A stretch of DNA of 64,000 nucleotides, from positions 1-64,000 of the forward strand of contig JADNRY010000144.1 of NCBI GenBank assembly GCA_015501585.1, in the 5' to 3' direction. The stretch is from Rhodocollybia butyracea (Eukaryota > Basidiomycota > Agaricomycetes > Agaricales > Omphalotaceae). The notes beneath the pieces are model-generated. The model did not search any database and had not been told where the DNA came from. It worked only from the letters and a program-made list of their open reading frames with translations. The translations under genes were made by a program, and so were the position numbers. Positions 1 through 64,000 of this stretch are shown here, in pieces (position 1 is the stretch's first letter; the number at the start of each line of letters is the position of its first letter).

Positions 1-854
1 ATTGAGACTAAATCCAACACGCGGCGAGAAATAATTGACGATTAGATTGATTATGCCTGATAGATTGGTAGGATTGAAGGAGACCTCTGCTTGGTCATTC
101 TCCATAAAAAAATAGAAGAATCCTCAGCAATGCAATCAAGAACGTTGATGACTATGAACTTCAAACTAAGTATCAATTCAACTTCCAAAGCAGTGAGTAT
201 ACTGACTTATATTAATCACTGTAATCAACGCAAGGATAGTCTTCCAAAAGCGATTGCGCGATATTAAAATCCAGGCTCTCCAAACTACAATCAGGTCACT
301 GACAAGAAGCTAAATTTCTGGGTTGAGTGCGATAGTTCTGTCTTAATGTGGTTTTTTGACATCTCACCGTGATTGTCACAGGAATGGCTTCAAGGATTCC
401 TTCGAACGGCCCCGCCGAGAATTCAGCGTCAACTACATTAGAGCATGCCAAAGGGACTGTGCACTTCAAGCTAAGGCCTCCTGGACGACCAATAACGTTC
501 GTGGTATTTGCAATATTCCAGGTAAACGATATGAAAACCAAAATCAAGCCAACGAGGAGCCAGACTTTACGTTTTTCTGGGGAGAACCTTGGAGAATGGG
601 TAGATATTGAAACGGTGTATCTCGACGAACACTGGATACTCATACATCATTGGCCAAATTGCAATGGCATGTTCCAGCACAAACATTCCTTGAATAAGCA
701 ATGAAGATTAGCTAGTATTTAGACTCTAGCAATGTTGGATTAGCGACACACCATACACAACCATTATCAGTACCAACTGTAAAAGGATCAAAAGGAAGGG
801 TTTACCACCCCAGACAGCAGTGCTGATGCCCCCCGGGTAGTAGGCTCTGTCCAT
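1..854 (-). CDS. Multi-pass membrane protein, copy 1 (partial, cut by window edge)
   Basis: I do not know the function. The start codon is the ATG at 854. The first exon ends in a hydrophobic stretch (LVLIMVVY) and stops at a GT donor, as in copies 2 and 3. The exon around 300-580 encodes the best conserved block: KRKVWLLVGLILVFISFTWN, then a GRPGG turn and a glycine/proline-rich extracellular loop. The last membrane segments lie beyond the left edge. By comparison with copies 2 and 3 the full protein would have about seven membrane segments and roughly 320 residues. This layout resembles the large Agaricomycete families of uncharacterised 7TM proteins; receptor or transporter activity would be a guess. 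Copy 1 is more diverged from copies 2 and 3 than those are from each other, and its N-terminus differs (MDRAYYPGG against MNAHLEGVVGG). Confidence 0.6.
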
Positions 855-897
855 AGTGATTACTTATGTGGATGGAGTCCCAACTTGAACTTGAGCT

Positions 898-905
898 CTT
901 ATATA
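898..905 (-). promoter_or_regulatory. TATA box of membrane-protein copy 1
   Basis: Read on the minus strand the bases are TATATAAG, about 45 bp upstream of the ATG at 854. The same box with the same flanks (GAGCTC just beyond it) stands upstream of copy 2 at 7592-7599. In copy 3 it has drifted to TATTTAAG at about 11632, so the promoter was duplicated with the gene. Confidence 0.5.
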
Positions 906-3052
906 TGACTTCAAGTTAATAAGAATAGCACGAGTGGCGAGAGTCAGAACAGCTTGGATCAGTGGCGCCGACTCGGATATCAGATCATACCTCGCAGTGC
1001 TTTGACTCCTGGATAGTTGAACTATCTGGGAAGCTCGGGACCGTTAAGATGGAGTAGCCGTCACCTGCGAGCAAATGTTGGTGGGTCGTGGATCGTGAAA
1101 GGAGAATATCGCAAACCATGGCGAGTTTGTGTTGTGGCCTCGAAGGTCCCGCCACAAGAATATCGTCCTGCCTATGTACCTTGCCTTGTACATCACTAAC
1201 CGAAAATCGCATTTGAAGTGTATACGTATACAGCTGTGTTTTTCAATCTACGTTTTTCAATCTCCGTTAGATGTAGGATTCTTCGCAATGCCAATCTTGA
1301 TATCAAAAAGTACTGAGACTAATAGAGTTCAGGATGTTTCTTGGACGACCAAGTTTTTGCTGATCGGATCACGAGCGGTGGTTGAAATTCGATCAATAGA
1401 AAGTTGATGCCCGTCTATCTGGATTAATTCGGATATTCGTTCCCTTCAAGTTGCTTCTCCCTCCCAAATCTCACCGCCATGCTGGCGACGTCAATCTATC
1501 CGTTTCAGATTGTGTCAACTTGAACTTGAAAGATGAAGAAAATAAAATGATGTTTTTTTATCGAGATGTTGTCTTGGAGATGCGCAAGAGATGCAGCTGG
1601 CAAACAAGTGGCCTGAACCTCTTCCGATTCCTTTTATTCTCGACCTCGCCTTCACCGTGAAGTTAATGCTATGTTCATTGGCAGCATCCATTTAGTCTCA
1701 TCGTTCTCACATCAAAACCCAACTTGCATCTCTCGCCTAAAGTTTGTGCAGCTCGAATTCTGGACATTTTTCACTGGCACAGAACGTCCACTTTTCCCCT
1801 GCAGATTGAATGGTCAGAACCTATGCAATAATAGATCTGTTCTTGTCGATTCCAATTTGCCGTACCTCCAAGATTTCTTCAACCAAGATTCCCTGTTGTC
1901 GTCCGATTCGTTCGTCGTATGCTATCGATGAGCTTACTACGCTGAATCAATGCTCTTAACGTTCTATGCGTTTCCCTCTAGCCTTATTACCCACCTCCTT
2001 TCAAATCTCCTTTTCATCACGTTTACCCATCTGCATCGTCAGTGCGTTAAATCCTCCGACGGAGAACCGATCACGACACCTATCGACAAGGAATTGACAA
2101 AACAGGGGAAAATGATGGAACTGCCTTTATCGTGTTCCGTGTTCATTTCCACTGCCTGTCAATTCAATCTTTCTCTGTGCCGAAATGCGAAGCTCTCCTC
2201 TCTTTCATTTTTGTCTAAGGACGGATATTTGTCAGTCGTGTGGTCCGAACATGTCTGCAATACGTACGGACATCGGGGGTCGCTGGTAAACTGCTGTGTG
2301 TTTTCTCCACCACTTTGGATCATTTTGCCTTGCAGCATCTCCACTCAAACTTCTTTGGTGGACCGCCGATCTTGTCTACTTATATATGAGGTTGGGGGTG
2401 GGACTGATATCCAAAGATAGAATGCATCTTGTGAACTTTGACTCAAGGGTCCGAGGGGATAAGCGTACGCCACACTTAGCAGCGATGTGGAACGCTAGCT
2501 AAGCACGGTGTACCGTCGTACAATCTCTTTCGGTCTCGAAGATTCAAGCGTATCTTGATCATTTCAGTCTTTTCGTTCCTTCCCCCAAGCGGTCATCGAC
2601 GAACTAGCCTTCTGATTGGACGAGCAAACGCGTAACCTTGATGGAAAAACAAGCACGGCCGCAATGTCCGACTTTGACCGGCCAAAGCGTGTAGTGACAT
2701 CATGACGTAGACAGGACCTCCGACTTCGCTTGTCCACTCTGTAACTCTTCATTACCTGGAGCCATATGCTCCATGTGAGTAAAGCTCTATTCGCCTCGCT
2801 TCTCCCACCTCCCAGTCTTCGTTTAACTCACCTCTCGGTCTCAGCTGATAGATTATCTCTTCCAGCCTCGGGCTATTATTCATTGAATATGTTGTCTTTA
2901 TTCTTCTATGGCCCGCGGTGCAATAAACCACAAGATACCCCTAACGAAACCCGGGCCAAGTAATCCCACCATGACCTAATTTTAAAGCATAAAAATCGTC
3001 TAATACCTGAGTCCTACCCTTCTCAAATCTTTTCTTTCCTTTGACAGTCGAG
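906..3052. other. Intergenic; old duplicated upstream flank, no gene supported
   Basis: Open frames here are short and show no family features; the longest (1950-2420, plus strand, 156 codons) has no conserved motif and lies in pyrimidine-rich DNA. The stretch near 1380-1600 (for example AACTTGAAAGATGAAGAA, then a GAGATGTTGTCT block) recurs at 8210-8270 and 12580-12640. It therefore belongs to the duplicated upstream flank of the membrane-protein genes. The DNA from about 2900 to 3052 is the presumed promoter of the carrier gene that follows. Confidence 0.5.
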
Positions 3053-5802
3053 ATGACTTCTACACCAACAAGCAGCGACAGAGGAGAAATATCAATGAAG
3101 GAGCACGCGAAATTGGAAACGAATTTTACGGACGAGTATCCCATTCCAGCAGAGGGAACTCCAGAACGAATATCCGCAGAGCGGAAACTAGTCCGAAAAC
3201 TTGATACAAGGGTTATGCCTACAATTATTTTGATATACATCATGAACTACATCGATGTGAGCTCGATACTCCGCTACGCGAGATAGATTTTGATTTTCCT
3301 TTCCCCCAGCGAATCGCCGTGACTACGGCGCGCTTGAAGGGCCTAGAAGAGGATCTTGGACTTTCAGGTGCGTTGACGTACTGGAGTAAGGTTGGTACTT
3401 GCTCACCGCCAAGTTCAGACTTGCGATATAATGTCGTCCTATCCATTTTATACGTCTCTTACTGTCCGGCACAAATTCCCTCTAATATGGTGCGTTCCAC
3501 TTGCCAGTTCTCAAAAAAATCCCCACTCAATCATTTCCCAGGTATTGAATTGGATAACAAGGTTTGAACTGGGTTTTACCTTCCATGTATTCGGTTAATC
3601 ATGATATCATCTTAAGGCCCTCCTTGTAATTACCTGCATCACTCAGTGCGACACGCCGCGCATACTAATTCATTTTTCTTCATAAAGGTATATTGGCTTG
3701 AATGTCGTAGCCTGGGGTCTTCTCAGTACTCTAACCGGAGTACGATACAACCCATGATTCATTTTGTGCAGCGTATTGATCTATTTACTCAGGTGACGAA
3801 ATCATATGGTGGTATTCTCACTACTCGCATCTTGATTGGTATACCAGAGGTATGTAAATCTCTCAGGCCTCGAACATGATGTTCAAAGTAAAGACTGTTT
3901 GGTCGTAGTGTGCATTCTACCCTGGCGGTAAGCTTTACTACCCCATTCCGCTCGAATATTTTTCCGATGTTGATATTCAGCTATATACCTCTTATCACGC
4001 TGGTACACGAAAAAGGTGACTCCTCCCGGTGAATATAATACTCTTGGACGTGCTCACGATTTTGCTTCAGGAGTTGGGTTTCAGATCAGCTATCCTTTTT
4101 GGAGGCCTTCTTATCTCAACTGCTTTTGGTTCGGTAGGGTCCAAGCGTTCTGGGGTGTCGAACACAAATTGATTCAGTCCCTTCCTAGCTCATAGCCGCT
4201 GGCATTCTTTCTAATATGGAAGGAACACTCGGTATTCGCGCTTGGAGGTGGTGCGTTCCTTTTATGTATTCAGTGTTCAGAATTAGTACTTATCCCAGTT
4301 AATCAGGCTGTTCTTCATTGAGGTATGGGAGGTATTCCAGCTAGATACTACATGTCAATTAATGAGAATCGACATTAGGGCGCAATAACGATGTTTATAG
4401 GCTTGAACTCAATGTTTGTGGGCCGTCTCTTCACTTGTGTTTTTCTAATGCCCTAGTACTTACAGGTGGTTGCTGCCGGACTATGTACGCAAACCCCCCG
4501 TGTCCAAGTTATTCATTGACTCGAAAATATTTGTTAGCCTGCAAACACACGATGGATGTCTCCTCAAGAGCGTCGATTGGCTCAAGTACGTCTCGCAGAT
4601 GACGCGGGTGAAGCTGATCAAGACACTCTTGGCGATTCGTAAGTCCTGCCTCCGAGTCTGGTAACTTCAGACTCGCTAAAGTGTTCGATGCTGATCTCGA
4701 ATTTGCAGGCCCCTCAAAGGTCTAATCATGGCAGTAAAGGATCCCAAAGTCTGGGTCTTTTCGATTATGTTTGCTGCACAAGCACTCGGATTGAGTTTCA
4801 TAAATTTCTTCCCTACGTCAGCTTATATGCTCGTTGTTCTACGTCTCTCATATCTAATCTTGGAATTCTCTTAGATTGACTTCCACACTTGGGTTCGATA
4901 CTACAATCTCACTGTTACTTGTTGCGTAAGCAAAGTCTTTCCCGCGTTTTTATTTGGTTTTTATCCATTCACTGAATCCACTTAGACCCCCATTTATACT
5001 CGCAACCATCGTTTGTTGCCTGAACGCATGGCATGCAGGTATGTCTTCTGAGTTAACCTCAATTCACAGACTCTTAAACTTGGAGTTAGACCGAACTGGG
5101 GAGAGATTTTTCCATCAAAGCGGGTGGAATTGGGCAGTTTGTATCGGATTCATCATCTCTCTCTCTACTGATAACAATGCGGCGCGATATGTGTCGATGT
5201 TCTTAATGGGCTGTGGATACGTCGGTTCGTATATTAGAGGCTTGATTCAATGTGTGATCTGACCGACTCTCACAGGTTACTCGTTGACCCTTGTCTGGGT
5301 TTCTAACACCATCCCTCGCCCACCTGCGTCAGTTAATGACTACATAAAACTAACTGTTCACTTCTGATAAACCCCTAAACTCACAGTAAACGAGCTGCAA
5401 CCGTTGGTATCGTGAACGGTATTGGGAACCTAGGCTTTTTGTGTGTAAAAGTACAGTGTTGATTTCCATTCATCTGACATTCACTTTAGGATGGGCTCGT
5501 ACACCTGGAAAGCTGAATGGGGTCCAGACTATCACCAGTCCATGATCATATCCCTTGTTTGTTTAGTTTTCTCCACCTCGTTATCTTTCCGTGAGTTGAG
5601 AGTTATCCTCCAACGTATCTTACCGAATTATTTTTCAGTGCTTCGGCAATGGATCATCCGCGATAACAAGAAATTAGATGAAGATGAGAAGGCAGCCCTG
5701 AATGGACTAAACCATGCCAGAGTTGAAGAAGCTGCCCGTCTCGAAGGTATCACCTTGGAACAAGCGATGCACAGGAGAAAAGGATTCCGTTATTTGTACT
5801 GA
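3053..5802 (+). CDS. MFS transporter, anion:cation symporter (ACS) type
   Basis: This is a plasma-membrane carrier of the major facilitator superfamily, in the fungal group that holds allantoate, nicotinate, pantothenate and biotin permeases; the substrate cannot be read from sequence. The start is the ATG at 3053 (MTSTPTSSDRG). Exon 1 ends with the family hallmark before TM1, RKLVRKLDTRVMPTIILIYI, then MNYID, and joins across a roughly 50-nt intron to RIAVTTARLKGLEEDLGLS. The next exon gives DLRYNVVLSILYVSYCPAQ. Later exons carry further membrane segments, and the last (about 5491-5802) is the cytosolic tail ending GFRYLY. About ten short introns split the gene. I saw no certain lesion, but splice sites in the middle (3850-4450) were not all resolved. 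A second carrier of the same superfamily lies at 40076-42374. Confidence 0.8.
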
Positions 5803-6182
5803 GGTTGGCTGAAATGTAAAGTACCTACGCCCCCGATAAGCCTAATCTATCGTGCCTCGATATATTGAACAGTCCCAGAGGAAATTTGCGCTAGAGCTAG
5901 AGCATGATAGTTGAGAGTCGGAGAGACTGATTACTCAAGAGTTATTCCACAAGCAGAGAAATCACGCAGGACTCTGCGGCACTCCTGAATTTCTTCAGAA
6001 TTTTGAGAAAGTACTCCGCTTAGTTCAAGATGTTGTTATGCTTACTATCTTTAAACCTCGAAATACCTTATTGGAGTCAAGGTGCTGAGTCAGTGTTTGA
6101 CAAGTAAGCATACAGTGCTATAGTTAGTCAAGACTCAATTCATGTATGGCAAATCCAATAATATCCAACATCCACAACTTCA

Positions 6183-7558
6183 TTATTTTAGTTCATAATC
6201 ATATTTATCTGTCCGAGTGCCACATTGTAAAGTCTCTACACTCATTTCAGGCGATGGTGCCCTAGTATGAATCAAAATGGCAACAGTGATTGGATAAAAT
6301 GCCTAGTAGGTTCAAGCATCGAGATTCAATCAGATCAGAAGACCAAAGTTAATATGGAGTGCAATGGAATGAGCTTACAGTTGCAAAAATCAGTACAACG
6401 CTTGGGTAGTTTTTTTCAGGCTGTGCATTCACATCAGGGCCGGAAAGCGGGAATTTCAGGTCTATACTTCGATCAAATCCCTTCCAAGATTTACCCTGAA
6501 TTGTTGGAAAGAGCACAATGCATACAAGCTGAATAGCACAGAAAATAGCCCCAGACTCAACAAAAAGCAGTAGAACCTTAAGGGCATAAGATCTTTTGTA
6601 GATTGCAGCCTCTGTCATTGATTTATAGTGAATCCTAGTAAACCAGGTTAGAAAGTGCAAAACAAAAAATAGAAATAGGCTTACCATGCTTTCCACCCGA
6701 TCAAAATTGTCGCAACTGCATTGACTAGCAGGGAAGTTGAGATTGAGACCAAATCCAAGATACCAGAATAATTGAGGATTAGCTTGGAGACGCCCGACAG
6801 ACTACTGGTATTGAAGGAGGCCTCTGATTGGGCACTTTCCATAAGAAGATAAAAGAGTGCATCAGCAGCGCAATCAAGAATGTTGAGGACTATGAGTTTC
6901 TGAGTCTCAACTTTCAAATTTGAAATGCAGTTTGTATACTGACTTATATTAATGACTGTTAGCAACGCAAGAATACTTCGCCAAAAGCGATTGGGCGAGA
7001 GTAAAATCCAGGCTCTCCAAACCACAATGATATCACTGACAAGAAGCTAAACATTTGGATTGAGTGGGATAGTTCTGTCTTGATGTAGTTTTGACTTCTC
7101 ACTAAAATTGTTACAGGAATGCCTTCAAACATTCCCTGTAATGGCCCTAACCAGAATCCAACATCATCCACACTAGAGCACAAAGTAATTGTGCATTCTA
7201 AGTTAATCCCTGATAGTCTACCAATCAACGCGGTGTTTGCAATATTCCAGGTAAAGGATATGAAGACCAAGATCAAGGCTAAAAGCAACCAGATTTTACG
7301 TTTTTCTAGGGACAAACTTCAATGAAAAGAATTAAATGCATATCTCGCTGGACACTTGGTATACATACATCATTGGCCAAATTGCAATGCATGTTCCCAG
7401 CACAAACATTCCTTAAAAACACGATGATTAGCTCTTCACACTCCAGGTGACTAATGTTGGATTTGCGACACACCATACACAACCATTATCACTATCAACT
7501 GCAAAACGATCAAATCGAAGGGTTCACCACCTACGACACCCTCTAGATGTGCGTTCAT
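6183..7558 (-). CDS. Multi-pass membrane protein, copy 2
   Basis: Function unknown. The ATG at 7558 opens MNAHLEGVVGGEPF and a first membrane segment (LIVLQLIVIMVVY). After a short intron come GMFVLGTCIAIWPM and then LSLEKRKIWLLLALILVFIS with the conserved GRLSG turn. The exon near 6681-7025 holds ILLSPNRFWRSILALLTVIN and ends at LLVNAVATILIGWKAW, a motif seen in many Agaricomycete 7TM families. The next exon has KRSYALKVLLLFVESGAIFC. I place the last splice after VVLIFAT, joining AFYPITVAILIHTR and a short tail that stops at 6183, because this restores a final membrane segment and the same choice works in copy 3. Total about seven membrane segments and some 330 residues. Signal reception is possible but unproven. 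Confidence 0.65.
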
Positions 7559-7591
7559 AGTAGCTGTATGCAAATCGCTTGAACTCGAGCT

Positions 7592-7599
7592 CTTATATA
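7592..7599 (-). promoter_or_regulatory. TATA box of membrane-protein copy 2
   Basis: TATATAAG on the minus strand, about 35-40 bp upstream of the ATG at 7558, in the same context as in copy 1. Confidence 0.5.
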
Positions 7600-8479
7600 T
7601 GACTTCAACCGAATAAGAATGGCACGACAGTCAACTGGACAACTGGATATCAAATATAGCCCGGGGCGCCACTGGCAGTAGTATCAGATTAACTCAGGCT
7701 TGCAGTGCTTTTGGCCCTCGGACAAGTGCAAAAAACTATCCAGCTTGGGCTTGTAATTGCCATTCGTTCGCGGGCAAACAATAACACAAACAACTAATCT
7801 AATATCAAGATCGCGTTGGCATTGCGATTATCAAGAAAGAATAAAGAGATTGCCAAACACAGCGATAAGGCTGAGTCTGCTAGGGTGCGACACTGATATA
7901 GGGGTTCTCAGGTGGTAAACCGGTCAGGGTAGATCTTGTTGAAGGCTGGCACCAATGTGATATACGGACAGAGTAGAACCACTGTAGAACCTCAGGCTGG
8001 CCACAAATACTTGCCGTGCCCAGCGATATTTACGTTGCTCCGTCACGCGACTAGATGGGTCTCCAAGGGCGACTAAGTTTTTGCTGGGTGGTGGTGATTG
8101 AGCGGTGATTGAGAATCAATGATCCAGCCCATCATTCTGGAGATTCCTTCTCCGCTCCGATCACGAGTCACTGTGCTGTCCCAAGGTCCATCGATCTAAG
8201 TATCCGTTTCAGATTGTGTCAACTTGAAGAAAAGATAATGATGTCCTTCATCGAGATGTTGTCTAGGAGATGCTGAGTTTGGAAGGCGCGAAACAAGAGT
8301 AATGGTGGATCCTACCCCTAATCGAAGTTATTCAATCGAAGTTATTCAAACTCTGAGCCTCTCTGAGCTTTTTCATTTCGTTCTTCACACTTGGGATTCT
8401 TGATGCAGTGCTACTTCATCAAGAATCGCAAGTACCGCTGTACGAACAACTTAACCAAGATATCTTTAGGGAGAAAACT
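7600..8479. other. Duplicated upstream flank, no gene supported
   Basis: The DNA upstream of copy 2 matches that upstream of copy 3 (about 11640-12660) in blocks, for example the stretch around GGTAGATCTTG (7930 and 12285) and AGCCCATC..TCTGGAGATTC (8125 and 12498). It is a diverged segmental duplicate rather than a gene. Confidence 0.5.
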
Positions 8480-8482
8480 TTA

Positions 8483-9112
8483 GGCTTAGTCCAGTAACTT
8501 TTCCGCACTGGATTTTTCACCCTGGATTTTCTAAATGCTAGCACATGATGTGATCTGACGAGATCGTAACGTAGTGATTGATGTGACTAAATGTGACCAT
8601 CAAACCGATTGCGCGCGCGCTTTTCGTCTCCTTGTTTTCTTTTATCTCGAGTACCATTGACACTTGCCGTGGTGCTTCCAATTTGATACACAACCTTGCC
8701 TATATACCACACTCATTTACACCTTTAATGATCAATGCATCACTGAGGCTGGTGAAGCCAACTTTGTCAATTATGTTTGGGATTTGTTTGGGATCATCTT
8801 GCAGAACTGGGAGATGGGGGAAATGTGGTAAAATCCATTGCTAAAGGTGTCGCTGTGAAGTTCAAGCCCACTCCAAGGCTAATATAGCATATAACCGTGG
8901 CTACTACAACAACTATGAGCTTCTGTTGCTTCAGTATTGGGCGTTATCAGTGAAGCCACTGAAATCTGGGTGACATGGAGTGCCCGGAAGCGCCAATGAG
9001 CACTGAGCGTGACAAAATGATTAAATCTGACAGCTACGTAATTGACCAATTTCAGTAATAGAGAATTTTCCAGGGTGAAAAATCCAGTGCGGAAAAGTTA
9101 CTGGACTAAGCC
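8483..9112. mobile_element. Non-autonomous DNA transposon (MITE, PIF/Harbinger or Tourist-like)
   Basis: The ends are inverted repeats of about 44 bp, identical over nearly all their length, starting GGCTTAGTCCAGTAACTTTT at 8483 and its complement ending at 9112. TTA lies immediately outside both ends (8480-8482 and 9113-9115), a three-base target duplication. A TTA duplication with ends starting GG is the signature of PIF/Harbinger elements and their Tourist-type MITEs. The 630-bp body has no transposase; its only sizeable ORF (8593-8844) has no DDE motif. High identity between the ends points to fairly recent movement. The family assignment rests on the duplication and end bases only. Confidence 0.8.
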
Positions 9113-9264
9113 TTAAGCGCAGGTGAAACTCGTACTCACTGTCGAGTCACTGTAGATGAAGACCCAAGATATGCTCTGATTTTCACTCTGTGTTCACCAC
9201 GGGACCTCACCGATAATCACAATTTTGCCACCCAAGTCTTTCCTAAAATTCAACACAGCCACTT

Positions 9265-9355
9265 CAAAAGCTCCGGCTTGGGCCAAAGCCAGGCCAGGCC
9301 TCAATTTCTGTAGGCCAAAGCCGGGGCTCACAAGCCAAAGCCGGGCCGGCACACC
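9265..9355. repeat. GC-rich degenerate repeats of GGCCAAAGCC type
   Basis: Several imperfect copies of GGCCAAAGCC(GG) lie within 90 bp, directly beside the foldback element. Such blocks could be the edge of an older mobile element; nothing more can be read. Confidence 0.4.
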
Positions 9356-9389
9356 ACTAGTTCTCCTACACCACTCAGACACACCAGAA

Positions 9390-10115
9390 GGGTAAAAAAT
9401 TCTGCTCGGCAGAAATGCAATCCGATTCTTGACATCTCGGCGGAACTTTTACATATATAGAATTTGTTACTGAAATTTGTGTATTCAATAGAATAGATAA
9501 CTTGTGTGAAATCTCCCATTTTGGTATATCATTTTACAAAACTGAAAGATTAACTGAATTTAGACAAATATATGCTATCAAATAAGTTACAGAATGTTCC
9601 TAAATCCAGGTAGTTGAAAAGACAATTAAATTTTCTCATATCTTGAGTTGCAAAAAGTTGGAGTTCAGTTGGTTTTTCCCATGTGCATAATTATTCAATT
9701 ACAATTGTCTTTTCCCTCAAGCCGAAAAGGCCACTGAAATAATCAATTTAGTTTTGGTGGGTGGTTTTCAGCGGCCTTTTCGGCTTGAGGGAAAAGACAA
9801 TTGTAATTAAATAATTACGCACATGGGAAAAACCAACTGAACTCCAACTTTTTGCAACTCAAGATATGAGAAAATTTAATTGTCTTTTCAACTACCTGGA
9901 TTTAGGAACATTCTGTAACTTATTTGATAGCATATATTTGTCTAAATTCAGTTAATCTTTCAGTTTTGTAAAATGATATACCAAAATGGGAGATTTCACA
10001 CAAGTTATCTATTCTATTGAATACACAAATTTCAGTAACAAATTCTATATATGTGAAAGTTCCGCCGAGATGTCAAGAATCGGATTGCATTTCTGCCGAG
10101 CAGAATTTTTTACCC
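9390..10115. mobile_element. Large foldback: two 350-bp inverted arms around a 26-bp spacer
   Basis: Positions 9390-9739 and 9766-10115 are almost perfect inverted copies (symmetry centre near 9752.5), separated by a spacer at 9740-9765. Only scattered differences were seen, for example 9733 against 9772 and an A/T shift near 9697/9808. Mirror-image open frames starting MGDFTQVIYS on each arm (9328-9519 minus, 9986-10186 plus) are a result of the symmetry and are not supported as genes. No target duplication was found. It may be a foldback transposon or a MITE dimer. If transcribed it would form a long double-stranded RNA. It ends 108 bp downstream of the stop of membrane-protein copy 3. Confidence 0.8.
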
Positions 10116-10222
10116 GAGAGTCCGAGTGGTTAAGCTGGTTCCCTTCACACGGCCCAAACCCCGACAGTCAAGAAGGCGATAGGTAGTGACTCAAGTTCTG
10201 ATACTTGATTTCCACAACTTCA

Positions 10223-11598
10223 TTATTTTAGTTCATAATTATCTGTCTGAGTGCATTGTAAAGTCTCTACACTCATTTCAGGTGACGGTGCCCTATGAAT
10301 CAAAATGGCAACAGTGATTGGATAAAATGCCTAGTAGATTCAAGTATCAGTAAGATCAGAAGACCAAAGTTAATATGGAGTTCGATGGAACTGAGCTTAC
10401 AGTTGCAAAAATCAGTACAACGCTTGGGTAGTTTTTTTCAGGCTGTGCATTCACATCAGGGCCGGAAAGCGGAAATTTCATGTCTATACTTCGATCAAAC
10501 CCCCTCCAAGATCTACCCTGAATTGTTGGAAAGAGCACAATGCATACAAGCTGAACTGCACAGAAAATAGCCCCAGACTCAACAAAAAGCAGTAGAACCT
10601 TAAGGGCATAAGATCTTTTGTAGATTGCAGCCACTGTCATTGATCTATAGTGAATCCTAGTAAACAAGGTTAGAATTAGAAAGTGCAAAATGGAAGATAG
10701 AACTAGACTTAGTACCATGCTTTCCATCCAATCAAAATTGTCGCAACTGCATTGACTAGCAATGAAGTTGAGATTGAGACCAAATCCAAGATACCAGAAT
10801 AATTAAGGATTAGCGCGGGGATGCCTGACAGACTGCTGGGATTGAAGGAGGCCTCTGCTTGAGCACTTTCCATAAAAAGATAGAAGAATGCATCAGCAGC
10901 GCAATCAAGAATGTTGAGGACTAGGAAATTTCAGACTCTGAACTTTCAAATGGAATGTGTATACTGACTTATATTGATGACTGTTAGTAACGCAAGGATA
11001 ATGCGCCAAAAGCGATTGGGCGAGAGTAAAATCCAGACTCTCCAAACTACAATGATATCACTGACAAGAAGCTAAAAATTTGGGTTGAGTGGGATTGTTC
11101 TGTCTTGACATAGTTTTTGACTTCTCACTAGAATTGTTACAGGAATGCCTTCAAACATTCCCTGTAATGGCCCTACCCAGAATCCAACATCATCTACATT
11201 AGAGCACGAGGTGATTTTGCATTCCAAGTTAATGCCTGATAGTCTACCAATCAACGCAGTATTTGCGATATTCCATGTGAAGGATATGAAGACCGAGATC
11301 AAGCCTACAAGTAGCCAGATTTTAGGTTTTTCTGGAGATAAACTTCGGGAAAAAAAAAAACAAAAAAAAATTAAATGTGTATCACTCTACGCTTGATCCG
11401 AGTCTGCATACATCATTGGCCAAATTGCAATGCATGTTCCTAGCACAAACATTCCTTAAAAAACAGTGGTGATTAGCTATTTAAACTCCAGTAATCTTGG
11501 ATTTGCGACACACCATACACAAGCATTATGGCTATCAACTGCAAAATGATCAAATTGAATGGTTCACCACCTACGACACCCTCCAGATGTATGTTCAT
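10223..11598 (-). CDS. Multi-pass membrane protein, copy 3
   Basis: This is the closest relative of copy 2, with the same exon plan. The ATG at 11598 opens MNIHLEGVVGGEPFNL. The conserved exon includes VFISFTWNIANTALIGRLSG, and the exon near 10356-10727 includes KRSYALKVLLLFVESGAIFC. The last exon, joined after VVLIFAT, reads AFYPITVAILIHRAPSP and stops at 10223. An A-rich run near 11349-11372 falls in the intron before the conserved KRK exon. The upstream TATA box has mutated compared with copies 1 and 2. Function unknown; a seven-pass membrane protein is the safe description. I did not find a clear stop or frameshift, but splice sites around 10730-11070 were not all fixed. Confidence 0.6.
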
Positions 11599-11639
11599 AG
11601 TAGTTGTATGCAAGTTCCTTGCACTCGAGCTCTTAAATA

Positions 11640-13200
11640 TGCCTTCAACCGAATAAGAATAGCATGAGGGTCAGCTGGACAACTGGATATCGGAAATAGC
11701 CCAGGGGCCAGGACGCCAGTTCTGTATAAATAATTACGATCAGATGCTCCCGTAACACGTACGCCTAACAGGACTCGAGGAATTTTACAACCCATAACGC
11801 GTAATACTAACAGGGGGTCCGAGCATGGTCACTGGCAGAAACATAAGTAACAAATTTGGCAACGGGCCTTTGGTCCGCCCATTCATTTGCGCATATAGTG
11901 CTAAGCCAGCGTAAAACCTGGCAGGCTCCGAGCACGATGTTCATTAAAACCAACACACAATGCATCAACCCCTAGGAGTATATATGATCGTAATTATTCA
12001 ATAGTATCTACTATCAGATTGCAACTTGCGGTGCTTTTGGCTCCCGGATAAGTGCTTGGTACCATCCAGCTGGTTAAGGTGTAATTCGCGGGTAAATGTC
12101 AAAGCGCACTAGAAATATAATAGGTTGGTTTGAAGTTAATTACTACATCTACTCTGACATAAAGACTGTGTTGACATTGCGATGATCAAGTAAGAGTAAG
12201 TAAAGTGAACGGAGATTGACAAGGCTAAGTCTGTGCAAGTACGGTTTTGATAGTGATATAGGGTGCTCAGGTGGTGAGTCGTTCAGGGTAGATCTTGAAG
12301 GCCACCGGTGTGATACTATAGCAGGTAGAAAGAACCTCAGGCTGACCACAAATATTACTTGCCATTACCGGCGGTATTTACTACTTTGCTCCACCACACG
12401 ACTATAGATTGATTTACTGAGCGTCGGTGATAGTAGAAGTTGATTCCATCGCTTTTCAATCACCGTTTGATCATTGAAAAGGATTGGAATCAATGATTCA
12501 GCCCATCGTTCTGGAGATTCCCTTCTCTGCTCACACTGCTGTGCCGTCTGTCGACCTGAGTATCCGTCTCAGATTATGTGAACTTGAAAGATGAAGAAAT
12601 GAAATAATGTCCTTCACTGAGATGCTGTCTAACAGATGCTGAGTTTAGGCGCGGAACATAGCTGCGGCAACATCATCAAGAACCCATCCGAGCCTATCCA
12701 AGCCTCTGATTAAACGGAGACGTGGACAGGGCTATAAAACAACAAGAGCACTATCGATGCCGCCATTGTCAGCCGCATCTATGTTCTGCCCAACCTCTCG
12801 TCCTATGTGATTGTCCACTAGGGCCAATCCTCATTCCCTTCCTTCGTCTAACTCAAATGCTGAAGCTCATGATTGGCAGCTTCTTAACGTTGCTCGAAAC
12901 TCCGGTATCCTGGCGAGAGCTGAGACGTAACGGCTGTAACCCAAACGTGGTAAGAAACATTGTCCTGTAAGGCTGTATTCTATTGACACGTCTGTATCAG
13001 AGATCGAAAAGCGGAGGAAATGACACCATGTTGACGTTCGCATGTTAGCAACGTGTATACATGCACGCAACTGTTCAATACGTTATGGGAACCTAGGTAG
13101 CCTGCGAGCCGACCCAATATAGGAAAGATGAACAGCGAAGCATCAGGCATATCCCCTCCGCCTAGCTTCTTCGCTCAGACTTGCCTCCATAGATGGACTA
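11640..13200. other. Intergenic; duplicated flank to about 12660, then nothing recognised
   Basis: The first kilobase is the upstream flank duplicated with the membrane-protein gene. From 12660 to 13200 there are short open frames on both strands but no motif, signal peptide or intron pattern that supports a gene. Confidence 0.4.
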
Positions 13201-13239
13201 TACTCAATGAATCGCAACTCAGTTTTGGCAACATAAATC

Positions 13240-14874
13240 CCATCAGCTGTTGTCAAACTCTGCACCAATTGCGCTTGAGTGCGAATATCCTGGTGACAAA
13301 CGGATCTTGCGCAATGCAACGCGTACTGCTTTGTCTACAGCGCAATCAAAGCTCGAGCTGGTCGACAAAATAAAAGTACCTACCTCCTCCGGAAGTAAGT
13401 GATACTCGTCTACGGTAATCCTACGAGTGACCCCAGTTTGATACTGCCCCAGATAAAAAAGATATCTCGCCGCTGTAGTAATGCTTTGAACAAGGAGATG
13501 ACCACTCCATTGGTTACCAAACTTGGTTAGAGTAGGGCACAGATCGGCTTCATTCTTTGACACTGTAATGACCATCTGGTGTCTAGCATTAGGATGTGGA
13601 AATATTGCTTCAGGATGCTTCTGAATAAGCGATTTCACTTGTCCCGGGTCTCCGATGACCTATTAAGATAGGTATCTTAGTGACGTCCAAGTGATATTGC
13701 ATTCTTACTCTTTGACATAGTTCCGTTACAGCCTTTGCTGCTGCTGATTTGGGGAGTTTCGAACACACAGGGTTCAGAGACGCTAGAATGAGTGGCTGGT
13801 AGTCTTCATTGGACCCCTATGAGCATCGTCAGAGAGAGGACTCTAAATAGAGACCCAAAGCAACGTACGGATGAAGGTGTTACCACATTCGGAGTGACTT
13901 GTTCGGCAGGTGAGGCTATCTCAAGTGGGGCGTTTGAAGCAAATTCAGCGGGCCCAGCGGTATCAGGGTTCTGGCAAAGTAAACAGTTGTTCATGACACT
14001 GATCCCAGGTGGAAAAAGACCAGTACAGGGCTTACACGTGCCTCCTTGCTGTCCTCTGAATAAGAAACGCTGTTGGGATGAGTGGCGCCCGTAGTCGGTA
14101 GTTCGACAAACCGGGCAGGTTCTCCTTCTGCGTTAGGTACGATATCAGTTATAGCCGCGATGGATCTCCTATGAACTTGAATTTCTTCGGCTGAACTTTC
14201 GGTAGACTATCAAAACATAAGTCCGAGGAAACTTGAAGCGATACCGTTACTGCGCACTGGGGAAGGATGAGCGACTGCTTCGTAATCCTCTTCCTCGACA
14301 CTGGGACTATCAATCGAACTCTGAAGAATCATGACCAAACTTCAAGAACAGGTACTATCAACTCACGATAGAAAGATCAGATACATATACACTCGACGTC
14401 TCGTTCGAAACGTGTTCGGCGGGAGCATGTGTATCCGCATCAGACTCTGAGTCTGCCATCGTCTCGGATGGATGTACCAAACTCAAAGCCACCAATCTCA
14501 GGTCTGAATGTAGATTCGTCCTAGCAACATCCAGGTCAGCCATGAAACCTTCATTCTCAGTCTTAAGAGCCGCTAGTTCCTCTGCTATACCAGCTAATCG
14601 TAGGTGCCACTTGATCGAGGTTTCGTGAAGATCGTCAAACTGTTTTTCCATCGAACGAAGCACATTGATTGATATGACATGGATTTTCTGATATCGAAAG
14701 AGTTACACCAACGACACCGCAATAAACGAAAATTGACAGTACCTGAGATTCATCAAGCTCCTTACGAACCCTTACCAGTTCTTCACCCTGCCTACGCACG
14801 AGATCTGTGACAAAATCCACATTGACTGGCTGGTGAGGAGAGGACATTCGATAAGCTGAGGAAGTCGGTTCCAT
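13240..14874 (-). CDS. Hypothetical protein with N-terminal coiled coil
   Basis: I do not recognise the family. The first supported ATG is at 14874 (MEPTSSAYRMSSPHQ); the frame is open further up to about 14990 without an ATG, so an upstream exon may exist. The heptad-like stretch VRRQGEELVRVRKELDESQ ends at a donor at 14742, and after a 55-nt intron (14688-14742) exon 2 continues MEKQFDDLHE and EELAALKTENEG. Exon 3 (14320-14245) is acidic (SPSVEEEDYEAV). A Pro/Ser-rich middle follows, and then a globular-looking exon at about 13640-13390 with NARHQMVITVSKNEAD and GQYQTGVTRRITVDEYHL. The 3' end is uncertain, somewhere near 13240-13390. An N-terminal coiled coil with a disordered middle suggests a scaffold or regulator, but this is inference. 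Confidence 0.5.
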
Positions 14875-15327
14875 TGAAAGAGGAGAGACGGCAGGGGACC
14901 TTGAGCCAATATATAACCTTTCTCCCACAGGCCATGCTGCCACAGCCTGGTTGTCTTGTGGGTCCAAGCGCGAAACCTTACTTTGTTTGTGGAATTAGTG
15001 GAATTGGATGGTTTTGTTCGAACACTAGGCCACTTCTGAGTTCAGAATGTTGGAAGTCGGAAGAAGTTTTAGAAGACTAGGCGACATCAAGCCCTTTTCT
15101 ATATTCTATCATAGTACTTGCGTTTCCTAGCAGTTTCGTGTATAGGAAGGACCTGAGAGGTGGCGTAGGCCTTGCGCACATTTTGAACACGGTTTCGACG
15201 TTTTTCGATGACCTTCAGTGGGTGGATGCGGTTGGGATGCGGGATACCGGCCACCCGTGAGAACACTTGGCTTAAAAAGATTTTCCCACGATAACCATTT
15301 TCATCTCGTCCTTTGACTTGGCTCGAT

Positions 15328-15708
15328 TCACGATGGCCAAAGAAATTGCATGGCCGTCCAAAAGGTACACAACACGAAAGTCATACATGCCTTCCCCTCT
15401 TCATCTTCTTGAGTTTGCACGAACATACCCAGGTACCCCTGGCGCTGGCCAGTGGCTACTGCTGTCAAGAACAGAAGACACAGTCCCAGGCATCTCGCCA
15501 GGGAATAGACATTAGATCTAACTCCAAGTACTGAAACTTCCAAAACACTTGGAGTAACCGCCCGCAGCCCCCGCTGTCCTAGTACCAGAGGGTATTCGAC
15601 GAAACATCCTATCGTCCAAAATGTTTCGTCTACAAAGGAGAGTACGGCTGTAAGAGCAAACAACGAAAGTAAAGGGTGATGGCGAAGGAACGATATTAGA
15701 TACTTCAC
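15328..15708 (-). CDS. Possible small membrane protein
   Basis: This single frame of 126 codons starts MKYLISFLRHHPLLSLFALT and has three hydrophobic stretches, the last near CLGLCLLFLTAVATG. It has no family motif. A competing frame overlaps it (15518-15979, minus) and plus-strand frames overlap as well, so coding is uncertain. It lies just downstream of the methyltransferase on the same strand. Confidence 0.22.
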   Translation of the reverse strand: MKYLISFLRHHPLLSLFALTAVLSFVDETFWTIGCFVEYPLVLGQRGLRAVTPSVLEVSVLGVRSNVYSLARCLGLCLLFLTAVATGQRQGYLGMFVQTQEDEEGKACMTFVLCTFWTAMQFLWPS

Positions 15709-15920
15709 GGCAGTCTTCTTCTTGAAGTTTTCCTTCCTTACCCTCCATAGACTGCGGAGGAACCAGCACTACTAGCTGCCAGATTTCCATCTGCGTTCTC
15801 CTTGATAGGTACCATCCACCCTTTCTCACTATGACTTTCCGATGATATAAGTATACACAAAGTTTAACGGGAAAAAATCTATTACAACAGCAGCTTTTCT
15901 GCATGTAACGAATGCTACCT

Positions 15921-17284
15921 TCAGAGCTTCCTGGACCAAGTGAGGTGCATATCAATACGAAGGTCCCTCTCAGGATCATTAACTTCTCTTCTCCATCCTC
16001 GCAAGATTTCGGGGGTGATACCTCCAGCGGGACCTACTTTATCCATAATCCCAACATAGACCCCATCTATGGAGAATTTCAGAATATCCCCGAGCTCTTG
16101 GAGCGCTGGATCTGCAAACAAATCCAGTAGTCCAATCTTATTAGTGGTCGAGTTACCGTCACGAGTCATGGGATTAATGCTTGCCTTTGGTGCTCTTCGG
16201 GTTCATATAGCAAGGAACGACGATCTCGTTCACTTCACTAAATTCTCTCGAGGTCTCTAGCATCTTTTTCAGCCTTGCCCCAACACCGGGGTCAACATCT
16301 TGTTTGCGCATGTGTTGACGGTAGCCGCGATACAAAGCCTGCACACCGGGTCCTATGGGTTTGTGTGCATCCAAGAGAGTATGGTTGACATCTTCTAGAA
16401 GAAGCCAACCTCCTGGGCGGAGCAAAGATGCTAGACGACGGATGTAGCTGTCTGGCTTGGGTAGCTGTAATGAATACCTTATTGGGGCTGATTCTCACTG
16501 TTGATAGCAAGAACCCAACATACATGTATCATCACAAATCGCATATGCACAACGTCAAATGTTCCTGGATGAAATGGAAATGGGTCAAGGAAGTTCATTT
16601 GCTTGTACTTCACATTTGATGGGAGAGTAAGGCTAAGTGAAAGCATACGTTACGGTCAAATTGATACCACCACCAAGATACGAGAAGTTCCTTACGTTTC
16701 AGGCAATGGTGACATATCTGCCGCGACGACTTCAGCTTCGGGATATGTTGTCGCGGTCTCCACGGACCTGAAAGGTAGATATCAGGTTACGGTCCCAAAG
16801 TGTTGGGTGTATACTCATTTAGCGCTCAAATTTTACAGTACTTACCATGCTCCTGTTCCAGACCTGGTCACATTGACAAACAGTGGTTGTCATGGTGGAG
16901 ATCATAGATAAGATGTAAGTATTCGCACATACCCCAGTTCCAAAATTCGGGAAGGGTTATTGAGAGGTGCATGCGTCAGTTTTTTCAGATATCTTGCAAT
17001 TCCATGGTGCATATCGTCAAGTCGACGCCTGGATGTAGTGGCAAGTCAGCTTCACCCGAGTTCAATAGCGGCCATCGACCTTTCAACTCCACGAGAGGAT
17101 GTCTAATGCCAAAGAAAGATTCGTTACTACCCTCTCAGGGTCGACATCAATTAAAACTCACTGGTAATGGGTAAGGAGCGTGAGTGTTTTGTGGTGTCTC
17201 GACTGTAGCGCGAGTCCCTTGCACTTTCCGGAGCGCAAGTTGTGCTTGAGCACTAAGAAATCTTCGGCTGGCTGGCCAGGGCAT
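15921..17284 (-). CDS. SAM-dependent methyltransferase (class I), possibly decaying
   Basis: The ATG at 17284 opens MPWPASRRF. Spliced by eye, later exons read MAAIELG/RRLDDMHHGI, then motif I ILELGSGTGAW (split by an intron after ILELG), the acidic loop EAEVVAADMSPLPE, the post-II block FDVVHMRFVMIH, and LLRPGGWLLLEDVNHT. The C-terminus DMHLTWSRK is typical of LaeA-like fungal methyltransferases. Two features are odd. First, GRR is reached only if a 27-nt GTGAAG...CAG piece is removed. Second, after NPKSTKGK (near 16172) the frame hits TAA, while the conserved continuation INPMTRDGN is in the next frame, an apparent one-base frameshift. Length is near 330 residues if intact. Substrate unknown. 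It could be a young pseudogene or hold an assembly error. Confidence 0.7.
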
Positions 17285-18023
17285 GGTTAACGAGTGACTT
17301 TGAATTAGGGAAATGGTCGAAAGTATCTGGGCTCAGATTCTTACGTTAAATAGCTTATAGTTAGTACTGCACTCTTCACCCGCTTTTGTTTTGATTTTTC
17401 CGATGGGGGTCTGATTGAAATCTTGTATACTTACCTACCAGGAATAGAATATTCACAAGCACAACAACCCGTAAGTACATCGTTACAATCATCGCCCATC
17501 GGTAAATTTTGAAGAAGTACTCCACAAGGACTACAACAAAAGGCCCACATGTTTGATCCCCAAACATCTCATAATAAGCCTAATGAGTAGCCTGCGAACT
17601 GTGATGGTTTTTTTAGGATGTGAACTCGATAAAAGGGTCGAACAAAAAACTAGCTTTTACGCTTGCGGATGTTCCTTGGATGTTCCGCGTCTACATCATG
17701 ATGCTTCCTGATCTTTCCTGATATGCGCCATTCAAGTTGCCGCGGTACTGCCACTGCTTCCTGTAGGACTACTGACTACCAGCTGACTTCTGCTAACTAT
17801 ACTACTGAGGGTTCTGTCAGTTATCTCATCTCCTCAGCTTTATCTTCCACCACCGCTATGTATACACGGCCGCGGACTCCGATTCAATTTATTTGATTCG
17901 TAAGGCTATGCAACGTACGTGGCTACGACGCATTATCATGTGCACCAGTTGCCAATATTGGCCAATATATAGAAGTATCTAATCGTCTCTAATCTCTTCA
18001 ACATCGTTTCTGTCTTCTCCACC

Positions 18024-19096
18024 ATGTCTATCGATATTTCTCCTGGTCAATTCGTAACATCTGCCGATGGCACCAAGATCTGGGCCGCTGCCGCAGGAAA
18101 TCCTTCCAAGCCGGCTGTCGTGTTTATACATGGATTTGCCTGCACTGCTGATGCTTTCGAAAAGCAATATACCAACGCCACAATGCTGGAAAACTTATAC
18201 ATAGAAAGTTTTACTTTGATGCTCGCCACATGCTTGAGGTTAACACTGTTTGCAGATCCGTTATGATGTTCGCGGGTGCGGACGAAGTGAAGGTCCACTC
18301 AGAGGAGACGCATACTCGTCCGAACGCCAAGCGGAAGATTTCAAAGCAGTCATAGATGCGTATAAAGTTACGAAGCCGTTCGCAGCTACCTGGTGTGTAT
18401 CACTTACGCTGGTGCTTGCTTTCTGTTGACAAATATCACTCAGGTCGCTGGGAGGTAGGTGCTCGATACATGGCTATCCACCAGGTTTTATCTTACAGCT
18501 CTCTTGCCACAGGAATCGTTCCCCCGGATGTCATAGGAAAATACGGAGCCGACTCGCTGGCTGGCCATATAATGATGGGATCCTTTCCTCATCGCAATAT
18601 GCACTCTGAAGTTGTTCACCCTGTGATCCTCAGCATTATTCCAGGACTCATGACCGAAGACATTGCATTATTCGCCAACACTCTCCCCGACTTTGTTCTT
18701 TCCTGTGTGGCCCCTAGCTACAAGCTTCCGTATGATGTGTATACGAAATGGTTGGGCGGTGCCGCTCCAAGGGTACGAGGGACATAACTAATTTTAGATT
18801 ATTCGGGGACTTATTATGTGGATTTGCAGGCACCAATTGTTCGCCAGTCCATGCTTGGGCGGGGTCAAGACGACACAGCCGTTATGGCTGCCGCTACAAG
18901 TTCCCTTCCTTACATGGCGATCCAAGGGGAGGTCGATCAGCACCTCATTCCTCCAAAACTCGAGAAATGGATGAAAGAACACCTAGCTATCTCCGAGTTC
19001 CACCTCCTCAAAGACGTCGGCCATGCTCCGTTTTTCGAAGCACCAGATGTTACAAACAAATTGATCCTTGAATTTGTGAAGAAGTACTCTGCTTGA
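18024..19096 (+). CDS. Alpha/beta hydrolase
   Basis: This is a soluble hydrolase of unknown substrate, about 280 residues. Exon 1 (18024-18200) gives the beta3 strand and oxyanion site PAVVFIHGFACTADAFEK. Exon 2 starts at 18256 with IRYDVRGCGRSEGPLRGD. Exon 3 is only 11 nt (18444-18454). Joined to its neighbours it builds the nucleophile elbow TWSLGG, so the catalytic serine is encoded by this microexon. Exon 4 (18513-18772) begins IVPPDVIGKYGADSLAGH. Exon 5 (18830-19096) carries the acid residue in IQGEVDQH and the histidine in DVGHAPFF. The first intron (18201-18255) must start with AT, not GT, to keep the frame; no in-frame GT donor is present. The gene is therefore either spliced non-canonically or was hit by a donor mutation. 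The stop is at 19096. Confidence 0.8.
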
Positions 19097-19513
19097 TATG
19101 AAATTCGAGAGCATATAATAATAATAAAATCATATCTACGACGTCGAACCGTGATTTCAATCTATGCAGGTCTAAGTTTAGTAGCTACCTCCATCAGCAT
19201 TAGTATCAGGGTACAATTGATGGAGATCCACTTCAGCACAATCCCAGAGTAGATAAAGAATAAGCAGTTGATGGACAACAAGTTACAACACGTCGCTAAA
19301 CGGCAGTCTCTGTGAAATATTGCATAGCAATTGTTTTGATAATAGATATCGATAAATCTGAGACCGGATGAAGTGAATGGCGGCAAACAATTTTTGACCG
19401 TATACATATATCCGCACTTAGGATGTACATAAATCGCCTCTCCGCAGTCTGGTATCTACCATTCCCTCCTTGTAGAATATCAATACACACTCTGGAAGTT
19501 CGGTTTCTCAACG

Positions 19514-20784
19514 ATGGTGGCTACTATTACAGCGCAAGATGTTCAAAGTGAGTTACTGGTCCGTCACGCGCGATGACAGTTCTCTTGATGAGCTCAAATA
19601 TAGATATCGATATTGCTGGCCTGACAATAGCGATCGCTGTAACTTTTGCCCGCCTTGGAATTCGAATTCGGACTAGAAAGCTTGGATGGGATGACTTCTG
19701 GGCAGCATTCAGCATCATTGGCGCTGCATTACTGATGACTGGAGTCATCGTTATCCTCAACCCAAAGCGTAGGCATGATGCTGAATTTCTCTTCGTGAAA
19801 AACTCATTCTCTGTCTACAGCTTCCATGACTCAACTTACACGGACATCGGGATACTACATGTAAGTCTCTCATAATCCCCCTTCGTATAACTCACTGGAG
19901 ATTGCGCCAGAACTTCGGAAGGATTCTACATGATTGTCTGGACCGCCCGTCTCTCTATCTTATTTACAATCATCCGCATATCCCCCAATGATATGCGAAG
20001 AATACTCTACTGGGTGGCCGCAGCATTTGGTGTGATGTGGACCTTTCTTGCGATGCAAGAAATAGTAATTTGCGAGAGAGAACCTGGATGGAAGCAAGCG
20101 GTACCAACGCAATGCCACCTAGGAAAATCCGTCGCGATCTCTCAGTTAATAAGTGAGTAGACCATAGGACTTCTCATAAATCTGGCTCACGGCTGTTCAG
20201 CCGATATCATAGCTGACCTTTGTCTACTCATTGCGCCTTTACGACTTTTCTGGAACTCGATGATGCCAGCTTCTCACCGGCTGCGTTTGAACATAGTTTT
20301 CTCTACGTGCTTTTTGACGACGGTGGTCAGTCGACCTTGGTAGTTATTTTGGCCAATTTGTCTTGACGTTATAACAGGTATCCCTTGTCCATGCGTACTG
20401 GATTTTTGCCAATCTCGGATTGAATGAAATCTTTACTGGTATTTTCGAGGTGGGTCTGACAAGTTCTCATCCGATTTCTTTCGAACCACGTTTGTACAGG
20501 TGACCATAAGCATGATAGTTGCCAGCCTGAACGTCATTGTCGGACTCTTGTATCGACTTTCCGTAAAAGGGAGCTCTATGCCGTCGGAACGAACCACTGG
20601 CGGCGGTACTCAAGGAATTGAGCTTAACAGTCGCGCTGGAGTTACTGGCCCTATAGCAGTGGATATAACGACCACCATCTATACCGATATTGAAGCGGGG
20701 AAAGTCCCCAAAGTGCACTACGACGACGGCCCATATGAAGGTGGGGATAAAACTCCAGAAGTCGCTCAGTTCAGAGGATATTAG
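19514..20784 (+). CDS. Rhodopsin-like seven-TM membrane protein (fungal rhodopsin domain family)
   Basis: The ATG at 19514 (MVATITAQDVQ) is followed by a short intron, then DIDIAGLTIAIAVTFARLGI and the hallmark LGWDDFWAAFSI. This basic stretch followed by WDD marks the fungal rhodopsin-domain/PTH11-like proteins. Later exons give IVWTARLSILFTIIRISP, ILYWVAAAFGVMWTFLAMQE, DIIADLCLLIAPLRLFW, VSLVHAYWIFANLGLNEIF and VTISMIVASLNVIVGLLYRL, so seven membrane segments can be counted. The tail from about 20560 is hydrophilic. The protein is expected in the plasma membrane. Members are often called GPCR-like, but no ligand or G-protein coupling can be claimed here, and no retinal-binding lysine was identified. 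It starts 418 bp after the hydrolase on the same strand. No lesion seen. Confidence 0.75.
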
Positions 20785-23561
20785 GTAGTTCCACTATTAT
20801 TTGTATGCGTCGATCGGTGTTAACGGACAGTATTCCTAGTAGTCCACGCGGTGTAAAGACCTAACGCGCCCCATCGTCTGAGCAAGTTAACCACAGTCTT
20901 AGCTGGTCAGTGTCACTCCAATGCCCTCTGTACTCTCCTCTTCTCCATAGTCATAACGAGGCTGCAACCCTCCGATGCCAAAGGCAATTTACGAAACATT
21001 ACACTACACTTTGTACTATTTGACTAGATTTAGTTATATTTCCCGTTGTTTCAAGCGGATTCTCACCTTGTTTGCTACCCACGATGGCCAACGACGGTAA
21101 CTGAAGACCGGAAGTTGATGTCCCTCAACCTACAACAGATTTAAGAGATACGCTAATTATGGAAACTTTCTCACCACTCTAATAGTCTCCGAGAGCCGAC
21201 GGGAGTTTATATCTCCAAATGCATTATCTCTTCTCCCGTCCTCGTCAAGTGCTCTCTACACCGAATCCACGTGAGAGTGCTCAAGGATCACTTGTTGCTC
21301 AGCGCAGAAATCTCGGTCTGGGGGTTGCACTTGCGTTGTACCATGCTCTCAAAACCTAGATCCAAAACCATCTATGATCTAAGTAACCCTTTCGACACAA
21401 ATGAATCATCGGAGTATGGAGTCTATTGTACCATTGCGCGTGTCAACGACAACCCAACTGTCGTACTATCACACTCAAGTTTGAACATGGCTAGCTCACC
21501 ACAGTCAGTCTCGTATACCGGACTTCTCGAGAGTGAAGAAAATCGTTCACTCATGGGAACACCACAATGAGCCAGAAGAGTCCTTTCAGGATATCGTGAG
21601 CTTAGATGCCAGTAATTGTACGCCGCTACCATGAGAGGTTTCAATAAGAGACAAGCCTCCATGCCAACTAGAAAAGTGAGCTTGAACCTGTTTAACATGA
21701 ATCGATACATATGTTTAACATGTTAAACTTGACCATTTGACCACGCGTACTCACCTAACATTGCATTCGCCTTCAGCAAAATAAAATGTCAAGCTGGCTT
21801 TGACCAGTGATCCGTGGCCGACGATATCTGATACTCCACACGTCCACAAGGACAACACCCCAGGGGTTGCGAAGAAAAATCCATACGATAAATCTATAGA
21901 CAAACCTGCTATTCCCGGGTTCCTGCTATGTTTCGCCAAGGTCAAAAGTACCGGTGCGACATACATAGTGCGACGCGTTGGGAAAGGATATAGCAGATAT
22001 AGCTGCCGGGTATGCAGCTGCATCCAGATGGGGTAATCTGGGGTCAATTTTCATTGTCGCGGAAAGAACGAAACATCAAGTATAGAGCTTTCACGTTGTC
22101 TTCCCGCTCCTGCTAAGGGTGAGTAGGAGGATAGAGCAACAATAAGTAGAGGGCATGGAGACGGAAGTGACAGGATGGGTAATTACGACAAGTACGGAAG
22201 CTGAGACCAGCCTGGATAGGTCTGGATACGGAACGTTTACATTTGTAAAGCATTTGGACCATTGCCTTGGGATTCGAAGGACGCGATCACCGGCTGTTCG
22301 AAGGCGGTCGCCAGATGGAAGCTACGACTCGCGATACGCGAGGCTTGCGCGATTCGGAGTGCGCGGAGTCAGCTTGGATAACTGAAGATAATATTAACAT
22401 ACCCAGGTATTTCTGTTCAACTCAAGACTATCAACTTACCACGAAAGAGCTCCCGGTTCAGTGTTTCGGCTAACAAGTAACCTCGGAATTGTTTTCATTA
22501 GTTCCGTACTAAGACAGTACGCTTTGCGCGAAACAAACGAGAATTGTTTATGTCCAACATTCAGAACGTCGATCTCGTACTGGGGCTAGGTCAACAAGGT
22601 ACAATGTTACAATGCCGCAACTTAATGAATACTTAGTATGTCAAGCGGAAAGCGCAGAACTCTTGCAGATTCCTTGAACGCCTGTCTTTACGTGAGGAAA
22701 ATAATACAGCTTTGAAACTTTTCCTCTTAGACTTCTCAGCCAGTCAATCTTGACAAGTAACGAGAACGACTCAGCCTACTCTCAGCCTGAGTGTCCAAAA
22801 AAACCCACGTTTTGTAAAGCTGTAAGTATATCCCTGCCAAGATCTTCAGGCTTGCGATTATAAGTGCAATGATAGGCAATGATGCACACCATGCGCGCTG
22901 TCTCAAGTTTAATCATAGATAAGCTGCACTGGAAATGACAACTTGCTAGGTTTCATATAGCTTCGATATCATGCTTAGTAGTAGAAGCAGTTGAGTAGAA
23001 GCTAACCAGAAGGAATAAGTAAGATCCACGGCTGTCGGGATTTTCAGGGAGTTTCAGGGATGATAAACCCAGCTTTGGCCGGTTTGACCTTCCACAATAG
23101 GAAGGCAGGAACCCAACTTTTTTCTGAAAATCCTTAAGTATTATAGGCGACGAAGAATAGAATTAGAATAACGATTTTCTGGTCAGCTCTCTAATGTTAG
23201 GGTTATACCTTTTTCTCCTAGTACGCTCGGTATAGTTGGATTCAACAAGCTCGAATTTTATACTTATAGAAATACTTAGGCATACGACAGATATCTAATC
23301 TAAAGCTTCACCTTGCAGTAATACTCTCTTTTTGTACATGACCCGCCATTCGGGATGTAGCATACATACACAAGTACATCATTATCATATACCGACTCGT
23401 AAAGCATCAGTGGTATAGTCCGGTGTGATCCACCTCGTTCGTTCTCCATCGTTCTCACAAGTTCGATGCGCAAACTAACCATAACGCAAGCAATACGCAA
23501 CACGCAACACAAGCAAACACACAACACACAACTCATATCTCTTATCTCATATCTCATATAC
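20785..23561. other. 2.8-kb gap without a supported gene
   Basis: Open frames of up to about 100 codons occur on both strands (21271-21570 plus, 21423-21710 minus, 21751-22047 minus), but they overlap one another and show no motif or consistent splice pattern. A short palindrome TTTAACATGTTAAA lies near 21714. Copies of ATCTCATAT and ACTCATATC near 23534-23568 form a small AT-rich simple repeat just downstream of the transporter stop. Confidence 0.45.
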
Positions 23562-26001
23562 TCATATCTTCCAACTCGCTCCCTTCCTCCTCACCTGCAT
23601 CCACCTTGACACAATAATCAGAAACGCCCCAAACAGCTGCACCACCGCGCTGAACACCACCGGCGAACCCAGAAGTACTCGGGCGAGTGCAGGAGGGCGC
23701 CGGAGATTGGGCTTCCTGTGAGGAGAGCAAAGCTGACGAAGAAGGAGAGGAAACCCATGCGGGTGCTGAGTGCGTGGAAGGGTGCGTGGAAGGGTGCGTG
23801 GAAGGGTGCGTGGAAGGGTGCGTGGAAGGGTGCGTGGAAGGGTGCGTGGAAGGGTGCGTGGAAGGGTGCGTGGAAGGGTGCGTGTGAAGATAGAGATAGG
23901 ACGAGATAGGACGAGATAGGACGAGATGAAAGAAAAAAGAAGGTGAAGGTGAGGCGGTTAGTATTTTTTGAATCGTCAAGGAAGGAAGGAAGGAAGGAAG
24001 GAAGGAAGGAAGGAAGGAAGGAAGGAAAGAATGCGAGAACGAAAGAAAGGAAGGAAGGCAAGAATGAAAGAAAGAATCGAACTCGAAGACTCGAACTCAC
24101 CCAACTTCATTAATATTCTTCGCAAACGTCGCCGCCACAGGCCCAATCAGCGAAGCGACTGTATCCCCAACCAAAAAAAAAAAAAACAAAAAACAGCAAG
24201 TTGTAATCAGCGTTATATTCCACAACTAGAGTTGAATATCTGGGACGAACATCCTCCTGAAGTGAAACCATAGAGAATCGCGAATACAACCGTTGCAGGG
24301 ACTGATTTTGATGCGAGGAGCACGAATACCAAGGACCCGGTGGCGAGACTTGTTATGATTGTGACTTTTGTCGGAGGAATGGATCGGAGGAGTGGATTGT
24401 GAGGATTTGGTGAGTGGATTTGGACGAGTGGATTTGGTTGAGCGAACCGAGTGAACTATAGAGTCAAGGACGACTCACCGTTAAAAGCACCAAAATGATC
24501 AGCGAAGTAATTCGGTAGTGTTCGTCCTAGTACGCCCGTGATGTTAAGGATGGTGATCTATAACGGTAATAATAACGGTTATAAGTAAAGTTAAAGGTAA
24601 AGTAAAAGCCAGTTCGCAAAGTCCACTCACCCCGTAAGTCACGATATTCGGCGGTAGATCATGTTTCGAACAAAATAGCTGCAGGTAGAAATCTAAAAAG
24701 CAAGCGAAAACAGAAAACAGAAAAGAGGTGAGGCGAAACTTGATGAGATGAGAGAAATAGTCGGGAGTAAAATGCGTACATGGTACGAATAATCCCCAGA
24801 ATACGAAGAATGAGCTAGTAAGGGCACAAAAGGTATCATCAACGAAGGGAAAGACACAATTAAACGCAGTTTTTCAACGTACCCCACGGTACACACCATA
24901 TACGGAAGATCCTTTAACATTCCCTTTATCCCCATATCCATCGCACCCGCCGAGCTATTCCCAGATTTTCGACCAACGCGCGCTGGCAACCGCGGTTTCA
25001 TGATCAAGTTCGATATACCCAGAAGGCCGAGAAACATGAACGATTGCGCGCGCACAGCCCATGCGAACCCGATTTTGGGAAATAAGTGGTTGAGGAGGAT
25101 TGGAGAGATGGCGGCACCGAGGGATCCGCCTGTCGAATGAAGAATGAAGAGGTGTATATAGTAAGTAAAACCGAAGTAAAACCATGAACCGAAACCAAAA
25201 TGAAAGCATATGTATATTAACGAAAGCGTTATCACTCACCAGACAGCACTATCCCCATCGCAAACGCACGTCTCCTCCGAAAATAATGCGAGCATATCGA
25301 CAGCGACGGCAAGAACACCATGCCCATCCCAATACCCATTCCAACCCCCTGCGCAAGGAAATTCTGATAATAGTGCTGTGGCTTCGCCAGGGAGAGCATG
25401 AACGATCTAAAGGCCAACAATCACACACGCGTCACGTCCCAAATCCAAAAGTCAACAAAGGCGTTACAGATTATACACGAACTCAGGAGCTCACGAAAAG
25501 ACATAAAGCACACTTCCGCCCCACATCAGCCACCTGAAATACCCTCTATCGAAAAGCTGCCCGCTGAAGATGCCGCCGCCGAAGAGGAGAAAGGCTTGGA
25601 GGGAGCCGATCCAGGAGATGGAAGCGGGGGAGAAGTTGCTGAGGGAGTTGAGGGTGTAGTAGTTTTCGTATACGCCGAAGGACTGCATGGTTCCGGAGGT
25701 GCAGAAGAGAGTTAGGAAGCTGTTACCAGTGCACGAAGGTGAGTACTTGAGTACTGAACGCGCTGAACGTCGAAGAAGAATGAAGAACATACCATCCAGC
25801 TACAGTCATCCATCCCTGTAAACCACCTTCCGGGAACGTCGTCAAATCTGTTGGCGCTGGGTCTGGCGTCGGAGCAGCAGTTTCCAAATCCTTGTCTTTG
25901 ATTTCCTCGAGCTCGCTGGACGATTTTCCCGAGCTTATCCGAGGCTCATCCGGGAGAGACCGTCCCTCCAAGCTCTTTCGCGCATTTTGCTGAAGCGACA
26001 T
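23562..26001 (-). CDS. MFS transporter, monocarboxylate-transporter-like; 3' frameshift
   Basis: The ATG at 26001 opens a long hydrophilic N-terminus, then FPEGGLQGWMTVAGW, the usual entry to TM1 in fungal monocarboxylate-type carriers. Later exons give CTSGTMQSFGVYENYY, SISWIGSLQAFLLFGGG, ICSHYFRRRRAFAMGIVLSG (the loop 2-3 motif) and GSLGAAISPILLNHLFPKIG. The last exons read ASLIGPVAATFAKNINEVG and, after a 335-nt intron (23766-24100), TRMGFLSFFVSFALLTGSPI. After HSPEYFWVR (near 23667) the conserved continuation VVFSAVVQLFGAFLIIVSRW is one frame away, ending at the TGA at 23562-23564. A one-base deletion would explain this; the other frame stops earlier. The substrate, often a short organic acid or unknown in this family, cannot be told. 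It is either a recent pseudogene, an altered C-terminus or an assembly error. Confidence 0.75.
23770..23881. repeat. 12-bp minisatellite inside the last transporter intron
   Basis: The unit GTGCGTGGAAGG is repeated about nine times without visible differences. It lies directly beside the intron's 3' splice site, whose AG corresponds to 23766. The repeat opens long frames in several phases (WKGA, VEGC, HAPF, HPST repeats) that are artefacts of a unit length divisible by three. Confidence 0.9.
23978..24027. repeat. GGAA microsatellite in the same intron
   Basis: About twelve perfect GGAA units, read TTCC on the transcribed minus strand, so a long pyrimidine run in the intron. Three copies of the 10-mer ATAGGACGAG stand between this run and the 12-bp minisatellite (about 23895-23922). 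Confidence 0.9.
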
Positions 26002-26337
26002 GGCACCAGGACTTGACTTTTAACTGGGACGCACGCGCTGTGATAGTGATAGTAGGAAAGCAAACAGGAGCAGAGGATTATTTATCAGCTGAACATTGGG
26101 TTTCTTCCACTTTCGAAGCCTGATCGATATCTGTTGGACACATAGAATGAGCTGCCAGGTGACGTGGGGGAGAAGAATCAAAAAACGATGTGTACATGGC
26201 CTTGCACATAGGCGCCTTACATATCATTACATGTACTACAGCCGATCACTTTAGTGCCCATCTATGCATACGCACACACACATCTAACATACATCAAGCT
26301 CTGAAAATGAATGAGTGAACGGAAGAGGAGGGTTTTA

Positions 26338-26950
26338 TTACATGGCTGGTCCAAGTAGCGCTGAACGCCGGAAGCTGTTATATCCCGTACTCTGGATCTT
26401 TGGCCCATCTATGAATGGATCAGGGGCCGTTGCTGAGCGATGAGTCCCGTCGTTGTGGGTTGATTTCATCTTAAATTTCAATCTCACACTGTGGAGATGC
26501 TGTATGGCGGGAACGTCACATGGGATTTGCGATTCAAGTATGAGAGGACTCACGTATACGGTATCACGTACATGGAAGGCGCACAAAAGATAACACCTGG
26601 ATAACACATGCGTCGTACTAGGTTCAAATGTTCAGAAAAATGTAGAGGAGCGGGTATAGTGAGGTATAGTGAACCAGTAGATATAAAACATAACGAGAAC
26701 ATAACGATATCGATGAGACAGTATCAAAGATCATAGGAAGTAGGCAAGACTCCGCCGAGAGCAGTGCGACGATCGTAGGGAGATTAAGCGTCCAGAATCC
26801 AGAGGAGTTTAGGGTGGCGTTAACACGATACGTATGGAGACCAGCCTCCAAGTAGTTATTGCGCAAGAACCTGACATCCGCCGAGTTACGCTCGTTGTGG
26901 ATCCGAAGTATAATCGCTTCTTGTTCAGAGCCGACGTTGTTGTACGACAT
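26338..26950 (-). CDS. Hypothetical protein fragment or short gene
   Basis: Two frames on the minus strand look like neighbouring exons. The first (26950 down to about 26740) reads MSYNNVGSEQEAI, then GLHTYRVNATLNSSGFWTLN, with no low-complexity bias. A possible terminal exon follows an AG near 26509 and reads HLHSVRLKFKMKSTHNDGTH to a TAA at 26338-26340. I do not recognise the family and the upstream start is not resolved; exon 1 may begin further right. A GT-rich spacer between the two could be an intron with donor GTACGTGA. Confidence 0.3.
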
Positions 26951-27559
26951 GAGCCATAAATCGAATGTCGGATTAAACCAAGCGGAGCGAATAGAGACGA
27001 ATAGACGAAACTGAAGACGAAACTAGAGACGAAAAGACGAAGTTGGTACCATTACTCCAGGGCTCATGCACCTGCATTATGGCCCGAAGATTCGCTTCAA
27101 TAAAGCCTCTACATGTGTTGCCAGCAAGTCAGAGTTGTTACGCGGCATAATAAACAAGCGGAACATACCAATGCCTCCTTCCCTCATCCAGTTCAATGGA
27201 ACGATCTCGGATAGCAGGATGAGTTGACCTATTTTCAGCAGTAAAACCAGCCTAGCCTAGGAAACTTTTCGCTATCTGGTTAGAGACGAAAAGTTTCCTG
27301 ATAAAGTAAGACGACAGCCACAGTGTGGCAGTATATACGATAGAACAAGTAGCAGCCGTTCAAATTGCCACATTGGTTGGGTTGAGGACTTGATATATAG
27401 ATCTAGAAAACGTCTGTGAAAGGTAGCGAGGAATTTTGACCACACGAAGAGCGAGAGGGAAAGAGCAGATCGACACTTTAAATGAATTCTTCTGCGTCAT
27501 GTATTCGCAGCTGGGTTCGTTGTCGGGTGACTTCATCCTGAAATTGACATCTGAGGAAC

Positions 27560-28370
27560 CGCGACTTGTGTTTTGGGAAGCGGTCAGTACTTCAGTAGCT
27601 GCGCGCAGAGATAGGAATTGTAGAAGAGAGACGCGGTGGCGAAGCGATGAAGTAAGATGAAGATGTCGATGAGATCCCGGATCGAAACTATGAACGGAAC
27701 ATGATGCATGATGTGCATGTATAGTTCATGAGAACATTGTTCGGCAGACCCAGAAAACGACAACTCACTCGCTTGTGTAGCTATCATTAATCATTTCCCG
27801 TTCTCAGATTTTTTGGTCGTTCCTTGCCCATCTTTGACCAATTGGAACGGATCTTTGAATGCATCCGTTGGATCGGTATGGGCCGCTCCTCCCTCGTTGC
27901 CTTTTCGAAAGGTTCGTTCGTCGTTGAGAGAGCACGATATATATATATACAAAGAATGCGAAGAGAGATTGACACTGCGCACTGCGAGTATTGAATATTG
28001 CTGAATGTGCTCTTGCAGTAGAGCTATAGGCCGCAACTCCACGTCCACATCCACCTCAGCTGCCTCTCTACCTCTTACCATTACCACCAGACAACGTTGC
28101 CTAGGAATCACTATAAAGCTTCGAGGCTGGTAAGTTAATCAGTATCCCGGATCGTTTCATAAAGGTTTTCTTCAGTTGGGGGCTTTTGGACGACCAGAAT
28201 GGTAGCGAGAATAGCATGATGCCAGAGTAAGAATGAAAGAAAGAGTACCGGTGACCGCCGTTGAACGTTGAGGATGATGGTCTTGAGCGAAAAGACGAGA
28301 ATCCTCGGGTTACATAAGTGCCGAACGGCAAGAAGCGGCCTTGTTCGGCTTTGGTCTATAATTCTCTGAG
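27560..28370. repeat. Left copy of a diverged direct repeat flanking the kinase-GTPase gene
   Basis: This stretch matches 32640-33420 in the same orientation through many blocks: GCGACTTGTGTTTT, AGAGATAGG..TTGTAGAAGA, GATGTCGATGAGATCCCGGA, the CCCATCTTTGA..AATT block, GGCCGCTCCTCCCT and GCCGAACGGCAAGAAGCGGC. The copies have many indels, so the duplication is old. Neither holds a convincing ORF. The two copies bracket the gene at 28829-31873 almost symmetrically. Confidence 0.7.
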
Positions 28371-28828
28371 GTTAACCTCGCTTTTTTGATGGGCTCTCCT
28401 GCAAGATTCTGTGGTGATAAGTTACCTTTATGAGCGCATGAAAAAGAAATGATACGATACGTAAGCAGGCAACGCTCGCCGCCCAGCTTCCCAGACCTTA
28501 ACTACGCGTCAAAGCTAGCTCCTTCAAACTAGTTATCCCACACAGTCCACTTCCAACTTGGTACTGAGCTACGTTACTGAACCTGGTGAACCTTGGCGAT
28601 CTCTCTTGAACTCCAGGAGGCCAATCATTACCGCACACAGTCCCGTTGAGGAAGTAACAACAAGTCCTTATCAACTTTTTGGTCCCGCAGACGTTACCAG
28701 GTGTGTTGCGGTGGAAATTCACTCATTATTCTTTATTCCGAGTCTCCTGATCTTTATAGACTTCTTCATAATACATATAATACATTTTTTTAATACTGTA
28801 AGGCAAAAGATAAAAGATAGATAAGAGA

Positions 28829-31800
28829 CTAGATAAAGATTGATTGTAACACTATCCGTTTAGCACCTTCAACAGCGCGGACAGCAAACCTGAAACCCAT
28901 TTTTCGGGAGAGAATTTGTTTGAAATTATCTTTAGTATCTTTCTTCTCAATACTCCCCTCTGCCTGGTTGTAATCCATCGGCCAGGTATGCGCTCTCGGA
29001 GCACTCAGGTCACTGTCCAACAGCCTCCATAACATCTTGGCCGTTTCAATCTCCTGAATTATCTTCCGTATGTTTGCTCTGTCCCACTCCAGCTCCTGTA
29101 CCCGCTCACTGCCACTCCCCAACTCATTTATTTCTGCTTGTACCGCAGCCAAATCTGCATTGTGTTTCGCAGCAAGGATATCCATTTCTTCACGCATCGA
29201 TCCAGCAGCCGTATCCTCGAATTTCTTTCCTTCTTCGCGTATCTCCTTCGTAATCTGGACATCCACAGGGAACTCGAATGTGAAGATTTGATCAATCACA
29301 CTCTGAGCAGTGACTGCGTAATCCTGGGTGTGTTGCATCAAAAGAGCGCCCCCTTCAACCAGTTCCTTGAAGAAGTTGTTGTGCATTTGTCTCTCCCGTT
29401 CCTCACCTTCGTGTTCGCTGACTTTGTCCAAAAATGTGGTAAGCACTATAGTGTTCTTGTATGTATCGGTACCACAGAGTTTTTGGAACATTCTGAGGTT
29501 TATCTCATCTTGGCCGCTGAACCTGGGCTCAGAGATCCTTTGGAAGTACACTAGACCATTCAGCTTCCGATGGGCATCATACCTTGATCAATGTTCAAGA
29601 CCATCCACTTAGTGCAAAGATAGTGATGAATTGGGGGAATAAACTCACTCTTCCAGAAGGAAATCGGTAATCTTTTTCAACGTATATGGGTACGAAGAGC
29701 TATCAAAGCCCGGCATGTCAACAATGGTCACATTGCGACCGCTGCGGGAATCAGTGAAGTCAACACGCTCCATAGTCCCTGATTGTATGGTCTCAACTGG
29801 GCGATCACCTGAAATCGATCTGATGAACTATAAGCACACCATTGGAAGGTCAGCGGAAGCAAAACAGGACGAGGGATTTGACATCACCGATGATTTTCCT
29901 GAGTGGGAGCTTCCCATAACACTATGAATAACGTAGTCAGAGCTGTAGGATCTCACAACAAGGAGACACTTACAATATGGTAACGCTATCGTCAGGATTT
30001 GAGTTATGGTGAGTTCTAGTGTTTTCCATTATGACGTTGCTTGACAGTGGGACATTCTTTAACGCATTCATTTCTGCTCGTAGCACAGCCAACTCTAGTT
30101 CGTGCTTAACGGTGGGACTATCCACTTCGTTGCGCTGAATGTCCAAGTTATATAATAGCTTGGCCCATTCACGCTGGTTTGCATCCCTCTCCCTTTCGAC
30201 CTCTTTTTCAAATTCTAGGCGAGCTTTCTTCTCTGCATCCAAATCCTTCACTAGCTTGGCTATCTCATTCTCCCAGCTCTCTTGTTTTCTCTGTATCTCT
30301 TGCCTCCTGTTCTTCAACTCATTTATCTCGGCTTGCATCTCAGCTACCTCTTCCTTGTGTTTGGCAATGAGTTGTTTGACTTTCTCCTGTGCGTTCCTTT
30401 GGTGTATCTTCTCAATACATTCAGATAAGAATTGCCAAGCCGTGAGTGGAATGTCTTTGTGCTCCAAGTTGGTCCATATACTGGTTGTGATGTTTGGGTT
30501 ACAATCAGGTGCTGCCATGGACTCTGGTGCACTACTAAGCTCTGATCCAGCCACATCTCCAAGTTCTCGCCGGACCATCTCAGCAGTTGGTCGAATAGAC
30601 GGTTCTGCCGCCCAGCAGCGTTCTATAAGGGACCACATTGTGTCGTTCAGCTCAATGGTTGCATTGTCTGGGCGCAAAGGGCGATTTCCTTGGATTATAT
30701 CCTGCATAACAGCGACATCATTCCTTACCAGATGGAAAGGAAGGAGTCCTGTATATATCTGGTGTTCTTTTAGTTAATCCTGAACTAGGGCTTTCAATAT
30801 AAAGAATTGGCACCTCATAGCATACACAAGCAAAAGCATATACATCACTCTCGTATGAGGGTGAGGCTGGCGATGGCTTCAAAAGCTCCGGCGCCATCCA
30901 TCTCGTAGTTCCTTTCCCATTGGTTGTGGTGCTTGATGTTATTTTACAAAGATCTGCACTGTCCACAATGCGCGATAGTCCAAAGTCTGCAATGCATGCT
31001 CTTTCTGCAGCGGTTATGAGAACATTGACCTTAAAAATCCAAAATTAAGATGGAAAAAATAGAAATGGACATGAAATCCCTCGCACTCCTTTTAGGTCTG
31101 CGTGAATAATCTTCATCCTATGCAAATAGGCGAGGCCACTGGCAACATCACAAACCTATTTGGAGGATTTAGTGGTGCCACAATTTTTGAGCAGGATCGA
31201 ACGCACAAGCAAGTAATGGTCTACTTGATCTCGAGGTTTAGCTTGCAAATACTGATTGAGATTGCCATTGTCCATCCAAGGAGAAATCAAGCAGATTCTT
31301 GTGTCATCCAAGAAATAAAGTCCAAGGAACGGTAGTAAATTTGGATGTTCTAGTTGCTTCCAGATTATCGCTTCGCATACAAATTCCTTCCAATGATGAG
31401 CCTCAGTATCCTGTATTTTGGCCAATATAACTGAAGACGCACTCGTACAAGGCTCTCAATATCTGATTTCAAGTAGACTCTGACAATCTTAAGACAAACT
31501 GTCTGTGTCGACTCCCCAATCATCCCTTTCCATATATCCCCGAAACCTCCAGCGACTACAGGATGTTTCCCTAGTGTGTTCACATTTTGGATCAGCAAAC
31601 ATTTTGGGAATACACTCGAACGCTTTGAAAGTCGGAGCATTGCTTTGCAAATGGCCGAACGAAGTGGCGGTTTGACATCTGGGTATCCAGATAGCTATAA
31701 AACTACGTTAGCAGCGCGGAAAAGCGAAACTTACAGGATAAACATACTGTTTGGAGGAGATCAAGCAAATCCTCGGCATCGTCTCCTCTCTGTGCCAACA

Positions 31801-31873
31801 ATTCCTTGTACTCCTCTTCGTGAGCAAGCACAATTTCTAATTCTTTCAAGAGTTTTTTGATATCCATGCCCAT
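28829..31873 (-). CDS. Protein kinase (TKL-like) - coiled coil - AIG1-like GTPase fusion
   Basis: One minus-strand gene of about 840 residues. The start is the ATG at 31873 or 31867 (MGMDIKKLLKELEIVLAHEE); upstream in-frame codons lack an ATG. Exon 1 ends DLLDLLQT and joins LSGYPDVKPPLRSAICKAML. The kinase domain has the glycine loop AGGFGDIWKG, beta3 lysine in VCLKIVRVYL, catalytic loop IIHADLKG/VNVLI (HRD reads HAD, aspartate kept), IADFGLSRI and TTRWMAPELL, followed by ERCWAAEPSIRPTAEMV, the usual end of fungal TKL kinases. A charged coiled coil follows (about 30090-30430). The GTPase domain begins VTIFVMGSSHSGKSS (P-loop near 29890-29915), then FIRSISGDRPVETIQSGTM, DMPGFD (29702-29719) and VLTTFLDKV. 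It ends in another helical region and stops at 28829. The restored frame needs an intron right after GKSS. The protein is probably cytosolic and its role is unknown; a signalling or incompatibility function is inference. Confidence 0.78.
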
Positions 31874-31913
31874 GATCAGAGGAATGGTGAGAGTCACAAA
31901 TAGGCGGTGCACT

Positions 31914-32600
31914 CAGGCCCTGAATCATGGGTGTCAATGCCGCATATTGTATAGGCTGATTCTCGGGAAGTCCACTAATTTATCAAAAAGAAAGTGGAGA
32001 GCGTCATAGCCTCAAAATATCTGATATTAGTATTTGATCCGAAGTGGGGTAGGAGCTGTAGGAGGCCACAGGAGGCTGTAGGGCTACGGAAGCAGGAAAG
32101 TAAGGTTCAGAGGCGATGCAAAAAATAAAATACACAAAGGATGACTGGATGAGTATGAATGTAGATTTGGGGTGTTTTCAAGGGCACTGCGTTTGTTTTC
32201 CGAAAGTTTTTTTTTTTGGATTTGGATTTGGCAGTTGTGATTGAATCTGCCAGGGGAGGTGCACACTGAGGGATTCAGAGTTGGGAGTGGAAGAGTTGAC
32301 ACTGTTGATGAAGGGCTTGGTATTCGCGGGGTCCGAATCATCCATGATCTCTGGCCCCCGCTGGTCCCCGTTTCTGTTTCTGTCGGAAAGCCTTGGAGGC
32401 CCTTGTTTGCTTGATAGCCAAGTTTGCAAGTGACGACGAAACCGCACCAGTCTTGGACAATAAGTTCTTCTAGATCGGGACAACTGCTCTAAAGATCGAC
32501 CAAAGTTGGACCAGAGCCTCAAGGCCTCACGAGGCGTTCCCTGGGAAGGCGCATTGAAAATACTACAAGAGCCCTAAGTTCGCCAAAAAGAGATATACTC
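31914..32600. other. Upstream region of the kinase-GTPase gene, no gene
   Basis: This is the presumed promoter and 5' region. It holds a run of T (about 32207-32219) and purine-rich stretches. Overlapping short frames on the minus strand (32084-32341, 32178-32522) have no recognisable features. Confidence 0.4.
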
Positions 32601-32639
32601 GAAGCACGATAGTACATAGTGACAATACCATATGAACCA

Positions 32640-33420
32640 ACATCGGAGGTCCGTGACTTGTGTTTTATTTGTAGTGAGGTCGGTAACTGGGTGTAGAGAT
32701 AGGGGTTGTAGAAGAGAGACGCAGTGCAAAGCGATGAAGTTAGATAAAGATGTCGATGAGATCCCGGATCGAAACCATGAGAATGTTGTCCAGCAGACCC
32801 AGAAAACACACACTCGGTTGCGTCGCTATCATCTCCCATATCCTTGCCCATCTTTGATCAATTTGAATACATCCGTTCATCGGCCGCTCCTCCCTTTTTG
32901 CCTTCTCGGGAGGTTTGTTCAAGTTGTTGACACAGGGCCTATACTAGGAATGCAGAGATGTGGATACTGTGCGCTGCGAGTATTGAATATTGCGGAAAGT
33001 GCTCTTGCAATAGAATTATCAATTCCACCTCCACCTCCACTGCCTCTTGACCTCATACCACCAGACAATGTTGCCTAGGAATCACTAAAGCTAAGTTAAC
33101 CAGTATCCCGGATCGGTTTTCTTCACTTGGAAGGACTTTTGGACGGACAAGATGGTAGCGAGAACACAGAGAAAATGAAAAGACTTGAGTACCAGTGAAA
33201 ACCATTGAACGTTGAACATTTAAGATGATGGTCTTGAGCGAAAAGAACAAAAAGACGAGAATATTCGGGTGACATAAGTGCCGAACGGCAAGAAGCGGCC
33301 TCCTTCGGCTTTGGACCGGGAAGGCGCAGACACGTTTTCCCCAGGTTTTCCCCATCTTTCAAGCCAGTTCAAGCCGTTTTCTCCCCAGGTTGCGTATAAT
33401 CCTAGGCGGCTGAAGTTAAC
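32640..33420. repeat. Right copy of the diverged direct repeat
   Basis: This is the partner of 27560-28370, in the same orientation; see that entry for the matching blocks. A shared piece CTGAGGTTAACCTC / CTGAAGTTAACCTCA closes both copies at the right-hand side. Confidence 0.7.
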
Positions 33421-33655
33421 CTCATGTCGAAGGGAGTATCTTCGGAGTAAGGAGTCCCGCCCTTCGCCTCTTTCGGCTTCCGTTGTAGGTGGGACGTGTT
33501 TCGTCTGGGGTATGGTTTATCCTCCCGGAGGGGGGTATTATTTTCCTTGATTTCTATATTATTTATATTACCTATTTCGTTTATCCGAGTGCCTATCTCT
33601 GACTTGGCAGTTTCGTGTATTGACTTATATACAGGTCATGTTGTCCTTATCCCTC

Positions 33656-33832
33656 AGTCGTTGTCTTGCACACTTCTGAGGGTACGTCTACTTTATTTAT
33701 ATTTCTGTGATACTCATACTTACGCTTATGTACTTAGTTAAGCTTATACGCGTTTCACAGGTACTTACCGATCTCAATACGAGTCGTTGTCTTGCACACT
33801 TCTGAGGTTAAGCTTATACACGTTTCACAATA
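33656..33832. repeat. Two-copy local direct repeat
   Basis: GTCGTTGTCTTGCACACTTC and the TGAGG after it occur at about 33658 and again at about 33783. GTTAAGCTTATAC(G/A)CGTTTC occurs just after each (about 33737 and 33807). The spacing differs, so the second copy has lost the intervening DNA. No gene is evident. Confidence 0.6.
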
Positions 33833-33839
33833 CCAAACA

Positions 33840-35622
33840 AAGCCGTCAAATGAAACGCTATGAAACGGCAGAGGATAAAAAACCGGGGCGAAGAAAAGAG
33901 GGTCAGTAAAAGAGTGAAAGGGAGAAGGGAAAAAGGTAGACCAAGGGTAGGCGGGAGGAAGAGAACAACTTGAAGTAAGTGCACTGAACCGTGATGTACG
34001 TCACACCCCGAGGTCTCCATCCACTTCACCCCTCTTCACCCCTGCCTGCGCGGTAAAAACTGCCCCGGGCCATGGTTTCAAAACTTGGAACAACTCCGAG
34101 TCTTAAGAGTTTACAATGGACATGCCCAGTCAGCTCTTAGCTACTCAGACCTACTTACTCTGATGGCAGCGAAAAGTGTACTCTACATATCAGTTATTCG
34201 TTTCAGGTTTTTTCCAGACCAGGTTCGACGTTGCCACGGGACGCTTTTAATAATTTTAAAATCTACCTTATACATAGATCAGGCCCTTTAATAAAGCGCT
34301 ATGACGCGGGGAACCAGTAAGGGTAATTAAGCGCTCTCGACTGCATAGAGAGAGGCACCTCTGGATTCCAACAAGGGTGTGTGCGTACTGTGTGCGTAGA
34401 GGTGTATAGAGTATGCAGCTACGGGTATGTCGCTATAAGTGGGCTTAGGTTCAAGCCAGAATGGCTCGAATTTTTTTCGAAAGGAAAGACATAAAACAAG
34501 TGCGCTTACCGTGGTCAATTTGTCGTTGACGGTGCCATGGAATGCTACCCAGGGATATTATCATCATATCCATAGCTCGTCATCAACATCTGCAAGTATC
34601 TCCCACACTGGAAGGCATTCGAAAGTGCCGCTGTTATTTCCATAAAACAAGCAAGGCCGGGCCATCGTGGGGGCCTCACTGGCCCCTGGCCCATAGATCT
34701 TTAAGTTTAGCTCTTCAAAGAAGGTTTTAGCTTCCAATAAACGTCCATGTAATAAGCAGTAGTAAGCTGCAGTTCGTTCTCGTGGTACCTGATTCCCACA
34801 CTTACTGCCAGTTGGCGTCTGCTCATCAAGCCAGAAACCATGTGCACAATAGTTTTGAATACTTTAAGATGAAATGCAGAAGTCTAAAATCTAATTAAAT
34901 AACTATCGCTGTGCCTAGTCTCGTACGCCCACACCACACCTCACAAACTTGAGGATTCATTACTTGTGATCGTCTCTGATCTTCTCACCATCCTCAGGCT
35001 GCTCCTGTCAGCGTTAGACTCTTGGGAGACCACAGCTCATCCAAGTACATCCCACCAATACCTCAGGAAGGAAATCAAATGGAAATCGACTCGCACACAG
35101 GCACTGATATTGCCACCCTCCTCTTCAGTTCTGTTACGGGTACTTACTGTATCAGTACTATCTGGCAGGTTCCTGTAATCTGTAATCTTAACATACATAC
35201 TGCTTTTGCGGCATGTTGCATATTTGAAGATAATATATAATCCCCTGACAATGATAGTGGGTCCTGGGTCTGAACGGGATGCCAGTGAGAAGCCCATGTA
35301 GAATTGTACATCTGACGACCTTATTTCTGTCGTTGTAGAAGTGACGATGAATAGTGCATATGATGTATTTCAGGATGCAAACTATGCAACACGACAGGCA
35401 TCCATATTTGATTGCGTTGCCCAAATCCCTGCGACTATGAAGTCAGAAAGATGGACAAGATTTATCCTATGTACGTTATGTATCCAAGCATGAACTCTCT
35501 GCGATTTCTCAACCTGGCCGAAGAATTCGAAAAAAATATGTATACTAAGCAACTCGGTTCAGTAGATGGAGGAAAGAAGCGCAACCACAAAGCATTGGCG
35601 TCCAATGGAGTCGATATATATG
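33840..35622. other. Intergenic, with remnants of a decayed repeated gene family
   Basis: No intact gene. Around 35190-35360, minus-strand frames (KVVRCTILHGLLTGIPF) resemble frames at 38280-38350 (LVKCTIFHRLL). This marks an old duplicate of the decayed sequences at 37960-39300. A CT-rich stretch lies near 33900-34030. Confidence 0.35.
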
Positions 35623-37379
35623 TTATGTTAACCCGCTCAAATTCTGTTCTTCCACTTCATCCCAATAGACCTCTTTCACCACGTCGTAGAACCTATTCAC
35701 CTGAGACTTAGTCACCGTACATCTTCTAATATGCATCTTTTCCAGCTCATTCCCTCTTTGCTTCCGCTTGGTCAGACACTCCTCCAGTATAGGAAACGAA
35801 GTACAATTGTAGTCAATTACTGAGAGGCTTTTCAAACACGGGAAAAATATCGATTCACCGAGAGTACCATCCTCATCGAAAAAGATCGTGCTGTCTAATG
35901 CCCCAGCTATTGAATCCAGCAAATCCAGCGGATCGATGTTTGTTATAGCGAGTACCTCCACTTTCTGCATTTTGCGGAAGACAGTGAGTATGTCTTCCTC
36001 TGAGAATTCGCAGAAGGCCAACGCCAGATCCATTACATCTTCCACAGCGGGAACGGCGTCAAACACAGCGTTCAACATCTGCACATAGTTCCATAAAGAA
36101 GGAAACGCGACCGGGAGACACAAATCCCAACGTATCGGCAAGTTTTGGATGCTTCCCTCGAGGAAAACGTTAATGGAGCACGGCCGGGTGACCGAGTCGC
36201 GGGGTAAAATGGAAAGTCTGCTGAAGCTGGCTTGAGCGCTTACATTGTCCTCGCTCTCTGGAGGCGAAAGATGCTGGGTGAGCCAAGGAATGAGATCACA
36301 CGCTTCCTTGCCACCCCGGAGACTCGGGTCAGTTTTGTCCCACGAGTCGCAAGTTATGTGGAGCGAGGCTGTTGCAGGGATGGACAGACTTTGGAGGACT
36401 TGGACGCAATCTAGAACCCGGCCAGATAGCGTAAGGTCATCGAGGTGTACGGCCTTGCTGACACGAGTAGGGGAAGGAAGGGGGAACGTCGGTGAATTCA
36501 AGTAAGGGAGGCAGTATTCGAGACTGAGGATCTTCAGAAGGGGATTTTGATCGATTATGTCGAGAAGTTGAGACACAGACGGCAAGAACACTGTGGTGCG
36601 ATACACACTAAACGGCTTCAGCGAAAGCCGGAGCACGGTGAGCGACTTGAAGTTTGGGCAGTCCCAAGCTATAACGCAGTTATGTAACATGATATAGGAC
36701 AGTCTGGGAGTTTGGCCATCAAACAGGACTGAAGGTACAGGAATGGGGGGATCCGACGAATGAAAAACGATTGTCTGAGCATTGAGACTGAGAAGCTCTA
36801 GCATTGGTGCGGGCTTGATCAAACACGAAGACAAATTTGCGATTTCGTCTTCTGGACCTGATAAGGCGAGCTCCTGGAGATGAAAAATATGTTTTGGGAT
36901 ATAAGCCTTGACTTCGGGCCCCATTCCATGTGAGTCATTACGACAGTGAGCCCACAGGAAGATAGGTGCAACCATGGCTCGCTCCATCATGGTAAGCATC
37001 CATTGAGTACCAAGGTCGTATGCGATGTTGGACCATAGACGAGGAGTGGCAACTGCAGTTTCGCGAAAGCGTCGGCAGACAAAGGTGACCTACACATATA
37101 TGTGAGTCATCAGTATGATCCAAAGACGACAACACATACTTGTATAAAGCCCAGGTTCTTTCTTTTCTTTGTTTTGGAGTCATAGTACACACAAGGGGGA
37201 TCGACAACCCTCAGTGACAGAAATATACTGCCAAGGATTTCAGCCGGTAGGACGCATATGGGTGGCGAGTGGCGAGCCGCCACTGTGACAACATCTGAGG
37301 ATAATATTAATTAGTCGACTCGTTTCAATCATGCACATAAGTTATGCAACACACCAGATCCTCTCGTTGACATGGACAT
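35623..37379 (-). CDS. F-box/leucine-rich-type hypothetical protein
   Basis: The ATG at 37379 opens a tiny exon (MSMSTRGSG). After an intron ending before about 37297 it continues DVVTVAARHSPPICVLPAEI, then LGSIFLSLRVVD. This LPxEILxxIF pattern is the start of an F-box in Agaricomycete proteins. A further intron leads to VTFVCRRFRETAVATPRLWS, completing the F-box-like region (VCRRWRxxAxxTPxLW pattern). The rest is one long exon with leucine-rich stretches such as IFHLQELALSG, FKSLTVLRLSLKPF and LLKILSLEYCLPYL. Length is about 530 residues. F-box proteins of this class are thought to be substrate receptors of SCF ubiquitin ligases, but the family is hugely expanded in mushrooms and targets are unknown. 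No lesion seen. The downstream end at 35623 (EEQNLSGLT) is clear. Confidence 0.75.
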
Positions 37380-37960
37380 ATTGTCTTATACTGCGTTAAA
37401 CAAAACAACTAGTGAGTCGACTACAAAACAAACGGAGAATAGCTTGTAGTGGCAAGCAATCTAAAACTTACGAAAAATTGTTTTGAAGTTTCCACATACA
37501 CCGCGTAGTTTTTTCCCAGTAAAGAGCTTGTATTTACGCAGTGGTTGGACAAAAGAGAAAACGAATATGATGGTATATAGAGCATGGCAACATGCGCGTG
37601 ACGTCACAGCACATGATCTTGTATACGATAATTATGCGTCAAAACAATGTATTGAGTATATACTTCCTTCACTGCTCTCCGTCCCTCCCCAAATTGCCAG
37701 CCACACGAAGAACCCGAAACAGCGCGGATGTCGAGAGCAGATGAGAGATCGCCGGATGAAACTGAAAAATGGTCCAGGGTATTCACTACCTACAGCAGGA
37801 GTATTTGCACGATCAGTACTGCTGCTGGCACTTTCAAGTGTGACTGCTGGTTCTGAACCGGTGTTATATCTGGCAAAAAGATGCAGATGAAGTCAGTTCC
37901 GAATCGTTATACCGCGCGTCCTATCGATGCTGACGTTACGCAAAAGTAGAGCCGTTGGCG
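37380..37960. other. Intergenic; possible promoter of the F-box gene
   Basis: A 135-codon plus-strand frame (37483-37890) is present but lies where the F-box gene's promoter is expected. It has no motif except a hydrophobic stretch near its end, and is not called. Confidence 0.35.
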
Positions 37961-39310
37961 TTTTGGTCCGCTAGGACCCAAACCGTCTGGACTTCGACTG
38001 GAGTACTCCAAAGTCTGACTGCCTAGAACTTGGCCTAGAATATAGAAAGGGACATCGAGATCCATGATGATGGGGAGCCCACTATGACTCCCTCACGTAC
38101 CTTACCGAGGAGGACGAGGAGCCAGATGAGCTGTGTGCCCTCTATCGAAGGTAGGGAAAGCAAGATACCGCAAAAGCCCCGAGGGAAAGCAGCACCCACT
38201 TGCTACAGAAACTTATGGTATTTTTCAATGACAGTTACTTTTCTTCCTTACCGTCTCGAAAACAAACTGAAAGCGCTTGGAATCAGAACGGGATGATGAG
38301 AAGCCTGTGGAAAATTGTGCATTTGACGAGTTGGCTTATTCCTGTCAATAGAGTGAGTATTGAAAGTCCTTCAAACGTGCGGCCTAGAATATTTCAGGCT
38401 TTCATCAGCCAATTGGCATATACAAGTAGAACTTTGGGAAGAAAATATCACGGTGGTCTTTGTTCAAGATGAAGACTCGTGCTATCTGTACAACGCGTAT
38501 ACTACTTGTTGTCACGGTGGATTTTCACGACACTACGGGATATAGAGTGTTCACAGTTCGGGGATGTTGGTCATAAGTATATCATCTCTATGTTGTCTGC
38601 TTCGGTATGTTTTGTCTACCAGCAACATAAATGAAGGGACCATGACAATGTAGAGTTACCAACCTTGCGTAAAAACGGGAAATCGTCAAGGCTACAGTTA
38701 GTTGGGCTATGCGCTTTCTGCTGAAGGCAGAATGAGGTAGGATGCCGCAAAATCCTCGAAGAAGGAAGACTCACAGAAAAGAAATGATGGTCATGGTTGT
38801 ATACAATCTCTTTACCGCCTCGAAAACAAACCGAAATTGCCTCAGCTCCAGTGTAGGACCTGTAAATCATGATGCTAGTTAGTGGTTCAAGCAACAAAAC
38901 CGCGGTGCACATACAAACATGCATGTAATGCACATATCTTCATGGGATTTTCCGAGTCGATGTACCTCACCTGAAGAGATGCATCGTAAAATATTTCAGG
39001 CTCTCATCAGAGATGTAGGCATTTTTTTTACTATGCCAGATCCATAGAAGGATAAACGTTAGGATGGGACTTATTGTGAGTGAAAGAATCGTGCTATGCG
39101 TGCGATGCGGATATACCCATCTCACCGTAGTTCTTCCTTATTTATTCGGCCTGCCTCGGGGTTTCCTCCCTAGCAAATAGCAAAGAAGAGACAGTCGGGA
39201 ATACTGACCTTATACAAATGGTCTACTAAGACCCAAATCATCGACGTTACAGTCAGCTGAGTTGTACGCCCTGTTGGATGAGGATGGGAGAAACACTCAC
39301 CGAAATCGGT
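37960..39310. pseudogene. Two or more decayed copies of an unknown gene
   Basis: Similar pieces recur in this stretch. CTA(G/A)GACCCAAA(C/T)C..TC is at about 37972 and 39223. ACCG(T/C)CTCGAAAACAAAC(T/C)GAAA is at about 38251 and 38812. AATATTTCAGGCT(T/C)TCATCAG is at about 38388 and 38991. On the minus strand the shared part reads SVCFRDGKE and SVCFRGGKE. On the plus strand one piece reads YDSLTYLTEEDEEPDELCAL (near 38083) but is closed by stops on both sides. I cannot tell which strand was coding. A third, weaker copy is at 35190-35400. The original function is unknown. Confidence 0.45.
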
Positions 39311-40002
39311 ACGGTCATAAGGGTAGCTGTACATCTTGAGATTCAGGCAAATCCCCGGTCAGATAGGTACCACCAGTGGTGGTGTTCTCTTCCCGACACG
39401 CATGATGCACAATCTTTCTAATAATCAAGCGCATCGACTCGGAAAGTTCCATTGGAGTAAGTACATACATTGTGCACCACGGTTATTTTTGCCAGACAGG
39501 CTCTATCCTTGTTATCCACCAGAGGATTAGCCAGGCACTCCGAGTGCGTTGGAACAAGTCTTTCGTCGCCCTTCTATGGCCACGTCTATATTGAATCTCT
39601 GACACACTCGGAGCCGAAGCGATTTCAGTGTTGAAGACGGCAAGGAAAGGATCTGTCAGTAATACAGTTTTTGCCAGTTTTTGCCGTGTCAATTTTTTGC
39701 GATAGTTTGCGGTCCTTTGACGCAACTTTTTTAGCAGCGTATTATCGTCGAGCTATAGAAAATCTTGTACTTGAGACCACAGAGCATGCGGATTTGATGC
39801 TATTTGAGGACATAGATATTCGGTAGGGATTATTTGATGTCGACCTGGTTGCCAAAACTGTGTGGTGCTTAAGGGAAGCTTTGAAGTGTGAAGCTTGACG
39901 GAAGGTTGTACGCCACTGTGAGAGTTCTGCTGCTTAGTCAGCACATTGAATATGATTATTTGCAGGGTGAAGTTGTGAATTCAAGTTTCAAACGTCCATG
40001 TG

Positions 40003-40010
40003 TATATAAT
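40003..40010 (+). promoter_or_regulatory. TATA-like box of the Dal5-like carrier
   Basis: TATATAAT stands 66-73 bp upstream of the ATG at 40076, with a pyrimidine-rich stretch (CTCTTTTC, CCTCTCTTTTC) between, as is common at fungal transcription starts. Confidence 0.4.
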
Positions 40011-40075
40011 AACGTCGCTGTTCCTCTTTTCAGGGACTTTCTGTCCTCTCTTTTCTAAAGGCTGTGGTCCTCAAG

Positions 40076-42374
40076 ATGTCGTTGAAGAACGCCAGCTCGC
40101 TCAGCGAGGAGAAGAACTCTATCTCCGACTCGAACGTACATGAGTTACCTACAGTGGAGAACGTTGACGACGTTCATGAACTGGACTACTCACAGGAAGA
40201 GTACAGCAGGTTGCTCAAGAAGATGGTAGATTCATCGCGATTCTTTGTTCAACACAGATAGTAAACTTGTACTTTACAGGACTGGATTCTTCTACCTCTG
40301 ATGTGGGTCGCATATGGCGTGCAGCAAGCAGACAAAACCGGAATATCGACTCAAGCTCTTTTCAACTTTCGCCAGGATAATGGTCTCGTTGGACAGCAGT
40401 ATTCTTGGTGCGTCCTACTCTGTCAGGTCTGTCGCTATGCTTATGTATTAGCTTCAAACAGGCTATCAACGTTAGTATCCCTTATTTCCCTTTCAACCAA
40501 CACTCACGAGCTCCCGTGAACGCATTCAGCATCTTTTATCTTTCATACCTGTAAGTCCTGTCTGCGCCACATACCGTATGTCAACTAAAGGCTTAGTGGG
40601 CAGGGTATTCGAGTTTCCTATGAGTTACCTCATGCAACGCGTTTCTGTCGGAAAGACTTTATCCGTTCTCATGTTCTTCTGGGGAATCGTCGTGCTATGT
40701 ACTGCTTTCGGTGTGTAACATTCTTTTCTATCTCGACAGCTACATAATATCGGCTCTCTCTAGCGCACAACTGGGCTGGACTCATGGTCCTACGTACTCT
40801 CCAGGGTCTCTTGGAATGCACGATCTCACCCTCATTCCTCCTCATTATCGGAACCTGGTACAAGACCAGCGAGCATGCAAGGTGCGTCCTGCGTGTATGT
40901 TCGAGCTTGTGAACCGTATTCTTACTTTCTTCACTAGCCGATCCATCATATGGGGTACTGCTAATGCGGGGTTCGGGGTCATCGTCAGCCTGTGTATGTA
41001 TGCCATTGGAAATAGCGCCACGAATCACAAATCAGGTCTGGCTGCTTGGAAGGGGTGAGAACATCTATTGATATCAGAGAGTCAATTTATCAAACCTTTT
41101 GCGATCCCAGGATATCCTTCTTTCTTGGTGGGACTACCATCCTGCTTTCCATCGTTGCGTGGTTCTTCCTCGGAACTCCACGAGAAGTCGCTTGGGTGTC
41201 TAAAGAAGAACGTCGAATCGCTCAAGCCCGGATTGTATCTAACAAGACAGGAACAGACCACCATAAACGGAGAGATTGGAAAAAAGACCAAGTCATTGAA
41301 GCTTTCTTGGATCCCTCCACATGGTTCCTTTTCTGTTCAGTTGTCCTTGGCGCTCTACCGAATGGAGGTATTACCTCTGTGAGTTAAACTCTCGCGATTT
41401 ATTTCCGTGTCGCTAATGAATGATTGTTTGTAACACCAGTTTGGCAACTTGGTCTACACGAGTTTTGGGTTCACCTCTCTGCAAACAATTCTTTACGGCA
41501 TTCCCCAGAATGTCGTGTCGATCTTCTGGTTCCTCCTAATGGGATATCTCTGTCGCCGTGTTCCTCGATCACGGTTCTATATCATGGTAGGTAACATGGA
41601 GCACTCAACTCAGTAGTCAATCATCTAGATCGGGATCGCTTACATACCGATTTCGTGATATAGCTTGTCTCGATCGTACCAGCCTTCGTAGGTCTCCTCG
41701 CGCTGGCTTTACTCCCAAGCTCGAACAGCTTCCGGTGGATCAAGTTTGGGATGTACTTTATGGTTAGTTGAAATGCACTAAGTAATCTAAACAGATTAAT
41801 CTCATAATCTCTCATAGACGGTGACCAGTAACATTAACGGCCTGCTTCTCTGGATGCACGTCCCCTCAAACGTCGGTGGCCGTACTAAGAAATCTGTCGT
41901 CTCTAGTATCATGTTCATCGCTTACTGTGTCGGCAACGCTGGCGGATCGCAGTTTTTCCTCGCTAAAGACGCGCCCAGGTATATCCCTGCACTTATTGCG
42001 TGTTCTATTTGCTTGGGATTAGAGTGTAAGTCTGTCCATCACATTTCGCACCCGGTATCCGGGTATACATACACGTGCAACTGACGCTTTCGTTAGTCGT
42101 ATTCATCCTCGTATGGAGGATCTGGCTTTCGTACCAGAATCACTCTAGGGACAAGGCTGCTGAAGCTGCTGGGCTCACACCGGAGCAGATCAAGGTCTTG
42201 GGAGCGGAAAATGGTGAACGGGATATGACGGATCGGCAGAATCCTCATTTCAGTGAGTTTAATTTCATCTAGGTTTCTATCTGGGTTATCGCTCTCTTTC
42301 TCCCTTTCCTTTTTCCTTTCGTCACTCTTTCGAAGCAGCGCTGATTTTCGTTCGATGTAGGATATAATTATTAA
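40076..42374 (+). CDS. MFS transporter, allantoate-permease (Dal5)-like
   Basis: The ATG at 40076 opens MSLKNASSLSEEKNSISDS, an acidic N-terminus. After an intron come DWILLPLMWVAYGVQQADKT and GISTQALFNFRQDNGLVGQQ, the GLVGQQYSW block of Dal5-type permeases. Next are VFEFPMSYLMQRVSVGKTLS, AHNWAGLMVLRTLQGLLECT (TM4 motif LRxLQGxxEC) and ISIFxGG-region exons. The central loop is AWVSKEERRIAQARIVSNKT, and DPSTWFLFCSVVLGALPNGG is also family-typical. The penultimate exon has FVFILVWRIWLSYQNHSRDK. I place a last intron at 42253-42360, because joining NPHF to RYNY gives the usual C-terminus and stop (42372-42374); without it the frame reads on to 42272. Length is near 520 residues. The carrier belongs in the plasma membrane; relatives carry allantoate, ureidosuccinate or small organic anions, and the substrate here is open. 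Confidence 0.85.
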
Positions 42375-43311
42375 GTGGATTTATTATCGATATCATTAAA
42401 ATCTTTATGCAAGTATATCTTGTAAGTATATCTATATCTATGCACTAAAAAGCACAGACTATCTTAATGGAAATGGTAATGTCATATATGTCCTAGTGTC
42501 GAGTGTCTGATAAGCTCCCTATACACTAAACGACTGTGATCTGTAAGAGATCGCAGTCAAAATTCTGGGGATACCGGTATTGAACCTCACTGCCTTTTTA
42601 CACTTGTATCCTTGATATAGAGTAGCCGTTAGTGATGCTCTGTAGAAGAGCACAAACTATAATTATCCCAGGCAACATGGTAACTCCAACGCCAACAAAT
42701 TTAGATGCATCTACAAACAGTTATTAGATCTATATTGTCAATGATGTATTTGTGGATCTCCCGAGGCTTGATTGAGAAATGCGCTGCTCCTTTCAACATG
42801 TTTAGGGGGCAATCGATTAACAAATGTACATTCAGGCGTTGGCTGACAATTGTAATTTGCGTGGCTCGACCATGCGGATCCCTCGAGATAGAGATTCCAG
42901 TCGGACAGACATCTGTCTCATACGGATACCTCTTGCAACCTCTTGCAACACACCTCCGTTCTGATGTGGTCATCGCTTGAAATAATTCCTCTGACAAGAA
43001 CCAAGATGGTACGTATCTGAATCCAACGTTCGCCGATGCTAAGTCATTTCGTTCCCAAGGCCTTGGCGGAAGCTCCAAAAATTTGGGGAATCGATAATGA
43101 CATTGTACGTGGATGGCTCGTCGATCTAGAAAGTCCTGAAGCAGAAGCATATCCGGTGAGGCGGACTACGATAATGCGGTTAGCCTGATAGTTGAAGCAC
43201 TCGTCTTACCACGAGTATTTGATATGAGGACGCTGTTAGGACACACTCCGCAGCTGTTCGAACTTTTGGTCTTTTCGCTGCCTTACATATTACAAAACCC
43301 CTTATACGAAA
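42375..43311. other. Duplication-unit sequence, no intact gene
   Basis: From about 43005 to 43200 the sequence matches 46325-46560 (GATGCTAAGTCATTTCGTT, GTCGATC(T/C)AGAAAGT, CTGAAGCAGAAG). In the second copy a plus-strand frame is open over about 50 codons (FEKAEIDNDIVHEWLVDPES). Here it is broken, so both may be remnants of a gene exon. Confidence 0.4.
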
Positions 43312-44917
43312 TCATACATGATCCACAGCAGTGGCTGACCCAGGATACGAAGGCGGCGGGATACTACCCGTCAACCGAGCGTTCTCAGCCAAGAGCAGAT
43401 CTATCCGTCTTCGCATTGTCATGATATCCATCGGCTCAAGCTCCAAGTCATACTCAAAGGAAATAACTGGCACCACGCTTTCCCTCATCCGTTCATCCCC
43501 TCCAAGTCGCTCTTCGAATATGACTGTCCCACTGGCATCGATAGGATGTTGAAGCTCGGCCTTTAGATTCGAATTCTTTCTGGATTCTGGCGAAAGCATC
43601 AAAGCCGAGCCTGAAACTGGAGTACCGGAGACGGCGGTGAAAGGAACGGGAGTCAAGGTAGCGAGCCGGCGGAGAGCTAGTTTTTTTGCATGGAGTTTGC
43701 GTCGGGTGTACCAAAATGCTGCGAGAGAGAGGAGGGCTAACAAGAGCAAGGCACCAATGATACCGCCGATTAAGGCTCCGTTTGACGAGGGGCGGTGGGA
43801 GATAGCGGATATGGAAGAGGGGGCGGGCTGTAGGCTCGACGAGGTCCTATAGGAAGCTATGAGTTTGGTGGGAAGTGAGAGTATGAGTGGACACTTACGG
43901 GCGCAGAGTTGGGCTGAGTGGACAGTGGCAGTAGTCAGTCGAAATCAGCAACGTTGGTTATTGGCTTACCTTGCTATGTTTGAAGAAGAACTAGTGGAAG
44001 AACGGCTAGATAGCAACGGCGATCCGGCGATGGCAGTAGTGTGAGTATTCAAGGAGTGAATAGTCGAGGATGGAACGGAGTGGGTGGTCGAGGAAACGGA
44101 GTGGGCAGTCGAGGATGGAATAGAGTGCGTAGTGGATGAAACAGAGTGCGTAGTGGATGAAACAGAGTGCGTAGTCGAGGAGGAGACAGAGTGCGTAGTT
44201 GACGGTAATGATGTTGTACTGGAACTCTTTTGAGAAGCGGAAGTGGTAGTAATCTTTGTCGTGCTTGAGGAAGTACCGGCAGTTGTATCATTACCAGCAC
44301 ACCCTGCGGTAGCTTCGAGAGGAGTCAACTCATGAGCAAAATTGCGATAGAAGCTGCTCTTACACGAAGCAAACTCTATCATCGTTGAATTCCCATCGCT
44401 ATCTTCGATCGTGAACGTGAACTGGTCACCTTGGGGTGCATTTAATTATTTGAGGGAGAGCTGGAGGTGGTTTACATACCTGCCAACACCTGCGCAGAAT
44501 CAGGGGTAAACGTGTGCGACTGTGTATTTCCAAGGTCGGATGTAATATCTGGAAATCCGGAAGTTCTGGAAATATGAGAAATTATGGGTCGTTTGAAGGT
44601 AAAGGCTCACTGCTATATCGCTGATCGATTAGCAGTGGGTAAGTAGACGAGGATTGGAGGCACGTACTTGAATTAGTTGGAATGGTGCTATATGAAGAAG
44701 AATAAGTTTGGACTCGATCACCAACAAGAATGGCTCACGTATGCCGCCTTTCCATTGCAGTAAGATGGGGGCGCAAGTGATGGTAGTTTGTCTAATCGAC
44801 TGAGCGTGAGTAGTTGGAGGGTACAATCTGGACTGCACACTTATTGAGAAAAGTCAGGGCTTGACCTTGCACGCCTGAATGTAAGCAGAAAAGAAAAAAA
44901 AGAAAAAGGAGGACCAT
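43312..44917 (-). CDS. Secreted-stalk single-TM surface protein, copy A
   Basis: The ATG at 44917 starts a signal peptide, MVLLFLFFLFCLHSGVQG, followed by QALTFLN. An intron of about 50 nt (GTGTGC...ATTAG) joins to KQTTITCAPILLQWKGGI. Later exons read ITSDLGNTQSHTFTPDSAQV and GDQFTFTIEDSDGNST, a small extracellular domain I do not recognise with paired cysteines. A Ser/Thr stalk of repeats (STTHSVSS units, 44050-44220) follows, likely O-mannosylated. The membrane segment is in GALIGGIIGALLLLALLSLA, followed by the stop-transfer YTRRKLHAKK. The cytosolic tail has MDIMTMRRRIDLLLAENARL and ends SIPPPSYPG...DHV. The layout suggests a cell-surface sensor or wall-associated protein, which is inference. 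Copy A has the longest stalk of the three paralogs. Confidence 0.7.
44050..44220 (-). repeat. Ser/Thr stalk repeats expanded in copy A
   Basis: Minus-strand coding repeats of the form STTHSVSS (about seven units, DNA units of 21-30 bp such as TGGATGAAACAGAGTGCGTA on the plus strand). Copies B and C keep only one or two units at the same place, so the array expanded or shrank after duplication. Confidence 0.7.
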
Positions 44918-45400
44918 CCGACAACTAGGAAAGGACAAGAGGGAACTAAAGGAAGCATTCCCGAATCGCTAAGGTGAATGGCCCTATGACCTTTAAAATG
45001 TCGAACACTGTATCCAGGCTGCTGCACAACGATGATTATTTCTTTGTAAGAGCAACAGGCTCATTGGACCCAGACTCACTGAATAAACGGATGAAAGACT
45101 GGTAACTTCCAGCAATCATCCATCACGGCTCTGAAACATCCCGTATTGCCTTCGCCGGCAGATGTAATCGGAGGGCATTGAAAAAAAACTGATTCCATAA
45201 GTGGGTAAATATTGATTGGGTGGCCTCAGCTGGGCAGTACAGTGGATAGCTGACCGAGGGGAAGCCTCAGGTTGCCGATCATATTATCGTTGTGCGCAAC
45301 GTGGTAGGTCCTTCCGAGTAAGTGGGTTATCGGTACATTGGTACATATGTCTGCATTATTTACCGCAACGCAGGCCAGAGAGTCAGACCAAGATCCCATT

Positions 45401-45531
45401 TCATCAGCAAAACGTGAGTGAGCTGGCGCCGTTGTCAGGCACTCTACAGCCGTTTCCAGCGGCTCCCAGCGGCCCCCAGCGCTGTACAGTGCCAGAAAGC
45501 GGCTTCCCGTTCACCCACGTTTTGCTGATGA
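45401..45531. mobile_element. Short inverted-repeat element, 131 bp (candidate MITE)
   Basis: TCATCAGCAAAACGTGAGTG at 45401 and its near-perfect complement at 45511-45531 (one difference in 21 bp) bound a 131-bp GC-rich piece containing (C)CCAGCGGC repeats. No target duplication is obvious. I did not see it in the paralogous segment near 48600, which fits insertion after the duplication. Confidence 0.5.
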
Positions 45532-46013
45532 CTTGAGGAGCACATCATGGACAGTTTTGTTTTCTGTCAAATGCTGGACATCATTTTGTATGGACGGCCA
45601 TTGATGCCGAAAGTAGAGAAAGCAAGTGCAACAGTAACCAGGTTCAAGCAAATCCAAGATAGCCTGGTTGCAAAAGCTAAGTAGTTGCTTAGAAACACAG
45701 CCAGCTATCACTATCTCGAGGCAATTTGCACGCTACCAACACGAACATCTTCACAGCTTAGCCTACCCCGCCACGCTGGCGGCTGTACAAAGATTGGAAC
45801 AAAGAGCTAACAGAAACTCAACTCTTAACCGCTGCGAAGGAGACGCGTGCATTAACAGCAGATCAGACAGGCTTATGGCTCTCACCCTGAAGAAAAGGGC
45901 GAGTAGAGGCGAGGACGAGGCTGGACAGTGGAGGAGTGAGGGAAACACGCGTCGCGGCACGCATCGGCATTACTTAATCCTCCTTGATCTACAGTTCCAT
46001 CTAATCCATTAGA

Positions 46014-46200
46014 ACATGCAACTGACGCTTTCGGTAGTCGTATTCATCCTCACACAGTGGAGGGTCTGGCCTTCGTACCAGAATCACTCTAGGGACAAGG
46101 CTGCCGAAGCTGCTGGGATCACACCGGAGTAGATTAGGGTCTTTCCAGGAGCATAAAATGGTGAACGGTATATGACGGCAGAATCATTTCAGTAACAACA
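46014..46200 (+). pseudogene. Broken copy of the last coding exon of the Dal5-like carrier
   Basis: CAACTGACGCTTTCG(T/G)TAGTC at 42077 is repeated at 46019, and the match runs on through the region encoding QNHSRDKAAEAAGLTPEQI. In this copy the CAG codon of EQI has become TAG (46130-46132), and indels follow. No other exon of the carrier is present. It marks the junction of the tandem duplication that multiplied the surface-protein genes, whose unit evidently began inside the carrier's 3' end. Confidence 0.8.
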
Positions 46201-46655
46201 GCTTGGGTTCAACTTACTCTCGCACCTCAAAATCTTCTAGTGAGGTCATCTGCCGCACTTGAAATAATGCCTCTGACACTTGGTAAGCGTCGAAACCAAA
46301 TCATATTTCAGTTTTGCTAACAAGAACCAAAGACGACATGTATTTGAATCCAGTGTCTGCTGACGCTAAGTCATTTCGTTTCTAGGGCCTTGGTGGAAAG
46401 CTCCAATTTTTTGAGAAGGCGGAAATCGATAATGATATAGTACATGAATGGCTTGTCGATCCAGAAAGTTCTGAAGCAGAAGTCATATCCGGTGCAGAGG
46501 ACCACAATAATGCGGGTAGCCAGATAGTTGAAGCGCCCGTAGAACGTCAGAATATCTGGTAAGCACCCTGTTAGGACATACTTTGTAGCTGTCCGAACTA
46601 GTTCGAATTTCTGTCGTTTCGCTGCCTTACATATTACAAAAACCCTTATACGAAA

Positions 46656-48136
46656 TCATACATGATCACTAGCAGTGGCCGACCCAGGATACGAAGGTGG
46701 CGGGATACTGCCCGCCAACCAAGCATTCTCGGCCAAGAGCAGATCTATCCGTCTCCGCATCGTCGTAACATCCATCGTCTCAAGTTCCGAGTCATTCGCA
46801 AAGGAAATAAGTGGCATCATGCCTTCCCCCATCCTTTCATCTCTTCCAAGTCGCTCTTCGAATATGACTGTCCTACTGGCACCGATAGGATGTTGAAGGT
46901 CAGACTTTGGATTCGAATTCTTTCTAGGCTCTGGCGAAAGAATTAAAGCTGCCTGAGACTGGAGAACCGGAGACTGCGGTGAAAGGAACGGGAGTCAAGG
47001 TAGCGAGCCCCCGGAGAGCTAGTCTTTTTGAGCGGAGTTTGCGTCGGGTGTACCAAAGTGTTGCGAGAGATAGGAGGGCTAACAAAAGTAAGCCTCCAAT
47101 GATGCCGCCGATCAAGGCTCCCTTTGGCGAGGGACGGTGGGTAATAGCGGATATGGAAGAAGGGACAAGCGATGGCGACAAGGTGCTATAGGAAGCGATA
47201 AGTTTGATGGGAAGAGAAAATATCAGCAAAACCTTACGGGCTCGGATTTGGGCTGCGTGGACAGTGGTAATAGTAAGTAGAAGATCCGCAATTTTGATAT
47301 CGGCTTACCTTGCTACGCCTGAAGAAGAACTAGTGGAAGAACGGCTAGACAGCAACGTCGATCCAGCGATGGCAGTGGTGTGAGTAGTCAAGGATGAAAT
47401 GGAGTGGGTAGTTGACGTTGATGAGGTTTGACTGGAGCTCTTTTGAGATGTGGAAGTGGTAGTAATTTGTGTCGTGCTTGAGGAGGTACTGGGAGTTGTA
47501 TCACCACCAGCGCATTTTTCGGTAGCTTCAAGACAGTCAACTCGTGAGCAAATGCGATAGAAGTTGTTGCTCTTACACGAAGCAAACTGTTTCGTCGTTG
47601 AATTCCCATCGTTATCTTGGATCGTAAACGTAAACTGGTCGCCTTGGGTGAAATTAATTATCTGAGAGAGAGCTGGATGGGTTTAAATACCTGCCAACAC
47701 CTGCGGAAAATCAGGGGTGAACGTATGTGACTGTGTATTTCCAAGGTTGGATGTAAGATCTGGCAATCCGGAAGTTCTGAAAATATGAGAAATTATGGGT
47801 TGCTTGAAAGTAAAAGGCTCACTGCTATAGCTGATCAATTAGTAGTGGGTAAGTAGATGAGCATTGAAGGTACGTACTTGAATGAGTTGGAATGGTTCAA
47901 TATGAAGAAGAATAAGTTTGGAGATCACCAACAGGCTACTGGAATGGCTCACGTATCCCGCCTTGCCATTGCAGTAAGATAGAGGCGCAGGTTATGGTAG
48001 TTTGTCTAATGGTTACCGAGTGTCAGTAGTAGTTGAAGGATCCAATCTGGACTACACACGTATTGAGAAAAGTCAGGGCTTGACCTTGCACCCCCGAGTG
48101 TAAGCAATAAAGAAAAAAAAGAAAAAGGAAGATCAT
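46656..48136 (-). pseudogene. Surface-protein paralog, copy B (frameshifted tail)
   Basis: This copy has the same plan as copy A. The signal peptide MIFLFLFFLYCLHSGVQG starts at the ATG at 48136. There is a short Ser/Thr stalk, the membrane segment GALIGGIIGGLLLLALLSLA and YTRRKLRSKR. In the tail, PVSGS is followed by FNSFARA and a stop at about 46924, where copies A and C continue GSALxxSPExR. A small deletion shifts the frame; the remaining tail (down to YPGSATASDHV and the stop at 46656-46658) is intact in another frame. The protein would therefore lose most of its cytosolic tail but keep its membrane anchor. It may be a pseudogene, or a decoy-like short form if expressed. Confidence 0.65.
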
Positions 48137-48139
48137 CCC

Positions 48140-49645
48140 AAATCGCACTGCGTCAGGAAAGGACAAGAGGGAATTAAAGGAAGCATTCGTGAATCGTTTA
48201 AGGCGAATGCCCCGACGATAAGCGCCTACCCTTCAAATGTCACTGGGAACACGGTATCAAGAGGCCGCTGCACAACAGTGATTATTCCTTTGCAAGAGCA
48301 ACCAACTATCTAAATGGTGATGTGGTGTTATTTCCACCTAGCTGCCAAGGATAAATGGAGATGATTCTTGAGGTCATTTTGTTGCACCAGATTGCACTCC
48401 GACTCACACAAAATGGAATGGATAAACGGCACCGGAAGTCTTTCATCGAACTGGTAACTTGTCAAGCCAGGATCCATCACAGAGAATATCTATATCTATG
48501 TTAGTGTAGCTCTGAAACACTCTGATTCATCATCTGGCAAAGTTGATTCCAGGCTACAAGTGGGTAGATGGCCTCAACTGGGCAGTACGGCAAAGTGGGT
48601 TATAGGTACGTGTGTCCGGATCAATTATACTGAATAGCAAATTCCGGCCATCATGCATCAATATGTACTACTACCAAAGCAGCAAACACAACTTATATTA
48701 CGCCACCACGTAGTACAAAGATTGCAACAAAGAGCCAACAGACAAGCTTGGCTCTCAACCACTGCGGAGGAGACAATTTGTGCCTGTGAATGACCAAATC
48801 CCAACAGCACGATGTTCGTCAAACTTATGGGCCTCACTGAAGGAAAGGGCGAGGAGAGGCAAGGAGTAGACGAGAGGGAACAGCGAGCAGTTTTGAAACA
48901 CACGTAGCAGCGTGAAATAAAATCGGGCAGATCAACATCATTCTTCTGGATTCCTCCTTCCAGCTCGTCATTTTTGAACTCGTCCTCAGGCCCAGGCCTC
49001 ACTAGCACTGTGCACCCGATTCACTGAACACGAAAACCTACTCAAAGAGGTCCTCCAGTTTCCATCAGAATCCCATCAGAATCCCCAGCCAACGACTTTT
49101 TGAGTCTTTCGATGCTGATCCACTGAAACCAACCGAAACGGCTCTCGAAACTCCAGAAAGGACGCGAGAGGCTCTTCATCCATATTCAGAAACAACATAG
49201 GCTGACCTCTGCTTGATAAACGCAAATTCGTTCTCAAGAACTCAAGCTCAAGCTTCAAGCTCTTGAAGTTGAAGCTGTCATATCTTGGTATGACTACATA
49301 TCTAAAACGCTCACGAAACATACTAACAAATCCTCAGCTCGCTACTTGTGTCTCAATCCGAACTCTCATTTCACTCGAATTGTGAACATGTTCTCCGAAT
49401 CACCACATCTCGAGCTCCTGGACCATGCATATCTTACGTACACTATATGTAGAGAAGGACGAAACCGAAAAAGCACGGAAAGAAAAGATTGTGTCGTTCA
49501 TCCAAACAGTGCGTCTATTTTCCAATTCATTTGATATCCGCTCATTATTTTTGACTGGGATTCACTCGTCGACGTCAGTTTACCACGAATGTCTGGTATG
49601 AGGACCCTGTTAGGACATAACTTTGTAGCTATTACAAAATCATAC
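48140..49645. other. Duplicated spacer between copies B and C
   Basis: Blocks shared with 44920-46000 and 51150-51330 include GAGGGAA(T/C)TAAAGGAAGCATTC, the GCTGCACAACA(G/A)TGATTATT block and CAAAGATTG(G/C)AACAAAGAG. These show that the tandem unit was about 3 kb. A plus-strand frame around 49020-49100 (LLKEVLQFPSESHQNP) and 49346-49534 has no recognisable family. Confidence 0.45.
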
Positions 49646-51150
49646 TTAAATGTAATCGCCAGCAGTGTCTGACCCAGGATACGAAGGTGGCGGGATACTC
49701 GTCAACCAAGCATTCTCGGCCAAGAGCAGTTCTATCCGTCTCTGCATCGTCATGACATCCATCATCTCAAGCTCCGACACAAAGGAAATAGGTGACACCA
49801 TGCCTTCCCCTCTCCGTTCATCTCTTCCAAGTCTGAGCTCTTCGAATATGACTGTCCCACCACCGAGAGGATGTTGAAGGTCGGACTTTGGATTCGAGTT
49901 ATTTCTAGGTTCTGGCGAATGAATCAAAGCTGATCCTGGAACAGAAACTGGAGAGACGGCGGTGAAAGGAAGCGGAGTAGGGGTAGCGAACTGGTGGAGA
50001 GCTAGTTTTTTTAAGCGGAGTTTGCGTCGGGTGTACGAAAGTGTTGCGAGAGAGAGGACGGCTAGCAGGAGTAAGCCTCCAATGATGCCGCCGATCAAGG
50101 CTCCCTTTGACGAGGGACGGTGGGTGATAGCGGATATGGAGGAAGGGACAGGCAATGGCGACAAGGTGCTATAGGAAGCGATAAGTTTGATGGGAAGAGA
50201 AAATATCAGGGAAAACCTTACGGGCTTGGATTTGGGCTGCGTGGACAATGGTAATAAGTAGAAGATTCACAATCTTGGTATCGGCTTACCTTGCTACGCT
50301 TGAAGAAGTACTAGTGAAAGAACGACTAGATGGCAGCAACGTCGATACGGTGATGGCAGCGGTGTGGGCAGTCGAGGAGGAAACAGAGTGGGTCGTTGAC
50401 GTTAATGACGTTTGACTGCAATCTTTCATGAGAAGTGGAAGTGGTAGTAATTTGCGTCGTGCTTGAGGAGGTACTGGCAGTTGTATCATCACCAGCGCAT
50501 CCTTCGGTAGCTTCCAAGATAAGTCAAACTCATGAGTGAATGCGATTAGAAGTTTAAGCTCTTACACGAAGTAAACTGTTTCGTCGTTGAATTCCCATCG
50601 TTATCTTGGATCGTAAACGTAAACTGGTCGCCTTGGGGGGAGAGTTAATTATTTGAGGGAGAGCTGGGAGGTTGGTTTATAAATACCTGCCAACACCTGT
50701 GTAAAATCAGGGGTGAACGTATGTGACTGTGTATTTCCGAGGTTGGATGTACGATCTGGCAATCCAGAAGTTTTGAAAATATGAGAAATTATGGGTCTCT
50801 TGAAGGTAAAAAAGGCTCACTGCTATATAGCTGATCGATTAGTAGTGGGTAAGTAGATGAGCATTGAAGGTACGTACTTGAATGAGTTGGAATGGTTCTA
50901 TATGAAGAGGAATAAGTTTGGACTCGATCCCCAACAGGGCTACTGGAATGGCTCATGTATGCCGCCTTGCCATTGCAGTACGATAGAGGCGCAGGTGATG
51001 GTAGTTTGTCTAATGGGCATTAGGTACTGAGTGTCAGTAGGTGAAGGATACAACCTGGACTACACACGTATTGAGGAAAGTCAGGGCTTGAGCTTGCACG
51101 CCTGAATGTAAACAGAAAAGAAGAAAAATAAAAATAAAAAGGAGGATCAT
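49646..51150 (-). CDS. Secreted-stalk single-TM surface protein, copy C
   Basis: The ATG at 51150 opens a signal peptide with an extra leucine/phenylalanine stretch (MILLFIFIFLLFCLHSGVQA), then QALTFLNT. A GTGTGTAG...ATTAG intron joins QTTITCASIVLQWQGG. The extracellular domain matches copies A and B, and the Ser/Thr stalk is short (THSVSSSTAH). The membrane-proximal block SAITHRPSSKGALIGGIIGG, the membrane helix and YTRRKLRLKK are followed by a tail with MDVMTMQRRIELLLAENAWL, an amphipathic helix conserved in all three copies, and SIPPPSYPG near the stop at 49646. The tail is uninterrupted, unlike that of copy B. Function unknown; the conserved tail helix suggests a cytosolic binding partner (inference). 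Confidence 0.7.
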
Positions 51151-51339
51151 CCCAACTCGCACTGCGTCAGGAAAGGATAAGAGGGAATTAAAGGAAGCAT
51201 TCGCGAATCGCTAAGGCGAGCGGCCCTATGATAAGTGCTTACCTTCTAGGAACGCTGTAACAAGGCTACTGCACAACAGTGATTATTGCTTTGCAAGAGC
51301 AACCAACTATCTAAATGTGGTACGTATTTCCGTAACTCT

Positions 51340-52980
51340 AATTCAAATGCATAGTAATCCACAAGTAGTTACGCGGTGTACACTTGGAGTTCCAGTAGAC
51401 GTGCTTTGGGCGACTTGTTCGAACTTGGAAACCATGTTGTTTCCGAGAAGCATCCTCAAAAGTTGAAACTTGAGGAGAACGAGGGTTGGGGAGAAGAGCT
51501 GAATGTTGAATTGCACGGGTTATCGAGGATTGATTGAAGATCTGTGGATATCAGCACCGAATACTTTAACCAAACTTTAACTTATGGAAAGGAAAAACGT
51601 ACTGTCACCATCTAGACTCTAGGAGTACATTACATCTCCACTATCTTATCATCGTTAAAGTCAAAGAAGAATCCATCTCGTTCGCGCTCACATTGAGCAG
51701 TTCAACGGCTACCTCTTCGTGCTCCTCTTGCGTATCGGAGCCACTTTAACGGACCTTGTGAGGTCAGCTGAGGGCGAAATCACACACTTACAGTTCTCCC
51801 TATATGAATCATGTTAACATGACAGATCCTGGATGGGCGTTGTGTGTTGTGCGTTTTTCCGTTGTTCTGTTTTCCAAGGTTTGATGAGTTTGATACTCTG
51901 TGATTCTCTCTGATCCTAATCGAGGATAAGTACTACACGGCGTACATCTCGGAAGGCACTCCAAATGGTGGGTTTAAGTAGGGCCTAAGTCCATGTTGCC
52001 TTGGGTGATTAGTTTAAAAGAAATCCAAGTCGACTACCTATCCGTCGTCCGCGTTATACCTCCATGATCTTATCGTTATTGTCAGAATCAGATTTCGAGT
52101 CCGAGTCAGCGCCTAGCGGTTCAATAGCGACTTCTTCCTGTTCTTCCTCCTCCTGTTTAGCCTGCGCTGATTCTGCATCGACGCATTATGCATTAAGATT
52201 ATGATCCCCGAATCCCAATGCTTGTATCAACCTCGTCTCCGGGGGAAGGGTGTCGATTTGAGTTACATAAATCAGTATCTACCGGTGGCTGTACGAAGCA
52301 GAAACGCATTTCTGTGAGTGTCGATGCAGCTAAAGTAGCTGCTTCGACGTTCCAGTGATTCAGGCTGTGATTCAGCAACTGAACCCTTTTCCTGGATCAC
52401 ATCTGAATCACCATGGCTGACAGTCCCTATTATTAACTCCTAACCCCTACCAATACTACTGAGTGGAGGTCATACTGAATTAACGAAACTGACTCCTTGA
52501 AATGACAGCCAAGTCAGTGTACTGCGCGATTCCCAACTCATGGTCAACGCCACTTGATTATATCATGATATCACATTTTGGCTGACGGAAAAAGTCAAGT
52601 CAGTGTACTGGCGTCTATTCACTTAATTCAGCAACTGCCACACCATCGCAGGATCGTGTTTCACAGTACTCGCGGTATTGGCTAATGTATAAATGAGGCC
52701 AAACATGAATGATCCAGTCGCAAACCACTGACTGTATAGCTTTGCCAATACTAACACAACATTGGCTTATGACCCAGTATGTATCGGACCCCTAAGAGTA
52801 GACCCTTGAGAGATAACAATTTTATGCTATCAATATGAGATAGAGTGTCGGCGGTGTTCAGAAATTCAGCATGTTGTGTAAGTATGTTGTGCCCACTTCG
52901 TTCCCATGGAGTGATGGACTATAACCAAAGCACAGCAGGAATACAGTGGGGGTTGTGACATATATTCAACCAATCATATC
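51340..52980. other. Gap with two related acidic-tail remnants
   Basis: On the minus strand, 52060-52175 reads EEEEQEEVAIEPLGADSDSK and ends in a stop. At 51640-51730 a related piece reads TQEEHEEVAVELLNVS, out of a long frame. Both could be last exons of a duplicated, decayed gene. The direct repeat AAGTCAGTGTACTG stands at about 52512 and 52593. No complete gene is visible. Confidence 0.35.
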
Positions 52981-53110
52981 TTTTATAAAAAGTGACTTGT
53001 GGATGAAAATGTTTCAGTAGTTCTGCTGGTTCAGTCCCTCACTCGAATATTTCAGCTTACCTGGGCCGGTCAAGTTGCATCCCTCGAAATACTCCATACA
53101 ATTCCTAAAT

Positions 53111-53299
53111 ATGCACGCTGCCCTTCTCCTCTTAATGCCCATAGCGAGCTTCACGCTTGCTGTGTGTCGACTGACAGGTCATGGGACCACATCCAGTCTC
53201 AAAAGACCGCCAGAGGATGAAGGCACCAACCTGCCATTCCGGAAGAAAACATATCACCGGAAACGTATAAGTGTTTACTGGTTAGTCACATATACCTAG
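53111..53299 (+). CDS. Candidate small secreted protein
   Basis: The ATG at 53111 gives MHAALLLLMPIASFTLAV, a good signal peptide. A short basic polypeptide of some 44 residues follows, with dibasic sites (FRKKTYHRKR), and a stop at 53299. A TATA-like TTTATAAAA lies upstream at about 52981. No family is recognised, and it could be only the first exon of a longer gene. Small secreted basic proteins are common in Agaricomycetes, but this call rests on the signal peptide alone. Confidence 0.35.
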   Translation: MHAALLLLMPIASFTLAVCRLTGHGTTSSLKRPPEDEGTNLPFRKKTYHRKRISVYWLVTYT

Positions 53300-53712
53300 T
53301 ACCCACATTTTTCCAGAAAGTGACCTTCATTGCAGACAAAGAAGGTAGTTTCATCTCGGGACCCACTCATCTCAATACCACCTCGAGACCCGCTCGTTTC
53401 GATAGTGCTGAGGGCATCAGCCTGAGTGGTTTTGCTGGGGGATAAATAAATTCTTTGACCTCGCTCAATGTGACTATACCTACGAGGGTAAATGGGAACC
53501 AGCTCAAGGAAACAAGAAATTTGTTTATTTCAAGATCACTGGTAACGTGTTATGACCCACATCCACATCCTATGCACCCACCTTTTTCTTCTATTAACCA
53601 AATATGGCCACTATCATTAACATTCCTACTTCACACTTATTACACACATTCATTACTTATTTTCTCTTCACACCGCTTGAGATAATGCCGCACAGACCCT
53701 TATTCACAGTAT

Positions 53713-53910
53713 TGACTCATTATTACTCAATTCCGGTTCCACTGAATGACTCAACATCAGTCAATTACGGTTCCACCTAAATGACTCATCATCAGTCATT
53801 GCACAGCATCTGCAGTCAGGCTGACTGATCTGCAGCATTTCCACAGTTATGACTCAAAACTAGTCATTCCGCAGCATTTCCTAACTAGTACATATTAAAC
53901 AGTATATAAG
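53713..53910 (+). promoter_or_regulatory. Promoter: four TGACTCA sites and a TATA box
   Basis: TGACTCA, the core site of Gcn4/AP-1-type bZIP factors, occurs at 53713-53719, 53747-53753, 53782-53788 and 53850-53856. Two of them sit in a tandem unit of about 35 bp (CGGTTCCAC..AATGACTCA). TATATAAG is at 53903-53910. Transcription would start around 53935, giving a leader of almost 800 nt before the ATG at 54728. The structure resembles the U3 part of an LTR, but no second LTR lies inside the window, so LTR status is unproven. Confidence 0.55.
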
Positions 53911-54010
53911 AAGGCTAGATTTACCAATGTACGGTAGACGTATTATTTTCTTAAATCCAAACCCCCACTTGTTTGCTGTTATCACTTGTGTGAATCACCA
54001 GACCAACTCA

Positions 54011-54323
54011 TTGTATCTTGTTGAGCTATCTCCAAGCTACAATACACATTTATACATCTTGTTGAGCTAACTCCAAGTTGTATCCACTAACATTCACCTG
54101 TTGAGCTATCTCCTAGTGAATACTTCTTTAATTGCCACTTGTTGAGCTATCTCCGAGTTGCAACTTCCTATTACTTGTTGAGCTATCTCCGAGTATTAGA
54201 CACCACACTCACTACTACTTGTTGAGCCATCTCCGAGTATTAGTTCTGATTCATATTACTGCTTGTTGAGCCATCTCTGAGGGTAATCTTATTATTATTT
54301 GTCGAGCTATCTCCAAATAATAA
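54011..54323 (+). ncRNA. Array of eight tandem hairpins with a shared loop and covarying stems
   Basis: Eight units spaced about 36-46 bp share a 12-nt loop, TTGAGC(T/C)ATCTC (one TTGAGCTAACTC, one TCGAGCTATCTC), at 54021, 54062, 54101, 54142, 54178, 54222, 54266 and 54302. The 10 nt on each side pair with each other but differ from unit to unit. Unit 1 is TTGTATCTTG with CAAGCTACAA; unit 2 ATACATCTTG with CAAGTTGTAT; unit 5 CTATTACTTG with CGAGTATTAG; unit 8 TTATTATTTG with CAAATAATAA (all ten pairs). Units 4-6 include G-U pairs on the plus strand, which favours RNA from that strand. The array lies in the leader between the TATA box and the ORF at 54728. It could serve in packaging, translation or stability; the role is unknown. 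Confidence 0.75.
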
Positions 54324-54452
54324 CTTCTGTGAGTTTCGTATTACAAACTAGTTACTAACTTTACTTGAGCCTAGTTGTTTGAGTATATATTTTTTGCCTA
54401 GCGGTTTCAACAAACGGAAAGGCTTGCTCTATAATCTTAGGCCTGAGGCAGT

Positions 54453-54499
54453 CCCCTCTAAGTGGTTGACGGCTTAAGCAAGAAACCTCGTTAGAGGGG
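54453..54499 (+). ncRNA. Further stem in the same leader
   Basis: CCCCTCTAA (54453-54461) and TTAGAGGGG (54491-54499) form a perfect 9-bp stem around a 29-nt loop that itself contains short complements. It is flanked by GCCTGAGGC and a GAAACCGGCTTCGG stretch, so the whole leader from 54011 to about 54530 appears folded. Confidence 0.5.
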
Positions 54500-54727
54500 C
54501 CTGGAAACCGGCTTCGGACCGTGGCATAGACTTTTTTGATCTATATAAGTCTTAACCCCAATATGGGCAAAGCGGATGGGAAAATAAAATTGTATTGAAA
54601 ACTGTTCCACCAATTCCGTCGACTTTTAGTTTTCTTCCATCTTTTCTGTGCTTTCAACACTTTTGACGTGTCGTTACACAAACGACGCGTTTATAACAAT
54701 ATCAATCAATTCTTACAACACAACGAA

Positions 54728-55176
54728 ATGAATTCCCAGCCTTTATTCCAGTTCGTCTTGAATACAGCTCCAGTAGCACCAGATCCTAGTGCATTACAAC
54801 AGTCAATCTCCCAGCCGATGACCTTTGGTACAGACCCAGTTTTAGTGCCAAAAACAAGAAGACAAAAACAGAAACCTGCGGTGTTCAAAGTCCCAGATTA
54901 TCCTATTCAAAGCTTTGCAACTGAAAGCCAATCACCTGCAGGCTGCTCATCTTTTCTACAGTCGCCGAGTTTGACTCCAATTGTGGGACTAGGACTTGCA
55001 GAGCCTTTTCTAGAGAACGGAACCGATACCCAGTCGCCACTAGCGAGCAGTCTATTCTCTAGCTTCGATACTCCAGATTCATCTTCATATTTTACCAGCA
55101 CCAACACTCGCTCATTCCACCAGCTTCCAGCCACTCTGGCAACTCCAGCTCTCTTGTCATCTTGGTCAGAGCCATC
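54728..55176 (+). pseudogene. Ser/Pro/Gln-rich ORF, 5' part, split by a hAT element (continues at 63881)
   Basis: The first ATG is at 54728 (MNSQPLFQFVLNTAPVAPDP). The product is rich in Ser, Pro, Thr and Gln with a basic patch (KTRRQKQKPAVFK). At SWSEPS the reading frame enters the inserted hAT element, so the hybrid frame runs to a stop at 55324 within transposon DNA. If the insertion and one GAGCCATC copy are set aside, the frame continues at 63881 as SSPEIIPQTPQS and stays open to the window end. The original gene may be a gag-like ORF of a retroelement or a host gene with a structured leader; no zinc knuckle, protease or polymerase is seen here, and I do not recognise a family. Confidence 0.5.
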
Positions 55177-55798
55177 TAGAGATGTCCATGAGTCCAAGTC
55201 TTCACAAGTACTTGCAGGTAAGATCCGTGGGAAAACCCGCAAGTATGTGACTCGCGGATCCCAGGATCCGTTTCCCACGGGTCAGGCGCAGGTCACAAGT
55301 CAGACATTTGCAATTTTCGGTTGACTTGCAAGTACTTGTGTGACTTGTGCAAGCAATATGAACTCATATATTTGTTGTTGGTGATCAAAACTTACAGTAA
55401 TTAATAGTATCATATTTATTATAGTACTTATCAAGTACTGTCACACATGTTTGAGGTTGTAGACAGCTCAAAGCGACTGAGCGCTTATTTTAGCGCCCAA
55501 TCGCCGTAGGCTGTCTACAATCCAAAGCCTAACTGTCAGTACATTTTTTTTTTTTTTTTTTTTGTGGAGAGTAATATCTCCCTACGGTGTGCCGACAATG
55601 TCGTACAGCGTCGGGCCTCTGTAATGTTCAGCTGGAGCTGAACTGGTAATAGTCCACCTGGAGAAATGCTGTTACGCACGTGCATCCAGTAGATGCTTTT
55701 GTGTGGGACTCTTGATCTGTGCTGTACCGCCACTCCTAACCCCATCTCCACTCCACACCATTACTTACCGCATATACCATAATCATAATCATAACCCC

Positions 55799-58700
55799 TC
55801 AGCCGACACCAGCACTAATACCCACTAAAACTCCAGTTCTCTTGCACCAGTCCTCTGGGAGAGAGTCACGACCTTCGAGCACATTCTGCCAGGTCTTTGT
55901 TACTAAGGCGCAGCTAAGCGCTTTGCCCCCGAACTTTTTTGAGTTTGTTAGTAGGCGATCTAAACTCAGTCGCGAGTTTATGGTGAACATCCACCGATTT
56001 GTCACTTCCTGTGCTGATGGGTTTGGCTTTGCATTGATTACCCGTGCATTCCTTAGTTTCCAGATCAGATGTGCAGATTCCGAGACAATGATACGGTAGA
56101 GCCTCGATTCCCCTTTGAGGGTTTTGTTTCCTTTCCGGAAGGACGCTAGACCACAGGCCAGGATCTCCCCCAAACCTGGTTTGGTCCAGTCCGATTTGTT
56201 CTGCCGCCATAGGCTCTCACATAGTTCCCATATCTCCTTCTGACCTGGGACTTGGCAATCTGTCAATATGTGGTCCATTGACTCCTCACAGTTGCAGTGT
56301 TGGCAGGTACCTCTATGCTCGTGGTTTGGTATGTTTCTCCATCTCTTGCCCACTTTGTATGCTGAGTGCATCATCATGTACTGGAAGTGACGGGCTGATC
56401 TCGAGATATCTTTGTGCCGCAGTCCTTGCCATAGTTTCTCATCTGTGAAGTTCCTGCCAGTTAGGCGTAGTGCAGCGTCTCTTGCTCTCTCCATGTTTGC
56501 ACTAGCCTCTGGGCGGTCTAAGGGATCGGGGTACCCGGGATCTTCCATCTTGATCCTTCGGATGTTGTTGTAGGCAATGGATTGTGTTATTTTGCTCAGT
56601 CGCACGCCAGAAAGTTGTAGTGCCCTTGGTACAGTGAGGTCAATCATATCCTCAGCTGCTTTCTCTCGTCCTTCGTTCGCAAGTTTGTCTGCTTCTTCAT
56701 TTCCTTCTATACCAGCATGGGCCTTGACCCATTTGATATTTGTTAGAGCTGTTCTCTTTCGAAGGGCGGCAACTGTAGCCTGGATTTCCTGGCTGTTTTT
56801 TATTCCTGTGAAGCCAGTGTCTTCCCACTTTTGTAGGTTTACAGTCAATCCTTCGACCATGGTCCTTGAGTCACTTGCTACTGTGACTTCAACCATTCCC
56901 GGCAATTTCTGTACCGCTTCCTTGATGCCAATAATTTCTCCCGTTTGGTTTGACTGTGTGAGTGTTCCTGGTATACGGATGGCGGTGTTGTACATACTGT
57001 TTTCTGTAACAAAAATTCCAGCGCCAGCGGTTGCATCCTGGTCGCCGTTTTTCTTACACGACCCATCAGTGTAGACTATGACTGGTTCAATCGGGCCATC
57101 TTGGTCCCGTTCGGAGATATGCACTGAGTTACACTTATTGCCCTCTGTGAATATTCGAAAGGCATCCGCTAATGTTCCTTTGGTGGTGATTCTGTAGTCA
57201 AATGTCTTTGCATTTTCGTTTGGCTGGTTAGGTAGGTTTTCCGGTTCTACATCCTCTGGGAGGTATGAGAGTGGGTTCCATTTAGCAGGTAGGGCACTCA
57301 GTATTTGTTTTGCTTTAGTGAAGCAACGGTGGGGGTTCTCACAATCAGTGTTTTCCCAGGTGTCTTTGCAGGCTGTGCATCGGCAATTCCTCCGTTTTCC
57401 ATGTCGAGCTGTTCCCAGTTTCCTGGCTAGGGTTTCAGCATCCCCAACAGTTCGGATGGAGTGGTTCTTCTTTAGGCACTTGCTTGCGGCACTATTGTTC
57501 AAATGACGAATCTCCATAGACTCAATGTGGTACCAGATTGGCATTTGCCTTATGATATCACGGGAGAAGGCAAGCCCTTCTAGGCGCGTTCCATACTTCT
57601 TTGCTATGTTTATCATCGTTTGCAGGTCTTTGGGTAATTTTGATTTTGCTGTCTTCCATGATTGGAGGAAGATGTTTATGCGGTTGAAGTCCTCTACGCC
57701 CTCTTCAGTTTGGGGTATATGGTGAGCTATTAGGGCATCTGCAATGGAGGCCCATGTTGGGCGATCATGGTTGAAGTTCAGGTATGATTTGAGCCAGGTT
57801 ACGGTGATTGCCTCATTTCGGTCTATCAGGTTCAGCAGACCCTTGCCACCTTCATTTATGGGTGCATGCAGTACCTCCTTTTTTATGGTGACATGGGTTT
57901 TTCCCGCCCAGATGAAGTCCTTGATCCTCTTCTCCAGTTTTGTCTCTACCTCCTTTGGCATACCTTGTACCTTGGTTAGGTACTGGGTCATTCCTCCCAC
58001 TATCATCATTATTATTAGGCGTCTTCCCTCCATTGTGGGGTGGCTCCTCCCCCATCTTTCAAGTGCGGCGTCTATCTTTTTCGATGACTCTTGCCCAGGG
58101 CGTTACTTGGCATACACCATTTCCAATCATGGCCCCAAGGGAGCGTATGGCCTCGCCTTCTATGGCAACTTTGATATGCTCTGGGACTTTGGTGCCGTCA
58201 GTTCCATTCATGAATCTTGATTGGCGCATTGCTTCCCGATACTCAGGCGAGCCAATAGGTATGATTTCTGTCTTGTTTATATTAAACTTTGCACCTGATG
58301 CAAGGCACCAGCGATCTAAGACTTTGACAAGGTCGCCAAAGTCATCCTCTTTTGAGAGATAAACTGTGGTGTCATCAGCAAAGAGTGTTGCTATGAGACG
58401 TTCTTGTTTCCCGGGAATTGACAGGCCTTTTAGATCTGATTTTCGGAGGCCCTCTGCCAATGGCTCAATCGCTATATTGAAAATTAGGCATGAGAGGGGG
58501 TCTCCTTGGCGGACTCCTCTAATCACCTGAAAGGCGGACTCGCTGCGTTCTCCATTAACCATCAATGTGGTGTAGGCATCACTGTAGAGTGTTCTGACGG
58601 TTGATATAAATTCGTTAGGAATCTTATATGATCTCATTGCTTTCCAAAGGTAGTCATGTTTAATCTTATCGTACGCTTTTTCTTGGTCCAAGGCCACAAG

Positions 58701-61009
58701 CGCACCATCCTGTTTGGTCGCTTCTGCGAATTCAATGACGAGTTTTGAAAGCCAAATCTGGTCGTAGATAAGGCGTCCTGGTACGAAGCCTGCCTGGGCT
58801 GGATTTATTATGTATGGTGCTGCCTTTGCTAGTTTAATGCTCAGGGCTTTTGTCATGATCTTGTAGTTGGTATTGAGTAAGGATATTGGGCGGTAGTTGA
58901 CCATCTGTGCACGGTCATTTTTCTTGTAAAGTGGGCACATCCAGCTTGCCGAAAATTCTGTGTTTGGTTCCATACCATTTTCCTCAATATCATTATAGAC
59001 TGAAAGGAGGCATCGGATGATGTCGAAGGTTGGTTTGTCCTCTGCGGCGCGGTTTTTGCACTGATCGTTGATAATTTTCCAAATTTCGTATGTGATACCA
59101 TCAAGTCCTGGTGCCGTGTGGTTTGTGGAGAGCCTTAGGGCCTCCGCTACGTCTTCATAGGTTAACCGCTGTTGTAAGTTTTGGATATGTTCCTCAGGAG
59201 TATAGGTGGTGACATTCTGAAGGACTTCAGTTATTGCAGCTGCCCGGTCATGCTCGTCTGGGGGGTATGGTCATACTGGATATCATTATGGTATTCTCGC
59301 ATCATGTTTGCCATTTTCTGTGAAGACTTCTCATATACTGGGCGTGGGTTTTCTCCGTCGTTCGGGTGCGTTGGATCACGGATTTCAAGCCTCTGAATTA
59401 GGTCCCTTGGTTTCTTGCTTTTATTTAAGCTGGACCAGTATTTGCTTATGGTCTCACTGTAAAGTGTGCTTCTTGCTTTGATTGTGGAGCGCGTGGATTT
59501 GTGTCGTTGAAATTCCAGCTCCGCCAGTTTCTCAATCAGTACCGCATTGGATAGTGCTCGTTCCTCCTCGTTGAGGAGGGGATTGGTTTCGATGGAGCGT
59601 AGCTTGGCTTCGGTTTCGTTAATGAGTGTAGTGAGCCTAGGGACTACAATATGGGCCCTTTCCCGGGCTTTCTTGAGAGTATTTCGTTTGAACTCAGCCC
59701 ATAAAGTTTGTGGGTTGTTGGTGTTGTCCCGTTGTTGGGTTCCGTGAGCAATTCCATCAAGTTTTTGTTGGAGTTTGAGTCCCTTCTCTTGGATGTATTT
59801 TGTGAGATCTTTGTCCTGCATTAGGTGTGTTGGCCAGACCCATCTCCCTGTGCCTATTGACGGGGCAGATTCACTTGTTATTTTGACTGATACCATTCTA
59901 TGGTCGGTCTTGATCCCAGTTGTTGTGATGCGCCATTCATATGCATTCTCAAACATGCTTGACTTAATGTATATTCTGTCCAGTCTCGACTGGTGGGGTT
60001 GTCGGTCATTCCTCTTTTCTTTATAGGTATATGCCCGCGTGTCGGGGTATGTCAAGTGCCATCCATCTTCAAAGCGCCGTTTACTTTTAAACTCATCAAG
60101 TGCCGTTACCGTGGATTCCGCATCCGGGTGCATGGGTAGGCGGTCAATTTCATCTTCAACCATGTTACAGTCACCAAGCATGAGGTCAGGTTCTCGTATT
60201 TGAGGATTTTTGTCGAAGAAGGCATCAAGCCTCTCCCAAAATTCAGCATTCTCAGACATTGTGCGGTTCGGTGCATATATCCCTAGGATTGATATTCGTT
60301 CCTCATTATGCCAGTTTGTCTCTAGCAGTATGGCATGCCCCTGGATTACTTCGTGGACTGTCACATCCTGGGTATTTGTCAGTCTTTTATTCAAAACAAA
60401 AGCAACCCCAGCTTTGTTTGGCGTGTCAGGGAGTTTTGAGTACAGTATTTCCATTTTTGAACTAAAGAGGTTTGTGATATCCTGTTCACGCTGTTGATCC
60501 AAGTGGGCTTCTCCAACCAGTAGTATGCCTATTCAATGATCTTGGATGAGTTGATTTATGTCCATAAATTTATTTCCACGTGTATTTAGGGCCGCAATCT
60601 TGATCGATGCTTTTGTTTTAAGTTTGCAGGATACTTTCCTGCGGGCAGCCGTGGGTGGGTTTTGGGTCCTAACAGGATTTGTCTGCCGGTTTAGGGCATG
60701 TTCTCCATTATTCGGAGGAGGATTCGTGTTAGGAATCATTGGCTGGTTTAGAGCCTGACCATTTATATTTTGGTCCAACTGTGGTGCAGTTGTTCCAACA
60801 CTATGTACGGAACGGGTCGCGCCATGCGCCCCAGCACCTCCATCGGTGCCCCCTGGTCTGCGCCATGCATCCTGGGTTGCTCGAGTTTGAGCCATATCCT
60901 CGTCCCGACGGTTTCCATCATCCACACCTGCACTGGAGGCGACAGTATCAGGGTCTCCGGATCCCGAAGCCCCTGCCAGACAGTTAGTACCAAAAGAGAG
61001 TGAAGACAT
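55799..61009 (-). pseudogene. LINE ORF2: endonuclease, reverse transcriptase, RNase H (three lesions)
   Basis: The ORF begins at the ATG at 61009 (MSSLSFGTNCLAG). The endonuclease domain begins IKIAALNTRGNKF, later ILGIYAPNRT, LGDCNMVED, RLDRIYI and KTDHRMVSVKI, as in APE-type LINE nucleases. Reverse transcriptase shows YRPISLLNTNYKI, AGFVPGRLI, ALDQEKAYDKI, RGVRQGDPLS and LFADDTTVYL (catalytic Asp pair). RNase H has VIVYTDGSCKKNG and WVKAHAGIEGNEEADKLANE. A Cys/His motif CQHCNCEESMDHILTDC follows. Three breaks are visible: an in-frame TGA (60533-60535), a frame change at a run of six G (59260-59265, plus strand), and another at a run of five T (58077-58081). All else is well preserved, which suggests recent inactivation or homopolymer assembly errors. 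Confidence 0.9.
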
Positions 61010-61447
61010 ACCATTGACGGCTGATTACTATGGTTAAAAGGGTGGTTCTGCTAAAAGCTTCGCCATGGACAGTTAGCTCCACACCCAGTTGGGGATTCCT
61101 CCTTTATGGGTCAGTACATTCCTGAAAAACACTTACCAACAACACAAGGGGAGGCCAGGACTGCTGGCAGATGGTCCCCGGGCTAGAAAACCCCCACCAC
61201 TGTTATGTAGGTGTTCAGGAACACCGACATTCTTACCTTACCTCACGTCCTGTCCTATGGGAAATAGTCAGTAAATTAAGCAAGAAAGGTTTGCGTACCC
61301 CATTAGGGGACGACTTCTTCCAAATTTCAGGTTTGGGGAGCGGCAGTTCAGAGTTATTCTGGTTCAACAAAGATGGCATAGTATTTAGCATAGTATTTAG
61401 TGTTGGTAGCGAACAAGTAGTAATTGAGGTACAATGATATGCATGGT

Positions 61448-62950
61448 TTAAGCCTTCTTTTCAGGTTCCAGGCCTTTATACATACTTGCGATTTCCTTCA
61501 CGTTCTCGTTGGCATCTGGACCCTGCCAGTCCTTATGCTCAGTGAAGGGGCATGCAAACCGGTTGTGGTTCCGGGCCTTGCACAGCAAGCAGTTCATCGT
61601 AGTGCCATGAATGAGGTAGATCCCATGTGAATATGTCTGTTTTCTGATGTAGGAGCGGATCTCATCTTCCTGCTGTTCTCGTACAAACAAGTTCTCGGCC
61701 ATTGAGATCGGCGCCGCATATAACACCCATCGCCGTTGAGATGTTCTGCCATCACGGTACTCATATTCCTGGAGGTGGAGGTCAAAGGTGTCGAGGAAGG
61801 CGAAGACTTGATCGTCGAGACTCCCGGTGGCTGCGGAGGTAGTTTGTACCTTGTTTCGGAAGGTTCGGTCATTGAAGAGGTGCGACTTTATTGCAAAAAG
61901 GATTGACACTCGGGCTGTGTCATCGTACTTTTTGACTGTGGTCCAAAATTGACCTACTGTCCAGTTACGGTGCTTGTTGATTGCAGGGATAATGTGGGCC
62001 ATGGTTACTTTGTCTTTGGAGAAAGTTTGCTGACGAAAAAAGCGGTCACAGATCTCGTGGCTCGGCGCTTCAAGGAAAGCTGCATAGGGCGGGGCAAATA
62101 GTTCTCGACTCGTCGCTGGAGGGGTGTGAGATGGGGCATGGGAGGATTCAGCGGTTCCACCTCTTCCTCCTCGCCCTCTGCGGTTCCCTCCCTGCTGCCC
62201 ACGTCCACGGCTTGGCTTTGGTGGAGGCGGGATCTGTGAGCGGAGGACCATCATCTCTGGACAGCCAACAGCCTCTGAGAGCGTCGACGCAAAGGTGTCG
62301 ACGATGTCCGGTACCTTTGAGTAGAGGTAGCGACCACCGAGTGCATGGATGACTGGTAACCATCCGCTCGGATTATCCATGACTGTGGTGACAACATTAC
62401 TATCCTGACCTTCAAGTAGGAAGGGTAAGTCGACGACTACTCGAGGGAATTGGCCAGAGTTTTTAACAAAGACTTTTTCGAGATTGTTGTAGAAGAGTAC
62501 ATCCGTTGGGTCTGAGGTGTCAACCACGTCGAGGTTGGTCAAGTGGGGGTTTTCATCTCGACGGGCTGGTGTGCCTCGAGCGAGCTCTTCCTCCAGAGAT
62601 GGGGCTCGTGCAGGCTGTGAGGGGGGACTCTTTGGCTGCAGAGTATCAGAGGTTGTCATGTCTCCCATGGGGTGGTCCTGGTCAATACGATGGTAGAAGT
62701 TGACAGTGTGGTTGTGGTTCGGGCGTTGGATGCGAGCTTCCAGGCCAGGTTCGTCGTTGTCTGAGACAAGGTTGTTTGCCGTGGAGTTGTCTGCACCAGG
62801 GGTAGGGGAATGGGCGTTACGGTTCTGTGGTGTACGACGGTGTGAAGGAGAGGACTTCTTTGGGGTCTTGTGGGCAGACTGGTTCTTTTGGGTTTTCGAT
62901 TTCTTAAGCGCAGTATCTGCTTGCTCTGGTGACTCTGACTCCGATGTCAT
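61448..62950 (-). CDS. LINE ORF1, gag-like nucleic-acid-binding protein
   Basis: This uninterrupted 500-residue frame starts at the ATG at 62950 (MTSESESPEQADTALKKSKT). The first 130 residues are basic and disordered. A middle globular part (VFVKNSGQFPRVVVDLPFLL) is followed by an arginine/glycine-rich segment (PSRGRGQQGGNRRGRGGRGG), a further helical part, and near the C-terminus the zinc knuckle CLLCKARNHNRFAC (C-x2-C-x4-H-x4-C). In LINEs this ORF makes the protein that coats the element RNA. ORF2 begins about 440 bp downstream. Intact, in contrast to ORF2. Confidence 0.85.
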   Translation of the reverse strand: MTSESESPEQADTALKKSKTQKNQSAHKTPKKSSPSHRRTPQNRNAHSPTPGADNSTANNLVSDNDEPGLEARIQRPNHNHTVNFYHRIDQDHPMGDMTTSDTLQPKSPPSQPARAPSLEEELARGTPARRDENPHLTNLDVVDTSDPTDVLFYNNLEKVFVKNSGQFPRVVVDLPFLLEGQDSNVVTTVMDNPSGWLPVIHALGGRYLYSKVPDIVDTFASTLSEAVGCPEMMVLRSQIPPPPKPSRGRGQQGGNRRGRGGRGGTAESSHAPSHTPPATSRELFAPPYAAFLEAPSHEICDRFFRQQTFSKDKVTMAHIIPAINKHRNWTVGQFWTTVKKYDDTARVSILFAIKSHLFNDRTFRNKVQTTSAATGSLDDQVFAFLDTFDLHLQEYEYRDGRTSQRRWVLYAAPISMAENLFVREQQEDEIRSYIRKQTYSHGIYLIHGTTMNCLLCKARNHNRFACPFTEHKDWQGPDANENVKEIASMYKGLEPEKKA

Positions 62951-63880
62951 CCTTTGTTATAGTTAGTGCTTTGTTTCAGTGAAGCAAAGTTGGCCACATA
63001 CCAAGAGGGGGCGTAGCAAGTCGAGGTCGGTTCGACGGCCCTTTCGTTTAGATTACGTGTCTGTCAATTCTTCTTCGAACGGGGAATCACTTCTATACGT
63101 TGGACTGACTGCATGTTTGCAGGGTTGTGCAGATAAATTGCCTGGTTAAGGGTTGGGCCCTTGGGGTTTGGGGACACGTTGGTGCTCGAGATTCGGTCTA
63201 CGGTTCAGGTATCATGGTTGGGAGGCTGCGTTGGGCAGCGTGAAATGTGTTTATTTCGCCATGGGAGTTAGAGACGATTATCAATGTGGCAGTGTTTAAC
63301 GATTTGACACGTGCATCATGCGGCGCATGGGCCGTAGAGGGAAGGTTTAGTTCCTTGTACTTCGTAGTTTACAGTTTAGTACATGTACCTCTTATTATTG
63401 GGGTACTAGCCGGTTTAGGGCTCTTCCTCGGGTTAGGAGGGTCCTGCTGGCTATCGCTTAAGCAGGGAGAGTCCACTATGAAGCCTCTCCGTCGACACTA
63501 TGCGACGGGGGGTTACGCCGAGTTAGAGCGCCCTCATTGATGGTAGTGGTACCGGATCAAGAGGCCCCCCTGTCAGTACATTTTTACTTCATACCATAGT
63601 ATGAAATTAGTGTAACAAGTAAAGTACAGGTTTTTAATAGCATTATACACTGTACAATCACTGTATGCAAGTAAATAATGGTAAATACTTGTGAATATAG
63701 CTGTAACTACTTGATTAGTGTGCGGATCCACAAGTACTTGTGAGACCTGCAAGTACTTGCAGATAATACTTGCGAGTCAGTGACCCGTTTCCCACGAGTC
63801 AGGCCTTTTAGGCCACAAGTACTTGCGCTCCGGATCCAAGTATACTTGGATCCAGACTTGTGGACATCTCTAGAGCCATC

Positions 63881-64000
63881 AAGCTCTCCCGAAATCATTC
63901 CACAGACACCTCAGTCTTATTCTTTCATTCATTTTTTCAACTCACCTTCTATATCACGCATCAAAACATCAGTGTCAAAGACTCAAGTTGTATTGGATGA
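63881..64000 (+). pseudogene. 3' continuation of the ORF interrupted by the hAT element
   Basis: Directly after the second GAGCCATC the frame that matches 54728-55176 reads SSPEIIPQTPQSYSFIHFFN and stays open through KTSVSKTQVVLD to the window edge. Composition (Ser, Pro, Gln, Thr) is like the 5' part. The downstream end is not visible. Confidence 0.5.

Follow-up and report, generated by a model that had tools for sequence, protein, structure and literature searches.

A tandem array of eight short hairpins at positions 54011 to 54323 of the window (the whole 64,000-nucleotide stretch of Rhodocollybia butyracea DNA that was analysed) is almost certainly a selected RNA structure in the leader of an LTR retrotransposon. 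The array most likely serves the element's own Gag protein as a multivalent signal for recognition (packaging); the complete proposal, in which a self-primed retrotransposon would carry in its leader a multivalent docking array for its own Gag, is advanced with rather less than even confidence. The eight units, supported by an arm-swap test and by pairing counts on the aligned units, are as follows.

54011..54042, plus strand: hairpin 1
54052..54083, plus strand: hairpin 2
54091..54122, plus strand: hairpin 3, two inner positions unpaired
54132..54163, plus strand: hairpin 4
54168..54199, plus strand: hairpin 5
54212..54243, plus strand: hairpin 6
54255..54287, plus strand: hairpin 7, pairs with one bulged base
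54292..54323, plus strand: hairpin 8, perfect 10-bp stem

The units constitute a direct-repeat family (D1, eight copies in the window), each having arms of about 10 nt on either side of a 12-nt centre, TTGAGCTATCTC, which is kept with small changes. The first-pass annotation had described eight hairpins with one kept loop and with stems that differ yet pair, and all of these units were recovered: no other of the 40,320 permutations of left against right arms had a summed folding energy as low as the true matching, and for lower-stem pairs two of the 40,320, the true one included, reached the true matching. Stems were imperfect in seven of the eight window units, with one pyrimidine-pyrimidine mismatch per stem in units 1, 2, 4, 5 and 6 and one further unpaired position at the stem base of hairpin 3, and hairpin 7 was replaced by other pairing when the whole array (54000-54330) was folded. 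In a gap-free alignment of the eight window units, scored for a structure of a 10-bp stem plus the inner GAG/CUC, 88.5% of cells were paired (shuffled mean 76.6%; 0 of 500 shuffles as high) and 13 cells had changed on both sides (4.8 in shuffles; reached by 0 of 500). Both-side change was seen in six pairs (3.4 in shuffles; reached by 12 of 500), the number of further pair types was within the ordinary range (reached by 158 of 500), and sliding the partner by one to three columns left only 36-49% of cells paired. The covariation attributed to the stems thus stands as regards pairing and both-side changes, both beyond those of shuffles, and is to be qualified by the imperfect stems and by the changes CAAG/CGAG/TGAG, which are weak evidence by themselves as they can also be read as CpG decay, a process that accounts for some of the stem changes of C/T and G/A type. 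The plus strand of 51 distinct units of family A (the family of the window copy) contains 54 G-U cells as against 9 A-C cells, an excess that speaks for an RNA of this strand, as the G-U pairs had suggested at first sight. The folding-energy signal of the array region is by itself modest (54000-54330; z = -2.56 on the plus strand and -1.75 on the minus strand). No match above the gathering score was obtained from Rfam 15 in the window (a weak match to GlsR6 within the array, at 16.4 bits, was far under the cut-off of 75), and a tRNA scan found none. With pairing kept by compensatory change and the loop kept, the earlier proposal of a selected RNA structure, with the fixed loop as the likely recognised part, is borne out.

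Homologous arrays were found elsewhere, as the first-pass annotation had led one to expect, both dispersed in the genome and, as further arrays, in two divergent families. Allowing up to one mismatch, the loop motif gave 1,697 + 1,416 = 3,113 matches in the 95.6-Mb genome, relative to 13 + 30 for a reversed control, and searches with the array region produced 364 and 369 first-look candidates, the best 40 of each being scored and all of these matching. Nearly all of the 67 arrays extracted (duplicates included) contained 6 to 10 units, and the loop was kept in these arrays, which does not fit the alternative of independent inverted-repeat duplication without loop conservation. Five viral contigs had one exact match each and no array, and were taken as chance. 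C1 and C136 each contain two same-direction arrays, 5.5 and 4.7 kb apart, respectively. Self-comparison placed these within direct repeats, the two LTRs, which measure 1252 bp in the first (100% identical) and 1170 bp in the second (99.8%). Complete elements have LTR ends TGTTATGAC...GTCATAACA, and a purine tract precedes the right LTR in both self-compared elements; a 5-bp target duplication (ACAGG) is clear in L009, and none is clear in L010. Between the LTRs of L009 lies a Gag ORF (Retrotrans_gag, 1.5e-6) with a CCHC knuckle recognised by sequence, its interior containing Gag frames only, and in L072 the single ORF of at least 120 aa between the LTRs is a 1132-aa Gag frame. A 749-aa frame of L010 had no Pfam match, and this element may be more reduced than other Gag-only copies. 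Judged from its sequence features (LTR pair, target duplication in L009, polypurine tract, CCHC Gag and RT/RNase H), the array element is a Ty3/gypsy-type LTR retrotransposon. L072 and L009 have LTRs and Gag and no Pol, the composition of TR-GAG elements, and for other copies at 90-100% Gag identity no Pol was present among the RT_RNaseH_2 matches listed. The Gag includes a collagen-like GRDGRDGRDG stretch (L072 136-3534; L009), which is also found in a relative from Lentinula raphanica (P0001). Two LTR copies (L073 and L074) contain a hairpin unit that has decayed, and before them lies a stretch that looks like a degenerate coding sequence for a CCHC zinc knuckle.

The window itself holds a truncated LTR of family A, and the features of this copy and its surroundings are listed below together with their basis.

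53548..54437, plus strand: truncated LTR, family A, with the 5' end TGTTATGAC present and the 3' end lost (blastn to the LTRs of the complete elements L009 and L010)
53713..53856, plus strand: U3 repeats, with four TGACTCA sites at 53713, 53747, 53782 and 53850 (repeat and sequence)
53903..53910, plus strand: LTR TATA box (sequence; 33 nt upstream of the self-primer)
53936..53947, plus strand: predicted RNA start and self-primer AGACGTATTATT (complementarity to the 12 nt AATAATACGTCT adjoining the 5' LTR in complete copies)
53956..53963, plus strand: left arm UCCAAACC of a long-range stem (fold of three complete leaders)
54329..54374, plus strand: putative 46-nt intron GTGAGT...TACTAAC...CCTAG, right after the array (sequence pattern)
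54728..55324, plus strand: downstream ORF, probably a host gene outside the element (protein relative; own TATATAAG at 54542)

LTR homology in the window stops at about 54437, no LTR end GTCATAACA was found downstream of the LTR start at 53548 in the window copy, and the primer site, the Gag ORF and the right partner GGUUUGGA of the long-range stem are absent from this copy. The TGACTCA sites of its U3 we take to be of bZIP/Gcn4 type; the U3 repeats differ by subfamily, with TGACTCA units in the window copy and TGACATCA/TGATGTCA units, presumably also bZIP-type sites, in L009 (approximately 586-898). The array had initially been assigned to the leader of the ORF at 54728. It belongs instead to the retrotransposon leader, and the ORF was rejected as the array's own because of its nearer TATATAAG and its relative in Rhodocollybia butyracea (57% identity over 90%), on account of which it looks like a host gene. 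The LTR remnant abuts this host-type gene (54438-54728) and may serve as an upstream promoter for it. The stretch 55177-55548 (the end of the ORF and the bases following it) matches L038 2464-2835 at 97%, so that part of the ORF is repeated at another place in the genome. ORFs with RVT_1 and RNase H on the minus strand at 55799-58973, perhaps extending to 62950, are probably LINE-type and lie beside the LTR remnant.

Directly after the LTR, complete copies have T and then AATAATACGTCT. The latter is exactly complementary to AGACGTATTATT, a sequence that begins 33 nt after the start of TATATAAG, and the array lies between this 5' 12-nt primer and its complementary primer site. For each of three copies, the 20 nt that follow the LTR were shuffled 20,000 times, and a 12-nt complement never arose. 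A tRNA-type primer site (TGG next to the LTR) was absent from the complete copies examined, its place being taken by T plus the leader complement. The site is complementary to the element's own predicted RNA 5' end, as in self-primed (Tf1-type) elements, and the distance from the TATA box to this predicted end, 31-36 nt across the four families, points to an RNA start at the self-primer. Predicted primer/site pairing was at least 0.9 in 10 of 12 family A copies and at least 0.73 in 11 of 13 copies of the four families; the four exceptions (two in each set) all carry primer changes, predicted pairing being 0.28 and 0.37 in the two changed family A copies. In three leader folds the hairpin GACU/AGUC stands beside the primer duplex, and the array is enclosed by the stem UCCAAACC/GGUUUGGA, which closes the leader. 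Several middle units of longer leaders fold otherwise in the model, with pairing of approximately 0.1-0.6.

A set of 51 distinct family A leaders, 579-674 nt in length, was obtained from the 51 of 63 loci (L009-L071) in which the primer and the LTR end could be recognised; copies that are truncated or diverged, that of the window among them, are not part of the set. The array stretch is probably part of an mRNA leader, since these leaders are almost AUG-free: no ATG occurs in 45 of the 51 and one or two in the other six, relative to means of 8.8-10.2 in shuffles of three leaders. The complement CAT occurs 9-13 times per leader, and 11-20 ATG are present in the 600 nt preceding the TATA box in 50 of 51 copies (in the 51st, for which the count reads 0, the U3 slice ran past the locus start near a contig end). 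Among the leaders of four families, 11 of 13 likewise have no ATG. A GTGAGT...TACTAAC...CCTAG stretch of 46 or 47 nt follows the array directly in all 51 distinct leaders. For two leaders, the strict intron pattern was matched by 11 and 3, respectively, of 3,000 shuffles. The branch point TACTAAC of this putative intron is perfect; since every copy retains the stretch, the RNA that is reverse-transcribed would, if the intron is real, be unspliced. Differences per site among 12 complete copies were 0.124 in U3, 0.051 in the TATA region, 0.040 in the primer, 0.035 after the array, 0.029 in stems, 0.018 in loops, 0.010 in spacers and 0.000 in the leader before the array (the pattern finds seven units of the reference copy, so that its last unit was scored as 'after the array'). 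Relative to U3, the whole leader is conserved. Tighter constraint on stems than on spacers was not found in these 12 complete family A copies, which counts against the hairpins being docking sites for Gag.

A search of the genome for Gag gave at least 62 matches from the best 57 of 384 candidates scored, comprising copies at 90-100% identity, a group at 84-87%, broken pieces between, and groups at 38-48%. In a corresponding search for RT_RNaseH_2, with the best 150 of 424 candidates scored, all four families had copies in which a listed match lay 2.0-2.2 kb past Gag and in the orientation of Gag. These included at least six copies of the 84-87% group (C481, C1012, C591, C611, C1185 and C1223) and at least ten of the 38-44% groups (C1149, C441, C521, C1123, C562, C506, C546, C617, C750 and C522), and a match to RVT_1 (1.1e-37) was obtained in family B. 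The same array is found in Gag-Pol copies (C481, C1012 and C591) and in Gag-only copies; the Gag-Pol leaders L095, L096 and L098 have nine units each and a primer site common with the Gag-only copies, and L097 has six array units. Gag relatives were found in Dendrothele bispora (eight) and Lentinula raphanica (one), the search with words from the first 500 residues giving one relative and that with the capsid part giving eight; together with the relative of the downstream ORF, they point to an agaric host.

Three distinct primer/site pairs, of 12, 12 and 16 nt and complementary in each case, occur among the four families, and between families the primer and its site covary. Family B (L082 and L086) has the primer AGACTTCTTATT and the site AATAAGAAGTCT, with seven or eight hairpins by eye (for example, ATTACTG-AGCGTTTC-CAGTAAT), and family C (L083, L085, L087, L088 and L100) has the family B primer, one base being changed in L087, with approximately five hairpins. 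Family D (L084 and L091-L094) has the primer CTTTAGTCTCTATATT with a 16-nt complement, and no clear hairpin array was seen in its leaders; on this showing self-priming can dispense with an array, and the array is not obligatory for self-primed elements. The comparison of leaders from four families (13 copies) was made without L082, which starts inside the leader, and L085, in which the primer was not included, and L089 and L090, in which the stretch taken did not cover the leader, were dropped from the 13 leaders fetched.

Families B and C, at 39-44% Gag identity, have hairpins of their own, whose stems differ from those of family A, whose loops are similar in part and which show compensatory changes. 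Twelve of these, chosen by eye from L086, L083 and L088, were counted (L082, L085, L087 and L100 repeat them almost exactly; hairpin 0 and the bulged hairpin 1, which gave no gap-free alignment, were excluded), and 12 cells had changed on both sides, relative to 3.4 in shuffles (0 of 500). Pairing in 84 of 84 cells is no proof alone, since the hairpins were picked for pairing; three pairs changed on both sides and five pair types are not unusual numbers (reached by 214 and 278 of 500 shuffles, respectively), and 75% of cells still paired with the partner slid by +3. Orthologous hairpin 1 has CTG/CAG in L086 and L083 and TTG/CAA in L087 and L088, and orthologous hairpin 3 has ATACTATTG/CAATAGTAT in L083 and ATATTACTG/CAGTAGTAT in L088. 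Automatic detection of stems of at least 7 bp gave 6, 5, 4 and 4 in L086, L083, L088 and L087, respectively, with shuffle means of 0.9-1.2 and largest shuffled counts of 4, 3, 4 and 4 (300 simple shuffles), so that the counts of L088 and L087, taken alone, do not exceed chance; the counts of L086 and L083 include one or two stems other than array hairpins. The loops of families A and B share G-AGC/U...UC-C, a motif that we read as homologous and that is preceded in A by an additional TTG, and most family C loops begin AAG or ACG.

According to the mechanism proposed here, the RNA would start approximately 33 nt after the LTR TATA box, and its first 12 nt would anneal to the site that directly follows the 5' LTR and act, as in Tf1, as the primer of reverse transcription. 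The leader, closed by the primer duplex, the adjacent small hairpin and the long-range stem, would enclose 6 to 10 short hairpins sharing one conserved loop. These would be docking sites for the element's Gag, with its CCHC zinc knuckle, and would mark unspliced RNA for packaging into particles; with an array in common, Gag-only copies could then make use of the particles and reverse transcriptase of Gag-Pol copies. Self-priming in vivo, the binding of Gag, packaging and this sharing are what we infer from these data. The pattern is one of multivalent binding, as judged from a leader that is very probably transcribed, the compensatory pairing, the kept loop and the variable number of units. 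Among candidate binders Gag comes first, given the place of the array next to the primer in the leader, its occurrence in Gag-Pol and Gag-only copies alike and its recurrence in related elements; a host protein comes second. More tentatively still, agaric self-primed retrotransposons in general may carry a repeat-built multivalent packaging signal, in which hairpins with a Gag-recognised loop would have been duplicated and re-stemmed, expanded separately in divergent families, and kept in common by Gag-Pol and dependent Gag-only elements; the families with separate arrays differ by over half of the compared Gag sequence.

Binding of a host RNA-binding protein, or assistance to ribosomes across the long leader (translation, export or stability), is unlikely, though to be taken seriously. 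A leader of this length that is nearly AUG-free is probably scanned or shunted, the putative intron lies directly after the array, and identical loops would be equally suitable for a host protein; nothing specific speaks against it, and 6 to 10 units with a kept loop suit any multivalent binder. It is improbable that the array is a folding scaffold which, by compacting the leader, brings the 5' primer to its site, as would suit its place exactly between the two and a fold that closes them as one domain. Modelled primer pairing nevertheless stays at 0.95 when the array is shuffled (60 shuffles each in two copies) and shifts by less than 0.1 in 12 of 12 copies when it is deleted, results that are not decisive because the energy model hardly penalises long loops, and family D pairs its 16-nt primer without a clear array. 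Quite improbable, too, are kissing contacts between loops that would dimerise the genomic RNA: the 4-nt palindrome AGCU occurs in six of the eight window loops, but units 6 and 7 have AGCC, and among the 12 loops of families B and C two have AGCU within AAGCUU and two more hold ACGU, but eight have neither. Ty1 dimerises and packages via kissing hairpins, according to the accessible part of the source (PMC5454406). A functionless origin, by tandem duplication of a chance hairpin in the LTR and its spread by transposition, would explain the variation in unit number (6 to 10), the 44-nt spacing of units 5-9 in L009 and spacers as conserved as stems; it is very improbable, since duplication copies stems unchanged, yet neighbouring stems differ and still pair, compensatory changes are found between families too, and partly similar loops recur in families at 39-44% Gag identity. 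DNA sites (a promoter-proximal enhancer or cruciform) are scarcely credible in spite of the position of the repeats close downstream of a TATA box, as only pairing and not stem sequence is kept between units, G-U cells exceed A-C cells 54 to 9, and AUG depletion marks the stretch as transcribed leader.

Taken as a putative docking array for Gag in a self-primed leader, the family A array can be set beside several known systems. Tf1 of Schizosaccharomyces pombe self-primes with the first 11 bases of its RNA, and self-priming has been proposed for Tcn1 of Cryptococcus (PMC7175516, in the portion available) and is known for Tj1 (PMC4600332, likewise in part). As in Tf1, the predicted 5' sequence of the family A RNA is complementary to a site adjoining the 5' LTR (PMC7175516 and PMC4600332, same portions). 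The small hairpin next to that site is reminiscent of a U5-IR-like structure reported for Tf1. Unlike Tf1, the agaric primers are 12 and 16 nt rather than 11, and the long agaric leader holds an array of 6-10 fixed-loop hairpins, none being mentioned for Tf1 or Tj1 in the available portions of these sources. In Ty1, 5' RNA kissing hairpins and a pseudoknot (TIPIRT) serve translation, packaging and priming (PMC5454406, accessible part). Family A resembles Ty1 in being a fungal LTR retrotransposon with structured 5' RNA, and differs in having many alike hairpins with one loop where Ty1, as far as that part of the source describes it, has two hairpins with complementary loops. Retroviral packaging leaders have few hairpins. 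The HIV-1 Psi hairpin and SL-C/SL-D of MoMuLV are leader packaging or dimerisation elements (PMC7599994, in the part accessible). Unlike these, family A has a tandem array of up to ten near-identical loops, with a Gag binding that is here putative. Family A Gag-only copies are like TR-GAG elements in having LTRs, one Gag frame and no Pol ORF; unlike those of the TR-GAG literature, which in its accessible part is mostly from plants, they are agaric and have a leader and array in common with a Gag-Pol relative. No description of a comparable hairpin array was found in the open literature, a body of sources that leaves most subscription journals outside its coverage. To our knowledge, the selection of their own RNA by LTR retrotransposons outside budding yeast is poorly known. 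Natural copies that differ in their number of covarying hairpins would provide a dosage series in which multivalent recognition by Gag could be examined. With the new primer/site pairs, which clearly covary, self-priming is extended to elements of agarics, and from the Gag-only copies it can be read which parts of the leader survive the loss of Pol. Some RNA viruses carry dispersed packaging hairpins, and the agaric array, if the proposed function is true, would be their retroelement counterpart.
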